Assembly: GCF_004217135.1 (NCBI RefSeq)
Contig: NZ_SHKK01000001.1
Span: 62,001-126,000 of the forward strand
DNA length: 64,000 bases
Direction: 5' to 3'
DNA from: Micromonospora violae
GTDB lineage: Bacteria; Actinomycetota; Actinomycetes; Mycobacteriales; Micromonosporaceae
This document shows positions 1-64,000 of the stretch, piece by piece. Both the position numbers and the translations under genes were made by a program. Numbering within the stretch: position 1 is the first letter of the stretch; each line of letters opens with the position of its first letter. Under the pieces are notes generated by a model, which saw only the letters and a program-made list of their open reading frames with translations, ran no database searches and was not told where the DNA came from.

Positions 1-217
1 GTGCGGCGCGGACTGGGGGCTGGCCACCACCGGCGTCGCCGGCCCCGAACCGCAGGACGGAAAGCCGGTGGGCCTGGTCTACGTCGCGGTCGCCGGCCCG
101 AACGGCAGCGAGGTCCGTCAGCTCGACCTCGGCGGCGGGCGCGACCACATCCGCGCGGCGGCGGTGGTCGACGCGTTACGGCTGCTCACCGAGCGGCTCG
201 TCGCCGCGACCCCGTGA
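1..217 (+). CDS. cinA: CinA C-terminal (nicotinamide-nucleotide amidase) domain, 3' fragment
   Basis: The window opens inside this gene; the reading frame runs from base 2 to a TGA at 215-217 and gives 71 residues. The segment [16 protein letters not shown] and the following VYVAVAG strand are the typical end of the CinA C-terminal domain, which deamidates nicotinamide mononucleotide and lies in the competence/damage-inducible CinA family. A clgR-type regulator follows, which is the usual actinobacterial order (pgsA-cinA-clgR). Identity of the domain is confident; whether the full N-terminal molybdopterin-binding-like domain is present cannot be seen. Confidence 0.88.
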
Positions 218-228
218 ACCCGGTTCCG

Positions 229-250
229 TTCCGCCCGGGATGGGGCGGAA
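229..250 (+). terminator. Hairpin downstream of cinA
   Basis: The 8-bp arms TTCCGCCC (229-236) and GGGCGGAA (243-250) form a GC-rich stem with a 6-base loop, starting 11 bases after the cinA stop. There is no T tract, as is common for actinobacterial terminators. Function is inferred from position only. Confidence 0.45.
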
Positions 251-426
251 ACGGGCGGCGGTACGCCCCGGGAAGCCTTCCCCGGCGAACCGACGGGCGG
301 GGCGGGATGTCGCCCGGGCCCGCAACGGGTACGGTTGCGGGAAGGCTCCGACGTTCGGGGCCGGCGCGGTCCGCCGCGACCGGCTGCCCAGCGCCGGGCG
401 CGAGGTATCCCTCAGGGGGAGGTGCG

Positions 427-864
427 ATGATCCTGCTACGCCGGGTGATCGGTGACGCACTGCGAGCGCGCCGGCAGGGGCAGCAGCGCACGCTGCGTGA
501 GGTCTCCACCGCCGCCAACGTCAGCCTCGGCTACCTCTCCGAGATCGAGCGGGGGCACAAGGAGCCGTCGAGTGAGCTGCTCGCCGCGATCTGTGACGCC
601 CTCGGTGCCCGCCTGTCCGAGTTGCTGCGAGAGGTGAGTGACACCGTGGCGCTCGCCGAGCAGATGCCCGGGGTGCTCGTTTCGATGCCGGACGAGTCGG
701 CCGACGCCGCCGCCACCAAGAGCACCAACCGGGGTGTCCGTCAGGTCACCTCCGACGGCAAGGTGGCCGTCTCCGTCCGCCAGGACTCCCCACTCAAGGC
801 CACACTGCGCAGCACCCGGGTCCGCCCGACCGAGCGCGACCGCGACGTGGTCTGCGCCGCCTGA
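427..864 (+). CDS. clgR: ClgR-type XRE-family transcriptional regulator
   Basis: A 145-residue protein with an N-terminal helix-turn-helix of the XRE type (about residues 8-70: [21 protein letters not shown]). This closely fits ClgR, which activates Clp protease genes and, in Mycobacterium, pspA during envelope and protein stress. The ATG at 427 is preceded by a GGGGGAGG Shine-Dalgarno stretch. The C-terminal half (about 75-145) is polar and poorly conserved in the family. Position between cinA and pspA is the same as Rv2745c in M. tuberculosis, which supports the name. I did not find a convincing copy of the ClgR binding site upstream. Confidence 0.88.
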
Positions 865-1062
865 GCCGTCGATCCCGTTGCCCATGGGCGGGTTGGCCCC
901 GGCCGCGTAGGGTTGCTCACAAGAGTTGCCGGTGCTGTCGACCGCCCGGTACGGATGCCCCGTTGGCGTTCGGCTGGGACGATGGAGGCCGGCCGGTGAC
1001 GGTCGGTCCGTTCAGCCGGCCCGGCCGTGGTGGAGCGACGCTACTGAGGGGATACCACGGAG

Positions 1063-1935
1063 ATGGCGAACCCGTTCGTCAAGGGTTGGAACTACCTGAT
1101 GGCGCTCTTCGGTGCGAAGATCGACGAGCATGCCGATCCCAAGGTGCAGATCCAGCAGGCCATCGAGGATGCCCAGCGGCAGCACCAGGCGCTGGTTCAG
1201 CAGGCGGCCGCGGTGATCGGCAACCAGCGTCAGCTGGAGATGAAGCTGTCCCGGCAGATGTCCGAGGTCGAGCGGTTGCAGGGCAACGCCCGGCAGGCCC
1301 TGGTGCTGTCCGACCAGGCCCGAGCCAAGGGCGACGAGGCCGAGGCGGTGCGGTTCGAGCAGTCCGCGCAGACGCTGGCCAGCCAGCTCGTCTCCGCCGA
1401 GCAGGCCACCGAGGACCTGAAGACCCTGCATGACCAGGCGCTGGGTGCCGCCGCTCAGGCCCGCCGGGCGGTCGAGAACAACTCGATGATCCTCCAGCAG
1501 AAGCTCGCCGAGCGCACCAAGCTGCTCAGCCAGCTGGAGCAGGCCAAGATGCAGGAGACAGTGGCCCGCTCGCTGGAGTCGATGTCGTCGCTGACCGCGC
1601 CGGGCACCACCCCGTCGCTGGACGAGGTGCGCGACCGCATCGAGCGGCGGTACGCCAACGCGATGGGTCGCGCCGAACTGGCCGGCAACTCCGTCGAGGG
1701 CCGTATGTTGGAAATCCAGAAGGCCACGATCGACTCGGCCGGCTCCGCCCGACTGGAGCAGATCCGGTCCAGCATGGCCGGCGAGCAGCTCGGCGGCGCG
1801 GCCCAACGCCCGGCCGTGCCAGAGGCCGAGAAGGCTGGCCCGGCCAACGATCCGACGGCCGCCGCCCGACTGGACGAGCTACGCGCCAGCATGGCCCGTG
1901 AGCGGGGCACCGGCGACCCGACCGCCGCCGGCTGA
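1063..1935 (+). CDS. pspA: PspA/IM30 family envelope-stress protein
   Basis: A 290-residue protein that begins [27 protein letters not shown] in content: an amphipathic N-terminal helix followed by a long coiled coil (about residues 25-220) rich in Gln, Glu and Ala, as in PspA/IM30/Vipp1 proteins. These form ESCRT-III-like assemblies on the inner face of the membrane and protect it under stress. The protein is somewhat longer than E. coli PspA (222 residues); actinobacterial versions such as the 35-kDa antigen Rv2744c have a similar extension. It lies directly between clgR and a PspM-like membrane gene, as in mycobacteria, so co-regulation by ClgR is likely. Confidence 0.92.
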
Positions 1936-1958
1936 ACGACCGGACCGAGGAGGTCAGG

Positions 1959-2744
1959 GTGGCAGACGAGCGGACCCGGTACTTCCGGCGCTTGGACCGG
2001 CTGCGCCGGTCGGCCCGCCGGTGGAGCGTGCTGGCCGGTGGGCTCGGCGGCGCGGCGGCGGTGCTGACTCCGTACGCCGGTCTTGGTCTGCCCGACGCGG
2101 CCTGGGCCGGCGCCGCGGGCAGTGCGGTGGCGCTCGCCGCCTGGCGCTGGATCGACGCACGAGCCCTGGCCGCCCAGCCTGCGCCCCCCGCGCTCGACCC
2201 GGCCGAGGCGGCGGCCCGGTCGCGGGCCCGGCTGATCGCCGCCGTCGAACGGCTGCCGGTCGGCCCGGGTGTGCTGGCCGAGGTGCGCCGGGTCCGTTCC
2301 CGGATCGCGCTGCGCGGCACCAGCGCCGGGGAGCAGTGGGTCCGACTGGACCGGGCGGCGCTCACCCTGGCCGGGATGGCCCCCCGGCTCACCGGGCTGG
2401 CCGAGCCGGCAGTGCGGGAGGCCGCCGCCGCCGACCGATCGTTGCGTGAGCTGGCCGCCCGGGTGGCCAGTGTCGAACGCGCGCTGCGGCTGGCCCCGGC
2501 CGACGCTCGCCCGCCGCTGGCCGAGGCGCACGCCGCGCTGACCGCTCAACTGGAGGGCGGGGTGGCGGCGTACGAACGGCTGGTGGTCGCCGCCGCCGGC
2601 TACCTGGCCGAGGACGCCCGCCCGGAGACCGCCCACCCGGCGGCCGACCGGCTCACCGAGGCGACCGACCTGCTGCACGGGGTCGCCGGAGCCCTGGCCG
2701 AGCTACGGACCGTCGGTACCCCGCTGCGCGCGCCGACGCGCTGA
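1959..2744 (+). CDS. pspM: PspM-like membrane protein of the phage-shock system
   Basis: A 261-residue protein starting at GTG 1959, 23 bases after pspA, with GAGGAGG at 1946-1952 as ribosome site. Two adjacent hydrophobic segments lie near the N-terminus (about residues 23-45 and 47-66), then an Ala/Arg/Glu-rich, largely helical cytoplasmic domain. This layout and its place behind pspA match Rv2743c (PspM), the mycobacterial membrane partner of PspA. Sequence identity between these proteins is normally low, so the name rests mainly on topology and gene order. No PspN-type gene follows. Confidence 0.72.
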   Translation: MADERTRYFRRLDRLRRSARRWSVLAGGLGGAAAVLTPYAGLGLPDAAWAGAAGSAVALAAWRWIDARALAAQPAPPALDPAEAAARSRARLIAAVERLPVGPGVLAEVRRVRSRIALRGTSAGEQWVRLDRAALTLAGMAPRLTGLAEPAVREAAAADRSLRELAARVASVERALRLAPADARPPLAEAHAALTAQLEGGVAAYERLVVAAAGYLAEDARPETAHPAADRLTEATDLLHGVAGALAELRTVGTPLRAPTR

Positions 2745-2826
2745 CGCCGAGAACGCGCGCCGCCGCGCTGACGCCGCATCCGCCGAGACCGCGCGCCGCC
2801 GCGCTGACCGCACCGAGGCTGGCCGG

Positions 2827-5800
2827 TCACGGTGGTGTCGTCACCAGGACCGGCCCGGTGTACGGCGAGGTGCCCACCACGTTGAACGACCGGATCCGGT
2901 AGTGGTAGGTCACACCCCGGGCCAACCCGGTGTTGGTGAAGCCGCGGCCGGTCACCGTGAAGGTGGCCACCTCGTGGTCGAAGGTCGGGTCGAGCGCCCG
3001 CTGGACGGTGAAGCCGGACCCGGGGCCGCCGGGTGTGCTCGCCACCCAGGCCAGGATCACGGTCGCGGTGTCCGGCCCCGGCGCGCTGGCGGTGGCGCTC
3101 ACCCCGGTGGGGGTGCCCGGCGCAGGGGGCGACGTCACCGTGGCCACCGTCGACCAGGCCGAGGCGGCGCCCAGGTAGGTGGTCCGCACCCGGTAGTAGT
3201 ACGTGGTGTCGGGTGCGACGGTCGCGTCCAGGTGGTTGTCGCCGACTCCGATCGCCGTGGTGCCCGGGCCACTGGTGAACGTCGGGTTGGTGGCCCGCTG
3301 CACGTCGATGCCGGTGGCGAACGAGCGGTTCGTCCAGCGCAGCGCCACCCGCAGCGGCGCGGCCGGCGGGAGCGTCGCCACCAGCCCGCTCGGCGCGGCC
3401 AGGTGCACCGAGGCGGGCACGCCGTTCGACCAGGACGAGTAGCTGACCGCGTTCTCCGCCCGGATCCGGTAGTGGTAGGTGACCCCGGGGGTGACTGTCG
3501 CGTCGGTGTACCGGGTGGCGGCGGCCGCGACGGTGATGGTGGTGACGTCGCCGCCGAAGGTCGCGTCGGTGGCTCGTTGCAGAAGGTGGCTGGTGGCGGG
3601 TGGGCGTCCGCCGTTGCTGGTCCAGGCCAGCGCGATCGCGGGCAGCGCGGTGGCCGAGCCGGGCACCGGTGTGGCGGTCAGCCCGGTCGGCGCTCTCGGC
3701 GTCACCCGCAGCACCAGCGGTCGGGTCATCCCACTGTCGCGGTGGCCGGCGAGCTGGCTGTGCCAGCGATACTCCCAACCCAGGTTGACCAGTTGGTTGA
3801 CCACTGTGGCGGGTCGCCCGTCGGCCGGGCTGACCGGCGTCGACCCGGTCCGGGCGCCGGCCGGGCGGCAGAGGTCGAGCAGCCGGACGCTGTCACCGAG
3901 CTTGAACGGCAGCACCGGCGCGACCGGGCGCAACGCCACCACCACGTCCTCCCGGGGGTTGACCCGGATGATTCCCTTCCAGCCCAGCTCCGTGCCGTGC
4001 GGCAGGCGCAGCGTCCCGTCCCACCCGACCCGGTTGATCACCTGTACGTCGCAGCCGCCGACGTGCAACGCCTCGGTCTGCCGGACGTTGCCGCAGATCC
4101 GCCAGAGCTGCGTTCCGTCGGTGGGGGCACCCACCGGCACGGCGGGGTCGGTGGCGAAGAGCACCTCGGTGACCGGGTCGGTCGGGCCGAGCGGCAGCGT
4201 CGCCGGGCTGAGCGGCCCGGCGTGCGGGTGTCCGACGCCGAGCCGGCCGACCAGCCGGCCGTGGTCCGGCTCGACGATCTGCTGCGCGGCCTTGACCGCG
4301 ATCGGCAGGGTCACCGGGCCGGTACCAGCCGTCGGTGTGAACGTCACGGTGGCGGCGTGCACCGGCACCGTCGTCTGCGCCGCGGTCCGGGTCCCGAACG
4401 CCGGGTCGTACGCCGGCTGCGGGACGATCGGTGGCCGCTGGCTGGCCGCGTACGCCAGGGGTAGCCGTTCCCGCAGCCGGCTCAGGTCGTACGGCGGCGC
4501 GGGCGTCCCGGTGACCCGGAACTGGAGCAGGGTGCGGGTGTTCGGGCCGTACCCCGGTTCGGTCGGGCCCGGGCCGCCCTCGGCGCTGCGGTCCGGGGCG
4601 TCGGTGTGCTGGTCGTAGCGGGGGTCGAAGCCGGGCAGCGGGGCTGGAGCGTCGTTGTAGAGGATCAGCGTGCTGCCCGGCGGCACGGCGGAGAAGTCGA
4701 CAAGCACGTCGGCACGCTCACCCGGGGCGAGCAGCAGGGTGTGCCCGTCGACGTTCAGCACGGTCGGGTCGAGCCGGTCGTAGCGGTAGCCGATCGGCCG
4801 GTTCGGCAGCACCACCGGCGCCGGCAGGAGGCCGGCCTCGTTGCCGATCTGGACGAAATCCGGGCCGGCCGCGCGCGGATCCGGCACCCCGCCGTCGCGT
4901 CCGTCGGTCGGCCACCCCGCCGGTCGGTCCGCCGCCCGCGTTGCGGGCACCATCGGCACCTCACCGGCGTCGGGGTCGGCGAGCGCGCCGTCGACCGTCC
5001 ACATCGCCGCGTCGGAGCAGGCGCGGTAGAGCTGGAGGTTGAGGCTGCGGTCCAGGCAGGCGTTGAGGATCCGGAACCGGTACGCGCGCGGCCGCACCTC
5101 CAGGTACGGGTAGGCGACACCGTTGACGAGCGGGGTGTCGCCGTACGCCTCGGGGACGGCCGACGGGTGCGGTACGCCGGGGCTCACCGGTGGTTCGTCC
5201 GGCGCGTCGACCGGGTCGTGGTACGGGTTCGGCACCCAGCCGTCGGCGTGGGCGTCGTCCGGGGCGCAGGTGCGCGACCAGGGGCCGTAGTCCCACCGGC
5301 CGGTCGGGTTGCGTCCGCCGGAGCGGTACGGGTTCTGTCGGGGTTGGTAGACGTGTGGGTGCCAGAGGCTGCCCCGGGCCCCCCAGCGTTCCCGGTCCCA
5401 GGTCGGATCCTCGGCGGCGAGTTGGGTGTCGTCCGGAACGAACGTCTTGTCCTCGATCACCAGGGGCACCTGGTCGGCCGGCAGTACCGCGTCGGCGACG
5501 AGCTGCTCCTCGGCCGGGTCGGTGAGAAGGTAGAGCGCGAGTTGTCCGCCGTAGACGGTGAGCCGGGCCAGGCCGAGGGTGTTGTCGTGCAACCACAGCA
5601 GCCGGCCGCTCTGCTCGTTCGGGAAGTAGAGGGTGGTGGCTCCGGTGCCGGGCGGTGGCATGTCCGGCACGTGGGCCAGGCCGGGCCCGGTGGGGTACGG
5701 GGTGATCTCCCCGGCCGGGGTGATCCACTGCCCGGGGTTACCCGCGCTGGTCCAGCCGGTCTGGGCCCCGGCCAGGTGCAGCACGGCCCGGTTCTGCGGG

Positions 5801-6444
5801 TACGGGGCCGGTCCGTCCAGGGGGCCGAGGCCGGCCCCGTCGATCGTGTCGTCGACCGGCAGGAACAGCTCGCCGGCCCGACCGGTGGGGAGTTGGTTGA
5901 TGAACTTCACCCGGACCGGTCGACCCCGACGGGCGAAGATCATCGGCCCGAGGTGCCAGGGCCGGTCCGGAGGCGCCAGCGTGTTGTGTCCGGCCGGGTC
6001 GGTGCCGAGGTTGAGCTGCCGGTAGCCGCGCAGCCGGGTGGCCGGCAGGTCCCGGTGCAGCCGTTGGGCGTACTCCTGGAGGCCGATCTCGTAGTAGTCG
6101 CAGCCCGGATAGCTGATGGTGTCCGGTGCGGCCACCGGGAGGTGGCTGCCGAGGTCGCCGCGCACCTGTTGGCCGGGGATGGGCAACGGGTCGACGAACT
6201 TGCGGAGCCCGGTCCCGGCCGTCACCTGCCCGTCGGGGTCCCGTCTCGGGCGGGGGCTGTGGGCGAAGTTCGGCACGGGGCCGAAGTAGCGGGGGACGAC
6301 GGCCGGGTCCAGGCTCGGCGTCGGCACGGCCTCCTCGGCGGTACGCGCGGCCGGCACGGACGCCGCCCGGCCGTTGGCGCGGGCGTCGGTGTCGCGGGTG
6401 GTCCGCTCGAAGAAGGTGGAGCGGAGTCTGCGGAAGATCGCCAT
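2827..6444 (-). CDS. Multicopper-oxidase-like protein with degraded copper sites and three FnIII domains
   Basis: A 1205-residue protein; ATG at 6444 with a GGGGAGA ribosome site. Residues about 120-910 follow the cupredoxin layout of large bacterial multicopper oxidases, and residues about 915-1205 form three fibronectin type III repeats, each with the RA/RIR..YHYR or YYYR strand pattern. The four copper motifs are recognisable but broken: HLHG reads HLAG (H223), the second HxH motif reads WLHDN (H286), HPxHLH is reduced to EALHVGG (H794), and HCHxxxH reads WHSQLAGH (895-901) with Met906 kept. The type 1 Cys is Ser and one His of nearly every pair is replaced. No Sec or Tat signal peptide is visible. 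It is probably a catalytically inactive relative with a structural or binding role; a surface or spore-coat role is only a guess. Confidence 0.75.
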   Translation of the reverse strand: MAIFRRLRSTFFERTTRDTDARANGRAASVPAARTAEEAVPTPSLDPAVVPRYFGPVPNFAHSPRPRRDPDGQVTAGTGLRKFVDPLPIPGQQVRGDLGSHLPVAAPDTISYPGCDYYEIGLQEYAQRLHRDLPATRLRGYRQLNLGTDPAGHNTLAPPDRPWHLGPMIFARRGRPVRVKFINQLPTGRAGELFLPVDDTIDGAGLGPLDGPAPYPQNRAVLHLAGAQTGWTSAGNPGQWITPAGEITPYPTGPGLAHVPDMPPPGTGATTLYFPNEQSGRLLWLHDNTLGLARLTVYGGQLALYLLTDPAEEQLVADAVLPADQVPLVIEDKTFVPDDTQLAAEDPTWDRERWGARGSLWHPHVYQPRQNPYRSGGRNPTGRWDYGPWSRTCAPDDAHADGWVPNPYHDPVDAPDEPPVSPGVPHPSAVPEAYGDTPLVNGVAYPYLEVRPRAYRFRILNACLDRSLNLQLYRACSDAAMWTVDGALADPDAGEVPMVPATRAADRPAGWPTDGRDGGVPDPRAAGPDFVQIGNEAGLLPAPVVLPNRPIGYRYDRLDPTVLNVDGHTLLLAPGERADVLVDFSAVPPGSTLILYNDAPAPLPGFDPRYDQHTDAPDRSAEGGPGPTEPGYGPNTRTLLQFRVTGTPAPPYDLSRLRERLPLAYAASQRPPIVPQPAYDPAFGTRTAAQTTVPVHAATVTFTPTAGTGPVTLPIAVKAAQQIVEPDHGRLVGRLGVGHPHAGPLSPATLPLGPTDPVTEVLFATDPAVPVGAPTDGTQLWRICGNVRQTEALHVGGCDVQVINRVGWDGTLRLPHGTELGWKGIIRVNPREDVVVALRPVAPVLPFKLGDSVRLLDLCRPAGARTGSTPVSPADGRPATVVNQLVNLGWEYRWHSQLAGHRDSGMTRPLVLRVTPRAPTGLTATPVPGSATALPAIALAWTSNGGRPPATSHLLQRATDATFGGDVTTITVAAAATRYTDATVTPGVTYHYRIRAENAVSYSSWSNGVPASVHLAAPSGLVATLPPAAPLRVALRWTNRSFATGIDVQRATNPTFTSGPGTTAIGVGDNHLDATVAPDTTYYYRVRTTYLGAASAWSTVATVTSPPAPGTPTGVSATASAPGPDTATVILAWVASTPGGPGSGFTVQRALDPTFDHEVATFTVTGRGFTNTGLARGVTYHYRIRSFNVVGTSPYTGPVLVTTPP

Positions 6445-6466
6445 GACTCTCCCCGGTTCGGGGCGC

Positions 6467-6495
6467 GAGGTCCGCCACCCCGGCGTGGGGACCTC
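6467..6495 (-). promoter_or_regulatory. Hairpin in the 5' leader of the multicopper-oxidase-like gene
   Basis: GAGGTCC (6467-6473) and GGACCTC (6489-6495), with a further CCAC/GTGG inside, make a stem of about 11 bp with one bulge, 22 bases before the ATG at 6444. It could affect translation or mRNA stability. Only the sequence symmetry supports it. Confidence 0.3.
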
Positions 6496-6608
6496 GGCAC
6501 TCTGCTGACGGTCGGTGAGCGCTCAACCGCAGCATGCGACTTCGGCGGCCGGTTAGGAATTACCCAATCGTCCGTTTCTGGGGTGGGTCTTGTTCGGTCC
6601 GATCCTGG

Positions 6609-7418
6609 TCAGCCGGGTGACGGCGGGCCCGGGTGCTCCGGCTGGCAGACCGGGCACCAGTAGGTGACCCGTTCACCCAGCTCCTCCTTGCGGATCGCGG
6701 TGCCGCACCGGCGGCAGGGTTGGGCGCGGCGGCCGTACACGTAGCTGGTCTGCCCCCGGTGCAGCGAACCGGTGCTGCTCTGCGTCCACCGACCGCGGTT
6801 GGCGGCGAGCAGCCGTTGGCTGAGGGCCACCAGGCCCGGCAGATCGGGCACCCCGGCGACCGGGGTCCACGGTGACACGCCGCGCAGGAACAGCACCTCG
6901 CACTTGTAGAGGTTGCCCACGCCGGCCAGGTTGCGCTGGTCGAGCAGTGCCTCCCCGATGGTCTGCTCCGGGTGCTGGGCGAGCCGACGGACCGCCTCGG
7001 CCGCGTCCCAGTCCGCGCCGAGCAGGTCGGGGCCGAGGTGGCCGACCAGTTGGTCCTCCTCGGCGGTCGGCACCAGGCTCAGGTCGTGCAGGTGGTAGCC
7101 GACCGCGACAGCGCCGGGGCTGCGCAGCACCACCCGGATCAGGTGCGCTGGTCGGCCGCTCCACCGTTCCCCCGGGGCGTACGCCCGCCAGGCGCCGTCC
7201 ATCCGCAGGTGGGAGTGCAGGGTCCAGTGCGCCTCGGTCGGAGCGCTGAGCCGCAGCAGCAGGTGCTTGCCCCGGCTGGCCGACTCGCGGACGGTCCAGC
7301 CGGCGAGGGCGGTGGTCGCCAGCTGTGGCACCCGGAAGTCGCTGCTGGTGATCCGCGCGCCGGCCAGCGCGCGGTGCAGCACGCGCGCGGTGTTCCAGAC
7401 GGTGTCGCCTTCGGGCAC
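6609..7418 (-). CDS. nei2: Fpg/Nei-family DNA glycosylase, Nei2 type
   Basis: A 269-residue bifunctional DNA glycosylase/AP lyase that removes oxidised pyrimidines in base excision repair. It starts MPEGDTVW, giving Pro2 as the Schiff-base nucleophile and Glu3. The H2TH region contains LLDQRNLAGVGNLYKCE, and the C-terminus has the zinc finger CRRC...CPVC (CRRCGTAIRKEELGE then YWCPVC). It resembles mycobacterial Nei2 (Rv3297) throughout. In M. tuberculosis nei2 adjoins lhr; here lhr lies 3.4 kb away with four genes between, on the same strand. Confidence 0.92.
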   Translation of the reverse strand: MPEGDTVWNTARVLHRALAGARITSSDFRVPQLATTALAGWTVRESASRGKHLLLRLSAPTEAHWTLHSHLRMDGAWRAYAPGERWSGRPAHLIRVVLRSPGAVAVGYHLHDLSLVPTAEEDQLVGHLGPDLLGADWDAAEAVRRLAQHPEQTIGEALLDQRNLAGVGNLYKCEVLFLRGVSPWTPVAGVPDLPGLVALSQRLLAANRGRWTQSSTGSLHRGQTSYVYGRRAQPCRRCGTAIRKEELGERVTYWCPVCQPEHPGPPSPG

Positions 7419-7527
7419 TCTGCCATTCTCCCTCCATTGAGTAAGATTCGCATGTGTCGCTATTTGTACACAGGTTCCTCATGATCTCCTGACATGCGAA
7501 GGTCAGGGGGTTCTGAGGAGAATGCCC

Positions 7528-8784
7528 ATGACGCGACCCCGTTGTCGTATCCCATCCGTCGCCCTCATCGCCACCCTCGCCCTCCTGCTCGTCGCAGCGC
7601 TCCTACCCACCACCGGTAACGTCCCGGCCGCCGGCGCACCGATCGCCCTCGTCGCCGCCGCACCCGGCGGCGAACGGTGGAGCGCCGACCTCACGATCGT
7701 CGACCGCGACGATGTCAACGTCCGACGCACCGCCGCCGGCCTCCGCCTGCGGGAAGCCCGGCCCACCGGGCGCGGCGCCCGCACCCCGCACAGCGCCGTC
7801 GCCGAGGGGATGCTGCTGACTGCTCCCCGCACCCTCGCCCGGCCGGCCACCCGGGTCCGCGCCGAGGTCAATGCCGCGGTCCCGACCGGGGCGACCGTGG
7901 AGGTGCAGGTCCGCGGCTGGCGGACCGCCGGCTGGACGGAGTGGCGGGCGGCCACCGTCGGCGCCGTCTTCGACCGGCCCGTCACCCGCGTGCAGGCCCG
8001 GGTGGTGCTCACCGCCCCCGATCGGGGCACCACGGCGACGGTACGGGCCGTGCAGCTCACCGCCGACGCCAACGCCGCCGTGTCCGCCGCCACGCCTGGC
8101 CGCACCTACCGGGTGTACGCCACCCGGATCGGGCTGGTCGGTGAGTTGACCGCCAACGGCCGTACCGTGCAACCCCGGGACCACTTCGCGGCGCTGCCGT
8201 CGCGGCGCGGCCTCTCCCCGCTCAACACCGGCGACTACACCGTGCGGGTCTGCACCACCACCGGCTCCCGCTGCGAGTACGCCCCGGTCTGGGACGTCGG
8301 GCCGTGGAACACCCGCGACGACTACTGGAACCCCTCATCGGTGCGGGAGAACTGGAAGAACCTGCCGCAGGGTCGACCCGAGGCGCAGGCCGCGTACCAG
8401 TCCGGTTACAACGGTGGACGGGACCAGTTCGGCCGGACCGTGCTCAACCCGGCCGGCATCGATCTGGCCGACGGCACGTTCTGGGACGGCTTACGGCTGA
8501 CCACCAACTCCTGGGTGGACGTCGCCTACCTGTGGACCGGCGGCGGACCGCGCGGCGTGGTCGGTGACGGCCCGCTCAACATCCGCACCGGGGCCAGCAC
8601 GTCGTCCTCGATCCGTGGCCTCGCCGCCCGGCTGGCCCACGTACCGATCCAGTGCTACGTCACCGGCCAGTCGGTCGCCGGCCCCTACCGCACCACCACC
8701 CGGTGGAACCGCCTGGCCAGCGGCCAGTACGTCAGCCACGCGTACATCTCCACCGTGTACGGCGGCAGCGTGCCGGCCTGCTGA
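7528..8784 (+). CDS. Secreted protein with bacterial SH3-like C-terminus
   Basis: A 418-residue exported protein. I chose the ATG at 7528 because the ribosome site TGAGGAG (7514-7520) is seven bases away; the ATG at 7522 is too close. Residues 1-36 are a signal peptide (basic start, long Ala/Leu core). Residues about 155-320 contain GPWNTRDDYWNP and PAGIDLADGTFWDG, similar to the double-psi barrel seen in RlpA-like and other peptidoglycan-binding actinobacterial proteins, and residues about 345-418 look like an SH3b repeat (GPLNIRTGAST..) with two Cys. A cell-wall role is inferred from these domains; I know no defined function. It is divergent from nei2. Confidence 0.7.
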   Translation: MTRPRCRIPSVALIATLALLLVAALLPTTGNVPAAGAPIALVAAAPGGERWSADLTIVDRDDVNVRRTAAGLRLREARPTGRGARTPHSAVAEGMLLTAPRTLARPATRVRAEVNAAVPTGATVEVQVRGWRTAGWTEWRAATVGAVFDRPVTRVQARVVLTAPDRGTTATVRAVQLTADANAAVSAATPGRTYRVYATRIGLVGELTANGRTVQPRDHFAALPSRRGLSPLNTGDYTVRVCTTTGSRCEYAPVWDVGPWNTRDDYWNPSSVRENWKNLPQGRPEAQAAYQSGYNGGRDQFGRTVLNPAGIDLADGTFWDGLRLTTNSWVDVAYLWTGGGPRGVVGDGPLNIRTGASTSSSIRGLAARLAHVPIQCYVTGQSVAGPYRTTTRWNRLASGQYVSHAYISTVYGGSVPAC

Positions 8785-8818
8785 ACCATGCTCACCCCGT
8801 CGGGCGCCCCGTCAGATG

Positions 8819-9061
8819 TCAGGGGCGCTCGTCGGGGCGGGCCGTCCGCACCATGTCCTGGTAGCGCGGGTGGCTGGCACCGTAGACGGCGTAGTTGAGG
8901 CGGGCGTGCGACAGGCTCAGGTCGCCGTTGGGGCCACCCCGCACGGCGTCGGCATCGGCATCGGTCTGGCCGTCGTCGGTCCAGAAACAGACGGGGCACG
9001 TCCCCCCGCCGGTCCGGGATGCACAGCAGGGACAGCCCACGGGAACCACATGCTCACCCAC
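8819..9061 (-). CDS. CPCC-family cysteine-rich small protein
   Basis: An 80-residue protein with the pattern CPCC-x8-CPVCFW then DADAVRGGPNGDLSLSHAR, which matches the cysteine-rich CPCC family, a probable small zinc ribbon of unknown role. The frame is open further upstream but runs into the preceding gene; GTG at 9061 gives the start closest to the conserved domain, and GTG 9049 is an alternative. It lies 25 bases after the stop of the SAM hydrolase gene on the same strand, so the two may be co-transcribed. Confidence 0.72.
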   Translation of the reverse strand: MGEHVVPVGCPCCASRTGGGTCPVCFWTDDGQTDADADAVRGGPNGDLSLSHARLNYAVYGASHPRYQDMVRTARPDERP

Positions 9062-9086
9062 CGGAGAAGCATTCCACAGTCGAATG

Positions 9087-9887
9087 TCAGCCGGAAACCC
9101 GCAGGAGGTCCCCCGGCGACGCGGCAAGAAGGTCCGCTGCGCGCCCGCCGTTGACCGCGACCGCGACCAGACCGGCCGAGTCGACGTACGCCACCAGACC
9201 ACCGGCCGGGGCGTCGCCGAAGGTCCGCCCGTGCACCGCCACCAGGGCCGGCGTCGACCCCGGCGGACCCACCCGGAGCATGGCCGGCAGCGGGTCGAGC
9301 AGGTCGGCCGGTGCGGCCAGTTGAACGTTGCCGAAGTGGTCCACGGTCAGCACCTCGGCGGTGAACCCGTCGGCATCCCGGGTCAGCGTCGGCGTCGGTA
9401 GCCGCACCAGCCCGGCCGGGTCGACCGGCGGGCCGGCCTCGGCCAGCGGCGCGCCGAGCGCCAGCCGCGCCGCCACCGGCGCGAAGACGTCCCGGCCGTG
9501 GAACGTGCCGGAGACCCGGGCGGCCAGCCAGCGCGGCTCGGTCAGCTCGACCGCGTCGGTCACCCCACCCAGCGCGGCGGCCGCGTCCAGCAGCAACCCG
9601 TTGTCCGGGCCGACCAGCAGCCCGCCCGGGGTGGCCAGCGCGACCCCCCGTCGGGCGGTGCCCACGCCCGGATCGACCACCGCCACGTGCACACCCACCG
9701 GCAGGTACGGCACGGTCTGTGCCAACACGGCGGCACCGCGCCGGACATCCGCCGGCGGCACCAGGTGGGTCACGTCGATCACCCGGACGGCCGGCGCGAT
9801 CCGGGCGATCACCCCGTGACAGGCGGCCACGAAGCCGTCGGTGAGACCGTAGTCGGTGGTCAGCGAGACCCAGGGCACGGCGGACAT
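9087..9887 (-). CDS. S-adenosyl-L-methionine hydrolase (DUF62 family)
   Basis: A 266-residue protein of the DUF62/SAM hydroxide adenosyltransferase family, which splits SAM to adenosine and methionine using an activated water. The N-terminus (LTTDYGLTDGFVAACHG) and the motif GTFHGRDVFAPVAARLA supply the conserved Asp-Arg-His set; the C-terminal domain has VDHFGNVQL. The family is related to the fluorinase and to the Salinispora chlorinase SalL, but no halogenation genes are near, so ordinary SAM hydrolysis is more likely. The physiological reason for destroying SAM is unknown. Confidence 0.85.
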   Translation of the reverse strand: MSAVPWVSLTTDYGLTDGFVAACHGVIARIAPAVRVIDVTHLVPPADVRRGAAVLAQTVPYLPVGVHVAVVDPGVGTARRGVALATPGGLLVGPDNGLLLDAAAALGGVTDAVELTEPRWLAARVSGTFHGRDVFAPVAARLALGAPLAEAGPPVDPAGLVRLPTPTLTRDADGFTAEVLTVDHFGNVQLAAPADLLDPLPAMLRVGPPGSTPALVAVHGRTFGDAPAGGLVAYVDSAGLVAVAVNGGRAADLLAASPGDLLRVSG

Positions 9888-9987
9888 GCCCGCAGGCTAA
9901 TGGAACCGCGGGTACTGGCGGATACGGGACAGCGCAGTGGCCGACCGGCCCCTCCCGCCGCCGGATGACGTTGGGCAGACTGCCCTG

Positions 9988-10575
9988 GTGACAACTCGGA
10001 ACCTCCCCGCGGTCGGAATCCTGCTGGTCGCCGTGGCCGTCACCGCCGGCTGCGGCGGTGGCGACGCCGATCCGTCGAGTGCGGCCCCCACGGCCTCGTC
10101 ATTCTCGGCCCCGGCGGCCACCGGCCTACCGAGCGCGCCGACGCCCTCGGCAGCGCCGCCCAACGCCAGCGGTGCCGCGTCACCGGCGGCCCCACCGTCC
10201 GTCGCCCCGGAGGGGCCCACGCAGCGCCGGCCGGCCAGCCCACCGCCGGTGGTGCTGCCCAAACGCCCGACGGGTGCGCCCGGGGCGAAGCAGGTCGTCG
10301 ACGCCTTCCGGGCCGCCGGCCTGAAGGTGCCGCACCCGAAGGACCGCTCCGTCGACTGTGGGCCGGACGGCCTCGGCCTGGGCTGCTCCGAGCTGATCGC
10401 CACCGACGCCGTCACCGTCTACGTGTTCCCGGACGAGACCAGCGCCGGCGACATCGCGGAGACCTGGGGCGGCCAGTCGTACCGGCGGGGCGCGGTGGTG
10501 TTGAACTACCTGGAGGCGAAGACCCCGGCCGCCGACCGGCCCCGCTACGAGAAGGTCCTCGACAGGCTGGGCTGA
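9988..10575 (+). CDS. Hypothetical lipoprotein
   Basis: A 195-residue protein. The frame is open from 9937, but GTG 9988 gives a proper lipoprotein signal: VTTRNLPAVG, a hydrophobic core and the lipobox VTAGC with Cys22. A long Pro/Ala/Ser linker (about residues 28-95) leads to a compact C-terminal domain (about 100-195) with two Cys (SVDCGPDGLGLGCSEL). It is probably a surface-anchored protein. I do not recognise the family. The gene faces lhr, and a strong hairpin follows it. Confidence 0.72.
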   Translation: MTTRNLPAVGILLVAVAVTAGCGGGDADPSSAAPTASSFSAPAATGLPSAPTPSAAPPNASGAASPAAPPSVAPEGPTQRRPASPPPVVLPKRPTGAPGAKQVVDAFRAAGLKVPHPKDRSVDCGPDGLGLGCSELIATDAVTVYVFPDETSAGDIAETWGGQSYRRGAVVLNYLEAKTPAADRPRYEKVLDRLG

Positions 10576-10614
10576 GCCATCGGCGTGGCCGAAGCATGTC
10601 GTTCTCTTGACTGT

Positions 10615-10650
10615 GATGTCTGCGAGTCATCGTGATGACTCACAGACATC
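10615..10650. terminator. 17-bp near-perfect hairpin between convergent genes
   Basis: Arms 10615-10631 (GATGTCTGCGAGTCATC) and 10634-10650 pair with a single G-U type mismatch and a 2-base spacer. It is located between the lipoprotein gene (stop 10575) and the end of lhr (10790, opposite strand). No U tract. Likely a bidirectional terminator, although the short spacer also suits a protein-binding palindrome. Confidence 0.55.
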
Positions 10651-10789
10651 AGGCTCTGTGCGGGATTGCCCTCGGCCGGGCCTTGGCTGGCCGGTTGCGC
10701 ATCGGGCGCCGATCGGCGTGCCCTCGTCCGCGTTGTGCCGAGGGCGGCCGCGCAAGCCCGGCCCACAAGGGTGGTTCGGAACTGGCGGG

Positions 10790-13700
10790 TCAGCCGCGTA
10801 GGCGCAGGCCGCGGGGGGTGGCCCGGAAGCCGGCGGTGGTCAGCGCGTCCCGCAGCGGCGATGAGTGCACCGCCTCGCCGTCGGCCCGCTCCACCGACAT
10901 CGCACCCAACGCCCCGGAGTGGACGGCGTCGGCGAGCGCCTTGCCGGCCGCGGCGAGCGTGTCGGTGTCGTCGCTGAAGGAGAGCAGCGTCCGGCCGCCG
11001 CGTTCGACGTAGAGGACGAGGTCTCCGCCGACCTGGACCACCAGGGCACCCGCCTTCCGGCCGGCCCGGTGCCCGGTCGCCGGGGTGGCCCCGTCGCCCG
11101 AGTCGACCACCCGTTCCGGCCAGGGCAGCGCCGCGCCGTACGGGTTGGCCGGATCGGTGGCGGCGAGCACGGTGGCCACCGCGCTCCGGCCGCCGACCCC
11201 GTCGGTCGGTTCGGCCAGCGCGCGGAGCCGGTCGACCGCACCGGGTACGGCGAACTGCGCCGCGCCGAGCCCTTCGACGAAGTAGCCCCGACGGGCCGCG
11301 CCCCGCTCCTCCAGGGCCGAGAGCACCGGGTAGACCGCCGAGAACCCGCCAACCACCTGCTCGGCCATCACCGCGCCGCGGGTGACCACCCCGTGCCGCT
11401 CCAACAGCAGGTCGGCGAGTGCGGCGGCCCGCCGGGTCGGGTCGAGATCCCGCTCCGGGAGACGTGACCAGCGGCCGGCGACGGTCGGCGGACCACCCCG
11501 GGTGGGCAGCGCCACCCGACCGGGCCGGCGGTAACGGGTGCGCGGCGCGGACGGCCGGGAGCGGTGCGCCCCGCCAACGCCGAGCACCGCGCGCAGCGGG
11601 GCCAGGGTGTCGTTGCTGAGGTGCCCAGCCCAGACCAGATCCCAGATCACCGCGGTCAGGGCGGCGTCGTCGGTCGAACCGACCCGGTCGGCGAGCGGGC
11701 GGAAGAACAGCGCCTGCCCGTCGCCGAGCGCGTCGAGCACCGCATCGTGCAGCGGGGTGCGGGTCAACGCCTCGTCCGGTGGCGGGAGCAGCAGCGGCGC
11801 GGTGTCCGCGTACGCCAGGGTGACCCAGCCGTCGCCCCCGGAGATCGCACCCGACCCGGCCCAGAGCACCTCCCCGCTGGCGCACAGCTCGTCGAGCTGG
11901 GCGGGGGAGTAGTCCGCGACCCGGGCGGGCAGCACCAACCGCTCCAGGGCGGACGCCGGCACCGCCGCGCCCTGCAACTGCTCCACGGTGGCGGCGAGCG
12001 CCTCGACACCCCGGGCCGACGAGCCGACCTGCTGCCAGCGGGGCAGGAACGTGGCGAGGGCCCGGGGCGGCACCGGCTCGATCTCCCGGCGCAGCGCCGC
12101 GAGCGAGCGGCGGCGCAGCATCCGCAGCACCTCGGCGTCGCACCACTGGGCACCGGCCGAATCCGGGGTGAACTCCCCGGAGACCACCCGCCCGGTCGCG
12201 CCGAGCCGGCGCAGCGCCTGCTCCACGACGAACACGCCGAGCCCGAACCGGGCCGCGCAGCTGGCCGCGGCGAACGGCCCGTGGGTGCGGGCGTAGCGGG
12301 CCACCAGGTCGCCGAGCGGGTCGGCCACCGGGGCGAGGTACGCCTCGGCCACCCCCACCGGCATCGCCACACCCAGGGCGTCGCGCAGGCGGGCCGCGTC
12401 CTCGACGCCCACCCAGCGTTGCTCGCCGGCGATCCGGACCCGCAGCACCCGCCGGGTCGCCTCCAGTTCGGTGAGCCACGTCTGCGGCACACCCCGCTCG
12501 GTCAACTCGGCGTCGCTCAGGTCACCGAGCACCCGCAGCAGCTCGACGACGTCCTCGGCGTCGCGGGGGCGACGCTGCTCGGTCAGCCACCGCAGCTGCC
12601 GGTCGGTCTCGGTGAGCACCGCCGGGTCGAGCAACTCACGCAGGTCGACCCGGCCGAGCAACTCGCCGAGGAGCGTGGAATCGAGGGCGAGTGCGGCGGC
12701 ACGGCGTTCGGCGAGCGGGGCGTCGCCCTCGTAGAGGAACGCGCCGACATAGCCGAAGAGCAGCGACCGCGCGAACGGGGACGGCGCGCTGGTCTCCACC
12801 TCGACCAGCCGCACCTTGCGGGTGGCCAGGTCGCGCATCAGCCCGGCCAGCGCCGGCTGGTCGAAGACGTCCTGGAGGCACTCCCGGGCGGCCTCCAGGG
12901 TGACCGGGAAGTCCGCGTACTCGCGGGCGACGTCGAGCAGCTGCGCGGCACGTTGCCGTTGCTGCCAGAGCGGCTGGCGGCGGCGCGGGTCGCGGCGCGG
13001 CAGCAGCAGTGACCGCGCGGCGCACTCCCGGAAACGGGCGGCGAAGAGGGCCGAGGTGCCGACCGACTCCTCCACCAGCTGGGTGATCTCGTCCGGCTCG
13101 AAGACCACCACGTCGGCGCCGGGAGGCTCGTCGGCGGTGTCCGGAAGTCGCACCACGATGCCGTCGTCGGAGGGCATCACCTGGGCGTCCACCCCGTACC
13201 GCTCGGCCAGCCGGCGGCCCACCGCGAGCGCCCAGGGGCCGTTGACCCGGGCACCGAGAACGCTGTGCACGGCCAACCGCCAGTCACCCAACTCGTCGCG
13301 GAACCGCTCGACCACGACCGTGCGGTCGTCGGGCAGCGAGCGGGTGGCGTCCCGCTGCTCATGCAGGTAGGCCATCAGGTTGCCGGCGGCCCAGTCGTCC
13401 AGCCCGCCGTCGCGCAGCGCGGCCAGTGCCGCCTCGTCGGTCTGTCGCAGCAGGGTGCGCACCCGGGCACCGATGGCCCGGCCCAGCTCCACCGGCCGGC
13501 CCAACTGGTCGCCCTTCCAGAACGGCATCCGTGCGGCCTGCCCCGGCGCGGGCGAGACCAGCACCCGGTCGGGGGTGATCTCCTCGATGCGCCAGGACGA
13601 GGAGCCGAGCAGGAAGACGTCGCCGACCCGGGACTCGTAGACCATCTCCTCGTCCAGCTCACCGACCCGGGCGGCGCGCTCGGCACCGGCCAGGAAGACC

Positions 13701-15445
13701 CCGAACAGGCCCCGGTCGGGAATGGTGCCGCCACTGGTCACCGCGAGCCGCTGCGCGCCGGGGCGGCCGGTGAGCAGGTCGGTGGCCCGGTCCCAGACCA
13801 GTCGGGGGCGCAGCTCGGCGAAGGCGGTGGACGGATAGCGGCCGGAGAGCATGTCCAGTACGGCGTGCAGCGCCGAGTCGGGCAGCTCGGCGAAGGGCGC
13901 GGCCCGGCGGACCAGCACGGCCAGGTCGCCGAGGGCCCACGGCTCCAGCGCCACCATCGCGACGATCTGTTGGGCCAGCACGTCCAGCGGGTTGCGCGGG
14001 TAGTGCAGCTCCTCGATCGCGCCGTCGGTCATCCGCTCGGCGACCACCGCGCAGGAGAGCAGGTCGCCGCGGTGCTTGGGGAAGACCACCCCGCGCGAGA
14101 CGGCACCCACCTGGTGCCCGGCCCGACCGACCCGTTGCAGCCCGGCGGCCACGCTCGGCGGCGCCTCGATCTGCACCACCAGGTCGACCGCGCCCATGTC
14201 GATGCCCAGCTCCAGGCTGGACGTGGCCACCACCGCCGGGAGCTGGCCGGACTTGAGCGCCTCCTCGATGTGCTTGCGCTCCTCCCGGGAGACGCTGCCG
14301 TGATGGGCGCGGGCGATCACAGGTGCCGCGCCGGTGGCCGCGCCGGCTTGGGCCATCACCTCGGCCGGCGGCCGGTTGCGCACCGGACCGGCGGGGCCAC
14401 CCCACCGCTGCGCACCGGCCGCCGGGTTGCCGTCGCCGGCCGGGTCGTCGTCGGTCGACACCCCCTCCGGTACGCCGATCGCGCCCTCGGCCGCCTCTTC
14501 GGCGGCCAGCTCGTTGAGCCGGGCGCAGAGGCGTTCGGCGCTGCGGCGGGAGTTGGTGAAGACGATGGTCGAGCGGTGCTGCCCGATGAGGGTGAAGACC
14601 CGCTCCTCCACGGCCGGCCAGATCGACGCCCGCCGTGGCCCGGGGCCGCCGAGGTCGTCCTCCGGTGGCTGCTCCTGCTCGTCCAGGCGGGTCATGTCCT
14701 CCACCGGGACCTGCACGCTGACCTCGATGGTCTTGGGGGTGGCCGGTTGCACCACGTCGACCGGGCGGGCGCCGCCGAGGAACTGCGCGCACGCGTCGAT
14801 CGGCCGGACGGTGGCCGAGAGACCGATGCGCTGCGCCGGGGCGGGCAGCAGCTCGTCGAGGCGTTCCAGGGAGAGGGCGAGGTGGGCCCCGCGTTTGCTG
14901 CCGGCCACCGCGTGCACCTCGTCGACGATCACCGTCTGGATGCCGCGCAGCGAGTCGCGAGCCGCGGACGTGAGCAGCAGGAACAGCGACTCGGGCGTGG
15001 TGATGAGGATGTCGGGCGGGGTGCGGGCGAAGGCTCGTCGCTCGTCGGCGGGCGTGTCGCCGGTGCGCATGCCGACGGTGATGTCGGGTGGTGCGACGCC
15101 CAGCCGGGTGGCCGCCTGTCGGATGCCGGCCAGCGGGGCGCGCAGGTTGCGCTCCACGTCGACGGCGAGGGCCTTGAGCGGGCTGACGTAGAGCACGCGG
15201 CACCGCTGGCGGGCTTCGGTCGGCGCGGGTTCGCGGGCGAGCCGGTCGAGTGACCAGAGGAAGGCCGCGAGCGTCTTGCCCGAGCCGGTGGGTGCCACCA
15301 CGAGCGCGTTGCGACCGGCGGCGACCGACCGCCAGGCGCCGGTCTGCGCGGCGGTCGGGGCGGCGAAGGCGTTGTCGAACCAGGCGCGGGTGGCCGGGCC
15401 GAACCCGGCGAGCACCGCGCCGGCGTCTGCGTCTGCCCCGGTCAC
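10790..15445 (-). CDS. lhr: Lhr-family ATP-dependent DNA helicase
   Basis: A 1551-residue superfamily 2 helicase. GTG 15445 is taken as the start because the Lhr fold begins about 15 residues later (FGPATRAWFDNAFAAPTAAQ); the frame stays open to 15508. Visible motifs are Walker A APTGSGKT, the DEVH box (VIVDEVHAVAGSKRG), TTPESLF, and motif VI (QRVGRAGHQ), followed by the winged helix and the long Lhr-specific C-terminal domains. In mycobacteria Lhr is a 3'-to-5' DNA translocase and RNA:DNA/DNA helicase induced by DNA damage. About 60 residues between motifs III and IV (DDLGGPGPRRASIWP, and the insert around EEAAEGAIGVPEGVSTDDDPAG) are low complexity. It shares strand with nei2, its usual neighbour. 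Confidence 0.93.
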   Translation of the reverse strand: MTGADADAGAVLAGFGPATRAWFDNAFAAPTAAQTGAWRSVAAGRNALVVAPTGSGKTLAAFLWSLDRLAREPAPTEARQRCRVLYVSPLKALAVDVERNLRAPLAGIRQAATRLGVAPPDITVGMRTGDTPADERRAFARTPPDILITTPESLFLLLTSAARDSLRGIQTVIVDEVHAVAGSKRGAHLALSLERLDELLPAPAQRIGLSATVRPIDACAQFLGGARPVDVVQPATPKTIEVSVQVPVEDMTRLDEQEQPPEDDLGGPGPRRASIWPAVEERVFTLIGQHRSTIVFTNSRRSAERLCARLNELAAEEAAEGAIGVPEGVSTDDDPAGDGNPAAGAQRWGGPAGPVRNRPPAEVMAQAGAATGAAPVIARAHHGSVSREERKHIEEALKSGQLPAVVATSSLELGIDMGAVDLVVQIEAPPSVAAGLQRVGRAGHQVGAVSRGVVFPKHRGDLLSCAVVAERMTDGAIEELHYPRNPLDVLAQQIVAMVALEPWALGDLAVLVRRAAPFAELPDSALHAVLDMLSGRYPSTAFAELRPRLVWDRATDLLTGRPGAQRLAVTSGGTIPDRGLFGVFLAGAERAARVGELDEEMVYESRVGDVFLLGSSSWRIEEITPDRVLVSPAPGQAARMPFWKGDQLGRPVELGRAIGARVRTLLRQTDEAALAALRDGGLDDWAAGNLMAYLHEQRDATRSLPDDRTVVVERFRDELGDWRLAVHSVLGARVNGPWALAVGRRLAERYGVDAQVMPSDDGIVVRLPDTADEPPGADVVVFEPDEITQLVEESVGTSALFAARFRECAARSLLLPRRDPRRRQPLWQQRQRAAQLLDVAREYADFPVTLEAARECLQDVFDQPALAGLMRDLATRKVRLVEVETSAPSPFARSLLFGYVGAFLYEGDAPLAERRAAALALDSTLLGELLGRVDLRELLDPAVLTETDRQLRWLTEQRRPRDAEDVVELLRVLGDLSDAELTERGVPQTWLTELEATRRVLRVRIAGEQRWVGVEDAARLRDALGVAMPVGVAEAYLAPVADPLGDLVARYARTHGPFAAASCAARFGLGVFVVEQALRRLGATGRVVSGEFTPDSAGAQWCDAEVLRMLRRRSLAALRREIEPVPPRALATFLPRWQQVGSSARGVEALAATVEQLQGAAVPASALERLVLPARVADYSPAQLDELCASGEVLWAGSGAISGGDGWVTLAYADTAPLLLPPPDEALTRTPLHDAVLDALGDGQALFFRPLADRVGSTDDAALTAVIWDLVWAGHLSNDTLAPLRAVLGVGGAHRSRPSAPRTRYRRPGRVALPTRGGPPTVAGRWSRLPERDLDPTRRAAALADLLLERHGVVTRGAVMAEQVVGGFSAVYPVLSALEERGAARRGYFVEGLGAAQFAVPGAVDRLRALAEPTDGVGGRSAVATVLAATDPANPYGAALPWPERVVDSGDGATPATGHRAGRKAGALVVQVGGDLVLYVERGGRTLLSFSDDTDTLAAAGKALADAVHSGALGAMSVERADGEAVHSSPLRDALTTAGFRATPRGLRLRG

Positions 15446-15540
15446 CGGTCCATCGTGCCCCGCCGGTCTGACATCCACGAACGACCTCACGGCGGAATGG
15501 GCGAGCAAAAGGCAAAAAGCGTGGAACGTGCGCTTAATAC

Positions 15541-15557
15541 GTTAAGTCTCACTTAAC
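15541..15557. promoter_or_regulatory. Perfect palindrome, operator candidate
   Basis: GTTAAGT-CTC-ACTTAAC is a perfect 7+3+7 palindrome in an unusually AT-rich patch, in the divergent space between lhr (start 15445) and the gene at 15624. Further TTAA and AAGTAACTT sequences lie on both sides. It looks like a regulator binding site; the regulator is unknown. Confidence 0.5.
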
Positions 15558-15623
15558 TGCTTGCTTCTGAGGAGCAACATAAAGTAACTTCACTCGCAAC
15601 GCGAACCGGGGTGAGGGGATTTG

Positions 15624-16010
15624 ATGGCCGGCGAGCAGCGCACCGTCGAACCGGGCACCGACGTGCTGATTCGCAAGGTTGACAGCCACCTCGCCACCCT
15701 CCGCGCCGGCCTGCACGGCCCCGAGCTCGAGCTCGCCGAACGTCTCGCCCGCTGCCTGCGCGAGTTGGTGCTCTGCACCGCCCAGGCCAGCGCCGCCGAT
15801 CGTGGTCAGGTGCGCGTCGCCGTCCACTACTTCGTGCTGCGGCGCGAGAGTCGCGGACGCCTGCTCTCGGTGCGGTCGCTGACCGCCGCCGAGCGGGTGG
15901 TCGACCGGGTCGCCCGCCAACTCGGCCGCTCCGACCTGCTGGCCGAGCTGCGTCGCGACCGCCCCACACCCGACGACGCCCAACCCCTCAACAACGCCCT
16001 CCTAACCTGA
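15624..16010 (+). CDS. Hypothetical protein, 128 residues
   Basis: The ATG at 15624 is preceded by GGGGTGAGGGG. The protein is soluble, charged and mostly helical by composition, without signal peptide or membrane segment; the segment VRVAVHYFVLRRESRGRLLSVR in the middle and RVVDRVARQLGR near the end are the most distinctive parts. I do not recognise a family. It stands alone between lhr (divergent) and a repeat-filled region, with a palindrome in its promoter that suggests specific control. Confidence 0.6.
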   Translation: MAGEQRTVEPGTDVLIRKVDSHLATLRAGLHGPELELAERLARCLRELVLCTAQASAADRGQVRVAVHYFVLRRESRGRLLSVRSLTAAERVVDRVARQLGRSDLLAELRRDRPTPDDAQPLNNALLT

Positions 16011-16011
16011 C

Positions 16012-16057
16012 ACCCCACCCCCACCCCCACCCCCACCCCCACCCCCACCCCACCCCC
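16012..16057. repeat. (ACCCCC)n tandem repeat
   Basis: Eight tandem units, six of ACCCCC and two of ACCCC, begin two bases after the stop codon of the preceding gene. The opposite strand is (GGGGGT)n and could form a G-quadruplex. The C-rich composition continues to about 16100. Confidence 0.85.
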
Positions 16058-16122
16058 GCCCCGCCCACCCCCACCCCGCCGGCCCCACCCGCCGGCCCCA
16101 TGTGCCTCGGTGGTCCCACCCC

Positions 16123-16199
16123 CGTCGATCATGGAGTTGTGGTGGGTGACAAATGCCCCGCGAAAGACCAAAGCAGGCACCACAACTCCATGATCGACG
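16123..16199. repeat. Dispersed inverted-repeat element, copy A
   Basis: Perfect 22-bp arms: CGTCGATCATGGAGTTGTGGTG at 16123-16144 in two parts (CGTCGATCATGG, AGTTGTGGTG) and its complement at 16178-16199, around a 33-base spacer. Copies with nearly the same arms occur at 26327 and 57823. It resembles a REP/MITE-like intergenic palindrome. Confidence 0.85.
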
Positions 16200-16221
16200 A
16201 GGGCGTGGCGCTCGTCTCCCG

Positions 16222-16290
16222 CGATCTTGCGCTTGCTGTCGCGGCGTAGGGGACATTCTTCGCAGCTCGACGGTCGAGCCTGCAAGATCG
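16222..16290. repeat. Imperfect inverted repeat with CGATCTTGC arms
   Basis: CGATCTTGC (16222-16230) and GCAAGATCG (16282-16290) form 9-bp arms around a 51-base centre that is itself partly pairable. It lies right after copy A of the dispersed element and may be a second intergenic repeat type. Only one copy is in the window. Confidence 0.45.
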
Positions 16291-16339
16291 GCGCGAGCCG
16301 GGAGGTTGCGAGGCCGGGAGGGCTGGGGCCGGGAGGGCC

Positions 16340-16420
16340 GAGGGCTGAGGGCTGAGGGCTGAGGCTGAGGGCCGAGGCTGAGGGCCGAGGCTGAGCGCGA
16401 GGGCGAGGGCTGAGGGCGTG
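16340..16420. repeat. G-rich GAGGGCT-type tandem repeat
   Basis: Degenerate 6- and 7-base units of GAGGGCT, GAGGCT and GAGGGCC run through this part of a gene-free stretch that reaches the Mrp operon at 16564. The remaining bases up to 16563 are also G-rich; I see no gene or clear promoter there. Confidence 0.7.
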
Positions 16421-16563
16421 CGGGTGGGGTTTGGGCTTGGGGTGGGGTTCTGGGCTGGCGGGCGAATTCCCGCAAAACCGCCCGGCGAGGCACGAACTGT
16501 CGTCTGATCGCTGCTAGGCGCCACCGCTGCCACGGGCGTCGGCCATGTCGATCGGGAGCGCAG

Positions 16564-19401
16564 GTGCTGGTACTGCTCATCCTCCATCTCGTGGCGGCCC
16601 TCGCCGCGCCCCTGCTCGTCCGCTGGTGGGGTCCGCGCGCGTGCTACCCGCTGGCGCTTGCGCCGGCCGCCGCGTTCGGCTGGGCGGTGGCCCGCACCCC
16701 GGCCGTCGCCCACGGCGGGGCGGTGGTCGAGACGTACCCGTGGATCCGGCAGTTGGATCTCGACATCGCGTTGCGGGTCACCACGCTGTCCTGGTTGATG
16801 ACGCTGCTGATCGGCGGCGTCGGCGCGCTGGTTCTGGTCTACAGCGCCCACTACTTCAGCGAGGGCTCTACCGGGTTGGCGCGCTTCGCTGCGGTCCTGG
16901 TCGCCTTCGCCGGCGCGATGCTTGTCCTGGTCTTCGCCGACGACCTGCTGCTGCTCTACGTCGGCTGGGAGCTGACCACGATCTTCTCGTACCTGCTGAT
17001 CGGGCAGAGCACCGAACGGCGGTCCAGCCGCTGGGCGGCGGCGCAGGCGTTGACCGTCACCACGCTGGGCGGCCTCGCGATGCTGGTCGGCTTCATCATG
17101 CTCGGCGAGCACGCCGGCACGTACCGCTGGTCGGAGATCAGCGCCCAGCCGCTGCCCGGCGGCGGTTACCTGGTGGGTGCGGTGCTGCTGATCCTGGCCG
17201 GTGCGCTCTCCAAATCGGCGGTGCTGCCGTTCAGTTCCTGGCTGCCGGTCGCGATGGCGGCACCCACGCCGGTGAGCGCCTACCTGCACGCCGCCGCCAT
17301 GGTCAAGGCGGGCGTGTACCTGGTCGGGCTGCTCGCGCCGGTGCTCGCCACGGTTGGCCCGTGGCGGCCGGTGGTGCAGGTCGCCGGGGTGGCGACCATG
17401 CTGCTGGGTGGGTGGGCCGCGCTGCGTCAGACCGACCTCAAGCTGCTGCTGGCGTACGGGACGGTCAGCCAGCTCGGCCTGCTGGTCGCGGTGACCGGCT
17501 CGGGCACCCCGGACGCCGCCCTGGCCGGCACGGCGATGCTGCTGGCACACGCCCTGTTCAAGGCGGCGCTGTTCCTGGTCGTCGGCATCATCGATCATGC
17601 CGCCGGCACCCGTGACCTGCGCGAACTGTCCGGGCTGCGGCACTGGTCCCGGCCGCTGTTCGTGGTCGCCGTGCTGGCCGCCGCGTCGATGGCCGGGGTG
17701 CCACCGCTGGTCGGCTTCGTGGCCAAGGAGGCGGTGTTCGACGCGTTCACCGACCACCCGGTGCTCCTCGCCGGCCTGGTCGCCGGGACGGTGCTCACCG
17801 TCGCGTACAGCGCCCGCTTCCTCTGGGGCGCGTTCGCCGACCGGGCCGGTGTGGAACCGGTCCCGCCGAAGTCGATCGCCGCGTCGCTGCTGGTCCCGCC
17901 GGCGGTGCTCGCCGGTGCCGGCCTGCTCGCCGGCCCGGCCGCGAGCGTGCTGGACGACCTGCTGCGTCCGTACGCCGATCTGCTCGGGGGAGTCGACGCG
18001 CACCTGGCGCTCTGGGCCGGACCGACCCCGGCGCTCGGCCTGTCCGTGGTGGCGCTCCTCGGTGGCGGCCTGCTCTTCGCGGTGCGTGGGCCGCTCGCGC
18101 CGGTGCTGGCCCGGCTCCGGTCACCGGTCGGGGGCAACCAGGGGTACGAGTGGGTCGTGGGCCGGTTCGACCGGCTGGCCATTGATGTCACCGGCGCGAC
18201 CCAGCGCGGCTCGCTGCCGCAGTATCTGGGTGTCATCCTGCTCACCCTGGTGCTGGTACCGGGCGCGGCGATGCTCTCCGCCACCCCCTGGTGGTCGCGG
18301 ATTCCGCTCTGGGACAGCCTGCTGCAACCGGTGGTCGTGCTGGTGATCACGGTGGCGGCGGTGCTGGCGGTCGGTGCCCGTCGTCGGCTCACCGCCATGC
18401 TGCTGGTGGGCATGACCGGCTACGGCACGGCGATGCTCTTCGTGCTGCATGGAGCGCCCGACCTGGCGCTCACCCAGTTCCTGGTGGAGACGTCGACGAT
18501 CGCGGTCTTCGTGCTGGTGCTGCGTCGCCTGCCGGAGCGGTTCTCGGCCCGCCCGCTGCGCCGTAGCCGCTGGGTCCGTCGGGCGATCGGGGCAACTGCG
18601 GGGGTGGTGGCCGCCGGGTTGGCCCTCACCGCCGTCGGTGCCCGCCGGGCACCGGGCATCTCCGCCGCCTTTCCGGATCTGGCGGTGGCGCACGGGTACG
18701 GCCGCAACGTGGTCAACGTGACCCTGGTCGACATCCGGGCCTGGGACACGATGGGTGAGTTGGCGGTGCTGGTGGTGGCCGCGACCGGAGTGGCCAGCCT
18801 GATCTTCGAGCGTTCCCGCACCGGCCCGCGGCCGCGCCGACCCGAGCCGGGCCAGCGGGTGAGCAGACGCGGCCGGGCGGTGTGGCTGCGCGGTGGCCCC
18901 ACTCTCCACGAGGAGCGCCGCTCGATCGTGTTGGAGGTGGTCATCCGGCTGATCTTCCACACCGTGGTGCTGTTCTCCCTGTTCCTGCTCTTCTCCGGGC
19001 ACAACGCGCCGGGCGGCGGGTTCACCGGCGGCCTGGTGGCGGGTCTCGCCCTGGTGGTCCGCTATCTGGCCGGCGGCCGGTACGAGCTGACCGAGGCGGT
19101 CCCGATCGGTGCCGGCCCGATTCTCGGTGCCGGACTGGCCATGGCGGTGGGCAGCGGCGTGGTGGCCCTGCTGCTCGGTGGGTCGGTGCTGGAGAGCGCG
19201 AAGGTCGACCGGGCTCTGCCACTGATCGGTGACGCCCACCTGGTGACGTCGATCTTCTTCGACATCGGCGTGTACCTGGTCGTGATCGGGCTGATGCTGG
19301 ACATCCTGCGCAGCCTCGGGGCCGAGGTGGACCGGCACATCGAGGCCACCGGAGCGGCCACGGGTGGGCTGGCCGTCGACAAGGGAGACCGGACATCATG
19401 A
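16564..19401 (+). CDS. mrpA: Mrp Na+/H+ antiporter subunit A (MrpA-MrpB fusion)
   Basis: A 945-residue membrane protein; GTG 16564 has GGGAG ten bases upstream. The N-terminal two thirds resemble NuoL-type proton channels, with the conserved Glu about 136 in VGWELTTIFSYLL and the Lys-containing helix LSKSAVLPFSSWLP. Around residues 570-720 is the MbhD/E-like part, and residues about 775-930 form the MrpB domain (SGHNAPGGGFTGGLVAGLAL), so MrpB is fused to MrpA as usual in actinobacteria. The complex exchanges cytoplasmic Na+ for external H+ in alkaline and salt stress. It is the first gene of a six-gene operon in which each stop overlaps the next start. Confidence 0.95.
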   Translation: MLVLLILHLVAALAAPLLVRWWGPRACYPLALAPAAAFGWAVARTPAVAHGGAVVETYPWIRQLDLDIALRVTTLSWLMTLLIGGVGALVLVYSAHYFSEGSTGLARFAAVLVAFAGAMLVLVFADDLLLLYVGWELTTIFSYLLIGQSTERRSSRWAAAQALTVTTLGGLAMLVGFIMLGEHAGTYRWSEISAQPLPGGGYLVGAVLLILAGALSKSAVLPFSSWLPVAMAAPTPVSAYLHAAAMVKAGVYLVGLLAPVLATVGPWRPVVQVAGVATMLLGGWAALRQTDLKLLLAYGTVSQLGLLVAVTGSGTPDAALAGTAMLLAHALFKAALFLVVGIIDHAAGTRDLRELSGLRHWSRPLFVVAVLAAASMAGVPPLVGFVAKEAVFDAFTDHPVLLAGLVAGTVLTVAYSARFLWGAFADRAGVEPVPPKSIAASLLVPPAVLAGAGLLAGPAASVLDDLLRPYADLLGGVDAHLALWAGPTPALGLSVVALLGGGLLFAVRGPLAPVLARLRSPVGGNQGYEWVVGRFDRLAIDVTGATQRGSLPQYLGVILLTLVLVPGAAMLSATPWWSRIPLWDSLLQPVVVLVITVAAVLAVGARRRLTAMLLVGMTGYGTAMLFVLHGAPDLALTQFLVETSTIAVFVLVLRRLPERFSARPLRRSRWVRRAIGATAGVVAAGLALTAVGARRAPGISAAFPDLAVAHGYGRNVVNVTLVDIRAWDTMGELAVLVVAATGVASLIFERSRTGPRPRRPEPGQRVSRRGRAVWLRGGPTLHEERRSIVLEVVIRLIFHTVVLFSLFLLFSGHNAPGGGFTGGLVAGLALVVRYLAGGRYELTEAVPIGAGPILGAGLAMAVGSGVVALLLGGSVLESAKVDRALPLIGDAHLVTSIFFDIGVYLVVIGLMLDILRSLGAEVDRHIEATGAATGGLAVDKGDRTS

Positions 19402-19877
19402 CGAGGGGCGACGCGGGGCCGACGTTGGTGCTGGTGCTGGCCGTCGCGGTCCTGGTCGGGTGCGGGGTGATCCTGCTGTTGGAGCGCAGCCTGACCCGGA
19501 TCCTGCTCGGTGTGATCATGCTCGGCAACGGGGTGAACCTGCTGATCCTGCTGGGCGGTCGGTCGGGCGGGGCGCCGATCGTCGGCACCGGGCCGGTGGG
19601 GCGGATGAGTGATCCGTTGTCGCAGGCGATGGTGTTGACCTCCATTGTGATCACCTTCGGGTTCACCGCGTTCCTGCTCGCGGTGGCGTACCGCAGTTGG
19701 TATCTCTCCGGCGACGACGAGGTGCCCGACGACCTGGAGGACCGGCAGATCATCCGCCGGGCCGGGCGTAACGAGGTGGGCGCGGTCGACCGCGGTGGGG
19801 AGGGCCCGAACGGTGACCCGGAGCAGGTCGATCCGGAGCCGGCCCGGCGTCGGCTGCGACGCGGGGATGAGGTGTGA
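19398..19877 (+). CDS. mrpC: Mrp antiporter subunit C
   Basis: A 159-residue protein homologous to NuoK, with three predicted membrane helices in its first 110 residues (LVLVLAVAVLVGCGVILLLERSLTRILLGVIMLGNGVNLLIL, then the SQAMVLTSIVITFG helix). The LLGVIMLGNGVNL segment is typical of MrpC. The charged tail from about residue 110 is longer than average. ATG 19398 overlaps the mrpA stop by four bases. Confidence 0.94.
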   Translation: MTRGDAGPTLVLVLAVAVLVGCGVILLLERSLTRILLGVIMLGNGVNLLILLGGRSGGAPIVGTGPVGRMSDPLSQAMVLTSIVITFGFTAFLLAVAYRSWYLSGDDEVPDDLEDRQIIRRAGRNEVGAVDRGGEGPNGDPEQVDPEPARRRLRRGDEV

Positions 19878-21382
19878 TGCGCGCGCTGGTGCCGTTGCCG
19901 GTGGTGGTGCCGCTGCTCGGTGCGGCGCTGACCCTGCTGCTGGCCGGGAAGCCGCGACTTCAACGCTTGACCAGCGTGCTGTGCCTCGGTGGCACGCTGA
20001 CCGTGGCGGTGCTGCTGCTGGTGCAGGCGTACCGGTACGGGCCGGTGGTGGTGGCGGTCGGGGGGTGGCCGGCGCCGGTCGGCATCGTCCTGGTGGCCGA
20101 TCAACTCGCCGCGCTGATGCTGGTGGTGTCCTCGGCGGTGACCCTCTGCGTGCTGCTGTACTCGATCGGCCAGGGTCGCAGCGAGACGAGCGAGATCTCC
20201 CCGGTGTCGATCTTCCACCCGACGTATCTGGTGCTCACGGCGGGCGTCACCAACGCGTTCCTGGCGGGCGACCTGTTCAACCTCTTCGTCGGGTTCGAGA
20301 TCCTGCTGGCGGCGAGCTTCGTGCTGATCACCCTGGGTGGGACCGAGACCCGGATCCGGACCGGGTCGACGTACGTGGTGGTCAGCATCCTCTCCTCGAT
20401 GCTCTTCCTGACGTCGGTGGGCCTGGTGTACGCGGCCACCGGCACGCTCAACCTCGCCCAGCTCGCCCAGCGCCTCGACGAGTTGCCCGGCGGCGTCCGG
20501 TTGACCCTGGAGCTGATGCTGCTGCTGGCGTTCGCGATCAAGGCGGCGGTCTTCCCGCTGTCGGCCTGGCTGCCGGACAGCTACCCCACCGCGCCAGCCC
20601 CGGTCACGGCCGTCTTCGCGGGACTGCTCACCAAGGTGGGCGTCTACGCGATCATCCGCACCGAGACGTTGCTGTTTCCTGGTGGGCGTGCCGACGTGCT
20701 GCTGATGGTGGTCGCCGGGTTGACCATGGTGATCGGCATCCTCGGTGCGGTGGCCCAGTCCGACATGAAGCGACTCTTCTCGTTCACCCTGGTCAGTCAC
20801 ATCGGCTACATGATCTTCGGGGTGGCGTTGAGCACCGCCGCCGGGCTCTCCGGCGCGATCTTCTACGTGGTGCACCACATCACCATCCAGACCACGCTGT
20901 TTCTCGTCGCCGGGCTGGTCGAGGAGCGCGCCGGCAGCACCGACCTGCGCCGCATCGGCGGGCTGGCCCGGGTGGCGCCGCTGCTCGGTGTGCTCTTCTT
21001 CGTGCCGGCCATGAATCTCGCCGGAGTGCCACCGTTCTCCGGTTTCCTCGGCAAGATCGGCCTGCTCCAGGCCGGGGTGGCGGCCGGCGGGCCACTGCCC
21101 GGGGTGCTGGTCGCGGCGGGCACGCTGACCAGCCTGCTCACCCTGTACGTGGCGTCCCGGGTGTGGAACATCGCCTTCTGGCGCGCGCCCCGGTTGGCCA
21201 CCAGCGAGCCGGTCGTCCGGCTGCCGAAGCTCATGGTGGGCGCCACGGTTGCCCTGGTCGCCCTCGGGCTGGCGTTGACCGTGCTGGCTGGTCCACTCTT
21301 CGACGTCACCGCTGACGCGGCCGTGGACCTGCGCCTGCGTACCCCGTACGTCCGTGCCGTGCTGCCCGGCGGCGTACCGTGA
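19874..21382 (+). CDS. mrpD: Mrp antiporter subunit D
   Basis: A 502-residue NuoM/N-like membrane subunit with about 14 hydrophobic helices. Diagnostic segments are the Glu-containing NLFVGFEILLAASFVLI, the Lys-containing AFAIKAAVFPLSAWLPDSYPTAP, and the MKRLFSFTLVSHIGYM region. It forms, with MrpA, the proton-handling part of the antiporter. Overlaps mrpC by four bases. Confidence 0.95.
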   Translation: MMRALVPLPVVVPLLGAALTLLLAGKPRLQRLTSVLCLGGTLTVAVLLLVQAYRYGPVVVAVGGWPAPVGIVLVADQLAALMLVVSSAVTLCVLLYSIGQGRSETSEISPVSIFHPTYLVLTAGVTNAFLAGDLFNLFVGFEILLAASFVLITLGGTETRIRTGSTYVVVSILSSMLFLTSVGLVYAATGTLNLAQLAQRLDELPGGVRLTLELMLLLAFAIKAAVFPLSAWLPDSYPTAPAPVTAVFAGLLTKVGVYAIIRTETLLFPGGRADVLLMVVAGLTMVIGILGAVAQSDMKRLFSFTLVSHIGYMIFGVALSTAAGLSGAIFYVVHHITIQTTLFLVAGLVEERAGSTDLRRIGGLARVAPLLGVLFFVPAMNLAGVPPFSGFLGKIGLLQAGVAAGGPLPGVLVAAGTLTSLLTLYVASRVWNIAFWRAPRLATSEPVVRLPKLMVGATVALVALGLALTVLAGPLFDVTADAAVDLRLRTPYVRAVLPGGVP

Positions 21383-21987
21383 CCGGCTCGCCGCCGACGG
21401 CCGGAACATCCCGACGGCCGGGAGCGCTGCGGCGCCGGCTCGGGCGCTGGCGGGACCAGGCCGTGGCGCTCGGCTGGCTGGTGGTGGTCTGGACCCTGCT
21501 CTGGGGTGACATCACCTGGGCGAACCTGGTCGGTGGCCTGCTGGTGGGCGGGGCCGTGCTGGTGTTCTTCCCGCTGCCGGCGGTCAGCTTCGGTGGCCGG
21601 CTGCGACCACGGGCGCTGCTGGCGTTCGCGGGCCGGTTCGTCATCGAACTGGTCAACGCGAGCCTGCACATCGCCTGGATCGCCGTGCAGCCCGGCTACC
21701 GGCCGCGCGGGGCGATCATCGCGGTCCGGTTGCGGATCGCCACCGACCTGAACCTGGCGCTCACCGCCGAGGCGGTCTCGCTGGTGCCGGGCACGCTGAT
21801 CCTCGAGATAGACCGGGACTCGGGGACGCTCTACCTGCACGTCCTGGACACCCACGACCGGGCGGACCTGGACGTGGCCCGGGAACACGCGCTCGCCGTC
21901 GAGCGGCGAATCGTCCGCGCGGTGGGCTCCAACGCCGAACTGCGCCGCCTCGACGTCACTCCACCCGGAAGGGAAACCCGCCCGTGA
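21379..21987 (+). CDS. mrpE: Mrp antiporter subunit E
   Basis: A 202-residue subunit with an N-terminal pair of membrane segments (LGWLVVVWTLLWGDITWANLVGG and GAVLVFFPLPAV) and a C-terminal soluble part carrying the family pattern LTAEAVSLVPGTLILEID and LYLHVLDTHD. Four-base overlap with mrpD. The first 25 residues (TGSPPTAGTSRRPG..) are a polar extension. Confidence 0.93.
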   Translation: MTGSPPTAGTSRRPGALRRRLGRWRDQAVALGWLVVVWTLLWGDITWANLVGGLLVGGAVLVFFPLPAVSFGGRLRPRALLAFAGRFVIELVNASLHIAWIAVQPGYRPRGAIIAVRLRIATDLNLALTAEAVSLVPGTLILEIDRDSGTLYLHVLDTHDRADLDVAREHALAVERRIVRAVGSNAELRRLDVTPPGRETRP

Positions 21988-22247
21988 CCACGTTCCTGGC
22001 TGTCGTCCTCACCGTGCTGCTGTCGATCACCGCGCTCCTCGCGCTGGCCCGCCTGTACCGCGGCCCGTCGCTGGTGGACCGGGTGATCGCCGCGGACATG
22101 CTGCTCGCCACGATGGTCGGCGCGGTGGGCGCCGAGGCGGCGGTCAACCGGCACCCCACCACCCTGCCCGTGCTGGTGGTGCTCTCCCTGCTCGGTTTCG
22201 TGGGCTCGGTGTCGCTGGTCCGCTTCGCCGTCCGGGAGCAGCGGTGA
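21984..22247 (+). CDS. mrpF: Mrp antiporter subunit F
   Basis: An 87-residue protein with three membrane helices; LYRGPSLVDRVIAADMLL is the signature of MrpF. GTG 21984 overlaps the mrpE stop by four bases. Confidence 0.93.
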   Translation: MTTFLAVVLTVLLSITALLALARLYRGPSLVDRVIAADMLLATMVGAVGAEAAVNRHPTTLPVLVVLSLLGFVGSVSLVRFAVREQR

Positions 22248-22606
22248 TCGCCACGATCGCGGACTGGCTCGGCGCCGGCTGCGTGGTGGCCGGAGCGCTG
22301 CTCGCCCTGGCCGCCGCGATCGGCGTGCTGCGTTTCCCGGACGCGTTGTCCCGGATGCACGCGGCCACCAAGCCGCAGGTGCTCGGGGTGCTCCTGCTGC
22401 TGCTGGGCCTCGCGTTGCGGCTGCGGTCCCCGGGGGACCTGGGCATGATCCTGCTGGTGGCGGTCTTCCAGTTGGCGACCGCGCCGGTCGCGGCGCAGAT
22501 GATCGGGCGGGCCGCGTACCGGTCGGGGCGGCTCGACCGGAGCCTGCTCGACGCCGACGAACTGGCCGAACGCGGCTCGGGCGGTGGGTCGGCGGGGTCG
22601 GCGTGA
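22244..22606 (+). CDS. mrpG: Mrp antiporter subunit G
   Basis: A 120-residue, three-helix subunit with the MrpG pattern IGVLRFPDALSRMHAATKPQVLG. It closes the mrpACDEFG operon, and overlaps mrpF by four bases. The tail after residue 95 is polar and Gly-rich. Confidence 0.93.
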   Translation: MIATIADWLGAGCVVAGALLALAAAIGVLRFPDALSRMHAATKPQVLGVLLLLLGLALRLRSPGDLGMILLVAVFQLATAPVAAQMIGRAAYRSGRLDRSLLDADELAERGSGGGSAGSA

Positions 22607-22695
22607 CGACCGGTGAACCGGACGATTCGCTCCTTCGGCCCACCCTCAGCGGAGTCCCAGCCAGCGCCGATAAAATGGCGGCATGATCGACTCTT

Positions 22696-22737
22696 CTGCC
22701 CAGGAGGGCAGCAGTAGCCAGCCGGGTCGTGCCCGGC
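22696..22737 (+). promoter_or_regulatory. Two hairpins in the leader before the CNNM gene
   Basis: CTGCCC-AGGA-GGGCAG (22696-22711) and GCCGGG-TCGTG-CCCGGC (22721-22737) lie between an AT-rich patch (GATAAAAT near 22668) and GTG 22778. Two stable stems close together suggest a structured 5' leader, possibly metal-responsive given the gene it precedes. No known riboswitch class was recognised. Confidence 0.35.
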
Positions 22738-22777
22738 ATATCCCCGCACCGACGACCCCGGGAGCCCTGAGCAACCC

Positions 22778-24133
22778 GTGCTGATCGTCGTTGGTCTCCT
22801 TCTGATCATCATCCTCACTGCCGCCACCGGCTACTTCGTGGCGCAGGAGTTCGGCTACGTCGCGGTGGACCGGGGCAAGCTGCGCCAGCTCGCCGATGAC
22901 GGCGACCAGGCCGCCGCCCGGGCCCTGACCGTCACCAGTCGGCTCTCCTTCATGCTCTCCGGCGCCCAACTCGGCATCACCGTCACCGCACTGCTGGTCG
23001 GTTACGTCGCCGAGCCGTACCTGGGCGGTGGGCTCGCCGACCTGCTCGGCGTGGCCGGCGTCAGCGAGGCGGTCAGCCTGCCGCTGTCGGTGGCGTTGGC
23101 CCTGGTCATCGCCACCATCGTGCAGATGGTCCTGGGTGAGCTGGCCCCGAAGAACCTGGCCATCGCCCGGGCCGAGCAGTTGGCCCGGGGGCTGAGCCGA
23201 TCCACCCTGATCTACCTGGCCGTCGCCGGGCCGCTGATCCGGCTCTTCGACCGGGCGGCGGTCCGTCTGCTGCGCCGGGTCGGTATCGAACCGATCGAGG
23301 AGCTGCCCAGCGGTGCCACCCCGGCCGACCTGGAGCAGATCATCGCCGAGTCCCGCGAGGAGGGCAGCCTGGACGCCGAGACGTCCACGCTGCTCGACCG
23401 AGGTCTGGACTTCCGCGAGCTGACCGCCGGCGAGGCCATGGTGCCCCGCGTCGACGTGCACACCCTTCGGGCGCACGAGCCGGTCAGCCGGGTGGTCGAG
23501 CTGTTGGACACCGGCCACTCCCGCTTTCCGGTGCGCGGTGCGGAGGGCGTCGACGACCTGCTCGGCATCGTCGGCATCGCCGACGTGCTCGGCGTACCCC
23601 CGGAGGAGCGCGCCACCACCCCGGTGAGCGCGGTGGCCGGGCCGCCGCTGCTCGTACCGGAGACGTTGCCCCTGCCCACGGTGCTCGACCGCCTGCGGTC
23701 CGGGCACCGGCAGATGGCGTGCGTGGTCGACGAGTACGGCGGCTTCGCCGGCGTCATCACGCTGGAGGACATCGCCGAGGAGCTGGTCGGCCCGATCCGC
23801 GACGAGGACGATCCACCGGAGCGGGCTCCGGCCCGGCAGGACGACGGGTCCTGGGTGGTGCCGGCCCGCTGGCGGATCGACGAGGTCGCCGACAGCACCG
23901 GCATCGCCCTGCCCGAGGCCCCCGAGTACGACACCCTGTCCGGGTTGGTGATGCGGGAGCTGGGCCGGGTGCCGGAGGTCGGTGACCGGCTGGAGATCAG
24001 CCTGCAACCCGAGGGGACGGACGGCGAGGAACACGACGCGGAGCCCCGGGCGCTGGTCGAGGTGCTGGCCGTGGACCGGCACGTGGCCGATTCGGTGCGG
24101 TTGCAGTTGACCAAACCCGGGGTGACCGCATGA
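22778..24133 (+). CDS. CNNM/HlyC-CorC family membrane protein
   Basis: A 451-residue protein with an N-terminal DUF21/CNNM transmembrane domain (about residues 1-190, including MLSGAQLGITVTALLVGYVAEP and LGELAPKNLAIARAEQLA), a pair of CBS domains (about 210-340, EAMVPRVDVHTLRAHEP and CVVDEYGGFAGVITLEDIAEELVG), and a C-terminal CorC/HlyC domain (about 350-440). Such proteins are linked to Mg2+/Co2+ efflux or homeostasis; the old label hemolysin is misleading. A closely related but shorter gene follows 52 bases downstream, so the two may act as a pair. Confidence 0.9.
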   Translation: MLIVVGLLLIIILTAATGYFVAQEFGYVAVDRGKLRQLADDGDQAAARALTVTSRLSFMLSGAQLGITVTALLVGYVAEPYLGGGLADLLGVAGVSEAVSLPLSVALALVIATIVQMVLGELAPKNLAIARAEQLARGLSRSTLIYLAVAGPLIRLFDRAAVRLLRRVGIEPIEELPSGATPADLEQIIAESREEGSLDAETSTLLDRGLDFRELTAGEAMVPRVDVHTLRAHEPVSRVVELLDTGHSRFPVRGAEGVDDLLGIVGIADVLGVPPEERATTPVSAVAGPPLLVPETLPLPTVLDRLRSGHRQMACVVDEYGGFAGVITLEDIAEELVGPIRDEDDPPERAPARQDDGSWVVPARWRIDEVADSTGIALPEAPEYDTLSGLVMRELGRVPEVGDRLEISLQPEGTDGEEHDAEPRALVEVLAVDRHVADSVRLQLTKPGVTA

Positions 24134-24185
24134 GCGCGAGGAACGAGCTTGTGAGCCCCGCGGTCGCGACTGAAGGAAAGCACCG

Positions 24186-25250
24186 ATGAGCCCCGGGATC
24201 GCGCTGTTCAGTTCGGTGATCCTGCTGGCGCTCAACGGGTTCTTCGTGGCCGCCGAGTTCGCCCTGGTGGCCAGCAAGCGGTACCGCCTGGAGCAGGCGG
24301 CGGCGAACGGCGGTCGGGCCGCCCGGGCCGCGCTGGACGGCGTCCGCGAGCTGTCGCTGATGCTGGCCGGCGCGCAGCTCGGCATCACGCTGTGCACCCT
24401 GGGTCTCGGCGCGCTGGCCGAACCGGCGATCGAGCACCTGGTCAGCCCGCTGCTGCACGCGGTGGGCCTGCCGGACGCGGCGAGCCACCTGGTCAGCCTG
24501 ATCTTCGCGCTGGCGCTGGTGACCTTCCTGCACCTGGTGGTGGGGGAGATGGCGCCGAAGTCGTGGGCGATCACCGACGCGGAGCGTTCGGCGACACTGC
24601 TCGCGCTTCCGTTCCGGGCCTTCGCGCGGGTCTCCCGACCGGTGCTCTCCGCGCTCAACGCCCTGGCCAATTCGATCCTGCGACTTCTCGGGGTCACTCA
24701 GCAGGACCAGCTCGCCCAGGTGCACGGCCCGGACGAGCTGCGCATCCTGCTGGAGCAGTCCCGTGAGCACGGGCTGCTCGGCGCCGAGCAGCACCAGTTA
24801 CTGACCAGCATGCTGGAGTTGCAGGGCACGTCGGTGGCGCAGGTGATGGAGCCGTTCTCCACCATGGTCACCGTCCGCCGGGACGACCCGGCCGAGCGGA
24901 TCGAAGAGGTCAGCCGGGACAGCGGCCGGTCCCGGCTCGCGGTGCTCGACGAGGCGGGCGACGTGTGCGGGCTCGTGCACGTCCGGGAGGCGGTACGGGT
25001 GGTCACCACCGGCCGGGTCGCCAAGGCCGGTGACTTGATGACGCCCGCGTTCACCCTGCCCGCGACGTCGTCGGTCACCGAGGCGGTGACGGCGATGCGG
25101 GCCCGTCAGTCACAGCTGGCGTTGGTGCGCAACGGCGGTGGGCCGGCCCGGCCGATCGGCTTCGTGGCGCTGGAGGACCTCCTGGAGGAGGTCATCGGCG
25201 AGTTCGACGACGAGACCGACACGGTGCCGCGCGGGCGGCGGATGAGGTGA
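24186..25250 (+). CDS. CNNM family membrane protein lacking the CorC domain
   Basis: A 354-residue paralogue of the preceding gene. It has the DUF21 domain (FFVAAEFALVASKRYRLEQAAANG, MLAGAQLGITLCTLGLGALAEP, VGEMAPKSWAI) and two CBS domains ending GFVALEDLLEEVIGEF, but stops where the CorC/HlyC domain would begin. Probable role is in divalent-cation homeostasis, perhaps as a heteromer with the longer protein. The same strand, short gap and strong similarity point to an old tandem duplication. Confidence 0.9.
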   Translation: MSPGIALFSSVILLALNGFFVAAEFALVASKRYRLEQAAANGGRAARAALDGVRELSLMLAGAQLGITLCTLGLGALAEPAIEHLVSPLLHAVGLPDAASHLVSLIFALALVTFLHLVVGEMAPKSWAITDAERSATLLALPFRAFARVSRPVLSALNALANSILRLLGVTQQDQLAQVHGPDELRILLEQSREHGLLGAEQHQLLTSMLELQGTSVAQVMEPFSTMVTVRRDDPAERIEEVSRDSGRSRLAVLDEAGDVCGLVHVREAVRVVTTGRVAKAGDLMTPAFTLPATSSVTEAVTAMRARQSQLALVRNGGGPARPIGFVALEDLLEEVIGEFDDETDTVPRGRRMR

Positions 25251-25338
25251 ATCGGATGGGTGGTCACTTTCCGCCGAAGTGGGGGTGACCGCCCGCCTGG
25301 TCCGCGAGAGTTGAGGTGACCTCACAGCGGGTGGGGTT

Positions 25339-26295
25339 GTGGAGCCTGACCTGGCGGAGGGCGCGGTGCGGCTGACCGGAGTGTCCCCGGAGTCCGGTCG
25401 GACCGGGCTCTCCGTGCAGACCACGCTCCCCAACCCGAGCACCCGCCCGGGCCTGCGCCTGCCCGGGCGGGTGACCCTCGCAGCCGGCCCCGATGACGTG
25501 CTGGTGCGGCACATCCGGCTCGGCCTCGTCACCACTGTCGAGCCGGATGACCCGGCGGCGGCCCGGCGTCTCGTGCAGTTCTACCAACAGCCCATCGCCG
25601 GCCGGTTCGTGGTGCCGGCCGGTCGGCGGCGGGCGGTCGACTTCGCGCTTCCGCTGCCGTGGGAGACCCCGGTGACCATCTTCGGCGGGGTGCCGCTGCT
25701 GAGCCTGCGGATGGGCCTGCGGACCGAGGTGTCGCTCGACCCCGACCTGGATCAGGGGGCCATGGTGCCGGTCTTCGTGCACCCGATCCCCACCCAGCAG
25801 CACGTGCTGGCGGCGTTGGACACGCTGGGCTTCATGATCCGCCAGTCCGGGTTGCAGGAGGGTGGTCTGCCGGGGGTGGAGCACACCCTGCCGTTGCACC
25901 AGCGCTGGGGTTACTGGGTGGGGCCGCTCTACGCCGGCCCGATCACCGAACTGGAGGTGATCTTCGTGACCAACTCGGCGGGTCTGGAGGCGATCCTCTG
26001 GGCGGATCGCCGGCTGGCGCTGGCCGGAATCACGCACCAGAGCATCAGCCGGTTCCGGATCTGGCACGAAGGCGCCGACCGGCGGGACTGGGTCGCCACC
26101 GTGGACGGCTGGATCCGGCAGGCGATCAACCGGCATGCCACCGCGGCCGCGCACGCCGACTGGTCCGCGCAGATCGCGGGCTCGGCCCACGTCAGCCGCC
26201 ACCCCGACGAGCCGGTCCGACCCGGCTACGGCCTGGGCGGCACCGCCGGCAGCGCCGGTGTAGGAGGAGGCGGCTCCGGCGGCGACGGCACCTGA
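25339..26295 (+). CDS. Spo0M (SpoOM) family protein
   Basis: A 318-residue soluble protein from GTG 25339. The N-terminal half is arrestin-like beta sandwich in character (RPGLRLPGRVTLAAGPDDVLVRHIRLGLVT, PWETPVTIFGGVPL, LRTEVSLDPDLDQG), as in Spo0M proteins, which modulate sporulation onset in Bacillus and are widespread in actinomycetes. The C-terminal part contains TVDGWIRQAINRH and ends in a Gly-rich tail. Function in actinomycetes is not settled. Copy B of the dispersed palindrome lies just after it. Confidence 0.82.
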   Translation: MEPDLAEGAVRLTGVSPESGRTGLSVQTTLPNPSTRPGLRLPGRVTLAAGPDDVLVRHIRLGLVTTVEPDDPAAARRLVQFYQQPIAGRFVVPAGRRRAVDFALPLPWETPVTIFGGVPLLSLRMGLRTEVSLDPDLDQGAMVPVFVHPIPTQQHVLAALDTLGFMIRQSGLQEGGLPGVEHTLPLHQRWGYWVGPLYAGPITELEVIFVTNSAGLEAILWADRRLALAGITHQSISRFRIWHEGADRRDWVATVDGWIRQAINRHATAAAHADWSAQIAGSAHVSRHPDEPVRPGYGLGGTAGSAGVGGGGSGGDGT

Positions 26296-26326
26296 CGAGC
26301 CCTCCCCCCCCGTCGCCCCCGCCCCC

Positions 26327-26401
26327 GTCGATCATGGACTTGTGGTGGGATGAAAATCCCGTATTGCACCTTTTGCGAGGCACCACAACTCCATGATCGA
26401 C
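26327..26401. repeat. Dispersed inverted-repeat element, copy B
   Basis: Arms 26327-26347 and 26381-26401 (21 bp, GTCGATCATGGACTTGTGGTG on the left) pair with one C-C mismatch; spacer 33 bases, which contains GGGATGAAAATCCC, a small hairpin of its own. It is located between convergent genes (Spo0M and LysE). Confidence 0.85.
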
Positions 26402-26432
26402 CCGTGCGGAGCGGGGGTGGCGCGGGGCGGGG

Positions 26433-27104
26433 TTAGCCGGCGGTGGCGGTGGCCAGCTTGAGGCTGAAGGCCAGGAACAGTGCTGCCACGGCGGTGGTCC
26501 CGCCGGCGGCCAGCCGGCGACGTTGCCGGAACTGGGCGGCCAGGAAGGTGCCCGCGAAGATCAACGCGGTCAGGTAGAGCGCGCTGGTCACCTGGGCGAT
26601 CAGGCCGAGGAGCAGGAACGACAGCGCCGGCCAGGCGTAGCCGGGGTCGACGAACTGGATGAAGAACGAGATGAAGAACAGGATCGCCTTCGGGTTCAGC
26701 AGGCTGATCACCAGCGCCTTGCGGAACGGGCTGCGCATCGCCGCCGGCTCCGCGGCGTCGATGAGCCGCGGCGTGCTCGGGTCGTTGCGGTCGCGCCAGC
26801 GCCGCACGGCGCCGAGCAGCATGGTCACCCCGACATAACCGAGGTACGCGGCACCGGCGTACTTGATCACCAGGAACAGCGGCGGGTACGCCTTGAGCAA
26901 CGACGCCACCCCGGCGGCGGAGAGGAACATCAGCACCCCGTCGCCGACGAACACGCCCCCGGCGGCCCGGTAGCCGACCGCGACACCTCGTTTGGCCGCC
27001 GTGGAGAGCACGAAGAGTGAGTTCGGCCCGGGCAGCAGGATGATGGCCACGGTGCCCAGCACGTACGTCCAGATGTCGGTGATCCCCAGCACGCCCGCCA
27101 TCAT
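26433..27104 (-). CDS. LysE-family amino-acid exporter
   Basis: A 223-residue membrane protein with about six helices. The family N-terminus LLPGPNSLFVLSTAAKRGVAVGYRAA and the later NPKAILFFISFFIQFV segment identify the LysE/RhtB exporter superfamily, closest in layout to LeuE. The ATG at 27104 overlaps the stop of the upstream PPOX-GNAT gene by one base, so the two are translationally coupled. The substrate cannot be read from sequence; a neutral amino acid is plausible. Confidence 0.88.
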   Translation of the reverse strand: MMAGVLGITDIWTYVLGTVAIILLPGPNSLFVLSTAAKRGVAVGYRAAGGVFVGDGVLMFLSAAGVASLLKAYPPLFLVIKYAGAAYLGYVGVTMLLGAVRRWRDRNDPSTPRLIDAAEPAAMRSPFRKALVISLLNPKAILFFISFFIQFVDPGYAWPALSFLLLGLIAQVTSALYLTALIFAGTFLAAQFRQRRRLAAGGTTAVAALFLAFSLKLATATAG

Positions 27105-28348
27105 CACGCCACCGGTGCCGTTCGCAGAAGTCTTTCTCGCAGCCGGGCCTGTGCCGTCGGCCACTCGTCGACGGTCATCGCGTACTGCACGGTGTCCCGC
27201 CAGGAGCCGTCCGGGCGTTGCCGGTGCATCCGCAGGACCCCTTCCCGGGTGGCGCCGAGCCGTTCGATGGCCGCCTGGGAGCGGACGTTGCGGATGTCGG
27301 TGTGCCAGGCCACCCGCACCGCCCCCAGGTCGTCGAAGGCCCGGCCGAGCAGCAGCAGTTTCGCCTCGGTGTTGATGCCGGTACGCCACCAGGGCCGGCC
27401 GAGGAAGGTGTGCCCGATCGCCACCGCCCGCCGCTCCGGGTCGATCTCGTAGTAGGACGTGCTGCCCACCACCGCCCCGGTGGCCGCGCACCGCTGCACC
27501 CAGGCCACCCGCTCACCGCGGTGCTGGGCGGCCAGGGCGGTGGCGATCACCGCGGCGGTCCCGTCGGGCGCGGTGGGCGGCGCCACGCTGAGGTGCCGCC
27601 ACACCTCCGGGTCTGCGGTGGCGGCGTGCAACTCGTCGGTGTGGTTCAGGTTCAGCGGCTCCAGCCGGACGTGGTCGCCGTGCAGCGGCACCGGGTCGTG
27701 CCACCGCGTGCGGGCCGTACGCAGGAACGCCGGCAGCGGTGCGGTGACGCCGGCGTCCGGCTCGGGTTGTCCGGGGGTCAACCGCAGCGGCAGCACGCCG
27801 GCCCAGTACGGCAGGTCCAGGTCGGCCTCGTCGTCGCGGACCCCGCCGGTGCGGGCCCGGACGGACACCTCACGCAGGGGCAGCGCCAGTACGGCGGTCT
27901 CGGCCAACTCGCGGCGGCTGGGCGGGCGGGTGTTCGTGCTGCGTCCCGCGCCGACCTTCTCGACCAGCGCGGTGAGCATGGCGCGCTTCTCCCGCTCGTC
28001 GGTGACCAGTCGGGCGGTGCCGTGCGCGACGACCGAGCGGTAGTTGGCGCTGTAGTGGAACTGGGAGCGGGCGTAGACCAGCCCGTCGAGCAGTGTCACC
28101 GCGACGCAGACGGGCAGCCCGTCGTCGCCCCGGGCGGCGAGCAGTGGCCGGCTGCCGGTGGAGCCGTGCAGGTAGAGCGTGTCACCGATGCGGACGTGCA
28201 GGGTGGGCAGCACCCGCGGCTGGCCGTCCACGGTGAAGCTGAGCGCGCAGTCGTACGCCTCGTCGAGCACAGCGTGGGCGGCGGCCCGGTCGTAGCTCAT
28301 CCTGTCGCGGGAACGGTGGGGTGTGGTCCGGGCGGTGGGTGGGTACAT
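27104..28348 (-). CDS. Fusion of PPOX-class flavin-binding domain and GNAT acetyltransferase
   Basis: A 414-residue two-domain protein. ATG 28348 begins MYPPTARTTPHRSRDRMSYD, the usual start of this PPOX-like family, with AAGGGG in front. Residues about 1-215 are a pyridoxamine-5'-phosphate-oxidase-like split barrel (LHGSTGSRPLLAARG, YRSVVAHGTARLV); residues about 235-400 are a GNAT N-acetyltransferase (LEPLNLNHTDELHAA, GHTFLGRPWWRTGINTEAKLLLLGRAF, AIERLGATREGVLRMH). The gene is divergent from a MocR regulator, 35 bases apart, an arrangement often seen for vitamin B6-related genes, and is coupled to a LysE exporter. Reaction unknown. Confidence 0.87.
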   Translation of the reverse strand: MYPPTARTTPHRSRDRMSYDRAAAHAVLDEAYDCALSFTVDGQPRVLPTLHVRIGDTLYLHGSTGSRPLLAARGDDGLPVCVAVTLLDGLVYARSQFHYSANYRSVVAHGTARLVTDEREKRAMLTALVEKVGAGRSTNTRPPSRRELAETAVLALPLREVSVRARTGGVRDDEADLDLPYWAGVLPLRLTPGQPEPDAGVTAPLPAFLRTARTRWHDPVPLHGDHVRLEPLNLNHTDELHAATADPEVWRHLSVAPPTAPDGTAAVIATALAAQHRGERVAWVQRCAATGAVVGSTSYYEIDPERRAVAIGHTFLGRPWWRTGINTEAKLLLLGRAFDDLGAVRVAWHTDIRNVRSQAAIERLGATREGVLRMHRQRPDGSWRDTVQYAMTVDEWPTAQARLRERLLRTAPVA

Positions 28349-28359
28349 CGCGCGCCCCT

Positions 28360-28373
28360 TTGTTCTAGTACAA
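28360..28373. promoter_or_regulatory. Operator-promoter between PPOX-GNAT and mocR genes
   Basis: TTGTTCTAGTACAA is a 14-base palindrome with one mismatched pair, in the 35-base divergent space. TACAAT (28369-28374) is a good -10 box for the + strand, with transcription starting within a few bases of GTG 28384, so the mocR mRNA is nearly leaderless. A GntR-type operator (GT..AC) covering the -10 would give autoregulation. Confidence 0.55.
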
Positions 28374-28383
28374 TCTCGTATTT

Positions 28384-29724
28384 GTGCCAGCACACTATCA
28401 GCTCACCGGTACGACAGCCGTCGAGATTTCGGCCAGCATCGAGTCGGGCATCCGCTCCGGCGCCCTGTCGCCGGGAGCCGCCCTGCCGCCCGTGCGGGCG
28501 CTCGCCACCGAGTTGGGGGTCAGCCCCGCCACCGTCGCCCGCGCCTACCAGGAGCTACGCCAGCGCGGTCTGCTCGCCACCGCCGGTCGGCACGGCACCC
28601 GGGTCCGCCCCCGCCCGCCGGTGGCCGCCCGCCGATCCGCGCTGCGTCCCCCACCGTTGCCCGGCACCCGGGACCTGTCCCGCGGTGAACCCGACCCCCG
28701 GCTACTCCCCCCACTGGGCCCGCATCTGGCGGCGCTCGCCGCCCACGGCGGCCCGTCGGTCGGCTACTCCGACGCCGGAGTGCTGCCCGAACTGGCTGAG
28801 GCGGCCCAGGCCCGGCTGCGCGCCGACGGCGTACCGGCCGGCGAGTTGACTCTCACCGGCGGTGCGCTGGACGGCATCGAGCGGCTGCTCGGCGCTCACC
28901 TGCGCCCCGGCGACGCGGTGGCGGTCGAGGACCCGGGCTGGGCCAACCTGCTCGACCTGGTCGCCGCGCTCGGGTTGCGCCCGATCGGCGTACCGCTGGA
29001 CGACGAGGGTCCGTTGGCCGACGGGGTGGCCGCCGCGCTGGCTGCCGGAGCGCGGGCGCTGATCGTCACCAGCCGGGCGCAGAATCCGACCGGCGCCGCC
29101 GTCTCCGCGGCCCGCGCCGAGGCGCTGCGGACGCTGCTCGCCGGCCGACGGGACCTGCTGTTGATCGAGGACGACCACGCGGCCGAACTGGCCCGCGTAC
29201 CCCTGCACCCGCTCGCCGGTGCGACCGCGAGTTGGGCCTTCCTCCGCTCGGTGAGCAAGCCCTTCGGTCCGGACCTGCGGCTGGCCGTGCTGGTCGGCGA
29301 CGAGACGACGGTGGCCCGGGTGAGTGGCCGTACCCGGGTCGGCGCCGGCTGGGTCTCCACCGTGCTGCAACGCCTGGTGCTCGCCCTGTGGCGGGACCCG
29401 GCGGTCACCGAGTTGGTGCGACAGGCGGCGGAGAGCTACGAGCAGCGGCGCACGGGGCTGCTGGCCGCACTCGCCGCGCACGGCCTGACCGCGCACGGGC
29501 GCAGTGGCATCAACGTCTGGCTGCCGGTCGCGGACGAGACCAGCACGGTCACCGCGCTCCGCGACGCCGGTTGGGCGGTGGCACCCGGCGTTCTCTACCG
29601 GATCGCCGCCCCGCCCGCCCTGCGCATCACCGTCAGCTCGCTGGACACCGCCGACCTGGCCCCGCTGGCCGCCGCCCTGGCCCAGGCCGAGAACCCACCG
29701 CCCTCCTCAGGCTTTCCCACCTGA
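28384..29724 (+). CDS. MocR-family regulator (GntR HTH plus aminotransferase-like domain)
   Basis: A 446-residue protein. Residues about 5-75 are a GntR winged helix (ISASIESGIRSGALSPGAALPPVRALATELGVS..TVARAYQELRQRGLL). Residues about 105-440 are a class I aminotransferase fold with the PLP lysine at 292 in RSVSKPFGPDLRLAV. MocR proteins use PLP or an amine-PLP adduct as signal; several (PdxR type) control vitamin B6 genes, and the divergent PPOX-like partner fits such a circuit. It could instead regulate the adjacent exporter in response to an amino acid. Confidence 0.9.
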   Translation: MPAHYQLTGTTAVEISASIESGIRSGALSPGAALPPVRALATELGVSPATVARAYQELRQRGLLATAGRHGTRVRPRPPVAARRSALRPPPLPGTRDLSRGEPDPRLLPPLGPHLAALAAHGGPSVGYSDAGVLPELAEAAQARLRADGVPAGELTLTGGALDGIERLLGAHLRPGDAVAVEDPGWANLLDLVAALGLRPIGVPLDDEGPLADGVAAALAAGARALIVTSRAQNPTGAAVSAARAEALRTLLAGRRDLLLIEDDHAAELARVPLHPLAGATASWAFLRSVSKPFGPDLRLAVLVGDETTVARVSGRTRVGAGWVSTVLQRLVLALWRDPAVTELVRQAAESYEQRRTGLLAALAAHGLTAHGRSGINVWLPVADETSTVTALRDAGWAVAPGVLYRIAAPPALRITVSSLDTADLAPLAAALAQAENPPPSSGFPT

Positions 29725-29818
29725 CCTCGCGCGACCGGGGGTGGTCGGCGCAGAAAGTGCAGATCGCCAAGATTCGGGACGGTGTGGACGGGTATGCAGG
29801 CGCCCGGAGGTGTGGGAC

Positions 29819-29938
29819 ATGGCGTCTGGCGGGTCTCGTAAGGGTGTGTGGATCGCGGTGGCAGTGGCGATCATCATTATCATCATCGTGCTGATCGCGA
29901 TCGCGTCCGGCGGGGACGGAGGCGGTAACGGGTACTGA
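29819..29938 (+). CDS. 39-residue single-pass membrane protein
   Basis: The ATG at 29819 follows a perfect GGAGG (29806-29810) at ideal spacing. The product is MASGGSRKGVW, then an Ile/Val/Ala-rich membrane helix (about residues 12-28, with six consecutive Ile), then a Gly-rich tail SGGDGGGNGY. I do not recognise it. The strong ribosome site makes it a likely real small protein rather than chance. Confidence 0.65.
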   Translation: MASGGSRKGVWIAVAVAIIIIIIVLIAIASGGDGGGNGY

Positions 29939-29991
29939 CGCGAAGCGGCCGGCGCGTCGGGGCGCAACCGGCAGCGAGTATCGAACGGGTA

Positions 29992-29997
29992 TATAAC
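29992..29997 (+). promoter_or_regulatory. -10 element of udgX, leaderless
   Basis: TATAAC ends seven bases before ATG 30005, and there is no Shine-Dalgarno sequence. This spacing puts the transcript start at or next to the A of the start codon, so the udgX mRNA is probably leaderless. Confidence 0.45.
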
Positions 29998-30004
29998 AGT
30001 CGGC

Positions 30005-30709
30005 ATGGCCGAGCAGACCGGAAGCGCTCCGGGCGCCCAGCGGTTCATTCCGCCCGACGCCGACACCATCGACGACCTGCGCACCGCCGCCGGCGGCTGC
30101 CGGGGCTGCGAGCTGTACCGGGACGCCTCGCAGACGGTCTTCGGCCGAGGCGACGAGAGCGCCCGCGTGGTCCTGGTCGGCGAGCAGCCCGGCGACATGG
30201 AGGACCAGAAGGGGCTGCCCTTCGTCGGCCCGGCCGGACGCCTGCTGCGCCGGGCGGTCGACGACGCCGGGCTGGACCCGGGTCACCTCTACCTGACAAA
30301 TGCCGTCAAGCATTTCCGCTTCGAGCAGCGCGGAAAGCGGCGGATCCACCAGACCCCGGACCAGACGCACATCACCGCCTGCCGCCCGTGGTTGGTCGCC
30401 GAGTTCGCCCGGCTGCGTCCGGAGATCGTGGTGGTGCTCGGCGCGACCGCCGCCAAGGCGCTGCTCGGTCCGTCCTTCCGGGTCACCCGCCAGCGCGGCG
30501 AGCTGCTGCCCTGGCCGGAATCCGCCCAGCACCCGGCCGACTTCACCCGGGTGCCGGTGGACAACGCCGGAACGCGGGCGGACGCGCCGCCGGCTCGGCT
30601 GCTGGCCACCATCCACCCGTCCGCCGTGCTGCGGGCCGACGACCAGGACAAGGCGTACGAGGGATTGGTCGGCGACCTCACCGTGGTGACCCGCGCCCTA
30701 CCCGGATAA
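30005..30709 (+). CDS. udgX: UdgX-type uracil-DNA glycosylase
   Basis: A 234-residue family-4-like uracil-DNA glycosylase. Motif A is GEQPGDMED (59-67), and the KRRIH loop (111-115) is the mark of UdgX, whose His (here His115) becomes covalently attached to the DNA at the former uracil site. Cys32 and Cys35 start the 4Fe-4S cluster set, and ATIHPSAVLR forms motif B. UdgX is a suicide enzyme found mainly in mycobacteria and related actinomycetes. Met65 replaces the common Gln in motif A. It stands as a single gene. Confidence 0.92.
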   Translation: MAEQTGSAPGAQRFIPPDADTIDDLRTAAGGCRGCELYRDASQTVFGRGDESARVVLVGEQPGDMEDQKGLPFVGPAGRLLRRAVDDAGLDPGHLYLTNAVKHFRFEQRGKRRIHQTPDQTHITACRPWLVAEFARLRPEIVVVLGATAAKALLGPSFRVTRQRGELLPWPESAQHPADFTRVPVDNAGTRADAPPARLLATIHPSAVLRADDQDKAYEGLVGDLTVVTRALPG

Positions 30710-30814
30710 CGGGGAGATCGAGGACGGTCCGCTGGCGCGGCGGGCAGGCGGGCAGGCGGGCGGGTGGCGGCGTGGGTGCGCGAGGATGAGGCACCCCCGA
30801 CGTGAGGAGCGCCG

Positions 30815-32209
30815 ATGGCCAGCCACCTGACCGCGCCGCGTACCGCCGCCCGACCCGACGTCACGTCGATCCAGCGGCGCACCCTGCGACTGCTCTTCAC
30901 CACCCAGATCATCGGCGGGATCGGCGTCACCATCGGTATCGCCGTGGGCGCGCTGCTCGCCGCACGGATCGCCGGGACCGCGGTGGCCGGTGTCGCGCAG
31001 AGCGCCGGGGTGGTCGGTGCCGCGCTGCTCGCCGTCCCGGTCACCCGGATCATGGCGCGGCACGGTCGCCGGCCGGGCCTGGTGCTCGCGTACACCGTCG
31101 GCGCTGTCGGCGGTGCGCTGGTGGTGCTGGCCGCGGCCACCCGCTGGGTGCCGCTGCTCTTCCTCGGCATGCTGCTCTTCGGCGGTGGCACCGCCGCGAA
31201 CCTTCAGGCCCGCTACACGGCCGTGGACCTCGCCGAGCCGGCCCGTCGGGGGCGGCAGCTCTCCCTGATCGTCTGGGCGACCACCATCGGGGCGGTGGCC
31301 GCGCCGAACTCCGCCGCGCTGGCCGACCGGGTCACCACCGGCTGGGGGTTGCCGCCGCTGGCCGGCCCGTTCGCGTTCAGCGCGGCCGCGTTCGTGCTGG
31401 CTGCCGTCGTACTCCTCGGGTTGCTCCGGCCGGACCCGCTGCTCACCGCGCGGCGGCTCGCGGCGACCGCCGCCGATCCGTCGCCGGCCGCCGACGCGAC
31501 GGCGACCGCTGTGGCGGCCGAGGCGCCGGCGGACGGTGGCCCGACCCGTGGTGGTGCGACCCCGGCCGCCGCGCCGGCCGGGGTGCGCGCGCCGCGCGGC
31601 GCCGGGATGTGGGCGGCCTGGTCGGTGGTACGCCGACAGCCCGCCGCCCGACTCGGCATCGCCGCCGTGGCGGTGGGCCACCTGGTGATGGTGGCGGTGA
31701 TGGCGATGACGCCGGTCCGGCTCGGTGAGTCGCACGCCGACGCGGACGTGTTGCGGCTGGTCGGCATCGTGCTGAGCCTGCACATCGCCGGCATGTACGC
31801 GTTCTCCCCGGTGGTCGGTTGGCTCACCGACCGGTTCGGTCGACGGGCGGTGATCCTCGGTGGGGTCGGGCTGCTGCTGGCCGCCTGCGCGGTCGCCGGC
31901 ACCGCCGGGCACCACACCCCTCGGCTCTCGATCGGTCTGGTCCTGCTCGGGCTGGGCTGGTCGGGGACGATGGTGGCCGGCTCGACCCTGCTGTCCGAGT
32001 CGGTGTCGGCGGGGGTGCGGCCGAGCGTCCAGGGGCTGTCCGATCTGATCATGGGGTTGGCTGGGGCCGGGGCCGCCGTGGTCAGTGGGTTTGTCATGCA
32101 GTTCGCCGGTTATCCCGTGCTCACCCTGCTCGCGGCGGTCGCGGTGGTGCCCCTGGTGGCGCTAGCGTTGCGCCCGGTGCCGACCGGGGCGCCGGACGAG
32201 GAGGGCTGA
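30815..32209 (+). CDS. MFS transporter
   Basis: A 464-residue membrane protein with about 12 hydrophobic helices and the loop signature MARHGRRPGLVLAY between helices 2 and 3. A low-complexity Ala/Gly-rich cytoplasmic loop (about residues 205-270) joins the two halves; the second half repeats the signature as WLTDRFGRRAVILGG. Substrate unknown. A GTGAGGAG ribosome site precedes ATG 30815. It ends five bases before the DUF3046 gene, and may share a transcript with it. Confidence 0.88.
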   Translation: MASHLTAPRTAARPDVTSIQRRTLRLLFTTQIIGGIGVTIGIAVGALLAARIAGTAVAGVAQSAGVVGAALLAVPVTRIMARHGRRPGLVLAYTVGAVGGALVVLAAATRWVPLLFLGMLLFGGGTAANLQARYTAVDLAEPARRGRQLSLIVWATTIGAVAAPNSAALADRVTTGWGLPPLAGPFAFSAAAFVLAAVVLLGLLRPDPLLTARRLAATAADPSPAADATATAVAAEAPADGGPTRGGATPAAAPAGVRAPRGAGMWAAWSVVRRQPAARLGIAAVAVGHLVMVAVMAMTPVRLGESHADADVLRLVGIVLSLHIAGMYAFSPVVGWLTDRFGRRAVILGGVGLLLAACAVAGTAGHHTPRLSIGLVLLGLGWSGTMVAGSTLLSESVSAGVRPSVQGLSDLIMGLAGAGAAVVSGFVMQFAGYPVLTLLAAVAVVPLVALALRPVPTGAPDEEG

Positions 32210-32214
32210 TCACT

Positions 32215-32415
32215 GTGCGGCTGACCGACTTCTGGGCGCGGTTGGACGAGGCGTTCGGGCCCGGCTACGCGGCCAGCATCGCCCGCGATCAGGTGCTGTC
32301 GCAGCTCGGCGGGCGGACCATCGAGCAGGCCCTGGCGTCGGGGGAGCAGACGCAGGTGGTGTGGCGGGCGGTCTGCGCCGCGTACCCCGACCGCGTGCCC
32401 GCCCGACTACGCTGA
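32215..32415 (+). CDS. DUF3046 protein
   Basis: A 66-residue protein (VRLTDFWARLDEAFGPGYAAS..) of the DUF3046 family, which occurs almost only in actinobacteria and nearly always just upstream of recA, as here and in M. tuberculosis (Rv2738c). No function is known. The GTG at 32215 is the only sensible start. Confidence 0.88.
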   Translation: MRLTDFWARLDEAFGPGYAASIARDQVLSQLGGRTIEQALASGEQTQVVWRAVCAAYPDRVPARLR

Positions 32416-32453
32416 GCAGCCTTTTCGCCGGTTCCGCGTGTCGCTTGTCGAGT

Positions 32454-32467
32454 CGTACACCTGTTCG
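32454..32467. promoter_or_regulatory. LexA SOS box upstream of recA
   Basis: CGTACACCTGTTCG differs by one base from the actinobacterial LexA consensus CGAAC-N4-GTTCG. It lies 133 bases before ATG 32600, consistent with damage induction of recA-recX. Confidence 0.6.
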
Positions 32468-32599
32468 GCTATTGTCCACAGCGGGGTGCTCGTCCACAGC
32501 TCGCGGCCCGTCGGCTGGTTTTCTGTCGGACCTAGCGCCTAGCGTGTCCGCGTGACGCGAAGCTCAGCAAAGACGCCGGCGAAGGCAGGGGTGGCAACC

Positions 32600-33646
32600 A
32601 TGGCAGCAGGGCCTGACCGGGAGAAGGCACTCGACCTTGCTCTCGCTCAGATCGACAAGCAATTCGGCAAAGGCTCGGTGATGCGGCTGGGGGAACGGCC
32701 GGTCATCCAGACCGCCGTGATCCCGACCGGTTCCATCGCCCTCGACGTGGCGCTCGGCGTGGGCGGTCTGCCGCGTGGCCGGGTGGTCGAGGTCTACGGT
32801 CCCGAGTCCAGCGGTAAGACCACGGTGGCACTGCACGCGGTGGCCAACGCCCAGCGGGCCGGCGGCATCGCCGCCTTCATCGACGCCGAGCACGCGCTCG
32901 ACCCGGAGTACGCGAAGGCCCTCGGTGTCGACACCGACGCCATGCTGGTCTCCCAGCCGGACACCGGCGAGCAGGCGCTGGAGATCGCGGACATGCTGAT
33001 CCGCTCCGGCGCTCTGGACATCATCGTGATCGACTCGGTGGCGGCCCTGGTGCCGCGCGCCGAGATCGAGGGCGAGATGGGCGACAGCCACGTGGGTCTC
33101 CAGGCCCGACTGATGAGCCAGGCCCTGCGGAAGATCACCGGTGTGCTCAGCAACACCGGCACCACGGCGATCTTCATCAACCAGCTGCGGGAAAAGATCG
33201 GTGTCATGTTCGGCAGCCCGGAGACCACCACCGGTGGTCGGGCGCTGAAGTTCTACGCCTCGGTCCGGCTCGACGTGCGACGCATCGAGAGTCTCAAGGA
33301 CGGCACCGACGTGGTCGGTAACCGCACCCGGGTCAAGGTCGTGAAGAACAAGGTCGCCGCCCCGTTCAAGCAGGCCGAGTTCGACATCATGTACGGCAAG
33401 GGCATCTCGCGCGAGGGCTCGCTGATCGACGTCGGCGTGGAGCAGGCGATCATCCGCAAGTCCGGAGCGTGGTACACGTACGACGGCGACCAGCTCGGCC
33501 AGGGCAAGGAGAAGGCCCGGGAGTTCATGAAGGAAAACCCGGACGTGGCCGCCGAGATCGAGAAGAAGATCCTGGAGAAGCTCGGCGTCGGGGTCGGCGC
33601 GGGTGACGCCGCCGGTGGCCCGGAGCTGCCGCCGGTCGACTTCTGA
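32600..33646 (+). CDS. recA: RecA recombinase
   Basis: A 348-residue RecA. ATG 32600 was chosen over the in-frame GTG 32552 because it follows AGGGGTGG and yields the usual start [31 protein letters not shown]. Walker A is GPESSGKTT (about residues 66-74); the L1/L2 regions ([22 protein letters not shown] and [21 protein letters not shown]) are intact. It carries out strand exchange and LexA self-cleavage. The reading frame is uninterrupted, so no intein. Followed 14 bases later by recX. Confidence 0.97.
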
Positions 33647-33660
33647 CCGGTCGCTGACCC

Positions 33661-34350
33661 ATGGCAGGACGACGCGCCCGTACGGGGCGGGGCTGGGATG
33701 CCAGTCCGCCTCGTACGGGCGACGCCACCGACCCACCCCGCCCTCGACGAGGCCGCCGGGGTGGGTCCGAGGAGGCCGCCGTCGAGTCTCCGCCCCGCGA
33801 CGAGTCCGAGGTGGCCCGCGAGATCTGCCTGCGCCAGCTCGCCGTCCGCCCGCGCACCCGGGCCGAGCTGGCCGGGGCGTTGGCCAAGCGGGGCATCTCC
33901 GAGCAGGTCTCGGCCGAGGTGCTCGACCGGTACGACGAGGTCGGCATCATCGATGACGCCGCGTTCGCCCGGGCCTGGGTGTCCAGCCGGCACGCCGGGC
34001 GTGGTCTGGCCCGCCGGGCGCTCGCCAACGAGCTGCGCCGCAAGGGCGTTGACGGCGAGGTGGCCACCGAGGCGCTGGGTGAGCTGGACGAGGAGACCGA
34101 GGCGGACACCGCCCGTGCCCTGGTGGAGCGCAAGCTGCGCACCGCCCGAGGTGAGCCGGACGCGGTCTTCCGCCGGTTGGTGGGCATGCTGGCCCGCAAG
34201 GGCTACCCGCCTGGCGTGGCCATCCGGGCGGTGAAGGACGCGCTCGCCGCGCAGAGCGCCGAGGCGGCCGAGTTCGCCGAGCAGATTGACGCCGACGCGC
34301 TCGCCGACGCCGAGGGTGAGATGGAGCGCGACAGCCGCTCGTCCGACTGA
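33661..34350 (+). CDS. recX: RecX regulatory protein
   Basis: A 229-residue protein that limits RecA filament growth. The first 50 residues are basic and low complexity; the RecX helical repeats start near residue 55 (VAREICLRQLAVRPRTRAELAGAL) and run to about 195 (GMLARKGYPPGVAIRAVKDALA). ATG 33661 is the start, 14 bases after recA, so both form one operon. Confidence 0.93.
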   Translation: MAGRRARTGRGWDASPPRTGDATDPPRPRRGRRGGSEEAAVESPPRDESEVAREICLRQLAVRPRTRAELAGALAKRGISEQVSAEVLDRYDEVGIIDDAAFARAWVSSRHAGRGLARRALANELRRKGVDGEVATEALGELDEETEADTARALVERKLRTARGEPDAVFRRLVGMLARKGYPPGVAIRAVKDALAAQSAEAAEFAEQIDADALADAEGEMERDSRSSD

Positions 34351-34352
34351 CG

Positions 34353-34379
34353 GTTAGGCCCGGGTTGAGCAGGCCTGAC
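34353..34379 (+). terminator. Hairpin after recA-recX
   Basis: GTTAGGCC (34353-34360) pairs with GGCCTGAC (34372-34379), eight pairs including one G-U, directly behind the recX stop. No T tract. Confidence 0.45.
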
Positions 34380-34850
34380 GTGTTCGGCGGCCCGTACGCA
34401 TCGTGGATTTTGTCCGCTCCTGTCCGGCGAGATGTCAGCGTGGCGTGACGATTCAACTTCTCTCCGTTCGGGGGGTTTGATCATGAGTCCTTGACCGAAG
34501 CACCCCCGGCGACCTAGCCTCGCCATACAGGCTCACATTGCCCGACCAGCGCAGGCTAAGCGCACAACATAGATCGCGTAACAGAACAGCATCACTTTGG
34601 CCGACTCCGCGGCCTTTGGCGGCAGTTCCGGACAGGCCGGTCCGGAACGCTGCGACAACTGCACCCGGTCGCCGACGCTGCCCACGGGCACCGCCGGCGG
34701 AGAAAGCTATCCACGGCCAGCCGCTCCGGTCGGGCGTCCACAGCCGCAGGAGTGTGCCCCCGGCACGGTCGCTGCGGTCTCGACGTTAGGGGAGGCGGCC
34801 ATGGCGGGGCGGCGGCACAGGTTCATCGGTAGACCCGACGGGGTCCCGGC
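34380..34850 (+). other. Gene-free leader region of rny
   Basis: About 470 bases between recX and rny. It contains AT-richer patches near 34440 and 34560 that may hold promoters, but I cannot assign a -10/-35 pair with confidence. An open frame at 34597-34854 ends across the rny start; its composition is not convincing as a gene. Confidence 0.4.
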
Positions 34851-36617
34851 ATGAACACCTTCGACGTCGTGCTCCTCGCGGCCGTCCTCGTTCTCGCGGT
34901 GGTGGTGATCGGCGCCGTGCTGGTCGGCATCCGGACACTGCGGCGGATGGGCGCCGCGCCCGCTCCGGAGGATCCCGCCTTCATCGCCGAGAAGGACCGC
35001 CAGGAGCAGTCCCTCGCCGCCCTGCGGACCGCGGCCGACGAGGCGAACAGCACGATCGACGTGGCGAAGTCCGCCGCCGCCGCGGCCCGTACCGAGGCGG
35101 CGGCGGCGAAGGCCGAGGCGAAGGCGGCCCGCGCCGAGGCGCGTCGGGTCCTCGACGACGCCCGCGCCGAGGCGGACACCGTTCTGGAACGCGCCCACAA
35201 GCAGGCCGAGGCGGACGCCGAGCAGCTGCGGACGGCAGCCCGGCGCAGCGGCGAGCGGGAGGTCGCGGTGCTCGCCGCCACCACCCGGGAGCAGGCCGCC
35301 GAGGTGGAACGCCGGGCGGCGCGGATGGACGAGCGGGAGCGGATGCACACCGAGGAGGTGGAGCGGTTCGCCGAGCGGGAACGGCAGCTCACCGCCGCGA
35401 AGGCAGCCCTCGCCGCCCGGGAGGCCGCGCTCGCCCAGCGGGAGGCCGAGCTGACCGAGTCGGAGGAGCTGCGCCGCCGGGAGTTGGAGCGGGTCGCCGG
35501 GCTCACCGCCGACTCCGCCCGGCTGGAACTGATCGACGCGATCGAGACGTCTGCCAAGCGGGAAGCGGCGCTGCTCGTGCGGGACATCGAGTCCGACGCG
35601 CGCAACACGGCCGAGCAGCGCGCCCGACACATCGTGGTGGACGCGATCCAGCGGGTCGCCAGCGAGCAGACCGCGGAGAGCGTGGTCAGCGTCCTGCATC
35701 TGCCCGGTGACGAGATGAAGGGGCGGATCATCGGCCGGGAGGGGCGCAACATCCGCGCCTTCGAGTCGGTCACCGGCGTCAACCTGATCATCGACGACAC
35801 TCCCGAGGCGGTGCTGCTCTCCTGCTTCGACCCGGTCCGCCGGGAAGTGGGTCGGCTGACCCTGGAGAAGCTGGTCATGGACGGCCGCATCCACCCGCAC
35901 CGGATCGAGGAGGTCTACGACCTGGCCCGCCAGGAGGTGGAGCAGCTCTGTCTCCGCGCCGCCGAGGACGCCCTGGTCGAGGTCGGCATCACCGAGATCC
36001 ACCCGGAGCTGGTGACCCTGCTCGGCCGGCTGCGCTACCGCACCTCGTATGGGCAGAACGTGCTCAAGCACCTGGTCGAGACCGCCCACATCGCCGGCAT
36101 CATGGCCGCCGAACTGCGGTTGGACGTGCCCATCATCAAGCGGTCGGCGTTCCTGCACGACATCGGCAAGGCGCTCACCCACGAGGTGGAGGGCAGCCAC
36201 GCCATCATCGGCGCGGACCTGGCCCGCAAGTACGGCGAACACGAAGACGTGGTGCACGCCATCGAGGCGCACCACAACGAGGTGCCCCCACAGACCATCG
36301 AGGCCGTGCTCACCCAGGCCTCCGACGCCTGCTCCGGTGGGCGGCCGGGCGCCCGTCGGGAGAGCCTTGAGGCGTATGTCAAGCGGCTGGAGCGGATCGA
36401 GGAGATCGCCGCCGGCAAGCTCGGCGTGGACAAGGTCTTCGCCATGCAGGCCGGCCGGGAGATCCGGGTGATGGTCAAGCCGGACGACGTCGACGACATC
36501 GGGGCGGCCGTGCTGGCCCGGGATGTGGCCAAGCAGATCGAGGAGGAGCTGACCTACCCGGGGCAGATCCGGGTCACCGTGGTCCGCGAGTCCCGGGTCA
36601 CCGAGATCGCCCGCTGA
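34851..36617 (+). CDS. rny: Ribonuclease Y
   Basis: A 588-residue membrane-anchored endoribonuclease that starts mRNA decay. An N-terminal membrane helix (about residues 4-26, VVLLAAVLVLAVVVIGAVLVG) is followed by a long Ala/Glu/Arg coiled coil (about 45-230), a KH RNA-binding domain with GRIIGREGRNIRAFE (about 290-305), and an HD domain with LHDIGKALTHE (about 435-445) and the EAHHNE motif. The full length and all key motifs are present. Its place between recX and the glutamate transporter is common in actinobacteria. Confidence 0.95.
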   Translation: MNTFDVVLLAAVLVLAVVVIGAVLVGIRTLRRMGAAPAPEDPAFIAEKDRQEQSLAALRTAADEANSTIDVAKSAAAAARTEAAAAKAEAKAARAEARRVLDDARAEADTVLERAHKQAEADAEQLRTAARRSGEREVAVLAATTREQAAEVERRAARMDERERMHTEEVERFAERERQLTAAKAALAAREAALAQREAELTESEELRRRELERVAGLTADSARLELIDAIETSAKREAALLVRDIESDARNTAEQRARHIVVDAIQRVASEQTAESVVSVLHLPGDEMKGRIIGREGRNIRAFESVTGVNLIIDDTPEAVLLSCFDPVRREVGRLTLEKLVMDGRIHPHRIEEVYDLARQEVEQLCLRAAEDALVEVGITEIHPELVTLLGRLRYRTSYGQNVLKHLVETAHIAGIMAAELRLDVPIIKRSAFLHDIGKALTHEVEGSHAIIGADLARKYGEHEDVVHAIEAHHNEVPPQTIEAVLTQASDACSGGRPGARRESLEAYVKRLERIEEIAAGKLGVDKVFAMQAGREIRVMVKPDDVDDIGAAVLARDVAKQIEEELTYPGQIRVTVVRESRVTEIAR

Positions 36618-36643
36618 CCGGCTGCGATCACCAGGAACTTACC

Positions 36644-36682
36644 GATATCGGGGTGTCCCCAACGCTGGGACACCCCGATATC
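36644..36682. terminator. 16-bp perfect hairpin between rny and gluD
   Basis: GATATCGGGGTGTCCC (36644-36659) and its exact complement (36667-36682) with a 7-base loop lie between two convergent genes. There is no T tract. A bidirectional terminator is the simplest reading; it could also be one member of an intergenic repeat family. Confidence 0.6.
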
Positions 36683-36718
36683 AAGAAACTCGAGTCGATC
36701 ACACGCCGGACGGCCCGG

Positions 36719-37600
36719 TCACACCATCCGGGCGGAGTCCTCGCCGACGCTCTGGGCGGGCAGCACCTTCGCCGCCGTCCGCCGGCTCTGGCCCATCCGC
36801 TTCTGCAACCACCAGGCCAGGATCGACAGCGCACCGCAGATGGCGATGTAGATCGCCGCCACGATCAGGTACGTCGGCACGTACGGCAGCCCGAACGGCA
36901 ACCGGCCGCCGATCTGCTTACCCACGAAGAGCAGCTCGGGGTACGTGATGATGAAACCCAGCGCGGTGTCCTTGAGCAGCACCACGAGCTGGCTGACGAT
37001 CGCCGGGAGCATCGACCGGACGGCCTGCGGCAGCAGGATCAGTCGCAGCACCTGGTTCTTGCGCATGCCGACCGCGTACGCGCCCTCGGTCTGCCCGTAC
37101 GGCACCGCGTTGATGCCGGCCCGGAAGATCTCCGCGAGCACCGAGCCGTTGTAGAGCATCAGCCCGATGACCAGCGCCCACAACTTGTCGATCGACCAGC
37201 CGTACTGCAACGGCACGTAGTAGCCGAAGAAGATCAGGATGAGGAGGGGGATCGCCCGGAACAGCTCCACGACGAAGGTCGCCGGGGTACGCAGGATCCA
37301 CTTGTCGCTCAGGCGGGCACTGGCGAACACCGCGCCGAACAGCAGCGCCAGGACGGCGGCGATGCCGGCGGCCTTCAGCGTCGCCCACAGCCCGCCGAGC
37401 AGTTCGCGTTGCACCGAGGCGTACTGGAACTGCTCCCACTTGCGGGCCTCGAACTGGCCGGTGTCGGCGAACTTGTAGCCGATGTAGGCGATGAGAGCGA
37501 TGATGCCGACCGTGGAGGCGACGCCCAGGATCGCGTTACGCCGCTTGGCGCGAGGCCCGGGCAGGTCGTAGAGGATCGACGCCTGGCTCAACTCAACCAT
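36719..37600 (-). CDS. gluD: Glutamate ABC transporter permease GluD
   Basis: A 293-residue inner-membrane permease of the HisM type with five to six helices and the cytoplasmic coupling motif EGAYAVGMRKNQVLRLILLPQAVRSMLP. The N-terminus (VELSQASILYDLPGPRAKRRN) is the usual soluble start of actinobacterial GluD. Together with GluA, GluB and GluC it imports glutamate. Last gene of gluABCD; gap to gluC is 34 bases. Confidence 0.9.
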   Translation of the reverse strand: MVELSQASILYDLPGPRAKRRNAILGVASTVGIIALIAYIGYKFADTGQFEARKWEQFQYASVQRELLGGLWATLKAAGIAAVLALLFGAVFASARLSDKWILRTPATFVVELFRAIPLLILIFFGYYVPLQYGWSIDKLWALVIGLMLYNGSVLAEIFRAGINAVPYGQTEGAYAVGMRKNQVLRLILLPQAVRSMLPAIVSQLVVLLKDTALGFIITYPELLFVGKQIGGRLPFGLPYVPTYLIVAAIYIAICGALSILAWWLQKRMGQSRRTAAKVLPAQSVGEDSARMV

Positions 37601-37634
37601 CCTTCGTTCGCGGCCGTGCGGCTCGCCAGCTCGC

Positions 37635-38291
37635 TCATCGGGCCACCCTCCACTTGCGCTCCAGGATCCGCTGCAACGCCACCAGCGGCAGGATCAGGAT
37701 CAGGAAGCCGATGGTGATCCAGAGCAGGACGGCGAACTGCGGCTCGCCCCGCTCGGCCATGTACGCGGGGATCGCGCCGGCCTCCAGCACCGAGAAACCG
37801 GCGGCGATGGTGGTGTTCTTCAGCATGGCGATGAACACGCTCATCATCGGCGGGACCATCGCCCGCAGCGCCTGCGGCAGCACGATGAGCGTGAGCACCT
37901 GGCCGAAGGTCATCCCGAGTGCTCGGGCTGCCTCGGCCTGCCCGGCGGCGACCGTGTTGACGCCGGAGCGGATCACCTCGCAGATGAACGCCGAGGTGTA
38001 GACGGTCAGCGCGATGGCAGCGCTGGAGAAATAGTCGATGTTGACGTCGAGCTTCGGCACCGCGAACACGAGGAACGCGAAGACCAGCGTCAGAGGGGTG
38101 TTGCGCACCAGGTTGACGTAGGTGGCGCCGAACGCCCGCAGCGCCGGCACGGGGGAGACCCGCATCGCGCCCAGCAGCGTGCCGAGGACGAGGCTGCCGA
38201 CCGCTGCGATCAGGAAAAGTTTGACGGTGTTGGTGAACCCGTCAACGAACAGTTGCCCGTTGTCCGTCAGTACGCGGAAGAACTCGCCCAT
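37635..38291 (-). CDS. gluC: Glutamate ABC transporter permease GluC
   Basis: A 218-residue permease. The EAA-loop is AGQAEAARALGMTFGQVLTLIVLPQALRAMVPP, and the N-terminal part has TNTVKLFLIAAVGSLVLGTLLG. It pairs with GluD as the heterodimeric channel. Second membrane gene of gluABCD. Confidence 0.9.
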   Translation of the reverse strand: MGEFFRVLTDNGQLFVDGFTNTVKLFLIAAVGSLVLGTLLGAMRVSPVPALRAFGATYVNLVRNTPLTLVFAFLVFAVPKLDVNIDYFSSAAIALTVYTSAFICEVIRSGVNTVAAGQAEAARALGMTFGQVLTLIVLPQALRAMVPPMMSVFIAMLKNTTIAAGFSVLEAGAIPAYMAERGEPQFAVLLWITIGFLILILPLVALQRILERKWRVAR

Positions 38292-38371
38292 GCCTCGCTC
38301 TCAGTCCTCGGACGGACGCCGGACGGGGACGAGCCCCGCCCGGCGCCACAACTCGTTGTCGAGCCGTTCGG

Positions 38372-39307
38372 TCAGTACCGCTCGAGGGTGGGCGGGGTGC
38401 CCGCCGAGCCGGACAGGCCGAGCGTGCCGTCGTAGATCTTCTGCCAGGTGCCGTCGCCGAACGACGCCTCGATCTGGTTGTTGACGTAGTCGCGCAGCGC
38501 CTTGTCGTCCTTCGGCAGGCCGATGCCGTACTTCTCGGTGCTGAACGGCTGGCCGACCACCTTCAGCTCGCTCGGGCTCTGCGCCGCGTAGCCCTTGAGG
38601 ATGGCGTCGTCGGTGGTGACGGCGTCGACCTTCTTGTCGAGCAGCTGCGAGACGCACTCGGAGTAGGTCTTGAACTCGACGATGTTCTCCGGCTCGGTCA
38701 GGCCCTCGTCACGGACCTTCTGGATCGGGGTCGAACCGGTGGCCGAGCAGACCTTCTTGCCCTTGAGGGTGTCCTTGCCGGTGATCGACGACTCGTCCTT
38801 GCGGACCAGCAGGTCCTGGCCAGCAACGAAGTACGGGCCGGCGAAGGAGATGTCGTTCTTGCGCTTGTCGGTGATCGAGTAGGTGCCGACGTAGTAGTCG
38901 ACCTCGCCACCCTTGATCGCGGTCTCCCGGTTGGCCGACGCGATCTCCTTGTACTCGATCTTCGCCGGGTCGATGCCCAGCGTGCTCGCCACGTACTGGG
39001 CGATCTCGATGTCGAAGCCGCACCGCTTGCCCTGGGCGTCCTTGTAGCCAAGGTTCGGCTGGTCGAACTTGACGCCGACGGAGACCTTGCCAGCCGTCTT
39101 GATCTTCTCGAAGGTCGGGCTGCCGGCAATGGCCGCGTCGGTCTTCGGAGTGAAGGTCGCGCCGGAGCTCTTGCAGGTGTCACCCTGAGCGGCGCCGGAG
39201 GCGGTGCCGCCCGCGCTCGGGGTCGGCTCACCCTCCTTGCCGCACGCGGCGGCCGACAGGGCGAGGGAGGCCATCATGGCGACCGCCGCCACGCTCTTCA
39301 TACGCAT
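38372..39307 (-). CDS. gluB: Glutamate-binding lipoprotein GluB
   Basis: A 311-residue substrate-binding lipoprotein. ATG 39307 follows AAGGAG and begins MRMKSVAAVAMMASLALSAAAC, with the lipobox Cys at 22. The mature protein is a type II periplasmic-binding fold (TAGKVSVGVKFDQPNLGYKD, CGFDIEIAQYVAS, GGEVDYYVGTYSITDKR). It captures glutamate outside the membrane. Encoded between gluA and gluC. Confidence 0.92.
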   Translation of the reverse strand: MRMKSVAAVAMMASLALSAAACGKEGEPTPSAGGTASGAAQGDTCKSSGATFTPKTDAAIAGSPTFEKIKTAGKVSVGVKFDQPNLGYKDAQGKRCGFDIEIAQYVASTLGIDPAKIEYKEIASANRETAIKGGEVDYYVGTYSITDKRKNDISFAGPYFVAGQDLLVRKDESSITGKDTLKGKKVCSATGSTPIQKVRDEGLTEPENIVEFKTYSECVSQLLDKKVDAVTTDDAILKGYAAQSPSELKVVGQPFSTEKYGIGLPKDDKALRDYVNNQIEASFGDGTWQKIYDGTLGLSGSAGTPPTLERY

Positions 39308-39364
39308 ACTCTTCTCCTTCTTCAACGGAGCCCACCGAGGTGCGGCGCGCTCCACTACGGACGC

Positions 39365-40120
<756 letters not shown>

Positions 40121-40227
40121 CGTCCCTGTCGTATCCCGGAGCGGGGTCGGTTGACCCCCGGTGCGGCCACTGTAGGCGGCGTGATGTGGCAGAACGCAAC
40201 CCAGCGGGTCACGGAGCGGTAACACCG

Positions 40228-40291
40228 GCCACGATCGTTCTCGGGCGTCCGATTTCGGTCACCGATTGGTAGCCGCGGTGGCGATCGTGGC
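40228..40291. repeat. 10-bp inverted repeat in the gluA-selD divergent region
   Basis: GCCACGATCG (40228-40237) and CGATCGTGGC (40282-40291) are exact complements, 44 bases apart. They may be two operator half sites that support looping, or chance symmetry in GC-rich DNA. Confidence 0.3.
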
Positions 40292-40313
40292 GCGTTGTCG
40301 AGATCATGGGGGG

Positions 40314-41303
40314 ATGACCGAACCCGTACGGTTGACCAAGTACGCCCGCGGCGGTGGCTGTGCCTGCAAGATTCCCCCGGGTGAGCTGGAGATCATGGTG
40401 GCCGGCCTCGGTCCGGCGACCGGCACCGCGGAGTTGCTGGTCGGGTTGGATCACGGCGACGACGCGGCGGTGGTGCGCCTGGACGAGCGGACCGGCGTGG
40501 TCAGCACCGCCGACTTCTTCACTCCGGTGGTCGACGACGCGTACGACTGGGGTCGGATCGCCGCGGCCAACGCGCTCTCCGACGTGTACGCGATGGGCGG
40601 CACCCCGCTGGTGGCGCTCAACCTGCTCTGCTGGCCGAGGGACGTGCTGCCGCTGGAGTTGGCCCGTGAGGTGCTGCGCGGCGGTCAGGACGTGGCGCGG
40701 GAGGCCGGCTGTCACCTGGCCGGCGGGCACAGTGTGGACGACGACGGCCCGAAGTACGGGCTCGCGGTCACCGGCACGGTCCGACCGGAGGAGCTGATCA
40801 CCCTGGACGCCGGGCGGGCCGGGGTGCCGTTGTCGCTGACCAAGCCACTCGGGGTGGGCGTGCTGAACACCCGACACAAGGCCACCGGTGAGAGCTTCCC
40901 GGAGGCGGTGGCCACGATGAGCGCGCTCAATCGGGAGGCCGCCCGCGCGGCGGTCGCCGCCGGCATCCGCTGCGGCACCGATGTGACCGGGTTCGGGCTG
41001 CTCGGGCACGCCTCGAAGCTGGCCCGGGCCAGCCGGGTCACGGTGGCCATCGACACCGCCCGGGTGCCCTATCTGGCTGGCGCGCGGGAGGCGCTGCGCG
41101 ACGGGTTCGTCAGCGGCGGCAGCCGGCGCAACCTGGACTGGGTGACCCCGTGGACCGACTTCGGCGCGGCGGACGAGGCGGAGCGGCTGCTGCTGGCCGA
41201 CGCGCAGACCTCAGGTGGCCTGCTGGTCGCCGGCGAGGTGCCCGGCGCGCCCGTGGTGGGCGAGCTGCTGCCCCGGGGCGAGCATCTGGTCGTTCTGCGC
41301 TGA
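40314..41303 (+). CDS. selD: Selenide, water dikinase (selenophosphate synthase)
   Basis: A 329-residue enzyme making selenophosphate from selenide and ATP. The N-terminus MTEPVRLTKYARGGGCACKIPP aligns with E. coli SelD: Cys16 and Lys19 match its catalytic Cys17 and Lys20, so this is the Cys, not the selenocysteine, form. AIR-synthase-like motifs follow (VVSTADFFTPVVDD, GTDVTGFGLLGHA, ADAQTSGGLL). ATG 40314 has GGGGGG in front. No selA, selB or tRNA-Sec is nearby, so whether the organism makes selenoproteins cannot be said from this window. Confidence 0.93.
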   Translation: MTEPVRLTKYARGGGCACKIPPGELEIMVAGLGPATGTAELLVGLDHGDDAAVVRLDERTGVVSTADFFTPVVDDAYDWGRIAAANALSDVYAMGGTPLVALNLLCWPRDVLPLELAREVLRGGQDVAREAGCHLAGGHSVDDDGPKYGLAVTGTVRPEELITLDAGRAGVPLSLTKPLGVGVLNTRHKATGESFPEAVATMSALNREAARAAVAAGIRCGTDVTGFGLLGHASKLARASRVTVAIDTARVPYLAGAREALRDGFVSGGSRRNLDWVTPWTDFGAADEAERLLLADAQTSGGLLVAGEVPGAPVVGELLPRGEHLVVLR

Positions 41304-41533
41304 TCAGAGGCGGTTGACCGACCCGAGGACACGCGCTGGTGGTGGTGCGGATGGCGCACCATACCCGATAAACTGTCACCTTCCCGCTACTCCGAGCAAT
41401 GCCGCTCAGGGAAATTTTGCCCGGAATGGTCACAGACCGGTAACTTGCCCCCGGCTGGGGTCAAATGCCCCCCACCATCGTGTGTAAGGCCCGATCCGGA
41501 GGCCGGTGGGGACGAACGCAGCGAGGAGGCGGA

Positions 41534-42013
41534 ATGACCGAGCTGTGGAACTGGAGAATCGACGGGGCTCAGCCCGTGGAGGTCTACCCGGCGCTGGCCG
41601 AGGCGCTTGGTCGGGTGGTGATGCCGCTGGCGGCGGCCGACCCGGCGCGGCTGCCGGCATACGCGGTGGTGTGTGACGTCTGGCAGGCGCCGGGCGAGTT
41701 CGCGACGGTGGTGGACTGCTACGGGGTGCCCGAGGAGCTCTCCGAGCACGCCAGCATCGCCGCGCTGGCCCGATTGCTGGGCCGCAACTGCCTGTTGCGC
41801 GACGACACTCTCGACGCGGGCCGGCACCTGCTCGTCGCTCCGGACGGCACGGTCCGTCCGGTGCACTTCGACGTGCGGGACACCGATGAGGGTGAGGTGC
41901 TCAGCAAGCTGCGGCTCTGCTCGTTGGGCGACCCGGGTTGTCGGGGCTGGTCGCAGTGCCACCGCTCGCGCTGGGCACCGGACACGGTCGCACCGGCGCT
42001 CGCCGCGGCCTGA
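41534..42013 (+). CDS. Hypothetical protein with C-terminal cysteine motif
   Basis: A 159-residue protein from ATG 41534, with GAGGAGG in front. The start MTELWNWRIDGAQPVEVYPALAEALG and the middle VDCYGVPEELSEHASIAALARLLGRNCLLRDDT have clear amphipathic pattern; the C-terminus has LCSLGDPGCRGWSQCHRSRW, three Cys and a His within 18 residues, which may bind a metal. I do not recognise the family. No signal peptide. It lies between selD and DUF2277 and does not overlap either. Confidence 0.68.
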   Translation: MTELWNWRIDGAQPVEVYPALAEALGRVVMPLAAADPARLPAYAVVCDVWQAPGEFATVVDCYGVPEELSEHASIAALARLLGRNCLLRDDTLDAGRHLLVAPDGTVRPVHFDVRDTDEGEVLSKLRLCSLGDPGCRGWSQCHRSRWAPDTVAPALAAA

Positions 42014-42071
42014 CCCTCGCCCGGGTCGGGCCGGCCGGGTGTCGTGCCGGCGGGCCAGCCCGGGGCGGCGG

Positions 42072-42320
42072 TCAACTGGCGGCGGTGGCCGACCGGTCCG
42101 TGGTGCCCGATCCGGCGCCCCGTACCACCAGTTGGTCGAGCAGGGTGCGCGTCGCGGCGGCCACCGCGGCCACCGCGGCGTCGAACGCGGCGGCGTTGTG
42201 CGCGGCGGGCGCCCGGAAGCCAGAGATCTTCCGGACGTACTGCAACGCCGCCGCCTCGACGTCCGCGTCGGTCACCTGCGGGGTGAACGGTTCACGCAGC
42301 GTCTTGATGCTCCGGCACAT
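42072..42320 (-). CDS. DUF2277 protein
   Basis: An 82-residue protein starting MCRSIKTLREPFTPQVTDADV and containing ALQYVRKISGFRAPAAHN, the hallmark of DUF2277. GGAGGAGG precedes ATG 42320. Function unknown. It is divergent from the FxS operon, so the 158 bases between 42320 and 42479 hold both promoters. Confidence 0.88.
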   Translation of the reverse strand: MCRSIKTLREPFTPQVTDADVEAAALQYVRKISGFRAPAAHNAAAFDAAVAAVAAATRTLLDQLVVRGAGSGTTDRSATAAS

Positions 42321-42478
42321 GGCAACTCCTCCTCCACCGCGGCCTACCACTCGCCGTGCCGACAGTGGTACCGACGGTGACACTTGGTCGATATTTGTCT
42401 ATCCTGGTCACGGACCAGAGCCGTTCGAGCCACAGCCGCCGCTCGCGCTCCCAGCGCCCCGGCCCCCGGAGACTCATT

Positions 42479-42667
42479 GTGGACCACGCACCCACCCGCC
42501 CATCCCGTCCCGACCTCGTCGATCTGACCCGCAGCCTGCACACCCCGCTGGAACGGGTCGCCGTCGAGCACGCCGATCTGATCGAGGCGGTGCGCCTGCG
42601 CGTCGTCACCAACGACTCCGCGCCGTTCGGCACCGTGGCCGTCGCCGCCTTCAACTCGTCCATCTGA
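42479..42667 (+). CDS. fxsA: FxSxx-COOH RiPP precursor peptide
   Basis: A 62-residue peptide from GTG 42479 (CGGAG in front) that ends FNSSI, the exact C-terminal F-x-S-x-x-COOH signature of the FxS precursors. The leader (about residues 1-45) is acidic and helical, with LVDLTRSLHTPLERVAVEHADLIEAV. In this RiPP family the Phe and Ser of the core (Phe58 and Ser60 here) are the expected crosslink partners of a three-residue cyclophane. The maturase gene begins at the next base after the stop, which fixes the reading. Confidence 0.9.
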   Translation: MDHAPTRPSRPDLVDLTRSLHTPLERVAVEHADLIEAVRLRVVTNDSAPFGTVAVAAFNSSI

Positions 42668-45037
42668 GTGATGGTCTGCCGGTGCGGTCCATCCGCGATG
42701 GGCGGATCCTGCCGGCGGATCAGTCAGTTCGTGCTGAAGGTGCACAGCCGGTGTGACCTCAGCTGCGACCACTGCTACGTCTACCAGCACGCCGACCAGA
42801 CCTGGCGTGGCCGGCCGGCACGGATGTCGCCGGCCACGGTCCAGGCCGCCGCACGGCGCATCGCCGAACACGCCCGCGAGCACGAGTTGTCGATCGTGCA
42901 CGTCGTGCTGCACGGGGGTGAGCCGCTGCTGCTGGGCGCCGCCGGGCTGCGCGAGGTGCTGGCCGAGTTGCGCACCACGATCACCCCATGGGCACGGCTC
43001 GACCTGCGCATGCAGACCAACGGCGTCCTGCTCGACGAGGAGTTGTGCCGGCTGTTCGTCGAGTACGGCGTGCGGGTCGGGGTGTCCTTCGACGGCGACC
43101 GTGCCGCCAACGACCGCCACCGGGTCTTCGCCCACGGCGGCAGCAGCCACGACCACGTGCGGCGGGCGCTGGCCCTGCTCCGGCGGCCGGAACACCGCGC
43201 CAGCTACGCCGGCATCCTCTGCACGATCGACGTCCGCAACGATCCCGACCGGGTGTACGAGGCGCTGCTGGCCGAGAGCCCGCCCCGGGTCGACCTGTTG
43301 CTGCCCCATGCCACCTGGGACAACCCCCCGCAGCGCCCTGGCCCCAGCCCCACCCCGTACGCGGACTGGCTGGGGCGGCTGCACCGAAGGTGGGTGGACG
43401 ACGGCCGCCCGGTGTCGATCCGGATGTTCGAGGCGCTGCGCCCGGGTGGCGGCGGCACCGAGGCGTTCGGCCTGGCCCCGGCCGACGTGCTGGTCATCGA
43501 GGCGGACGGCACCTGGGAGCAGGTCGACTCGTTGAAGACCGCGTACCACGGCGCCGCCGGCACCGGATTCGACGTGTTCGACCACTCGGTGGACGAAGCC
43601 GCTCGGCACCCCGGGGTCGCCGTCCGGCAGGACGGCGTGGACGGCCTCTGCACGACCTGCCGGTCCTGCCCGGTGGTCGACCGGTGCGGCGGCGGCCTGT
43701 ACGCCCACCGCTGGCGCACCGGCTCCGACTTCGACAACCCGTCGGTGTACTGCGCCGACCTGCTCCGCCTGATCGACACCGTGGACGCCCACCTGCCGCC
43801 CACCCGACCCGTGCCGCGCCAACGGCCCGTCACCGGATCCGGGCCGGGTGACTGGTCCGCCACCTCCCCCCTCGACGAGGTGCTGGACGACCTGGCCACC
43901 GGGCACGGGTCCGCGTCGACCCTGGCGCTGCTCGCGGCCACCCAACTCTCCATCACCCGGGCGCTGCTGGCGGCCTGCCGGGACCGGTCCGGCACCACGG
44001 CCGCCTGGGAACTCCTCGTCCACCTCGACCAGGTGGCGCCGGAGGCGGTTCGGGCGGTCCTGGCGCACCCCTTCGTCCGGCCCTCGCTGGTGCATCGCCT
44101 CGGTTCGTCGGCCCCGCCCGGCCTCGCCACGGCAGTCGACCCGCTGCCGGCCCTGGCCATCGCCGCGGCCCTGCGCGCCGGGGTCGCGGCCACAGTGGAC
44201 GTCCCGGCGCGGGCCGACGCGATCACGATGCCCACGCTCGGCAGCCTGGTGCTGCCGGGCCTGGGGGAGAGCGCCGAGGTGACCGTCCGGCCCGGCGAGT
44301 TCCAGGTCCGGGGCGGGTCGGCCGAGCAGTCGGTGCTCCTCGAGCCGCTGGCGTCGCCGTCGGCCGGTTGGCTTCCGACCCGCGAGGTGTCGGTGCCCGG
44401 TGGCCGGCTGCTCCTGGAGGACGGCGACCCGTACCGCGACTGCTACGGCCAGCCCGTGCAGCCCCGCCTGGATGCTCCGGCGGCGGGGGCGTTGGGGCGT
44501 ACCCTGACGGCGGCCTGGCGGGTCGTGCAGCGGGACGTGCCGGCGCACGCGGCGGCGCTCGACGGCGGTCTGCGCGCCGTCGTCCCGTTGGCGCCCGACC
44601 CGGCGCGACCGCTGCGGAGCGCGACCGCCCGGCACGCGTTCGGCGCGGTCGCCGTCACCCCCCATCCCGACCCGGAGACGATGGCGGTGCTGCTCGTGCA
44701 CGAGTGGCAGCACGCGAAGCTGGGTGCGGTGCTCGACCTGTACGACCTGGTCGAACCCGGCCAGGGCAGCCGGATCCGGGTGCCCTGGCGCCCCGACCCG
44801 CGGCCCCCGGAGGGCGTGCTCCAGGGGGTGTACGCCCACCTCGCCGTCACGCAGGTCTGGCGGGCCCGGGCGGCCACCGACCGGGGCGAGGCGTCGGCGC
44901 ACGCGGCCCACTTCCTGGCCTGGACCCGGGACGGCGTCGACGCGCTGCTGGCCAGCCGGTCGCTCACCGCAGCGGGTGAGCGGTTCGTCGGCCAACTGCG
45001 CCACGCCCTGGAGGAGACCCGTGTCGGGTCCCGATGA
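42668..45037 (+). CDS. fxsB: FxsB-type radical SAM/SPASM cyclophane maturase with HExxH domain
   Basis: A 789-residue fusion. The radical SAM motif is Cys29-x3-Cys33-x2-Cys36 (RCDLSCDHCYVYQHADQTW); a SPASM cluster with CTTCRSCPVVDRCGGG..YC lies near residues 328-365. Enzymes of this group crosslink Phe to the residue two positions on in FxSxx-COOH peptides. Residues about 400-789 form an extension with H678EWQH682, the HExxH motif of the family seen as peptide beta-hydroxylase in other RiPP systems; many FxsB extensions have lost it, this one has not. GTG 42668 or ATG 42671 may be the start. Overlaps the next gene by 17 bases. Confidence 0.9.
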   Translation: MMVCRCGPSAMGGSCRRISQFVLKVHSRCDLSCDHCYVYQHADQTWRGRPARMSPATVQAAARRIAEHAREHELSIVHVVLHGGEPLLLGAAGLREVLAELRTTITPWARLDLRMQTNGVLLDEELCRLFVEYGVRVGVSFDGDRAANDRHRVFAHGGSSHDHVRRALALLRRPEHRASYAGILCTIDVRNDPDRVYEALLAESPPRVDLLLPHATWDNPPQRPGPSPTPYADWLGRLHRRWVDDGRPVSIRMFEALRPGGGGTEAFGLAPADVLVIEADGTWEQVDSLKTAYHGAAGTGFDVFDHSVDEAARHPGVAVRQDGVDGLCTTCRSCPVVDRCGGGLYAHRWRTGSDFDNPSVYCADLLRLIDTVDAHLPPTRPVPRQRPVTGSGPGDWSATSPLDEVLDDLATGHGSASTLALLAATQLSITRALLAACRDRSGTTAAWELLVHLDQVAPEAVRAVLAHPFVRPSLVHRLGSSAPPGLATAVDPLPALAIAAALRAGVAATVDVPARADAITMPTLGSLVLPGLGESAEVTVRPGEFQVRGGSAEQSVLLEPLASPSAGWLPTREVSVPGGRLLLEDGDPYRDCYGQPVQPRLDAPAAGALGRTLTAAWRVVQRDVPAHAAALDGGLRAVVPLAPDPARPLRSATARHAFGAVAVTPHPDPETMAVLLVHEWQHAKLGAVLDLYDLVEPGQGSRIRVPWRPDPRPPEGVLQGVYAHLAVTQVWRARAATDRGEASAHAAHFLAWTRDGVDALLASRSLTAAGERFVGQLRHALEETRVGSR

Positions 45038-45845
45038 GCACTCACCGCCCACCCTGGGCCGCCCCCGCCTCGCCGACGACCTGCGGGCGCTGGGCGTACG
45101 CCCGGGGGTGTGCCTGCTGGTGCACTGTGGCCTGCGTCGGGTGGGCCCACTGGAGCACGGCCCGGCGACCCTCGCCGGCGCGCTGCGCGACGTCCTCGGC
45201 CCGGCCGGGACGCTGCTGGTGCCCACCCACACCGACGGCAACTCGACCACCTCCCGGGCCCACCTGGCGGCCACCGCCGGCATGGACCGGGCGCAGCGCG
45301 AACGGTACGAGGCGGCGCTGCCGGGTTGGGACCGCCGGACCACCCCGTCGCAGCGGATGGGTGCGCTCGCCGAGTACGTCCGGTGCGCCCCCGGTGCCGT
45401 GCGCAGTGACCACCCGCAGACCTCGTTCACCGCGCTCGGCTCTCGGGCCCGACAGCTCACCGACGGCCATGACCTCACCTGCCACCTGGGCGAACGCTCA
45501 CCGATGGGCAAGCTCTACGCGGCGGACGGGCAGGTCCTTCTGCTCGGCCTCGGCTACGAGGCGTGCACTGCCCTGCACCTGGCCGAGTACCGGCTGCCGG
45601 TGCCATCCCCCGAGCGCGACTACCACTGCTTCCGCCTCGTCGACGGGCGGCGGGTCCGCCTCGACTTCCGGGCTCTCGATCTGGACGACCGGGACTTCCC
45701 GACGGTGGGTGCCGCGCTCGACGCGACACCGTTGGTGCGGCAGGGCCGGGTGGGGCGGGCCAACGCCCGCCTGCTGCCGGCCCGAGCCGCTGTCGACTTC
45801 GCGACTACCTGGTTCGCCACGAACCGGTTGGCGGCGCGACGTTGA
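45021..45845 (+). CDS. AAC(3)-family acyltransferase of the FxS operon
   Basis: A 274-residue protein starting at GTG 45021 inside the end of fxsB, with GGAGGAG in front. It has the fold pattern of aminoglycoside 3-N-acetyltransferases: LLVHCGLRRVGPLEHG, AGTLLVPTHTD and SDHPQTSFTALG. AAC(3)-like genes are regular members of FxS loci, where they more likely acylate the peptide or another target than an antibiotic. Resistance should not be assumed from this annotation. Confidence 0.85.
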   Translation: MSGPDEHSPPTLGRPRLADDLRALGVRPGVCLLVHCGLRRVGPLEHGPATLAGALRDVLGPAGTLLVPTHTDGNSTTSRAHLAATAGMDRAQRERYEAALPGWDRRTTPSQRMGALAEYVRCAPGAVRSDHPQTSFTALGSRARQLTDGHDLTCHLGERSPMGKLYAADGQVLLLGLGYEACTALHLAEYRLPVPSPERDYHCFRLVDGRRVRLDFRALDLDDRDFPTVGAALDATPLVRQGRVGRANARLLPARAAVDFATTWFATNRLAARR

Positions 45846-45897
45846 CGTGGGGACTACGCTGATGGTCCGGCCGCGTGGGGAGGGCGGAGGGGCTGCG

Positions 45898-46554
45898 GTG
45901 AGCACAGTGGACGCACCCTCCGGCGCGCGCGCCCCGCTCTTCTTCATCAGTTACTCGGGCGCGCCGGTCGGCCGGGCCACCGGCCAACCCGCCGAGCACC
46001 TCTCCCGGTTCTTCGTGGACCTGTCCGTTCACGTCAGTGAACTGGTCGGCCCGGTAACCGGAGTGGACGCCGGTTTTCTGGACACCTCCATCGCCGGCGG
46101 GGAACAGTGGAGCCCGGAGCTTCTCCAGGCCGCCGGCACCTGCCAGGTCTTCGTCCCGCTGGTGTCCAGCGCGCTGATCCTCAGCGACTGGTGTGGCCGG
46201 GAATGGGACGCGTTCTCCCGGCGGCGGGTCACCCCGCGACACAGCTCCGCCTCGGTCCACGAGACGGCGATCGTGCCGGTCACCTGGTCGTCGACGAGCG
46301 GCATGGCACTGCCTCGGGTGCTCCGCGACATCCAGCGCTTCACCCCGACCGCGCCGGATCCCGGCATCGCCGCGCACTACCAGCGGGAGGGGGTCTATGG
46401 CTTGCTGTCCATGGAGTGGGAGAACATGTACCGGGTGGTGGTCTGGCGGCTCGCGCAGCGGATCGTGGACATCCACCGGTCGTACCTGGTCGAACCCTGG
46501 GTGCCAGCGAGCGTGGACGAGCTGTGCAACAGGTTCGTCGAGGAGCCGCAGTGA
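45898..46554 (+). CDS. TIR-domain protein of the FxS operon
   Basis: A 218-residue TIR protein. GTG 45898 follows GGAGGGG; ATG 45862 is in frame but has a poorer site. The TIR core starts APLFFISYSG, and the segment SSALILSDWCGREW carries the Glu (WCxxE) that is catalytic in TIR NADases. It is shorter than the following TIR gene and lacks a long C-terminal domain. NAD+ cleavage or protein-protein signalling are both possible. Ends with GTGA overlap into the next gene. Confidence 0.85.
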   Translation: MSTVDAPSGARAPLFFISYSGAPVGRATGQPAEHLSRFFVDLSVHVSELVGPVTGVDAGFLDTSIAGGEQWSPELLQAAGTCQVFVPLVSSALILSDWCGREWDAFSRRRVTPRHSSASVHETAIVPVTWSSTSGMALPRVLRDIQRFTPTAPDPGIAAHYQREGVYGLLSMEWENMYRVVVWRLAQRIVDIHRSYLVEPWVPASVDELCNRFVEEPQ

Positions 46555-47825
46555 GTCCGCCGACGGGCCGGCGTCGCCCGGCGTCGCGCGGGACGTACTT
46601 CTTCCTCAGCTATGCCCACTCGGCGCCGGCACCCGGAGCCCGCGCCGACGCCGACGCCGACGCCTGGGTCCGTAAATTCTTCACCGACCTGACCGACGAG
46701 GTGCGGCGCCAGGCGCGACCGGTGGCCGGGATGCGGATCGGCTTCTTCGACCAGGACATTCCGTTGGGCGCCGACTGGAAGGCCGCCCTCGCCGAGGCGC
46801 TCGGTGACGCCGAGGTCTTCGTCCCGCTCTACTCGCCCGGCTACTTCAGCCGGCCCTGGGCACTGGGGGAGCAGGAGTCCTTCCGGGCCCGGCTGGCCGC
46901 CGCCGGGCCGGCCCGGGCCACCGCCGGTCACCTCACCCCGGTGCTGTGGATCCCGTTCCCCCCGTGGGAGACGCATCCGGAGTTGGATGCCGCACTGGAC
47001 CTGGCTCGGGACGTCCCGGAGTACGCCGAGAACGGCCTCCGCGCGCTCCACATGCTGGATTCTTACAAAGGGCCGTACCGGCTGCTGCTGAGTCGACTGG
47101 CGAGCCGGATCGTGCACACCGCCGAGCGGCGACCGATGGGTCCGTCCCGGGCGCCCGGCCTGGACGAGGTCGTCCGCCCGACGCCGACCGACCCGGACCT
47201 CGTGGTCGCCGTGCTGGCCCCGACCCGGGACCGGCTGCCGACCGGTCGCGACCCCGCCGGCTACGCCGCCAGCAGCCGGCTCTGGCGGCCGTACGGGCGC
47301 AGCCAGCAGCTACCCGCCGCCGAGTACGCGGCCAGCACCGCCGAGCGGCTCGGGCTGTCGGCCCGTACGGAGGACTTCGCGCAGGCGTCCGCGCTGCTCG
47401 ATCGGCGGCCGGCCGTGCTGCTGGTCGACCCGTGGATCGCGGCGACGCCGGACGCGGCGGCGGTCCTCGCCCGCATGCTGAGCGGCCTGCGCGAGTGGGT
47501 CGTTCCGCTGGTGGTCACCGACGACGACAGTCAGGACGCCACCCGCCGGGCCACCGAGGTGACCCAACTGCTGCAGAACGCCGGGCTGCCCCAGGTGAAG
47601 CGGGCGTGCAGCATGCGGGAGTTCGTCGACCTGATGCCGGCGCTGGTCACCGAGGCACGCCGGCAGTTCCTCAAGTACGGCCCGGTGGTCCCCTTCGAAC
47701 CACCGGGCGAGCCGGTGCCGAGCCTGCGTGACGGTTTTCCCGCCGCCGGCTCGACCGTGCCCACCGACCCCGCGTCCCCGCCTGCTGATCCGGGCCCACC
47801 GCGTCCCCACGGAGAAGACCGATGA
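46551..47825 (+). CDS. fxsC: TIR-like protein FxsC
   Basis: A 424-residue protein. Residues about 15-195 are a TIR domain (YFFLSYAH.., FFDQDIPLGADWK, LYSPGYFSRPWALGEQESF); the WCxxE position reads WALGE, so the candidate catalytic Glu is kept but the Cys is not. Residues about 210-400 are the FxsC-specific region (VVAVLAPTRDRLP, SSRLWRPYGRSQQLPAAEYAA). The Pro-rich end is probably flexible. GTG 46551 overlaps the previous stop by four bases, and its own stop overlaps the next start by four. Confidence 0.85.
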   Translation: MSPPTGRRRPASRGTYFFLSYAHSAPAPGARADADADAWVRKFFTDLTDEVRRQARPVAGMRIGFFDQDIPLGADWKAALAEALGDAEVFVPLYSPGYFSRPWALGEQESFRARLAAAGPARATAGHLTPVLWIPFPPWETHPELDAALDLARDVPEYAENGLRALHMLDSYKGPYRLLLSRLASRIVHTAERRPMGPSRAPGLDEVVRPTPTDPDLVVAVLAPTRDRLPTGRDPAGYAASSRLWRPYGRSQQLPAAEYAASTAERLGLSARTEDFAQASALLDRRPAVLLVDPWIAATPDAAAVLARMLSGLREWVVPLVVTDDDSQDATRRATEVTQLLQNAGLPQVKRACSMREFVDLMPALVTEARRQFLKYGPVVPFEPPGEPVPSLRDGFPAAGSTVPTDPASPPADPGPPRPHGEDR

Positions 47826-50800
47826 ACAACGATCGCGACGGCCAGGTCGTCACCTTCTACTCGTTCAAGGGTGGAACGGGTCGGACGATGGCGCTGGCCA
47901 ACGTGGCCTGGATCCTGGCGGCCAGCGGCCGGCGGGTGCTGGTCGCCGACTGGGACCTTGAGTCACCTGGTCTGCACCGCTTCTTCCACCCGTTCCTCGA
48001 CGCCGAGGCGATCCAGGGCACCAGCGGCGTGATCGACATGATCCGTGACTACGAGTGGGAGACCACCCGGGTCGACGACCGGCCGGACCGCTGGATGGAG
48101 CAGTACGCCCGGGTCGGGCGACACGCGTTCTCGCTGCGCTGGAACTTCCCCGACGGTGGCGGCCTCGACTTCCTCTCCGCCGGCCGGCAGAACAGCGACT
48201 ACGCCGTGTCGGTGAGCGGGCTGGACTGGGACAACTTCTACAACCGGCTGGGCGGGGCGCAGTTCTTCGAGGCGCTGCGCGCGGACATGAAGCGCCAGTA
48301 CGACTTCACCCTGATCGACAGTCGGACGGGGTTGAGCGACGTCGCCGACATCTGCACCCTGCACCTGCCGGACACCCTGGTCGACTGCTTCACGCTCAGC
48401 GACCAGGGCATCGACGGCGCGGCCCGGGTGGCGCACTCGGTGCGGGACCGGTACCGGCGGCGCGACATCCGGGTCCTGCCGGTGCCGATGCGGGTCGACC
48501 AGGCCGAGAAGGAGCGCGCCGAGGCGGGTCGTCTGCTGGCCATGCGCCGGTTCGCCGGTTTGCCGGCCGGCATGACCGAGGCGGAACGGCGGCGTTACTG
48601 GGCCGCGGTGGAGGTCCCGTACCGGCCGTTCTACGCGTACGAGGAGACCCTCGCCACGTTCGGCGACCCGCCCGGCTCGCCGACGTCGCTGCTGGCCGCG
48701 TTCGAGACGCTGACCGGGGTCCTCACCGACGGCGCGGTGACCGCGCTGCCGGTGATGGACGAGTCGGTGCGGGAACGGGGCAAGGCCCGGTTCCGTCGAC
48801 GCACCGAGGCGATCGACGACCAGATCGTGCTCCGGTACGCGCCGGAGGACGCCATCTGGGCCGAGTGGTTGGAGCGGGTGCTCAGCTCGGCCGGGATGCA
48901 GGTGGTGGAACCCACCGCCGCGGTCGGGTCGGCCGGTACGCCGGCCCCGCGGACGTTGACAGTGGTCTCGCCGGCCTACGTGGCGACCCCGTCCGGTGGT
49001 CTGCCGGAGCGTGACACCAGCACCGGCTCCACCGCCCTCGCCGTGTACGTCGCCGACCTGCGCCCACTGGCGGAGTTCCCGTCCCAGAGTTCCACCAACC
49101 TGGTCAACGTCAGCGCCGCGACCGCCGTGGAGCGGGTGTTGCGGCTGGTCGGCCGTCCGGTGCCGTCGTCGGCGGACGGGCCGGCGGGCGGGGCGACCCG
49201 GTATCCCGGCACCGAGCCGTTGATCTTCAATGCGCCCAACCGGAACGCCCGGTTCACCGGTCGTGAGGACGACCTGGCGCGGCTGCGCGCGCAGTTGCAG
49301 AGCGGGGGCAGCGCGGTGGTGCTGCCGGTCGCCCTGCAGGGCATGGGCGGTGTCGGCAAGACGCAGGTGGCCCTGGAGTACGTGCACCGGTTCAAGGCCG
49401 CGTACGACGTGGTCTGGTGGATCGTGGCGGACCCGCCGCAGTTCGTCGACACCGCGCTGGCCGACCTCGCCGGTCGCCTCGGCATCCTCGTCGGGCCGAC
49501 CCTGCCCGACACGGTCCGGTCGGTGTTGCAGGTGCTCGGCCGTGGTGAGCCGTACGAGCGGTGGCTGGTCGTGCTGGACAACGCCGAAGAGCTCGACCAG
49601 ATCGAGCCCTTCCTGCCGCAGGGCCCCGGGCACGTTCTGCTGACCTCCCGTAACCGCGCCTGGGGTGACCGGGCGAACCCGATCCAGGTGGACGTCTTCG
49701 ACCGCACCGAGAGCGTGGCGCACCTCGCCCAGCGGGTGCCCACGATCAGCGCCGAGGAGGCCGACCGGGTGGCCGAGGCGCTCGGCGACCTGCCGATCGC
49801 GGTGGCGGCGGCGGGCGCCTGGCTCGCCGACACCGGCACGTCGGTCGCCGACTACCTGCGGCAGATCGAGCGGCACGGCCCCAGCGCCCTCTCCGTGGAG
49901 GCCACCTGGGACCTGTCGCTGAACCGCCTGCTCGAGCAGGCGCCCGCGGCGTACCGGTTGTTGCAGCTCTGTTCGGTGCTGGCCCCGGAGATCGCCCTGG
50001 ACCTCATCTACAGCGACGAGATGGCGGCGGCCCTGGTGCCGTTCGACCCGTCGGTGTCGGAGCGGCTCGTGCGCGGTGCCCTGGTCCAGCAGATCAACCG
50101 CCTGGCGCTGCTCAAACTCGACGTGCAGGGCGGTCGGGTCCAGGTGCACCGGCTGTTGCAGGCGGTGGTCCGGGACCGGATGACCGATGACGAGATCGCC
50201 GCCGCCCGACACCAGGTGCACCTGGTGCTGGCCGCGTCCCGGCCCCGCGGCGACGTGGACGACCCGACCACCTGGGCCCGGCTGCGCATGCTGTGGCCGC
50301 ACCTGGAGGTTTCCGAGGCGCTGACCTGCCCCGACGAGCCGGTGTGTCAGCTGCTGATCGACCGGGTCCGTTATCTGTGGCAGCGCGGCGGTCTGGACCA
50401 GGCCGACGTGTTCAGCCAGGAGGTGGACGAGACCTGGAGCGCCCGGCTCGGCGACACCCGCGAGGAGGTCGAGGCGTCGGCGCTGGGCCGGCAGCTGCTG
50501 CACCTGCGGTTCAACCGGGCGAACATCTTGCGCAGCCTGGGCCGGTTCAGCGAGGCCCGGGACCTGGACGAGGCGGTGCTGGCCGAGCAGCGCCGACTGC
50601 TGGGCACGTTGCACCCGCACAGTCTGATGACCGCCGGTAGCCTCGGCGCTGACCTGCGGGCGCTCGGCCGCTACGCCGACGCCCTGGATCAGGACCGGTC
50701 CACCTACGCCTCCTGGCTCCAGGGGTTCGGCGAGGACCACCCCCGGACGTTGAGCGCGGCCAACAACCTCGCCGTCTCGTACCGGCTGGTCGGCGACTAC

Positions 50801-51691
50801 CGGTCGGCCCGTCGCTGGGACGACGAGGTGTTCCAGCGGCGGCGGGTGGTGCTCGGCCACAACCATCCCTACACTCTCGTCTCCGCCGTGCGGCTGGGCA
50901 GTGACCTGCGGGAGGCCGGCGAGTACGAGAGGTCGGCCACCCTGCTGCGCACGGTGTACGACACGTGCTGCGAGGTGCTCGGGCCGGAGGACGGCCAGAG
51001 TCTCGCCGCTCAGGTCAACCTGGCGGTGTCGCTGCGCAGCTCCGGTCGGGGCAGTGAGGCCGCGCCGCTGTTCGAGGCGGCCTACCGGGAGCTCGACGAC
51101 CGCTTCGGTCCGGACAATCCAGACACGGTGGCGTGCCGGTCGAGTCGTGCGGCGAACCTGTTGGCGGTCGGTGACGCGGCTCGGGCACTGACCGAGATGA
51201 CCGCGGTGCGTCTGGCGTTCGAGGAGCGACTCCGGCTCGGTCCGGAGCACCCGCACGCGTTGGCGACGGTGAGCAACATCTCGGCGGCGGAGCGTGCCCT
51301 CGGGCGCCGATCGGACGCGCTCGCGTCGGCGGCCCGGGCGGTCACCGAGTTGCGTAAGGTGCTCGGGCCGGACCACCCGCACACGCTCGCGGCCGAGGTC
51401 AACCAGGCGGTGTGCCTCGCCGAGGAGGGTGACTGGGCGTCGGCACGGGACCGGCTGCGGGAGACGGCCGGCCGGTTGGCCACGGTGATTGGCGCGGACC
51501 ACCCGGACACGCTGCGCTGCCTCGGTGATCTCGCACTGGTGGCGCGGAGGGCCGGTGACGGCCCCGCCACCGAGGACGTCGGGGTGGTGGCGGACCGGTT
51601 GGCCGAGGTGATCGGGGTGGAGCATCCGACCGTGCAGACCCTGCGGGAACGGCGGTTCGTGGTCCGGGTGATCGACCCGCACACGATCTGA
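47822..51691 (+). CDS. FxS-system ParA-like ATPase/NB-ARC NTPase/TPR protein
   Basis: A 1289-residue protein. Residues about 8-300 are a ParA/MinD-like ATPase with a deviant Walker A (KGGTGRT, 16-22). Residues about 325-420 look like a degenerate TIR or linker (IVLRYAPEDAIWAEWLERVLSSAGM). Residues about 475-800 are an NB-ARC/STAND NTPase with P-loop G507MGGVGKT514 and Walker B WLVVLDNAEE. From about 880 to 1285, seven or more kinesin-light-chain-like TPRs follow (HPHSLMTAGSLGADLRALG, DHPHTLAAEVNQAV). Such STAND-TPR proteins oligomerise on sensing a ligand. It ends the FxS operon. Confidence 0.9.
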   Translation: MNNDRDGQVVTFYSFKGGTGRTMALANVAWILAASGRRVLVADWDLESPGLHRFFHPFLDAEAIQGTSGVIDMIRDYEWETTRVDDRPDRWMEQYARVGRHAFSLRWNFPDGGGLDFLSAGRQNSDYAVSVSGLDWDNFYNRLGGAQFFEALRADMKRQYDFTLIDSRTGLSDVADICTLHLPDTLVDCFTLSDQGIDGAARVAHSVRDRYRRRDIRVLPVPMRVDQAEKERAEAGRLLAMRRFAGLPAGMTEAERRRYWAAVEVPYRPFYAYEETLATFGDPPGSPTSLLAAFETLTGVLTDGAVTALPVMDESVRERGKARFRRRTEAIDDQIVLRYAPEDAIWAEWLERVLSSAGMQVVEPTAAVGSAGTPAPRTLTVVSPAYVATPSGGLPERDTSTGSTALAVYVADLRPLAEFPSQSSTNLVNVSAATAVERVLRLVGRPVPSSADGPAGGATRYPGTEPLIFNAPNRNARFTGREDDLARLRAQLQSGGSAVVLPVALQGMGGVGKTQVALEYVHRFKAAYDVVWWIVADPPQFVDTALADLAGRLGILVGPTLPDTVRSVLQVLGRGEPYERWLVVLDNAEELDQIEPFLPQGPGHVLLTSRNRAWGDRANPIQVDVFDRTESVAHLAQRVPTISAEEADRVAEALGDLPIAVAAAGAWLADTGTSVADYLRQIERHGPSALSVEATWDLSLNRLLEQAPAAYRLLQLCSVLAPEIALDLIYSDEMAAALVPFDPSVSERLVRGALVQQINRLALLKLDVQGGRVQVHRLLQAVVRDRMTDDEIAAARHQVHLVLAASRPRGDVDDPTTWARLRMLWPHLEVSEALTCPDEPVCQLLIDRVRYLWQRGGLDQADVFSQEVDETWSARLGDTREEVEASALGRQLLHLRFNRANILRSLGRFSEARDLDEAVLAEQRRLLGTLHPHSLMTAGSLGADLRALGRYADALDQDRSTYASWLQGFGEDHPRTLSAANNLAVSYRLVGDYRSARRWDDEVFQRRRVVLGHNHPYTLVSAVRLGSDLREAGEYERSATLLRTVYDTCCEVLGPEDGQSLAAQVNLAVSLRSSGRGSEAAPLFEAAYRELDDRFGPDNPDTVACRSSRAANLLAVGDAARALTEMTAVRLAFEERLRLGPEHPHALATVSNISAAERALGRRSDALASAARAVTELRKVLGPDHPHTLAAEVNQAVCLAEEGDWASARDRLRETAGRLATVIGADHPDTLRCLGDLALVARRAGDGPATEDVGVVADRLAEVIGVEHPTVQTLRERRFVVRVIDPHTI

Positions 51692-51715
51692 CCGGGCACC
51701 CGGTCTGGCGGGTGC

Positions 51716-52648
51716 TCAGACTTGCGGGCTGGTCGCGAGGTCCGGCGTGGCCAGCCAGGTCAGGGTCTGCGGCAGGATCTCCACCGCCCCGAAGTGCGCG
51801 GCGCCGGGCTGCACCTGCACCTCGGCGCGGGGGATCTGCGAGGCGAGCCAGTGGGAGTGTTCCACCGGGGAGAACCGATCCTGTTCGCCGTGCCAGAGCC
51901 GGACCTCCGCCTGGATGGCGCCCAGGTCGAACCCCCAGCCGCGGCGGATCGCCAGCACGTCGTCGATCCACCCTTCGGGGCCGTGCCGCAGCGCCTCGGC
52001 GTACATGTCGGTCAGCAGTCGACGGATCGCGACGTCGTCGACGACCCGGATGTCCTCGTCGGGCAGTTGGGGGCGGAGGAAGTCCAGCAGCGTCATCGGG
52101 TCTCGGCGAGCCTCCTCCGCCCGGACCTTCAGGTTGAGCGTGAGCTCAGCCAGGTCCTCGTCGGCCTGCCCGTAGTCCTCGACGTTCGATTCCGCCATGC
52201 CCGCGTACCAGTCGAGGTCGGGTGCCCCGGCCGGGGCGAGCCCCACCAGCACGGCGGCCCGGGTGACCCGGTCCGGTAGCAGCGCGGCGCAGGCCAGGGC
52301 ATGTGGCCCGCCACCGGATCGGCCGACCACCGCGAACCGGTCGATGCCGAGGTCGTCGGCGATCGCCGCCACGTCGGCCGCGGCGTCGGCCACCCGTCGA
52401 CCCTCGTGCCGGTCGGAGTCGCCGTACCCGGGGCGGTCGTAGCAGACGAGGTGTACGCCGAGGCGGTAGACGACGATGCCTCGGGGCCGGGGGCCACTGC
52501 GGCTGCCCGGGGTGCCGTGCAACAGGAAGACGGCCGGTCCGTCCGGTGCGCCCGAGGTCTCCACCGCGAGGTGCCGTCCGTCCGACGTCGTGACGGTGCG
52601 CTGCGTCGCCTCTTGTCGCGTCACGGTTGGCCTCCCGCGGGTCGTCAT
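51716..52648 (-). CDS. Alpha/beta hydrolase
   Basis: A 310-residue hydrolase; ATG 52648 with GGGGGAG in front. The oxyanion region is [11 protein letters not shown], the nucleophile is in [12 protein letters not shown], the acid is in [12 protein letters not shown] and the His in GAAHFG. A cap of about 90 residues (after GLAPAGAPD) is typical of epoxide-hydrolase or esterase-like members. Substrate unknown. It faces the end of the FxS operon (25 bases between stops), and is divergent from miaB. Confidence 0.88.
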
Positions 52649-52844
52649 GTGCTCCCCCGTGAACGGAGCCGCGCATCGTCGGCGCCGAGTGCAAAGCCCC
52701 CGAAATCGCCCAGAACACATCCTTGTTGTGCAGCGTACTGCCCGTCGTGGATGCCCGCCATGGGCCGGCGGGTCAATGCCGGTGGGTGGGGGTCACCGAA
52801 CGGGCCGCTACCCTGGTAGCCCGAGGGGAAGGGGCACCAAGAGG

Positions 52845-54338
52845 GTGGCTAGGACCTACAACGTCGTGACGTACGGCTGCCAGATGAACGTGCACGATTC
52901 TGAGCGAATCTCCGGCCTGCTCGAACAGGCCGGCTACGTGCGCGCGGTGCCGACCGACGACACCCCGGACATCGTCGTCTTCAACACCTGCGCGGTGCGG
53001 GAGAACGCGGACAACCGGCTCTACGGCAACCTCGGCCGCCTGCGCCCGGTGAAGGACAAGCATCCCGGAATGCAGATCGCGGTCGGCGGCTGCCTGGCCC
53101 AGAAGGACCGGGGCGACATCGTTCGCAAGGCGCCCTGGGTGGATGTGGTCTTCGGCACCCACAACATCGGCGCGCTGCCGGTGCTGTTGGAGCGGGCCCG
53201 GCACAACGCCGCCGCCGAGGTGGAGATTCTGGAGGCCCTCGACGTCTTCCCCTCCACGCTGCCGACCCGCCGCGAGTCCACGTACGCCGGCTGGGTGTCG
53301 ATCTCGGTGGGATGCAACAACACCTGCACGTTCTGCATCGTGCCGGCGCTGCGCGGCAAGGAGAAGGACCGGCGCCCCGGCGACATCCTCTCCGAGGTAC
53401 GCGCCCTGGTCGACGAGGGCGTGCTGGAGGTGACCCTGCTCGGGCAGAACGTCAACTCGTACGGTGTCGAGTTCGGTGACCGGTACGCGTTCGGCAAGCT
53501 GCTGCGGGCGTGTGGCGACATCGACGGGTTGGAGCGCGTGCGGTTCACCAGCCCGCACCCGAAGGACTTCACCGATGACGTGATCGCGGCGATGGCTGAG
53601 ACGCCGAACGTCTGCCACTCGCTGCACATGCCGTTGCAGTCCGGCTCCGACGACGTGCTCCGGGCGATGCGCCGGTCCTACCGTTCCGAGCGCTACCTGG
53701 GGATCATCGAGAAGGTCCGCGCGGCGATGCCGGACGCGGCCATCACCACCGACATCATCGTCGGTTTCCCCGGCGAGACCGAGGCCGATTTCCAGCGCAC
53801 CCTGGACGTGGTCCGGGAGGCCCGGTTCTCCTCGGCCTTCACCTTCCAGTACTCGAAGCGGCCCGGCACCCCCGCCGCGACCATGGACGACCAACTGCCC
53901 AAGCAGGTCGTGCAGGAGCGTTACGAGCGGCTGGTCGCGGCCGTCGAGGAGATCACCTGGGCGGAGAACAAGCGCCTCGTCGGGGAGACCGTCGAGGTGC
54001 TGGTCGCGGTCGGCGAGGGCCGTAAGGACGAGCGGACCGGCCGGATGTCGGGTCGGGCCCGGGACGGTCGACTGGTGCACTTCGCCACCGAGACCGCCGA
54101 CGGGGAGTCCCTCGCCGGGCAGATCCGGCCGGGCGACATCGTGCACACCACCATCACGTACGCCGCGCCGCACCACCTGAACGCCGACGGAGCACCGGTG
54201 GCGCACCGGCGCACCCGGGCCGGCGACGCGGCCGAGGCGGGTCGCTCCCCGCGTACCCCCGGGGTGTTGCTGGGTCTGCCGACGATCGGCGCACCGCCGG
54301 TCGCGCCGGCCCCCGCCGCCGGCTGCGCCGCGCACTGA
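52845..54338 (+). CDS. miaB: tRNA-2-methylthio-N6-dimethylallyladenosine synthase MiaB
   Basis: A 497-residue radical SAM methylthiotransferase acting on i6A37 of tRNA. The N-terminal UPF0004 domain has the three cluster Cys ([21 protein letters not shown]), the radical SAM motif is CNNTCTFC, and a TRAM domain follows (about residues 375-445). The last 50 residues (from [18 protein letters not shown]) are a Pro/Ala-rich tail beyond the usual end. GTG 52845 begins [15 protein letters not shown]. Its substrate-making partner miaA is at 60116. Confidence 0.95.
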
Positions 54339-54380
54339 CCGCACGGAGGGGCCCCTGGACGAGGGGCCCCTCCGCGGTCA
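54336..54380. terminator. Bidirectional hairpin terminator containing both stop codons
   Basis: GGAGGGGCCCCT (54345-54356) and AGGGGCCCCTCC (54362-54373) form a perfect 12-bp stem with a 5-base loop; an outer TGACCGC (54336-54342) pairs with GCGGTCA (54374-54380). The TGA of miaB and the TGA (as TCA) of the pectate lyase gene are the two ends of the structure. Confidence 0.75.
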
Positions 54381-55727
54381 GACGGTGATCTTGCCGGCGC
54401 CGGCCCCGGCCGTGACGATGGACTTGACGTTGCTCGCGGTGTCCAGCTGGTAGGAGTACGGGATGCTGGCCACGCTGCCGCCGGCCTGGCCGGTGGGCGA
54501 GTTGACGAAGTGGTTGTTGCGGGCGACCAGGCTGCCCGGCCCCGAGTCGCCCTCACCGCGGTGGTACGGGTCGTCGACGTTCTCGAAGTAGTTGCCCTCG
54601 ACGAGCACGCCGGCGTTCTCGGTGGACGCGACGCCGTAGCCGCCGTTGGCCCGGTAGTAGTTGTTGTACACGTGCACCGGGTTGCCGAAGCGCACCCGGG
54701 GGTTGCGTTGGTTGCTGCCGTCGAACCAGTTGTGGTGGTAGCTGACCCGTAGGTGGCCGACGTCCTGGCCGGCGTTGTCGTCGCTGTGGCCGAGCAGCAT
54801 GGTCTTGTCGTGGCTGAAGACCCGGTTCCACGAGACGGTGATGAAGTCCGAGCCGCGCTTGATGTCGACGGCGCCGTCGTACCCGTTGCTGAAGCTGTTG
54901 TGGTCGATCCAGATGTTGGTGGCCGACTCCTGCACGTTGATCGCGTCGTCGTTCCAGTTGCGGAAGGTCAGATTGCGGATGATCACGTTGCGGTCGCCGT
55001 TGATGTTGAACCCGCAGCCGACGATCGTCGCCCCGTAGTTACCGATGATGGTCTTGTTGGACCGGACCCGCAGCATCCCCGAGCAGGTGATGGTCCCGGT
55101 CACCCGGATCACCGCGGCACCGGTGGCGTTCAGCGCGCTGGTCAGGCCCGAGGCGTTGCTGACGGTGGTGGTGCCGGCGTTGCCGCCGCCGGTGGTGCCG
55201 CCGTTCTGGGTGGCCCAGCCGACCAGCGTCGACGGCTCCTGGTTGGTGGGTGGGGGAGTGCTCGACGGTGGCGGGGTGGTCGACGGCGGGGTGGTCGGTG
55301 TGGTGCTGCCGGTGCAGGCGACGTTGTTCAGGGTGAAGCTGCTCGGAGCCGGGTTGCTGGAGTTGTTCCAGCTGGCGTTGAAGCCGAACGTGGTGCTGCC
55401 GTTGGTCGTCAGGGTGCCGTTGTAGTCGACGTTGGTCGCGGAGACCTGGCTGCCGCTCTGTGCGACGGTGGCGCCCCACGCCTGGCTGACCTGCTGGCCG
55501 GCCCCGTACGACCAGCGCAGCGTCCACCCGGAGACCGGGTCGCCGAGGTTGGTGACGGTGACGTTGCCGGTGAATCCGCCCGGCCACTGGCTGGCGACCG
55601 AGTAGGCCACCTGGCAGCCGGCGGCCGCCTGGGCGGACACGGAGGTCAGTAGCCCGGCGGAGACCAGGGTCGCGGTGGCTGCGGCGGTGGTGGCGATCAG
55701 CGTCATTCGACGCCGTCCTGTGCGCAT
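54378..55727 (-). CDS. CBM2-pectate lyase (PL1 family), secreted
   Basis: A 449-residue extracellular enzyme. ATG 55727 follows AAGGAAG. A signal peptide (1-32, ending AQAAA) precedes a cellulose-binding CBM2 (about 33-135, CQVAYSVASQWPGGFTGNVTVTN), a Thr/Pro/Ser linker (about 136-165), and a parallel beta-helix pectate lyase (about 175-449) with IWIDHNSFSNGYDGAVDIKRGSD, VSYHHNWFDGSNQRNPRVRFG and its catalytic Arg. It cleaves polygalacturonan while the CBM2 holds it on plant cell wall. A LacI-type palindrome lies upstream. The gene belongs to an inserted polysaccharide island with the next gene. Confidence 0.9.
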   Translation of the reverse strand: MRTGRRRMTLIATTAAATATLVSAGLLTSVSAQAAAGCQVAYSVASQWPGGFTGNVTVTNLGDPVSGWTLRWSYGAGQQVSQAWGATVAQSGSQVSATNVDYNGTLTTNGSTTFGFNASWNNSSNPAPSSFTLNNVACTGSTTPTTPPSTTPPPSSTPPPTNQEPSTLVGWATQNGGTTGGGNAGTTTVSNASGLTSALNATGAAVIRVTGTITCSGMLRVRSNKTIIGNYGATIVGCGFNINGDRNVIIRNLTFRNWNDDAINVQESATNIWIDHNSFSNGYDGAVDIKRGSDFITVSWNRVFSHDKTMLLGHSDDNAGQDVGHLRVSYHHNWFDGSNQRNPRVRFGNPVHVYNNYYRANGGYGVASTENAGVLVEGNYFENVDDPYHRGEGDSGPGSLVARNNHFVNSPTGQAGGSVASIPYSYQLDTASNVKSIVTAGAGAGKITV

Positions 55728-55874
55728 GCTGCTTCCTTTCGATGAGGCGGACGGACCGTCGCGACGCCCATGCCCGGGGGCGGCGGCGGGTCTCGCCGGG
55801 ACCGGTGGTCCTCGGCCCGCCAGTGCGGGTTCGTGAAGGAGAGCGGCTCCCGCGGGTGCGCCCACCAACAGGGA

Positions 55875-55888
55875 GGCAAGCGCTTTCC
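55875..55888. promoter_or_regulatory. LacI-family operator candidate before the pectate lyase gene
   Basis: GGCAAGCGCTTTCC has a perfect AAGCGCTT core and one mismatched pair outside it, the usual form of LacI-family sites in actinomycete sugar regulons. It is just downstream of a possible -10 (TATGCT on the minus strand, near 55897-55902), where a repressor would block initiation. Confidence 0.5.
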
Positions 55889-55963
55889 CGATGAAAGCAT
55901 AGAAGAACCTTGATGTAAATGGCCGGGACGGCCGATGCGCACCGCATCGGCCGTCCCGGTGGT

Positions 55964-57822
<1,859 letters not shown>

Positions 57823-57900
57823 CGTCGATCATGGACTTGTGGTGCCCGACTTCGGGGCATTGTAGGCAATTTGTCCTCCACCACAACTCCATGATCGACG
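57823..57900. repeat. Dispersed inverted-repeat element, copy C
   Basis: Arms 57823-57844 (CGTCGATCATGG then ACTTGTGGTG) and 57879-57900 pair with one C-C mismatch at the same position as in copy B; spacer 34 bases, containing CCCGACTTCGGGG, which can fold by itself. The centre is unrelated in sequence to those of copies A and B. Confidence 0.85.
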
Positions 57901-57944
57901 GGACAGGGGCGGCGGGCAGGGTTCGGGGTGGGGTGGACGTGGAA

Positions 57945-57977
57945 GAGCCCCCGGCCCCGTCAAGGGGCCGGGGGCTC
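57945..57977 (-). terminator. Strong hairpin terminator after the DUF349 gene
   Basis: GAGCCCCCGGCCCC (57945-57958) and its exact complement (57964-57977) form a 14-bp stem with loop GTCAA, 15 bases beyond the stop of the DUF349 gene. Confidence 0.7.
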
Positions 57978-57992
57978 CGGAACGTCGTCAGC

Positions 57993-59201
57993 TCAGCCGG
58001 CCTGCTCGGCGAGCTGGAGGAACTGCCGCTTGGAGGCGAGGGCCTGCTCGGCCTCCTTGATCCGGCGCGCATCCCCGGCGCTCTGCGCCCGAGCCAGCCG
58101 GTCCTCGGCCTCCGCCACCTGCGCCCGCATCTGGGCGAGCAGCGGGTTGTCCTCCTTGGTGGTGCGGCGCCACGCCGAGTCCATCACCTCGCGGACCTTG
58201 TCGTCGATGGCGCGCAGTCGACGCTCCAGCCCGGCCGCCGCCTCGCGGGGCACCCGGCCGGCCTCGTGCCACTGGGCCTGGATCTCCCGCAGCTTGGCCT
58301 GGGCGCCCTTCGGGTCGGCGTCGATGTCCAACGCCTCGGCCTCAGCGAGCAGGGCCTGCTTGCGCTCCAGGTTGCCGCGCTGCTCGTTGTCCCGTGCGGA
58401 GAAGACCTCGCTGCGCCGGCTGAAGAAGGCGTCCTGGGCCCCCCGGAACCGCTCCCAGAGCTTCTGCTCGGCCTCCTTCGAGGCGCGCGGAGCGGCCTTC
58501 CACTGGGTCATCAGGTCCTTGAGCTGGTTGGCGGTGGCGGCCCAGTCGGTGGAGTCCTGAAGCTTCTCCGCCTCGGCGACCAGCTCCTCCTTGACGGTCT
58601 GCGCCTGCTTGCGCTGCGAGTCCAGGGAGGCGAAGTGCGCGCCGCGGCGACGGGTGAAGCCGTCCCGGGCGGCGGCGAACCGCTTCCACAGCTCACCGTC
58701 GGCCTTCTTGTCGACCCCACGAATGGTCTTCCACTCGTCGAGGATCTCCTTGAGCCGATCCCCGGCGGTCTTCCAGCCGGTGGACTCGGCGGCCAACTTC
58801 TCGGCCTCCTCGACCAGCGCGGTCTTGCGGGCCAGGGCCTCGCCGCGAGCGGCGTCCCGGGCGGCGCGTGCCTCGCCGGCCTTCTCCTCGGCGAGGGTCG
58901 CCAGCTTGTCCAGGCGGGTGGCCAGCGCGTCGATGTCGCCGACCACGTTGGCCTCGGGCAGCGTGGCACGGATCCGCCGGATCGTGCTCAACGAGTGCCC
59001 GGCATCAGCCGCACCCGACTTGAGCCGCGCTTCGGTCAGGTCCACCTCGGTCACCAGATCGGCGAAGCGACGCGCGAAGTGCGCCAGGCCCTCCTCCGGT
59101 GCTCCCGCCTGCCAGGATCCGACCACCCGCTCGCCCTCGGTGGTCTTGACGTACACGGTGCCGTCCGCGTCCACCCGTCCGAAGGCAGTCCAGTCGCTCA
59201 T
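57993..59201 (-). CDS. DUF349 domain protein
   Basis: A 402-residue helical protein. ATG 59201 begins MSDWTAFGRVDADGTVYVKTTEGERVVGSWQAG, followed by a long coiled-coil-like part and several DUF349 repeats, each with the pattern LKEILDEWKTI..LWKRFAAARDGFTRRR or LKDLMTQWKAAPR..LWERFRGAQDAFFSRR. The family is abundant in actinobacteria; its role is unknown, though some members are tied to stress or RNA-related functions. M. tuberculosis has one (Rv2731) in the same miaB-miaA interval. Confidence 0.88.
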   Translation of the reverse strand: MSDWTAFGRVDADGTVYVKTTEGERVVGSWQAGAPEEGLAHFARRFADLVTEVDLTEARLKSGAADAGHSLSTIRRIRATLPEANVVGDIDALATRLDKLATLAEEKAGEARAARDAARGEALARKTALVEEAEKLAAESTGWKTAGDRLKEILDEWKTIRGVDKKADGELWKRFAAARDGFTRRRGAHFASLDSQRKQAQTVKEELVAEAEKLQDSTDWAATANQLKDLMTQWKAAPRASKEAEQKLWERFRGAQDAFFSRRSEVFSARDNEQRGNLERKQALLAEAEALDIDADPKGAQAKLREIQAQWHEAGRVPREAAAGLERRLRAIDDKVREVMDSAWRRTTKEDNPLLAQMRAQVAEAEDRLARAQSAGDARRIKEAEQALASKRQFLQLAEQAG

Positions 59202-59402
59202 GTGCCCATCCTCGTTCTCCCGGCGTCGAGGGATCGATCCCCCGCCGCCGCCACGGCGCAGCCAAGTTGCTTCCGGCATTGTCACAGGTCCGACCCGGTC
59301 CCCGTCGAGCGCCTATCGCCGACCGTGACCATACGGTGTCCTAGGGGCCGAATGACCGGATCGGCTCGGAGACGCACCGGGGATTCCCGCTACGGTGAAC
59401 GG

Positions 59403-60119
59403 GTGCCACTGGTCGCCGCTGCCGTCTGCCCGCATCCGCCCCTGCTCGTGCCCGAGGTGGCCGGCTCCGCGGCCCCGGAGCTGGACGACCTGCGGGCGGC
59501 CTGTGACACCGCCGTACGCCGGCTGTTGGCCACCGGTCCGGACGCTGTGGTGCTGCTCGGCACCGGCCCGGTGACCGGCCCGATCCGCACCCCGGCGACC
59601 GGTTCCCTCCAGCCCTGGGGTGTCGACCTGGACGTGCCGTTGCCGCCCGGCCAGCCGGACCGGGGCGCGGTGCTGCCGTTGAGCCTGACCATCGGCGCGT
59701 GGCTGCTGGCCCGCCACGACACCCGAGCGCCGGTGACCGCCGTGCAGGTGGCCGCCGACGCCGGCGCGGCGGAGCGGGCCGCACTCGCCGACGAGGTGGC
59801 CGCCGCCGGTGACCGGGTGGCGGCGCTGGTCCTCGGCGACGGGTCGGCCTGCCGGGGCGAGAAAGCACCCGGGTACGACGACGCGCGCGCCCTCCCGTAC
59901 GACCAGGGGGTTGCCGCGGCGCTGGCCGACGCGGACCTGGACGCCCTGCTGGATCTCGACCCGGTGGTGTCGGCGGAGCTGAAGGCCGCCGGTCGCGCCC
60001 CCTGGCAGGTGCTCGCCGGGGCGGCCCGCGCGGCCGGCGGCGGGTGGCGCGGCGAGTTGCTGCACGACTCCGCCCCCTACGGCGTGGCCTACTTCGTGGC
60101 GTCCTGGGAGCGGGTGTGA
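59403..60119 (+). CDS. Rv2728c-like protein (class III extradiol dioxygenase-like fold)
   Basis: A 238-residue protein from GTG 59403, starting VPLVAAAVCPHPPLLVPEVAG. The PHPP pattern and VVLLGTGP, then HDSAPYGVAYFVASW near the end recall the LigB-type extradiol dioxygenase fold, but the metal-binding set is incomplete in what I can read, so enzyme activity is uncertain. Orthologues (Rv2728c) stand immediately before miaA across actinobacteria. Its stop overlaps the miaA start by four bases. Confidence 0.78.
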   Translation: MPLVAAAVCPHPPLLVPEVAGSAAPELDDLRAACDTAVRRLLATGPDAVVLLGTGPVTGPIRTPATGSLQPWGVDLDVPLPPGQPDRGAVLPLSLTIGAWLLARHDTRAPVTAVQVAADAGAAERAALADEVAAAGDRVAALVLGDGSACRGEKAPGYDDARALPYDQGVAAALADADLDALLDLDPVVSAELKAAGRAPWQVLAGAARAAGGGWRGELLHDSAPYGVAYFVASWERV

Positions 60120-61027
60120 GCGGCGGGGTCGTGGCGGTGGTCGGTCCGACCGCGGCCGGCAAGTCGGCGCTGAGCATCGCCCTGGCGCACGCCCTCGACG
60201 GGGAGGTGGTCAACGCCGACTCGATGCAGCTCTACCGGGGAATGGACATCGGCACCGCCAAGCTGACAGTCGCCGAGCGGGACGGGGTGCCCCATCACCT
60301 GCTGGACATCTGGGACGTCACCGAGCCGGCGAGCGTCGCGGAGTACCAGCGACTGGCCCGCGCGGCGGTGGACGACATCCTGTCCCGAGGGCGGGTGCCG
60401 CTGCTGGTCGGGGGCTCCGGGTTGTACGTGCGGGCGGTGCTGGAGCGCTTCGAGTTCCCGGGCACCGACGCGGCGCTGCGGGAGCGGCTGGAACGGGAGT
60501 TGGCCGAGGTCGGGCCGGCCCCGCTGTACGCGCGGCTGCGCACCGTCGACCCCGTCGCCGCCGACAACATCCTGCCGGCCAACGGTCGGCGGATCGTGCG
60601 GGCCCTGGAGGTGATCGAGCTCACCGGCGCGCCGTTCGCCGCATCGCTGCCGCAGCCCACCCCGTACTACCCGTCCGTGCAGCTCGGCGTCGACCTCGAC
60701 ACCGGCCTGCTGGACGAGCGGATCGCGGTGCGGGTGGACCGGATGTGGGCCGACGGTCTGGTGCCGGAGACCCGTGAGCTGGTCGCCCGCGGGCTGCCCG
60801 AGGGGCGGACGGCGAGTCGGGCCCTCGGCTACCAGCAGGTGCTGCGCCTGTTCGCCGGCGAGCTGACCGAGGAGCAGGCGCGGGACGAGACGGTCCGGGC
60901 CACCCGCCGTTTCGTCCGCCGGCAGCGGTCCTGGTTCCGGCGCGACCCGCGGATCCACTGGCTCGACTCGGCGACCCCGGACCTGATCGGGGCTGCCCTG
61001 CGTCTGCTGCCGGCCGCTGCGCGATGA
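60116..61027 (+). CDS. miaA: tRNA dimethylallyltransferase MiaA
   Basis: A 303-residue enzyme that puts a dimethylallyl group on A37 of tRNAs reading UNN codons, the substrate for MiaB. GTG 60116 begins VSGGVVAVVGPTAAGKSALS, with the P-loop GPTAAGKS at 10-17, then NADSMQLYRGMDIGTAK, PHHLLDIWD, and VGGSGLYVRAVL. Complete length. Second gene of the 59403-61886 operon. Confidence 0.96.
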   Translation: MSGGVVAVVGPTAAGKSALSIALAHALDGEVVNADSMQLYRGMDIGTAKLTVAERDGVPHHLLDIWDVTEPASVAEYQRLARAAVDDILSRGRVPLLVGGSGLYVRAVLERFEFPGTDAALRERLERELAEVGPAPLYARLRTVDPVAADNILPANGRRIVRALEVIELTGAPFAASLPQPTPYYPSVQLGVDLDTGLLDERIAVRVDRMWADGLVPETRELVARGLPEGRTASRALGYQQVLRLFAGELTEEQARDETVRATRRFVRRQRSWFRRDPRIHWLDSATPDLIGAALRLLPAAAR

Positions 61028-61034
61028 TGGTCCG

Positions 61035-61886
61035 GTGCAGTTCACCAAGGGCCACGGCACCGGCAACGACTTCGTCATCCTTCCCGACCCGGACGGTCAG
61101 CTCGACCTGACCCCGGAGCTGGTCGCGGCGCTCTGCGACCGGCGTCGCGGCATCGGCGCGGACGGCGTACTGCGGGTGGTCCGCGCGGCCAAGCATCCGG
61201 ACGGCGCGGGTCAGGCCGGCGAGGCCGAATGGTTCATGGACTACTGGAACGCCGACGGCTCATTCGCCGAGATGTGCGGCAACGGCGCCCGGGTCTTCGT
61301 GCGCTACCTGCTCGACACCGGGTTGGCCACGCCCGCCGGCGCGGCGCTGCCGGTGGCCACCCGGGCCGGCGTCGTGCGCGCGCTGGTCGAGGGCGACGCC
61401 GTGTCCGTCGAGATGCGCCGACCCCAGGTGTACGGCAGCTCCACCGCCACCCTCGGCGAACTGACCCTGACCGGCGCGGTGGTGGACGTCGGTAACCCGC
61501 ACCTGGTCTGCGTCCTGCCGGCCGGTGTGGAGCTGCCGGCGCTGGACCTGACCGTCGCGCCCGGGTTCGACCCGGCGGTCTTCCCGAGCGGGGTGAACGT
61601 GGAGTTCATCGTGGCGGGCGACCCGGTCGACGGCACCGACGGGCACACACTGATGCGGGTGTACGAGCGCGGCAGCGCCGAGACCCTGTCCTGCGGCACC
61701 GGTGCCTGCGCGGTGGGCGCGGTGGCGCTGCGCGACGCTGGCCGGGACACCGGAGTGGTCGCCGTGGACGTGCCCGGCGGCCGCCTGACGGTCACCGTCA
61801 CCGCCGACTCCTGCTGGCTCTCCGGCCCCGCCGTCCTGGTAGCCACCGGCGAGATCAGCCCGTCCGCGCTGCCCGCTGCCCGCTGA
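61035..61886 (+). CDS. dapF: Diaminopimelate epimerase DapF
   Basis: A 283-residue, cofactor-free racemase that converts L,L- to meso-diaminopimelate for lysine and peptidoglycan. The two catalytic Cys are Cys81 (EMCGNGAR) and Cys220 (SCGTGACA). GTG 61035 begins MQFTKGHGTGNDFVILPD, seven bases after miaA. A strong hairpin follows. Confidence 0.96.
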   Translation: MQFTKGHGTGNDFVILPDPDGQLDLTPELVAALCDRRRGIGADGVLRVVRAAKHPDGAGQAGEAEWFMDYWNADGSFAEMCGNGARVFVRYLLDTGLATPAGAALPVATRAGVVRALVEGDAVSVEMRRPQVYGSSTATLGELTLTGAVVDVGNPHLVCVLPAGVELPALDLTVAPGFDPAVFPSGVNVEFIVAGDPVDGTDGHTLMRVYERGSAETLSCGTGACAVGAVALRDAGRDTGVVAVDVPGGRLTVTVTADSCWLSGPAVLVATGEISPSALPAAR

Positions 61887-61891
61887 AGAAA

Positions 61892-61951
61892 GTTGATCAA
61901 GAGGTTTGCGTCAGAATCAGCGTGGTTGCTGACGCAAACCTCTTGATCAAC
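61892..61951. terminator. 23-bp perfect inverted repeat between dapF and the malic enzyme gene
   Basis: Arms 61892-61914 and 61929-61951 are exact complements (left arm GTTGATCAAGAGG then TTTGCGTCAG) with a 14-base spacer. It starts six bases after the dapF stop and lies between convergent genes. It is unusually AT-rich for this genome and has no T tract. Confidence 0.65.
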
Positions 61952-61996
61952 AGAGGTGGCGGGCCGGCCGGGGAGCCGGTGGGAGGGGTGGGTGGG

Positions 61997-63463
61997 TTAG
62001 GGGGTTGCGCTGGCGTTGGCGGCGATCTCGGGGAGGTCCGCCGGGCCGGGGTCGGCGGCCGGCAGGGGGCTGGGGTTGTGCGCGGCGGCGCGTACGGCGG
62101 CGGCGACCGCCGGGGCGACCCGGGAGTCGAAGACGCTCGGCACGATCACCGTCGGGTTGATCTTGTCTTCGCCCACCACGTCGGCGATGGCCCGCGCGGC
62201 AGCGATCGCCATCTCCTCGGTGAACTCCTCGGCGTGCGCGTCCAGCATGCCGCGGAACACCCCGGGGAACGCGAGCACGTTGTTGATCTGGTTCGGCTGG
62301 TCCGAGCGACCGGTGGCGACCACGGCGGCGTGCTTGCGCGCCTCCCGCGGGTCGACCTCCGGGTCCGGGTTCGCGAGGGCGAAGACGATCGCGTCCTTCG
62401 CCATCTGCGCGATGTCGTCGCCGGTGAGCAGGTTCGGCGCGCTGACCCCGATGAACACGTCCGCGCCCCGGATCGCGCCGGGCAGGTCGCCGGAGTAGTT
62501 CTCCTTGTTGGTGTTCTCCGCCAGCCACTGCCACGCCGAGTTGAGCCCGGTCAGCCCGGAGTGCAGGGCGCCCTTCCGGTCGTACGCGATGATGTCGCCG
62601 ACGCCCTGACGCAGCAGCAGCTTCATGATCGCGGTGCCGGCCGCGCCCGCCCCGGAGACGACCACCCGGACGTCCTCGAGCCGCTTGCCCACCACCCGCA
62701 GCGCGTTGGTCAGCGCGGCCAGCACGCAGATCGCGGTGCCGTGCTGATCGTCGTGGAAGACCGGGATGTCCAGCGCCTCGCGCAGCCGGGCCTCGATCTC
62801 GAAGCAGCGCGGTGCGGCGATGTCCTCCAGGTTGATGCCGCCGTAGGCCGGCGCGATCGCCTTGACGATCTGCACGATCTCGTCGGTGTCCTGGGTGTCC
62901 AGCACCACCGGCCAGGCGTCCACCCCGCCGAAGCGCTTGAACAGCGCGGCCTTGCCCTCCATCACCGGCAGCGACGCGGCCGGGCCGAGGTTGCCCAGGC
63001 CGAGCACCGCCGAGCCGTCACTGACCACCGCGACGGTGTTGCGCTTGATGGTCAGTCGCCGGGCGTCGGCCGGGTTCTCGGCGATCGCCATGCAGACCCG
63101 GGCAACACCCGGGGTGTACGCGCGCGACAGCTCGTCACGGTTGCGCAGCGCGACCTTCGAGGTCACCTCGATCTTGCCGCCCAGGTGCAGCAGGAACGTC
63201 CGGTCCGACACCTTGCGGACGTCCACGCCGTCCAGCGCGGTCAGCGCTTCGACCACCTGGTCGGCGTGACCGGCGTCGGCCGTGTCGCAGGTCAGGTCGA
63301 CGATCACGTGGGTCGGGTCCGAGTCCACCACGTCCAACGCCGTGACGATCGCCCCGGCCTCGCCGACGGAGGTGGTGAGCCGGCCGATCGAGGAGGCGTC
63401 CGCGGTGACGGCGATCCGGATGGTGATCGAAAATCCGGCGCTGGGCAGTCGGGTGATGGCCAC
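61997..63463 (-). CDS. NAD(P)-dependent malic enzyme with N-terminal ACT domain
   Basis: A 488-residue enzyme converting malate to pyruvate and CO2. GTG 63463 follows GGAGGG. Residues about 1-85 are an ACT domain (ITIRIAVTADASSIGRLTTSVGEAGA), which would bind an amino-acid-like effector. The catalytic part has LSRAYTPGVARV, GLGNLGPAASLPVMEGKAALF, FHDDQHGTAIC and the nucleotide site VVSGAGAAGTAI. The C-terminal 25 residues are low complexity. It contains no phosphotransacetylase domain. Cofactor choice cannot be decided by eye. Confidence 0.93.
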   Translation of the reverse strand: MAITRLPSAGFSITIRIAVTADASSIGRLTTSVGEAGAIVTALDVVDSDPTHVIVDLTCDTADAGHADQVVEALTALDGVDVRKVSDRTFLLHLGGKIEVTSKVALRNRDELSRAYTPGVARVCMAIAENPADARRLTIKRNTVAVVSDGSAVLGLGNLGPAASLPVMEGKAALFKRFGGVDAWPVVLDTQDTDEIVQIVKAIAPAYGGINLEDIAAPRCFEIEARLREALDIPVFHDDQHGTAICVLAALTNALRVVGKRLEDVRVVVSGAGAAGTAIMKLLLRQGVGDIIAYDRKGALHSGLTGLNSAWQWLAENTNKENYSGDLPGAIRGADVFIGVSAPNLLTGDDIAQMAKDAIVFALANPDPEVDPREARKHAAVVATGRSDQPNQINNVLAFPGVFRGMLDAHAEEFTEEMAIAAARAIADVVGEDKINPTVIVPSVFDSRVAPAVAAAVRAAAHNPSPLPAADPGPADLPEIAANASATP

Positions 63464-63646
63464 GGGATCCCTCCGTAACGGCTGTGCGGCCAGTCGACCG
63501 CCGCCCGCATTTCTACCGGGTTGTCGCCGCCGACCAGCATTCGCCCCCACTTTTGGCGACCTTCACCATGGGCATATAGCAGGTGCGTTCGGCGTTGAGT
63601 CATGTCAGGATTACGTTCTACTTATCAAAACGGACAGGAGAACCGC

Positions 63647-64000
63647 TTGCGAGACCAGGAGAGCTTTGTCCCCGTCGAGGACGAGCTCGACGACGTCACC
63701 ACCGGCGAAATGGAGCTGTCGGAGCGGCAGTCCCTCCGACGCGTTCCGGGCCTGTCAACCGAGCTCACCGACGTCACCGAGGTGGAATACCGCCAGCTGC
63801 GGCTGGAGCGGGTCGTCCTGGTGGGCGTCTGGACGGAAGGCACGGTCACCGACGCGGAAAATTCGCTGACCGAGCTCGCCGCGCTGGCCGAGACCGCCGG
63901 TTCGCAGGTGCTCGAAGGGCTCATCCAACGTCGTACCCGACCCGACCCGGCGACGTACATCGGCCGCGGCAAGGTCGACGACCTCGGCGCGGTGGTGCTC
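63647..64000 (+). CDS. hflX: GTPase HflX, 5' fragment
   Basis: The gene runs off the window; 118 residues are visible. TTG 63647 is the likely start because AGGAG ends six bases before it, while ATG 63602 in the same frame lacks a good ribosome site. VVLVGVWTEGT, LAALAETAGSQVLEG and RPDPATYIGRGKVDDL are typical of the HflX N-terminal domain; the G domain is beyond the end. HflX splits stalled ribosomes. The position after miaA-dapF is conserved in actinobacteria. Confidence 0.92.
   Translation, partial: MRDQESFVPVEDELDDVTTGEMELSERQSLRRVPGLSTELTDVTEVEYRQLRLERVVLVGVWTEGTVTDAENSLTELAALAETAGSQVLEGLIQRRTRPDPATYIGRGKVDDLGAVVL

Follow-up and report, generated by a model that had tools for sequence, protein, structure and literature searches.

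A predicted seven-gene FxS cassette of Micromonospora violae and its FxsT-linked alpha/beta-hydrolase

What, then, could the peptide of an FxS locus be for, and which genes belong to the system around it? The FxS parts are common in Micromonosporaceae: 107 of 150 genomes of the family carry FxsT above its cut-off, many of them in several copies, and FxsB occurs in 83 of the 150, yet no established purpose of the peptide was found in the literature searched. The paper cited below as PMC7159879 is that of Kaur, Burroughs, Iyer and Aravind (2020). It reports standalone peptide-processing systems whose partner is an AP-ATPase with TPRs and an inactive MinD/ParA-like domain, proposes that the peptide is "a peptide toxin or signal", and reads the HExxH protein of these systems as a protease ("metallopeptidase") (PMC7159879). 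In the passages that mention one, an alpha/beta-hydrolase is paired with caspase-type VMAP and GTPase-centric systems, and the caspase pairing is called mutually exclusive with the peptide systems (PMC7159879). HExxH proteins of the FxsBH kind are now assigned as aKG-dependent hydroxylases (PMC12636437). Here, we analyse one FxS locus in a window of 64,000 nucleotides from M. violae (NZ_SHKK01000001.1, positions 62,001 to 126,000), together with related loci from other genomes.

Anatomy of the cassette and its insertion site

A sequence-only reading had described a complete operon at 42479..51691, with six genes on one strand, nearly all overlapping or touching: a precursor ending FNSSI, a radical SAM/SPASM enzyme, an AAC(3)-like protein, two TIR proteins and a ParA-NB-ARC-TPR protein of 1289 residues. 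All six genes were found there on the + strand, and each of these assignments was borne out (Table 1). With manually chosen start codons, fxsA and fxsB are separated by 0 nt, fxsB and the acetyltransferase gene overlap by 17 nt, 52 nt lie between the latter and fxsC1, and fxsC1/fxsC2 and fxsC2/fxsT each overlap by 4 nt. FxsB, FxsC and FxsT all score above the curated NCBIfam cut-offs within this one locus. Two points needed correction. The unit extends past 51691, since it includes the alpha/beta-hydrolase gene at 51716-52624 on the opposite strand, and the radical SAM/SPASM enzyme carries a fused C-terminal HExxH hydroxylase domain that had been missed.

Table 1. Features of the FxS cassette and its surroundings (window coordinates), and SLATT genes at related loci (locus coordinates)
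Feature	Position	Strand	Description
ABC importer	36719-40120	-	Four genes upstream of the cassette: ATPase, family 3 solute-binding protein, two permeases
Whole FxS insertion	42321..52844	.	Between DUF2277 (42072-42320, -) and miaB (52845-54338, +)
Promoter-like site	42377..42405	+	GTGACA-17-TATCCT, 73 nt upstream of fxsA
fxsA	42479..42667	+	62-aa precursor, C-terminus FNSSI-COOH
fxsB (FxsBH)	42668..45037	+	789 aa; predicted radical SAM/SPASM cyclophane synthase fused to aKG-HExxH peptide beta-hydroxylase
AAC(3)-fold N-acetyltransferase	45021..45845	+	PF02522 255 bits; start codon uncertain
fxsC1	45898..46554	+	TIR-only FxsC, Glu in WCGRE; NF040588 147 bits, above cut-off; start codon uncertain
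fxsC2	46551..47825	+	TIR (Glu in WALGE) and C-terminal flavodoxin/TIR-like domain; NF040588 150 bits, above cut-off; TIGR04276 73 bits
fxsT	47822..51691	+	1289 aa; NF040586 959 bits, NF047398 138 bits; Pfam NB-ARC, TPR_12
FxsT-linked alpha/beta-hydrolase	51716..52624	-	302 aa; convergent with fxsT; outside the six-gene range first described
Pectate lyase	54378-55706	-	CBM2-linked, beside miaB
GH5 cellulase	55964-57547	-	CBM2-linked, beside miaB
SLATT_3/SLATT_1 protein	L043:8528-9412	-
SLATT_3/SLATT_1 protein	L044:8454-9350	-
SLATT_3/SLATT_1 protein	L046:5082-6017	-
SLATT_3/SLATT_1 protein	L048:8572-9453	-
SLATT_3/SLATT_1 protein	L056:8539-9396	-
Distant SLATT relative	L130:10481-11371	+	118 bits, 1.8 kb from FxsB

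DUF2277 and miaB are 10,525 nt apart in the window, from start to start. Of eight related genomes searched, four were fetched, and in each of these about 80-94 nt (tblastn ends) separate the two genes. The 10.5-kb insertion, missing at this site in the four relatives, includes the hydrolase gene; two of these relatives (G003 and G123) have FxsB and the hydrolase elsewhere on the chromosome. The four-gene ABC importer also adjoins the empty site in all four, with three of its genes less identical in two of them. Judged by its sequence, the window cassette is an FxsBH-type FxS system of seven genes that forms an insertion between DUF2277 and miaB, and we regard this anatomy, with the hydrolase as a member, as nearly certain. 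Such a delimited insertion provides a defined seven-gene set to move and test.

For FxsA, neither NCBIfam nor Pfam gave a match at E 0.001. Around the fxsB start, exactly one ORF ending in F-x-S-x-x was found in the window and in all 55 related loci holding that region (56/56 sequences; L058, the 56th related locus, begins inside fxsB and was left out), and the antisense strands of all 56 together gave one match as background. Within the C-terminal five residues, where the search pattern itself dictates F and S, position 2 is N in 33, Q in 13 and G in 6 sequences, while 52 sequences have S or A at position 4 and 48 have I or L at position 5. The promoter-like site upstream of fxsA was found once against 0.1 expected in shuffles, and GTGACA with TATCCT or TATTCT at the same spacing precedes fxsA in 15 of 15 aligned Micromonospora sequences.

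In FxsB, residues 18-372 match the radical SAM/SPASM model TIGR04269 (546 bits, above cut-off), and residues 614-777 match TIGR04267, the aKG-HExxH peptide beta-hydroxylase, with 150 bits against a cut-off of 40 and an intact HEWQH motif. The protein, with this motif present, falls below the cut-off of NF040587, the model for inactivated FxsBH (173.8 against 225 bits). Its solved relatives are 9gm3 (the ChlB radical SAM domain) and 22nu, which covers residues 396-782. By its InterPro number, MscB is a member of the FxsB family. MscB forms Phe C4-Ser Cbeta links (PMC11002830). FxsBH would link Phe to Ser on the precursor and hydroxylate the peptide. The HExxH motif lies inside the aligned domain in 107 of 121 sequences. 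A full-length recheck of the 14 misses showed that the motif of L121 lies outside the called boundary, that L018 is truncated, and that L048 and L056 have a separate HExxH gene with HEFQH. The motif is lost from FxsBH in L039-L044, L046, L048, L056 and L057 (some Streptomyces, Actinacidiphila, Microbispora and Acrocarpospora), and such copies fit the NCBIfam description of an "inactivated" form.

The closest solved relative of the acetyltransferase is FrbF (162 bits), and with 173 bits against the cut-off of 270 of the AAC(3) equivalog NF033082 it is by that cut-off not an aminoglycoside-resistance AAC(3) proper. It combines the PF02522 fold with conserved His and Glu, and H131, H186 and E189 are invariant in 39 of 39 full-length copies. 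Counting truncated loci, it was found in 34 of 56 fused-FxsB loci and 5 of 27 short-FxsB loci; with this distribution and these residues kept, it looks like an optional tailoring enzyme, by which the peptide may be modified. In Streptomyces beijiangensis (L021:18736, -), the acetyltransferase gene stands outside the operon, past the hydrolase and on the opposite strand.

Both FxsC proteins keep the catalytic-type Glu of TIR domains, the structure model of FxsC2 has a pLDDT of 83.7, and its fold matches support a TIR fold; the sequence signature of a TIR NADase, fold plus Glu, is therefore present in FxsC. At least one FxsC copy has the catalytic-type Glu in 67 of 70 loci. In the Actinoplanes loci L024, L025 and L029, FxsT and the hydrolase are present and no FxsC has this residue, which speaks against a universal NADase activity.

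FxsT consists, in this order, of a KGGVGR-variant MinD/ParA-like domain, a linker domain, an NB-ARC STAND NTPase and TPRs. Its residues from about 326 to 460 look TIR-like by eye, and profile comparison of this part with FxsC gave a probability of 4%, so that we do not propose a degenerate TIR domain there. Among the PADLOC models of defence systems (Thoeris, Avs and others), FxsT matched the candidate PDC-M28B (80 bits) and FxsB gave weak pVip matches (31 and 17 bits); FxsA, the acetyltransferase, both FxsC proteins and the hydrolase matched none.

The alpha/beta-hydrolase and its link to FxsT

The Ser-Asp-His triad of the hydrolase is intact, and the triad and several tryptophans are invariant. 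An upstream ATG, as alternative start, would give 334 aa (to 52720). The nearest solved fold is 9wlv from Microlunatus sagamiharensis, which is titled only alpha/beta-fold hydrolase; the next ones are mostly esterases, lipases and related hydrolases, and the remaining listed solved relatives share 15-23% identity with the FxS hydrolase. In the interval between fxsT and the hydrolase gene no terminator was found, nor was a sigma-70-like promoter for the hydrolase.

Could the hydrolase simply be a neighbour? The comparison covers 57 loci, that is, the window and 56 loci from species genomes ranging from Micromonospora to Streptomyces, Catenulispora and Streptosporangiaceae MAGs. In all 47 loci with at least 700 nt after FxsT, the hydrolase lies behind fxsT on the opposite strand, with a gap between the two ORFs of <500 nt in 40 loci and up to 2.8 kb in 7. 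The other ten loci are four that end at FxsT (L008, L010, L032 and L047) and six without a + strand FxsT (L018, L039, L041, L048, L051 and L055), among which L018, L039 and L051 are cut short, L048 and L055 have FxsB and no hydrolase match, and L041 has weak hydrolase fragments only. Among the 150 Micromonosporaceae genomes, 52 of the best 53 hydrolase matches (at least 265 bits) lie within 20 kb of FxsB or FxsT, and the remaining one adjoins an FxsT cut by the contig end, while only one of the next 17 (184-240 bits) has such a neighbour among the matches listed. These counts are based on the best 70 hydrolase matches, 138 FxsB matches (those over cut-off and one broken copy) and the 150 FxsT matches listed, weaker matches being left out.

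Gene content points in the same direction. Blind clustering of the called genes was carried out for 23 loci, chosen from the 57 to limit near-copies, with a gene caller that ignores genes of <50 codons; it recovered FxsB in 23, FxsT in 22, the hydrolase in 21, FxsC in 20 and the acetyltransferase in 15. The hydrolase is the most conserved component after FxsB and FxsT. Beyond these five, just three families reach at least 4 of the 23 loci: an ABC ATPase family, to which window gene 39365 belongs, in 5 loci, and a SLATT protein and a 178-aa protein with no match in Pfam, in 4 loci each.

Two other explanations of the linkage were considered and rejected. The hydrolase is not a mere miaB neighbour by synteny, since it follows FxsT in loci without miaB, no non-FxS family occurs in more than 5 of the 23 loci, and the empty sites have no hydrolase. 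A tie to the FxsBH fusion or to beta-hydroxylase activity was suggested by its presence with 32 of 34 FxsB genes with an open frame of at least 700 aa (taken as HExxH-fused), compared with 13 of 104 short FxsB genes having it within 12 kb; however, the FxsT tree explains the distribution better, and the hydrolase persists where the HExxH motif is lost. Most short-FxsB loci have FxsT and FxsC without the hydrolase, which is consequently not needed for the basic circuit.

In the FxsT tree, the hydrolase goes with a single FxsT clade, even in loci that lack the peptide genes. For example, L109, L110 and L112 contain FxsT and the hydrolase, with FxsC in L109 and L112, and no FxsB, HExxH gene or FxSxx-ending ORF was found in the 16-18 kb fetched; these peptide-free loci could be decaying. 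The orientation is not fixed, as L112, L117 and L118 carry the hydrolase gene on the same strand as FxsT. No fusion of the hydrolase with other Fxs domains was found among the best 120 of 7029 relatives or in the gene sets, in a screen whose candidates were limited by length so that a fusion to FxsT could not appear. From adjacency and co-phylogeny, the hydrolase is evolutionarily tied to one FxsT clade, which is an association, not a mechanism. Unusual arrangements also occur: in L102 (G081:C3) the hydrolase is found not behind FxsT but immediately upstream of a 72-aa gene and FxsB, with which it shares the strand, and at G087:C8:273398-275468 and G133:C1:1695558-1697627 two copies lie side by side on opposite strands within one FxS locus.

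The hydrolase could instead be a maturation enzyme, which cleaves the leader or an ester or amide in the cyclophane peptide, with the STAND/TIR genes regulating RiPP production. Its NCBIfam relatives include the prolyl aminopeptidase TIGR01249 (45 bits, below cut-off), no other protease family recurs across the 23 loci, and nearly all long FxsB genes are accompanied by it. However, it stays with FxsT in the three loci without a detected precursor-type ORF or FxsB, and it is absent from most short-FxsB loci, where leader removal would be needed as well; the esterases and lipases next to 9wlv in fold also argue against a role in maturation. We consider this explanation rather unlikely, and we think that the hydrolase probably acts in the receptor arm.

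Possible roles of the peptide and the receptor arm

The absence of a transporter or protease gene, from which the sequence-only reading had argued against a classical secreted RiPP, holds for the operon as described. Across the 23 loci, the dedicated exporter and leader protease of a classical exported RiPP are not conserved. A comparison of gene content in other FxS loci, which it had proposed, shows the peptide machinery recurring with the STAND/TIR families in many genera, with little else in common; the peptide machinery is therefore tied to the STAND/TIR proteins.

It is improbable in our view that the peptide is a secreted or released toxin or antibiotic, with the acetyltransferase and hydrolase as self-protection and the STAND/TIR proteins triggering production or release. 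The AAC(3) and esterase folds are typical of self-resistance proteins. A toxin is also among the roles proposed in PMC7159879 ("a peptide toxin or signal"). However, no exporter recurs beyond the ABC-ATPase family mentioned above, no acetyltransferase was found in 22 of the 56 fused and 22 of the 27 short-FxsB loci (truncated ones counted), and the C-terminal five residues of the precursor vary little in the 56 sequences (F and S again being search-fixed), unlike what would be expected of arms-race toxins.

Could the locus be a developmental or physiological signalling unit of actinomycetes, outside immunity, in which FxsT reads the peptide as an internal messenger and the TIR proteins tune NAD+ pools? 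The wide occurrence and multiple copies of FxsT in the family and the conserved promoter-like site of housekeeping type would suit such a unit, to which we nevertheless give little credence, for the patchy presence, the cassette insertion, the TIR/NB-ARC/TPR architecture and the SLATT neighbours resemble conflict systems (PMC7159879).

The SLATT neighbours are confined to part of the loci, and the window cassette itself has no SLATT gene. In five of five Streptomyces loci, a two-TM SLATT_3/SLATT_1 protein is encoded beside the precursor, 0.5-0.6 kb from FxsB and on the opposite strand (Table 1); the FxsB proteins of this group (L043, L044, L046, L048 and L056) are 81-89% identical, and a 178-180-aa protein without Pfam match accompanies the SLATT protein in all five. 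Kaur et al. recount their own earlier prediction that SLATT proteins are nucleotide-signal-responsive pore-forming effectors (PMC7159879). These neighbours are in line with a conflict role, as support limited to one lineage. Separately, the FxS loci L124, L126, L127, L128 and L138 are double: two FxsC-FxsT blocks flank one or two short FxsB genes, a separate HExxH gene is present in some, and in several of them the two blocks are on opposite strands.

The genes themselves encode an FNSSI precursor, a predicted fused synthase/hydroxylase, an acetyltransferase, two TIR proteins with the Glu, a STAND protein and a triad-bearing hydrolase. As a whole, they may constitute an intracellular STAND-TIR switch that is triggered by the peptide and has the hydrolase in its receptor arm, a reading that we favour tentatively and give somewhat less than an even chance. 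The mature peptide would stay in the cell and serve as ligand or co-ligand of FxsT; that it is the intracellular trigger of FxsT is a similarly tentative proposal. The TPR/NB-ARC part of FxsT would then oligomerise and turn on the FxsC TIRs, which could cleave NAD+ or produce a nucleotide signal. In the receptor/TIR output arm, the hydrolase may be a second effector, or an enzyme that generates or removes a signal. It is conceivable, if doubtful, that one FxsT clade comprises TIR-NLR-like receptors with an obligate hydrolase that makes, reads or destroys the signal through which their own cyclophane peptide turns on the TIRs. To our knowledge, a hydrolase co-receptor or effector of such a kind is known in no described STAND/TIR immune system. 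The hydrolase is a tractable enzyme, whose substrate would show the role of the receptor arm and make the purpose of the FxS peptide directly testable.

Comparison with known systems

The central idea of the sequence-only reading, that the peptide is coupled to STAND/TIR proteins and may not be an exported antibiotic, agrees with the linkage and with the lack of a recurrent exporter, although it left out the hydrolase and the HExxH domain and had largely been published in 2020. It is not new, because both the coupling and "peptide toxin or signal" are in PMC7159879 and parts of the system are named in NCBIfam. The hydrolase and the acetyltransferase as FxS parts were not found in print in the literature searched, most subscription papers being outside its reach. 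What is new here, as far as searched, is the conserved FxsT-linked hydrolase, apparently unassigned before.

The standalone system of Kaur et al. and the window share the FxSxx precursor, the radical SAM-SPASM enzyme, the HExxH domain and the AP-ATPase with MinD/ParA-like domain; they differ in that the passages of PMC7159879 mentioning an alpha/beta-hydrolase name no AAC(3)-like enzyme. The FxSxx-COOH system of NCBIfam is likewise recognised above cut-off by TIGR04269, NF040588, TIGR04276, NF040586 and TIGR04267, whereas the models matching the acetyltransferase and the hydrolase include no FxS model. The ChlBH-type fused radical SAM/aKG-HExxH enzymes have the same two-domain fusion as the window FxsBH. 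For a ChlBH-type enzyme, function on its own precursor was reportedly shown by Morishita et al. in 2024, whereas the window FxsBH is a predicted enzyme. Finally, in contrast to the TIR NADases AbTir and SPARTA TIR-APAZ and the plant TIR-NLRs (L6/L7, RUN1), the TIR domains of the window are on separate FxsC proteins, which accompany a STAND protein containing ParA-like and TPR parts as well as a RiPP of their own.
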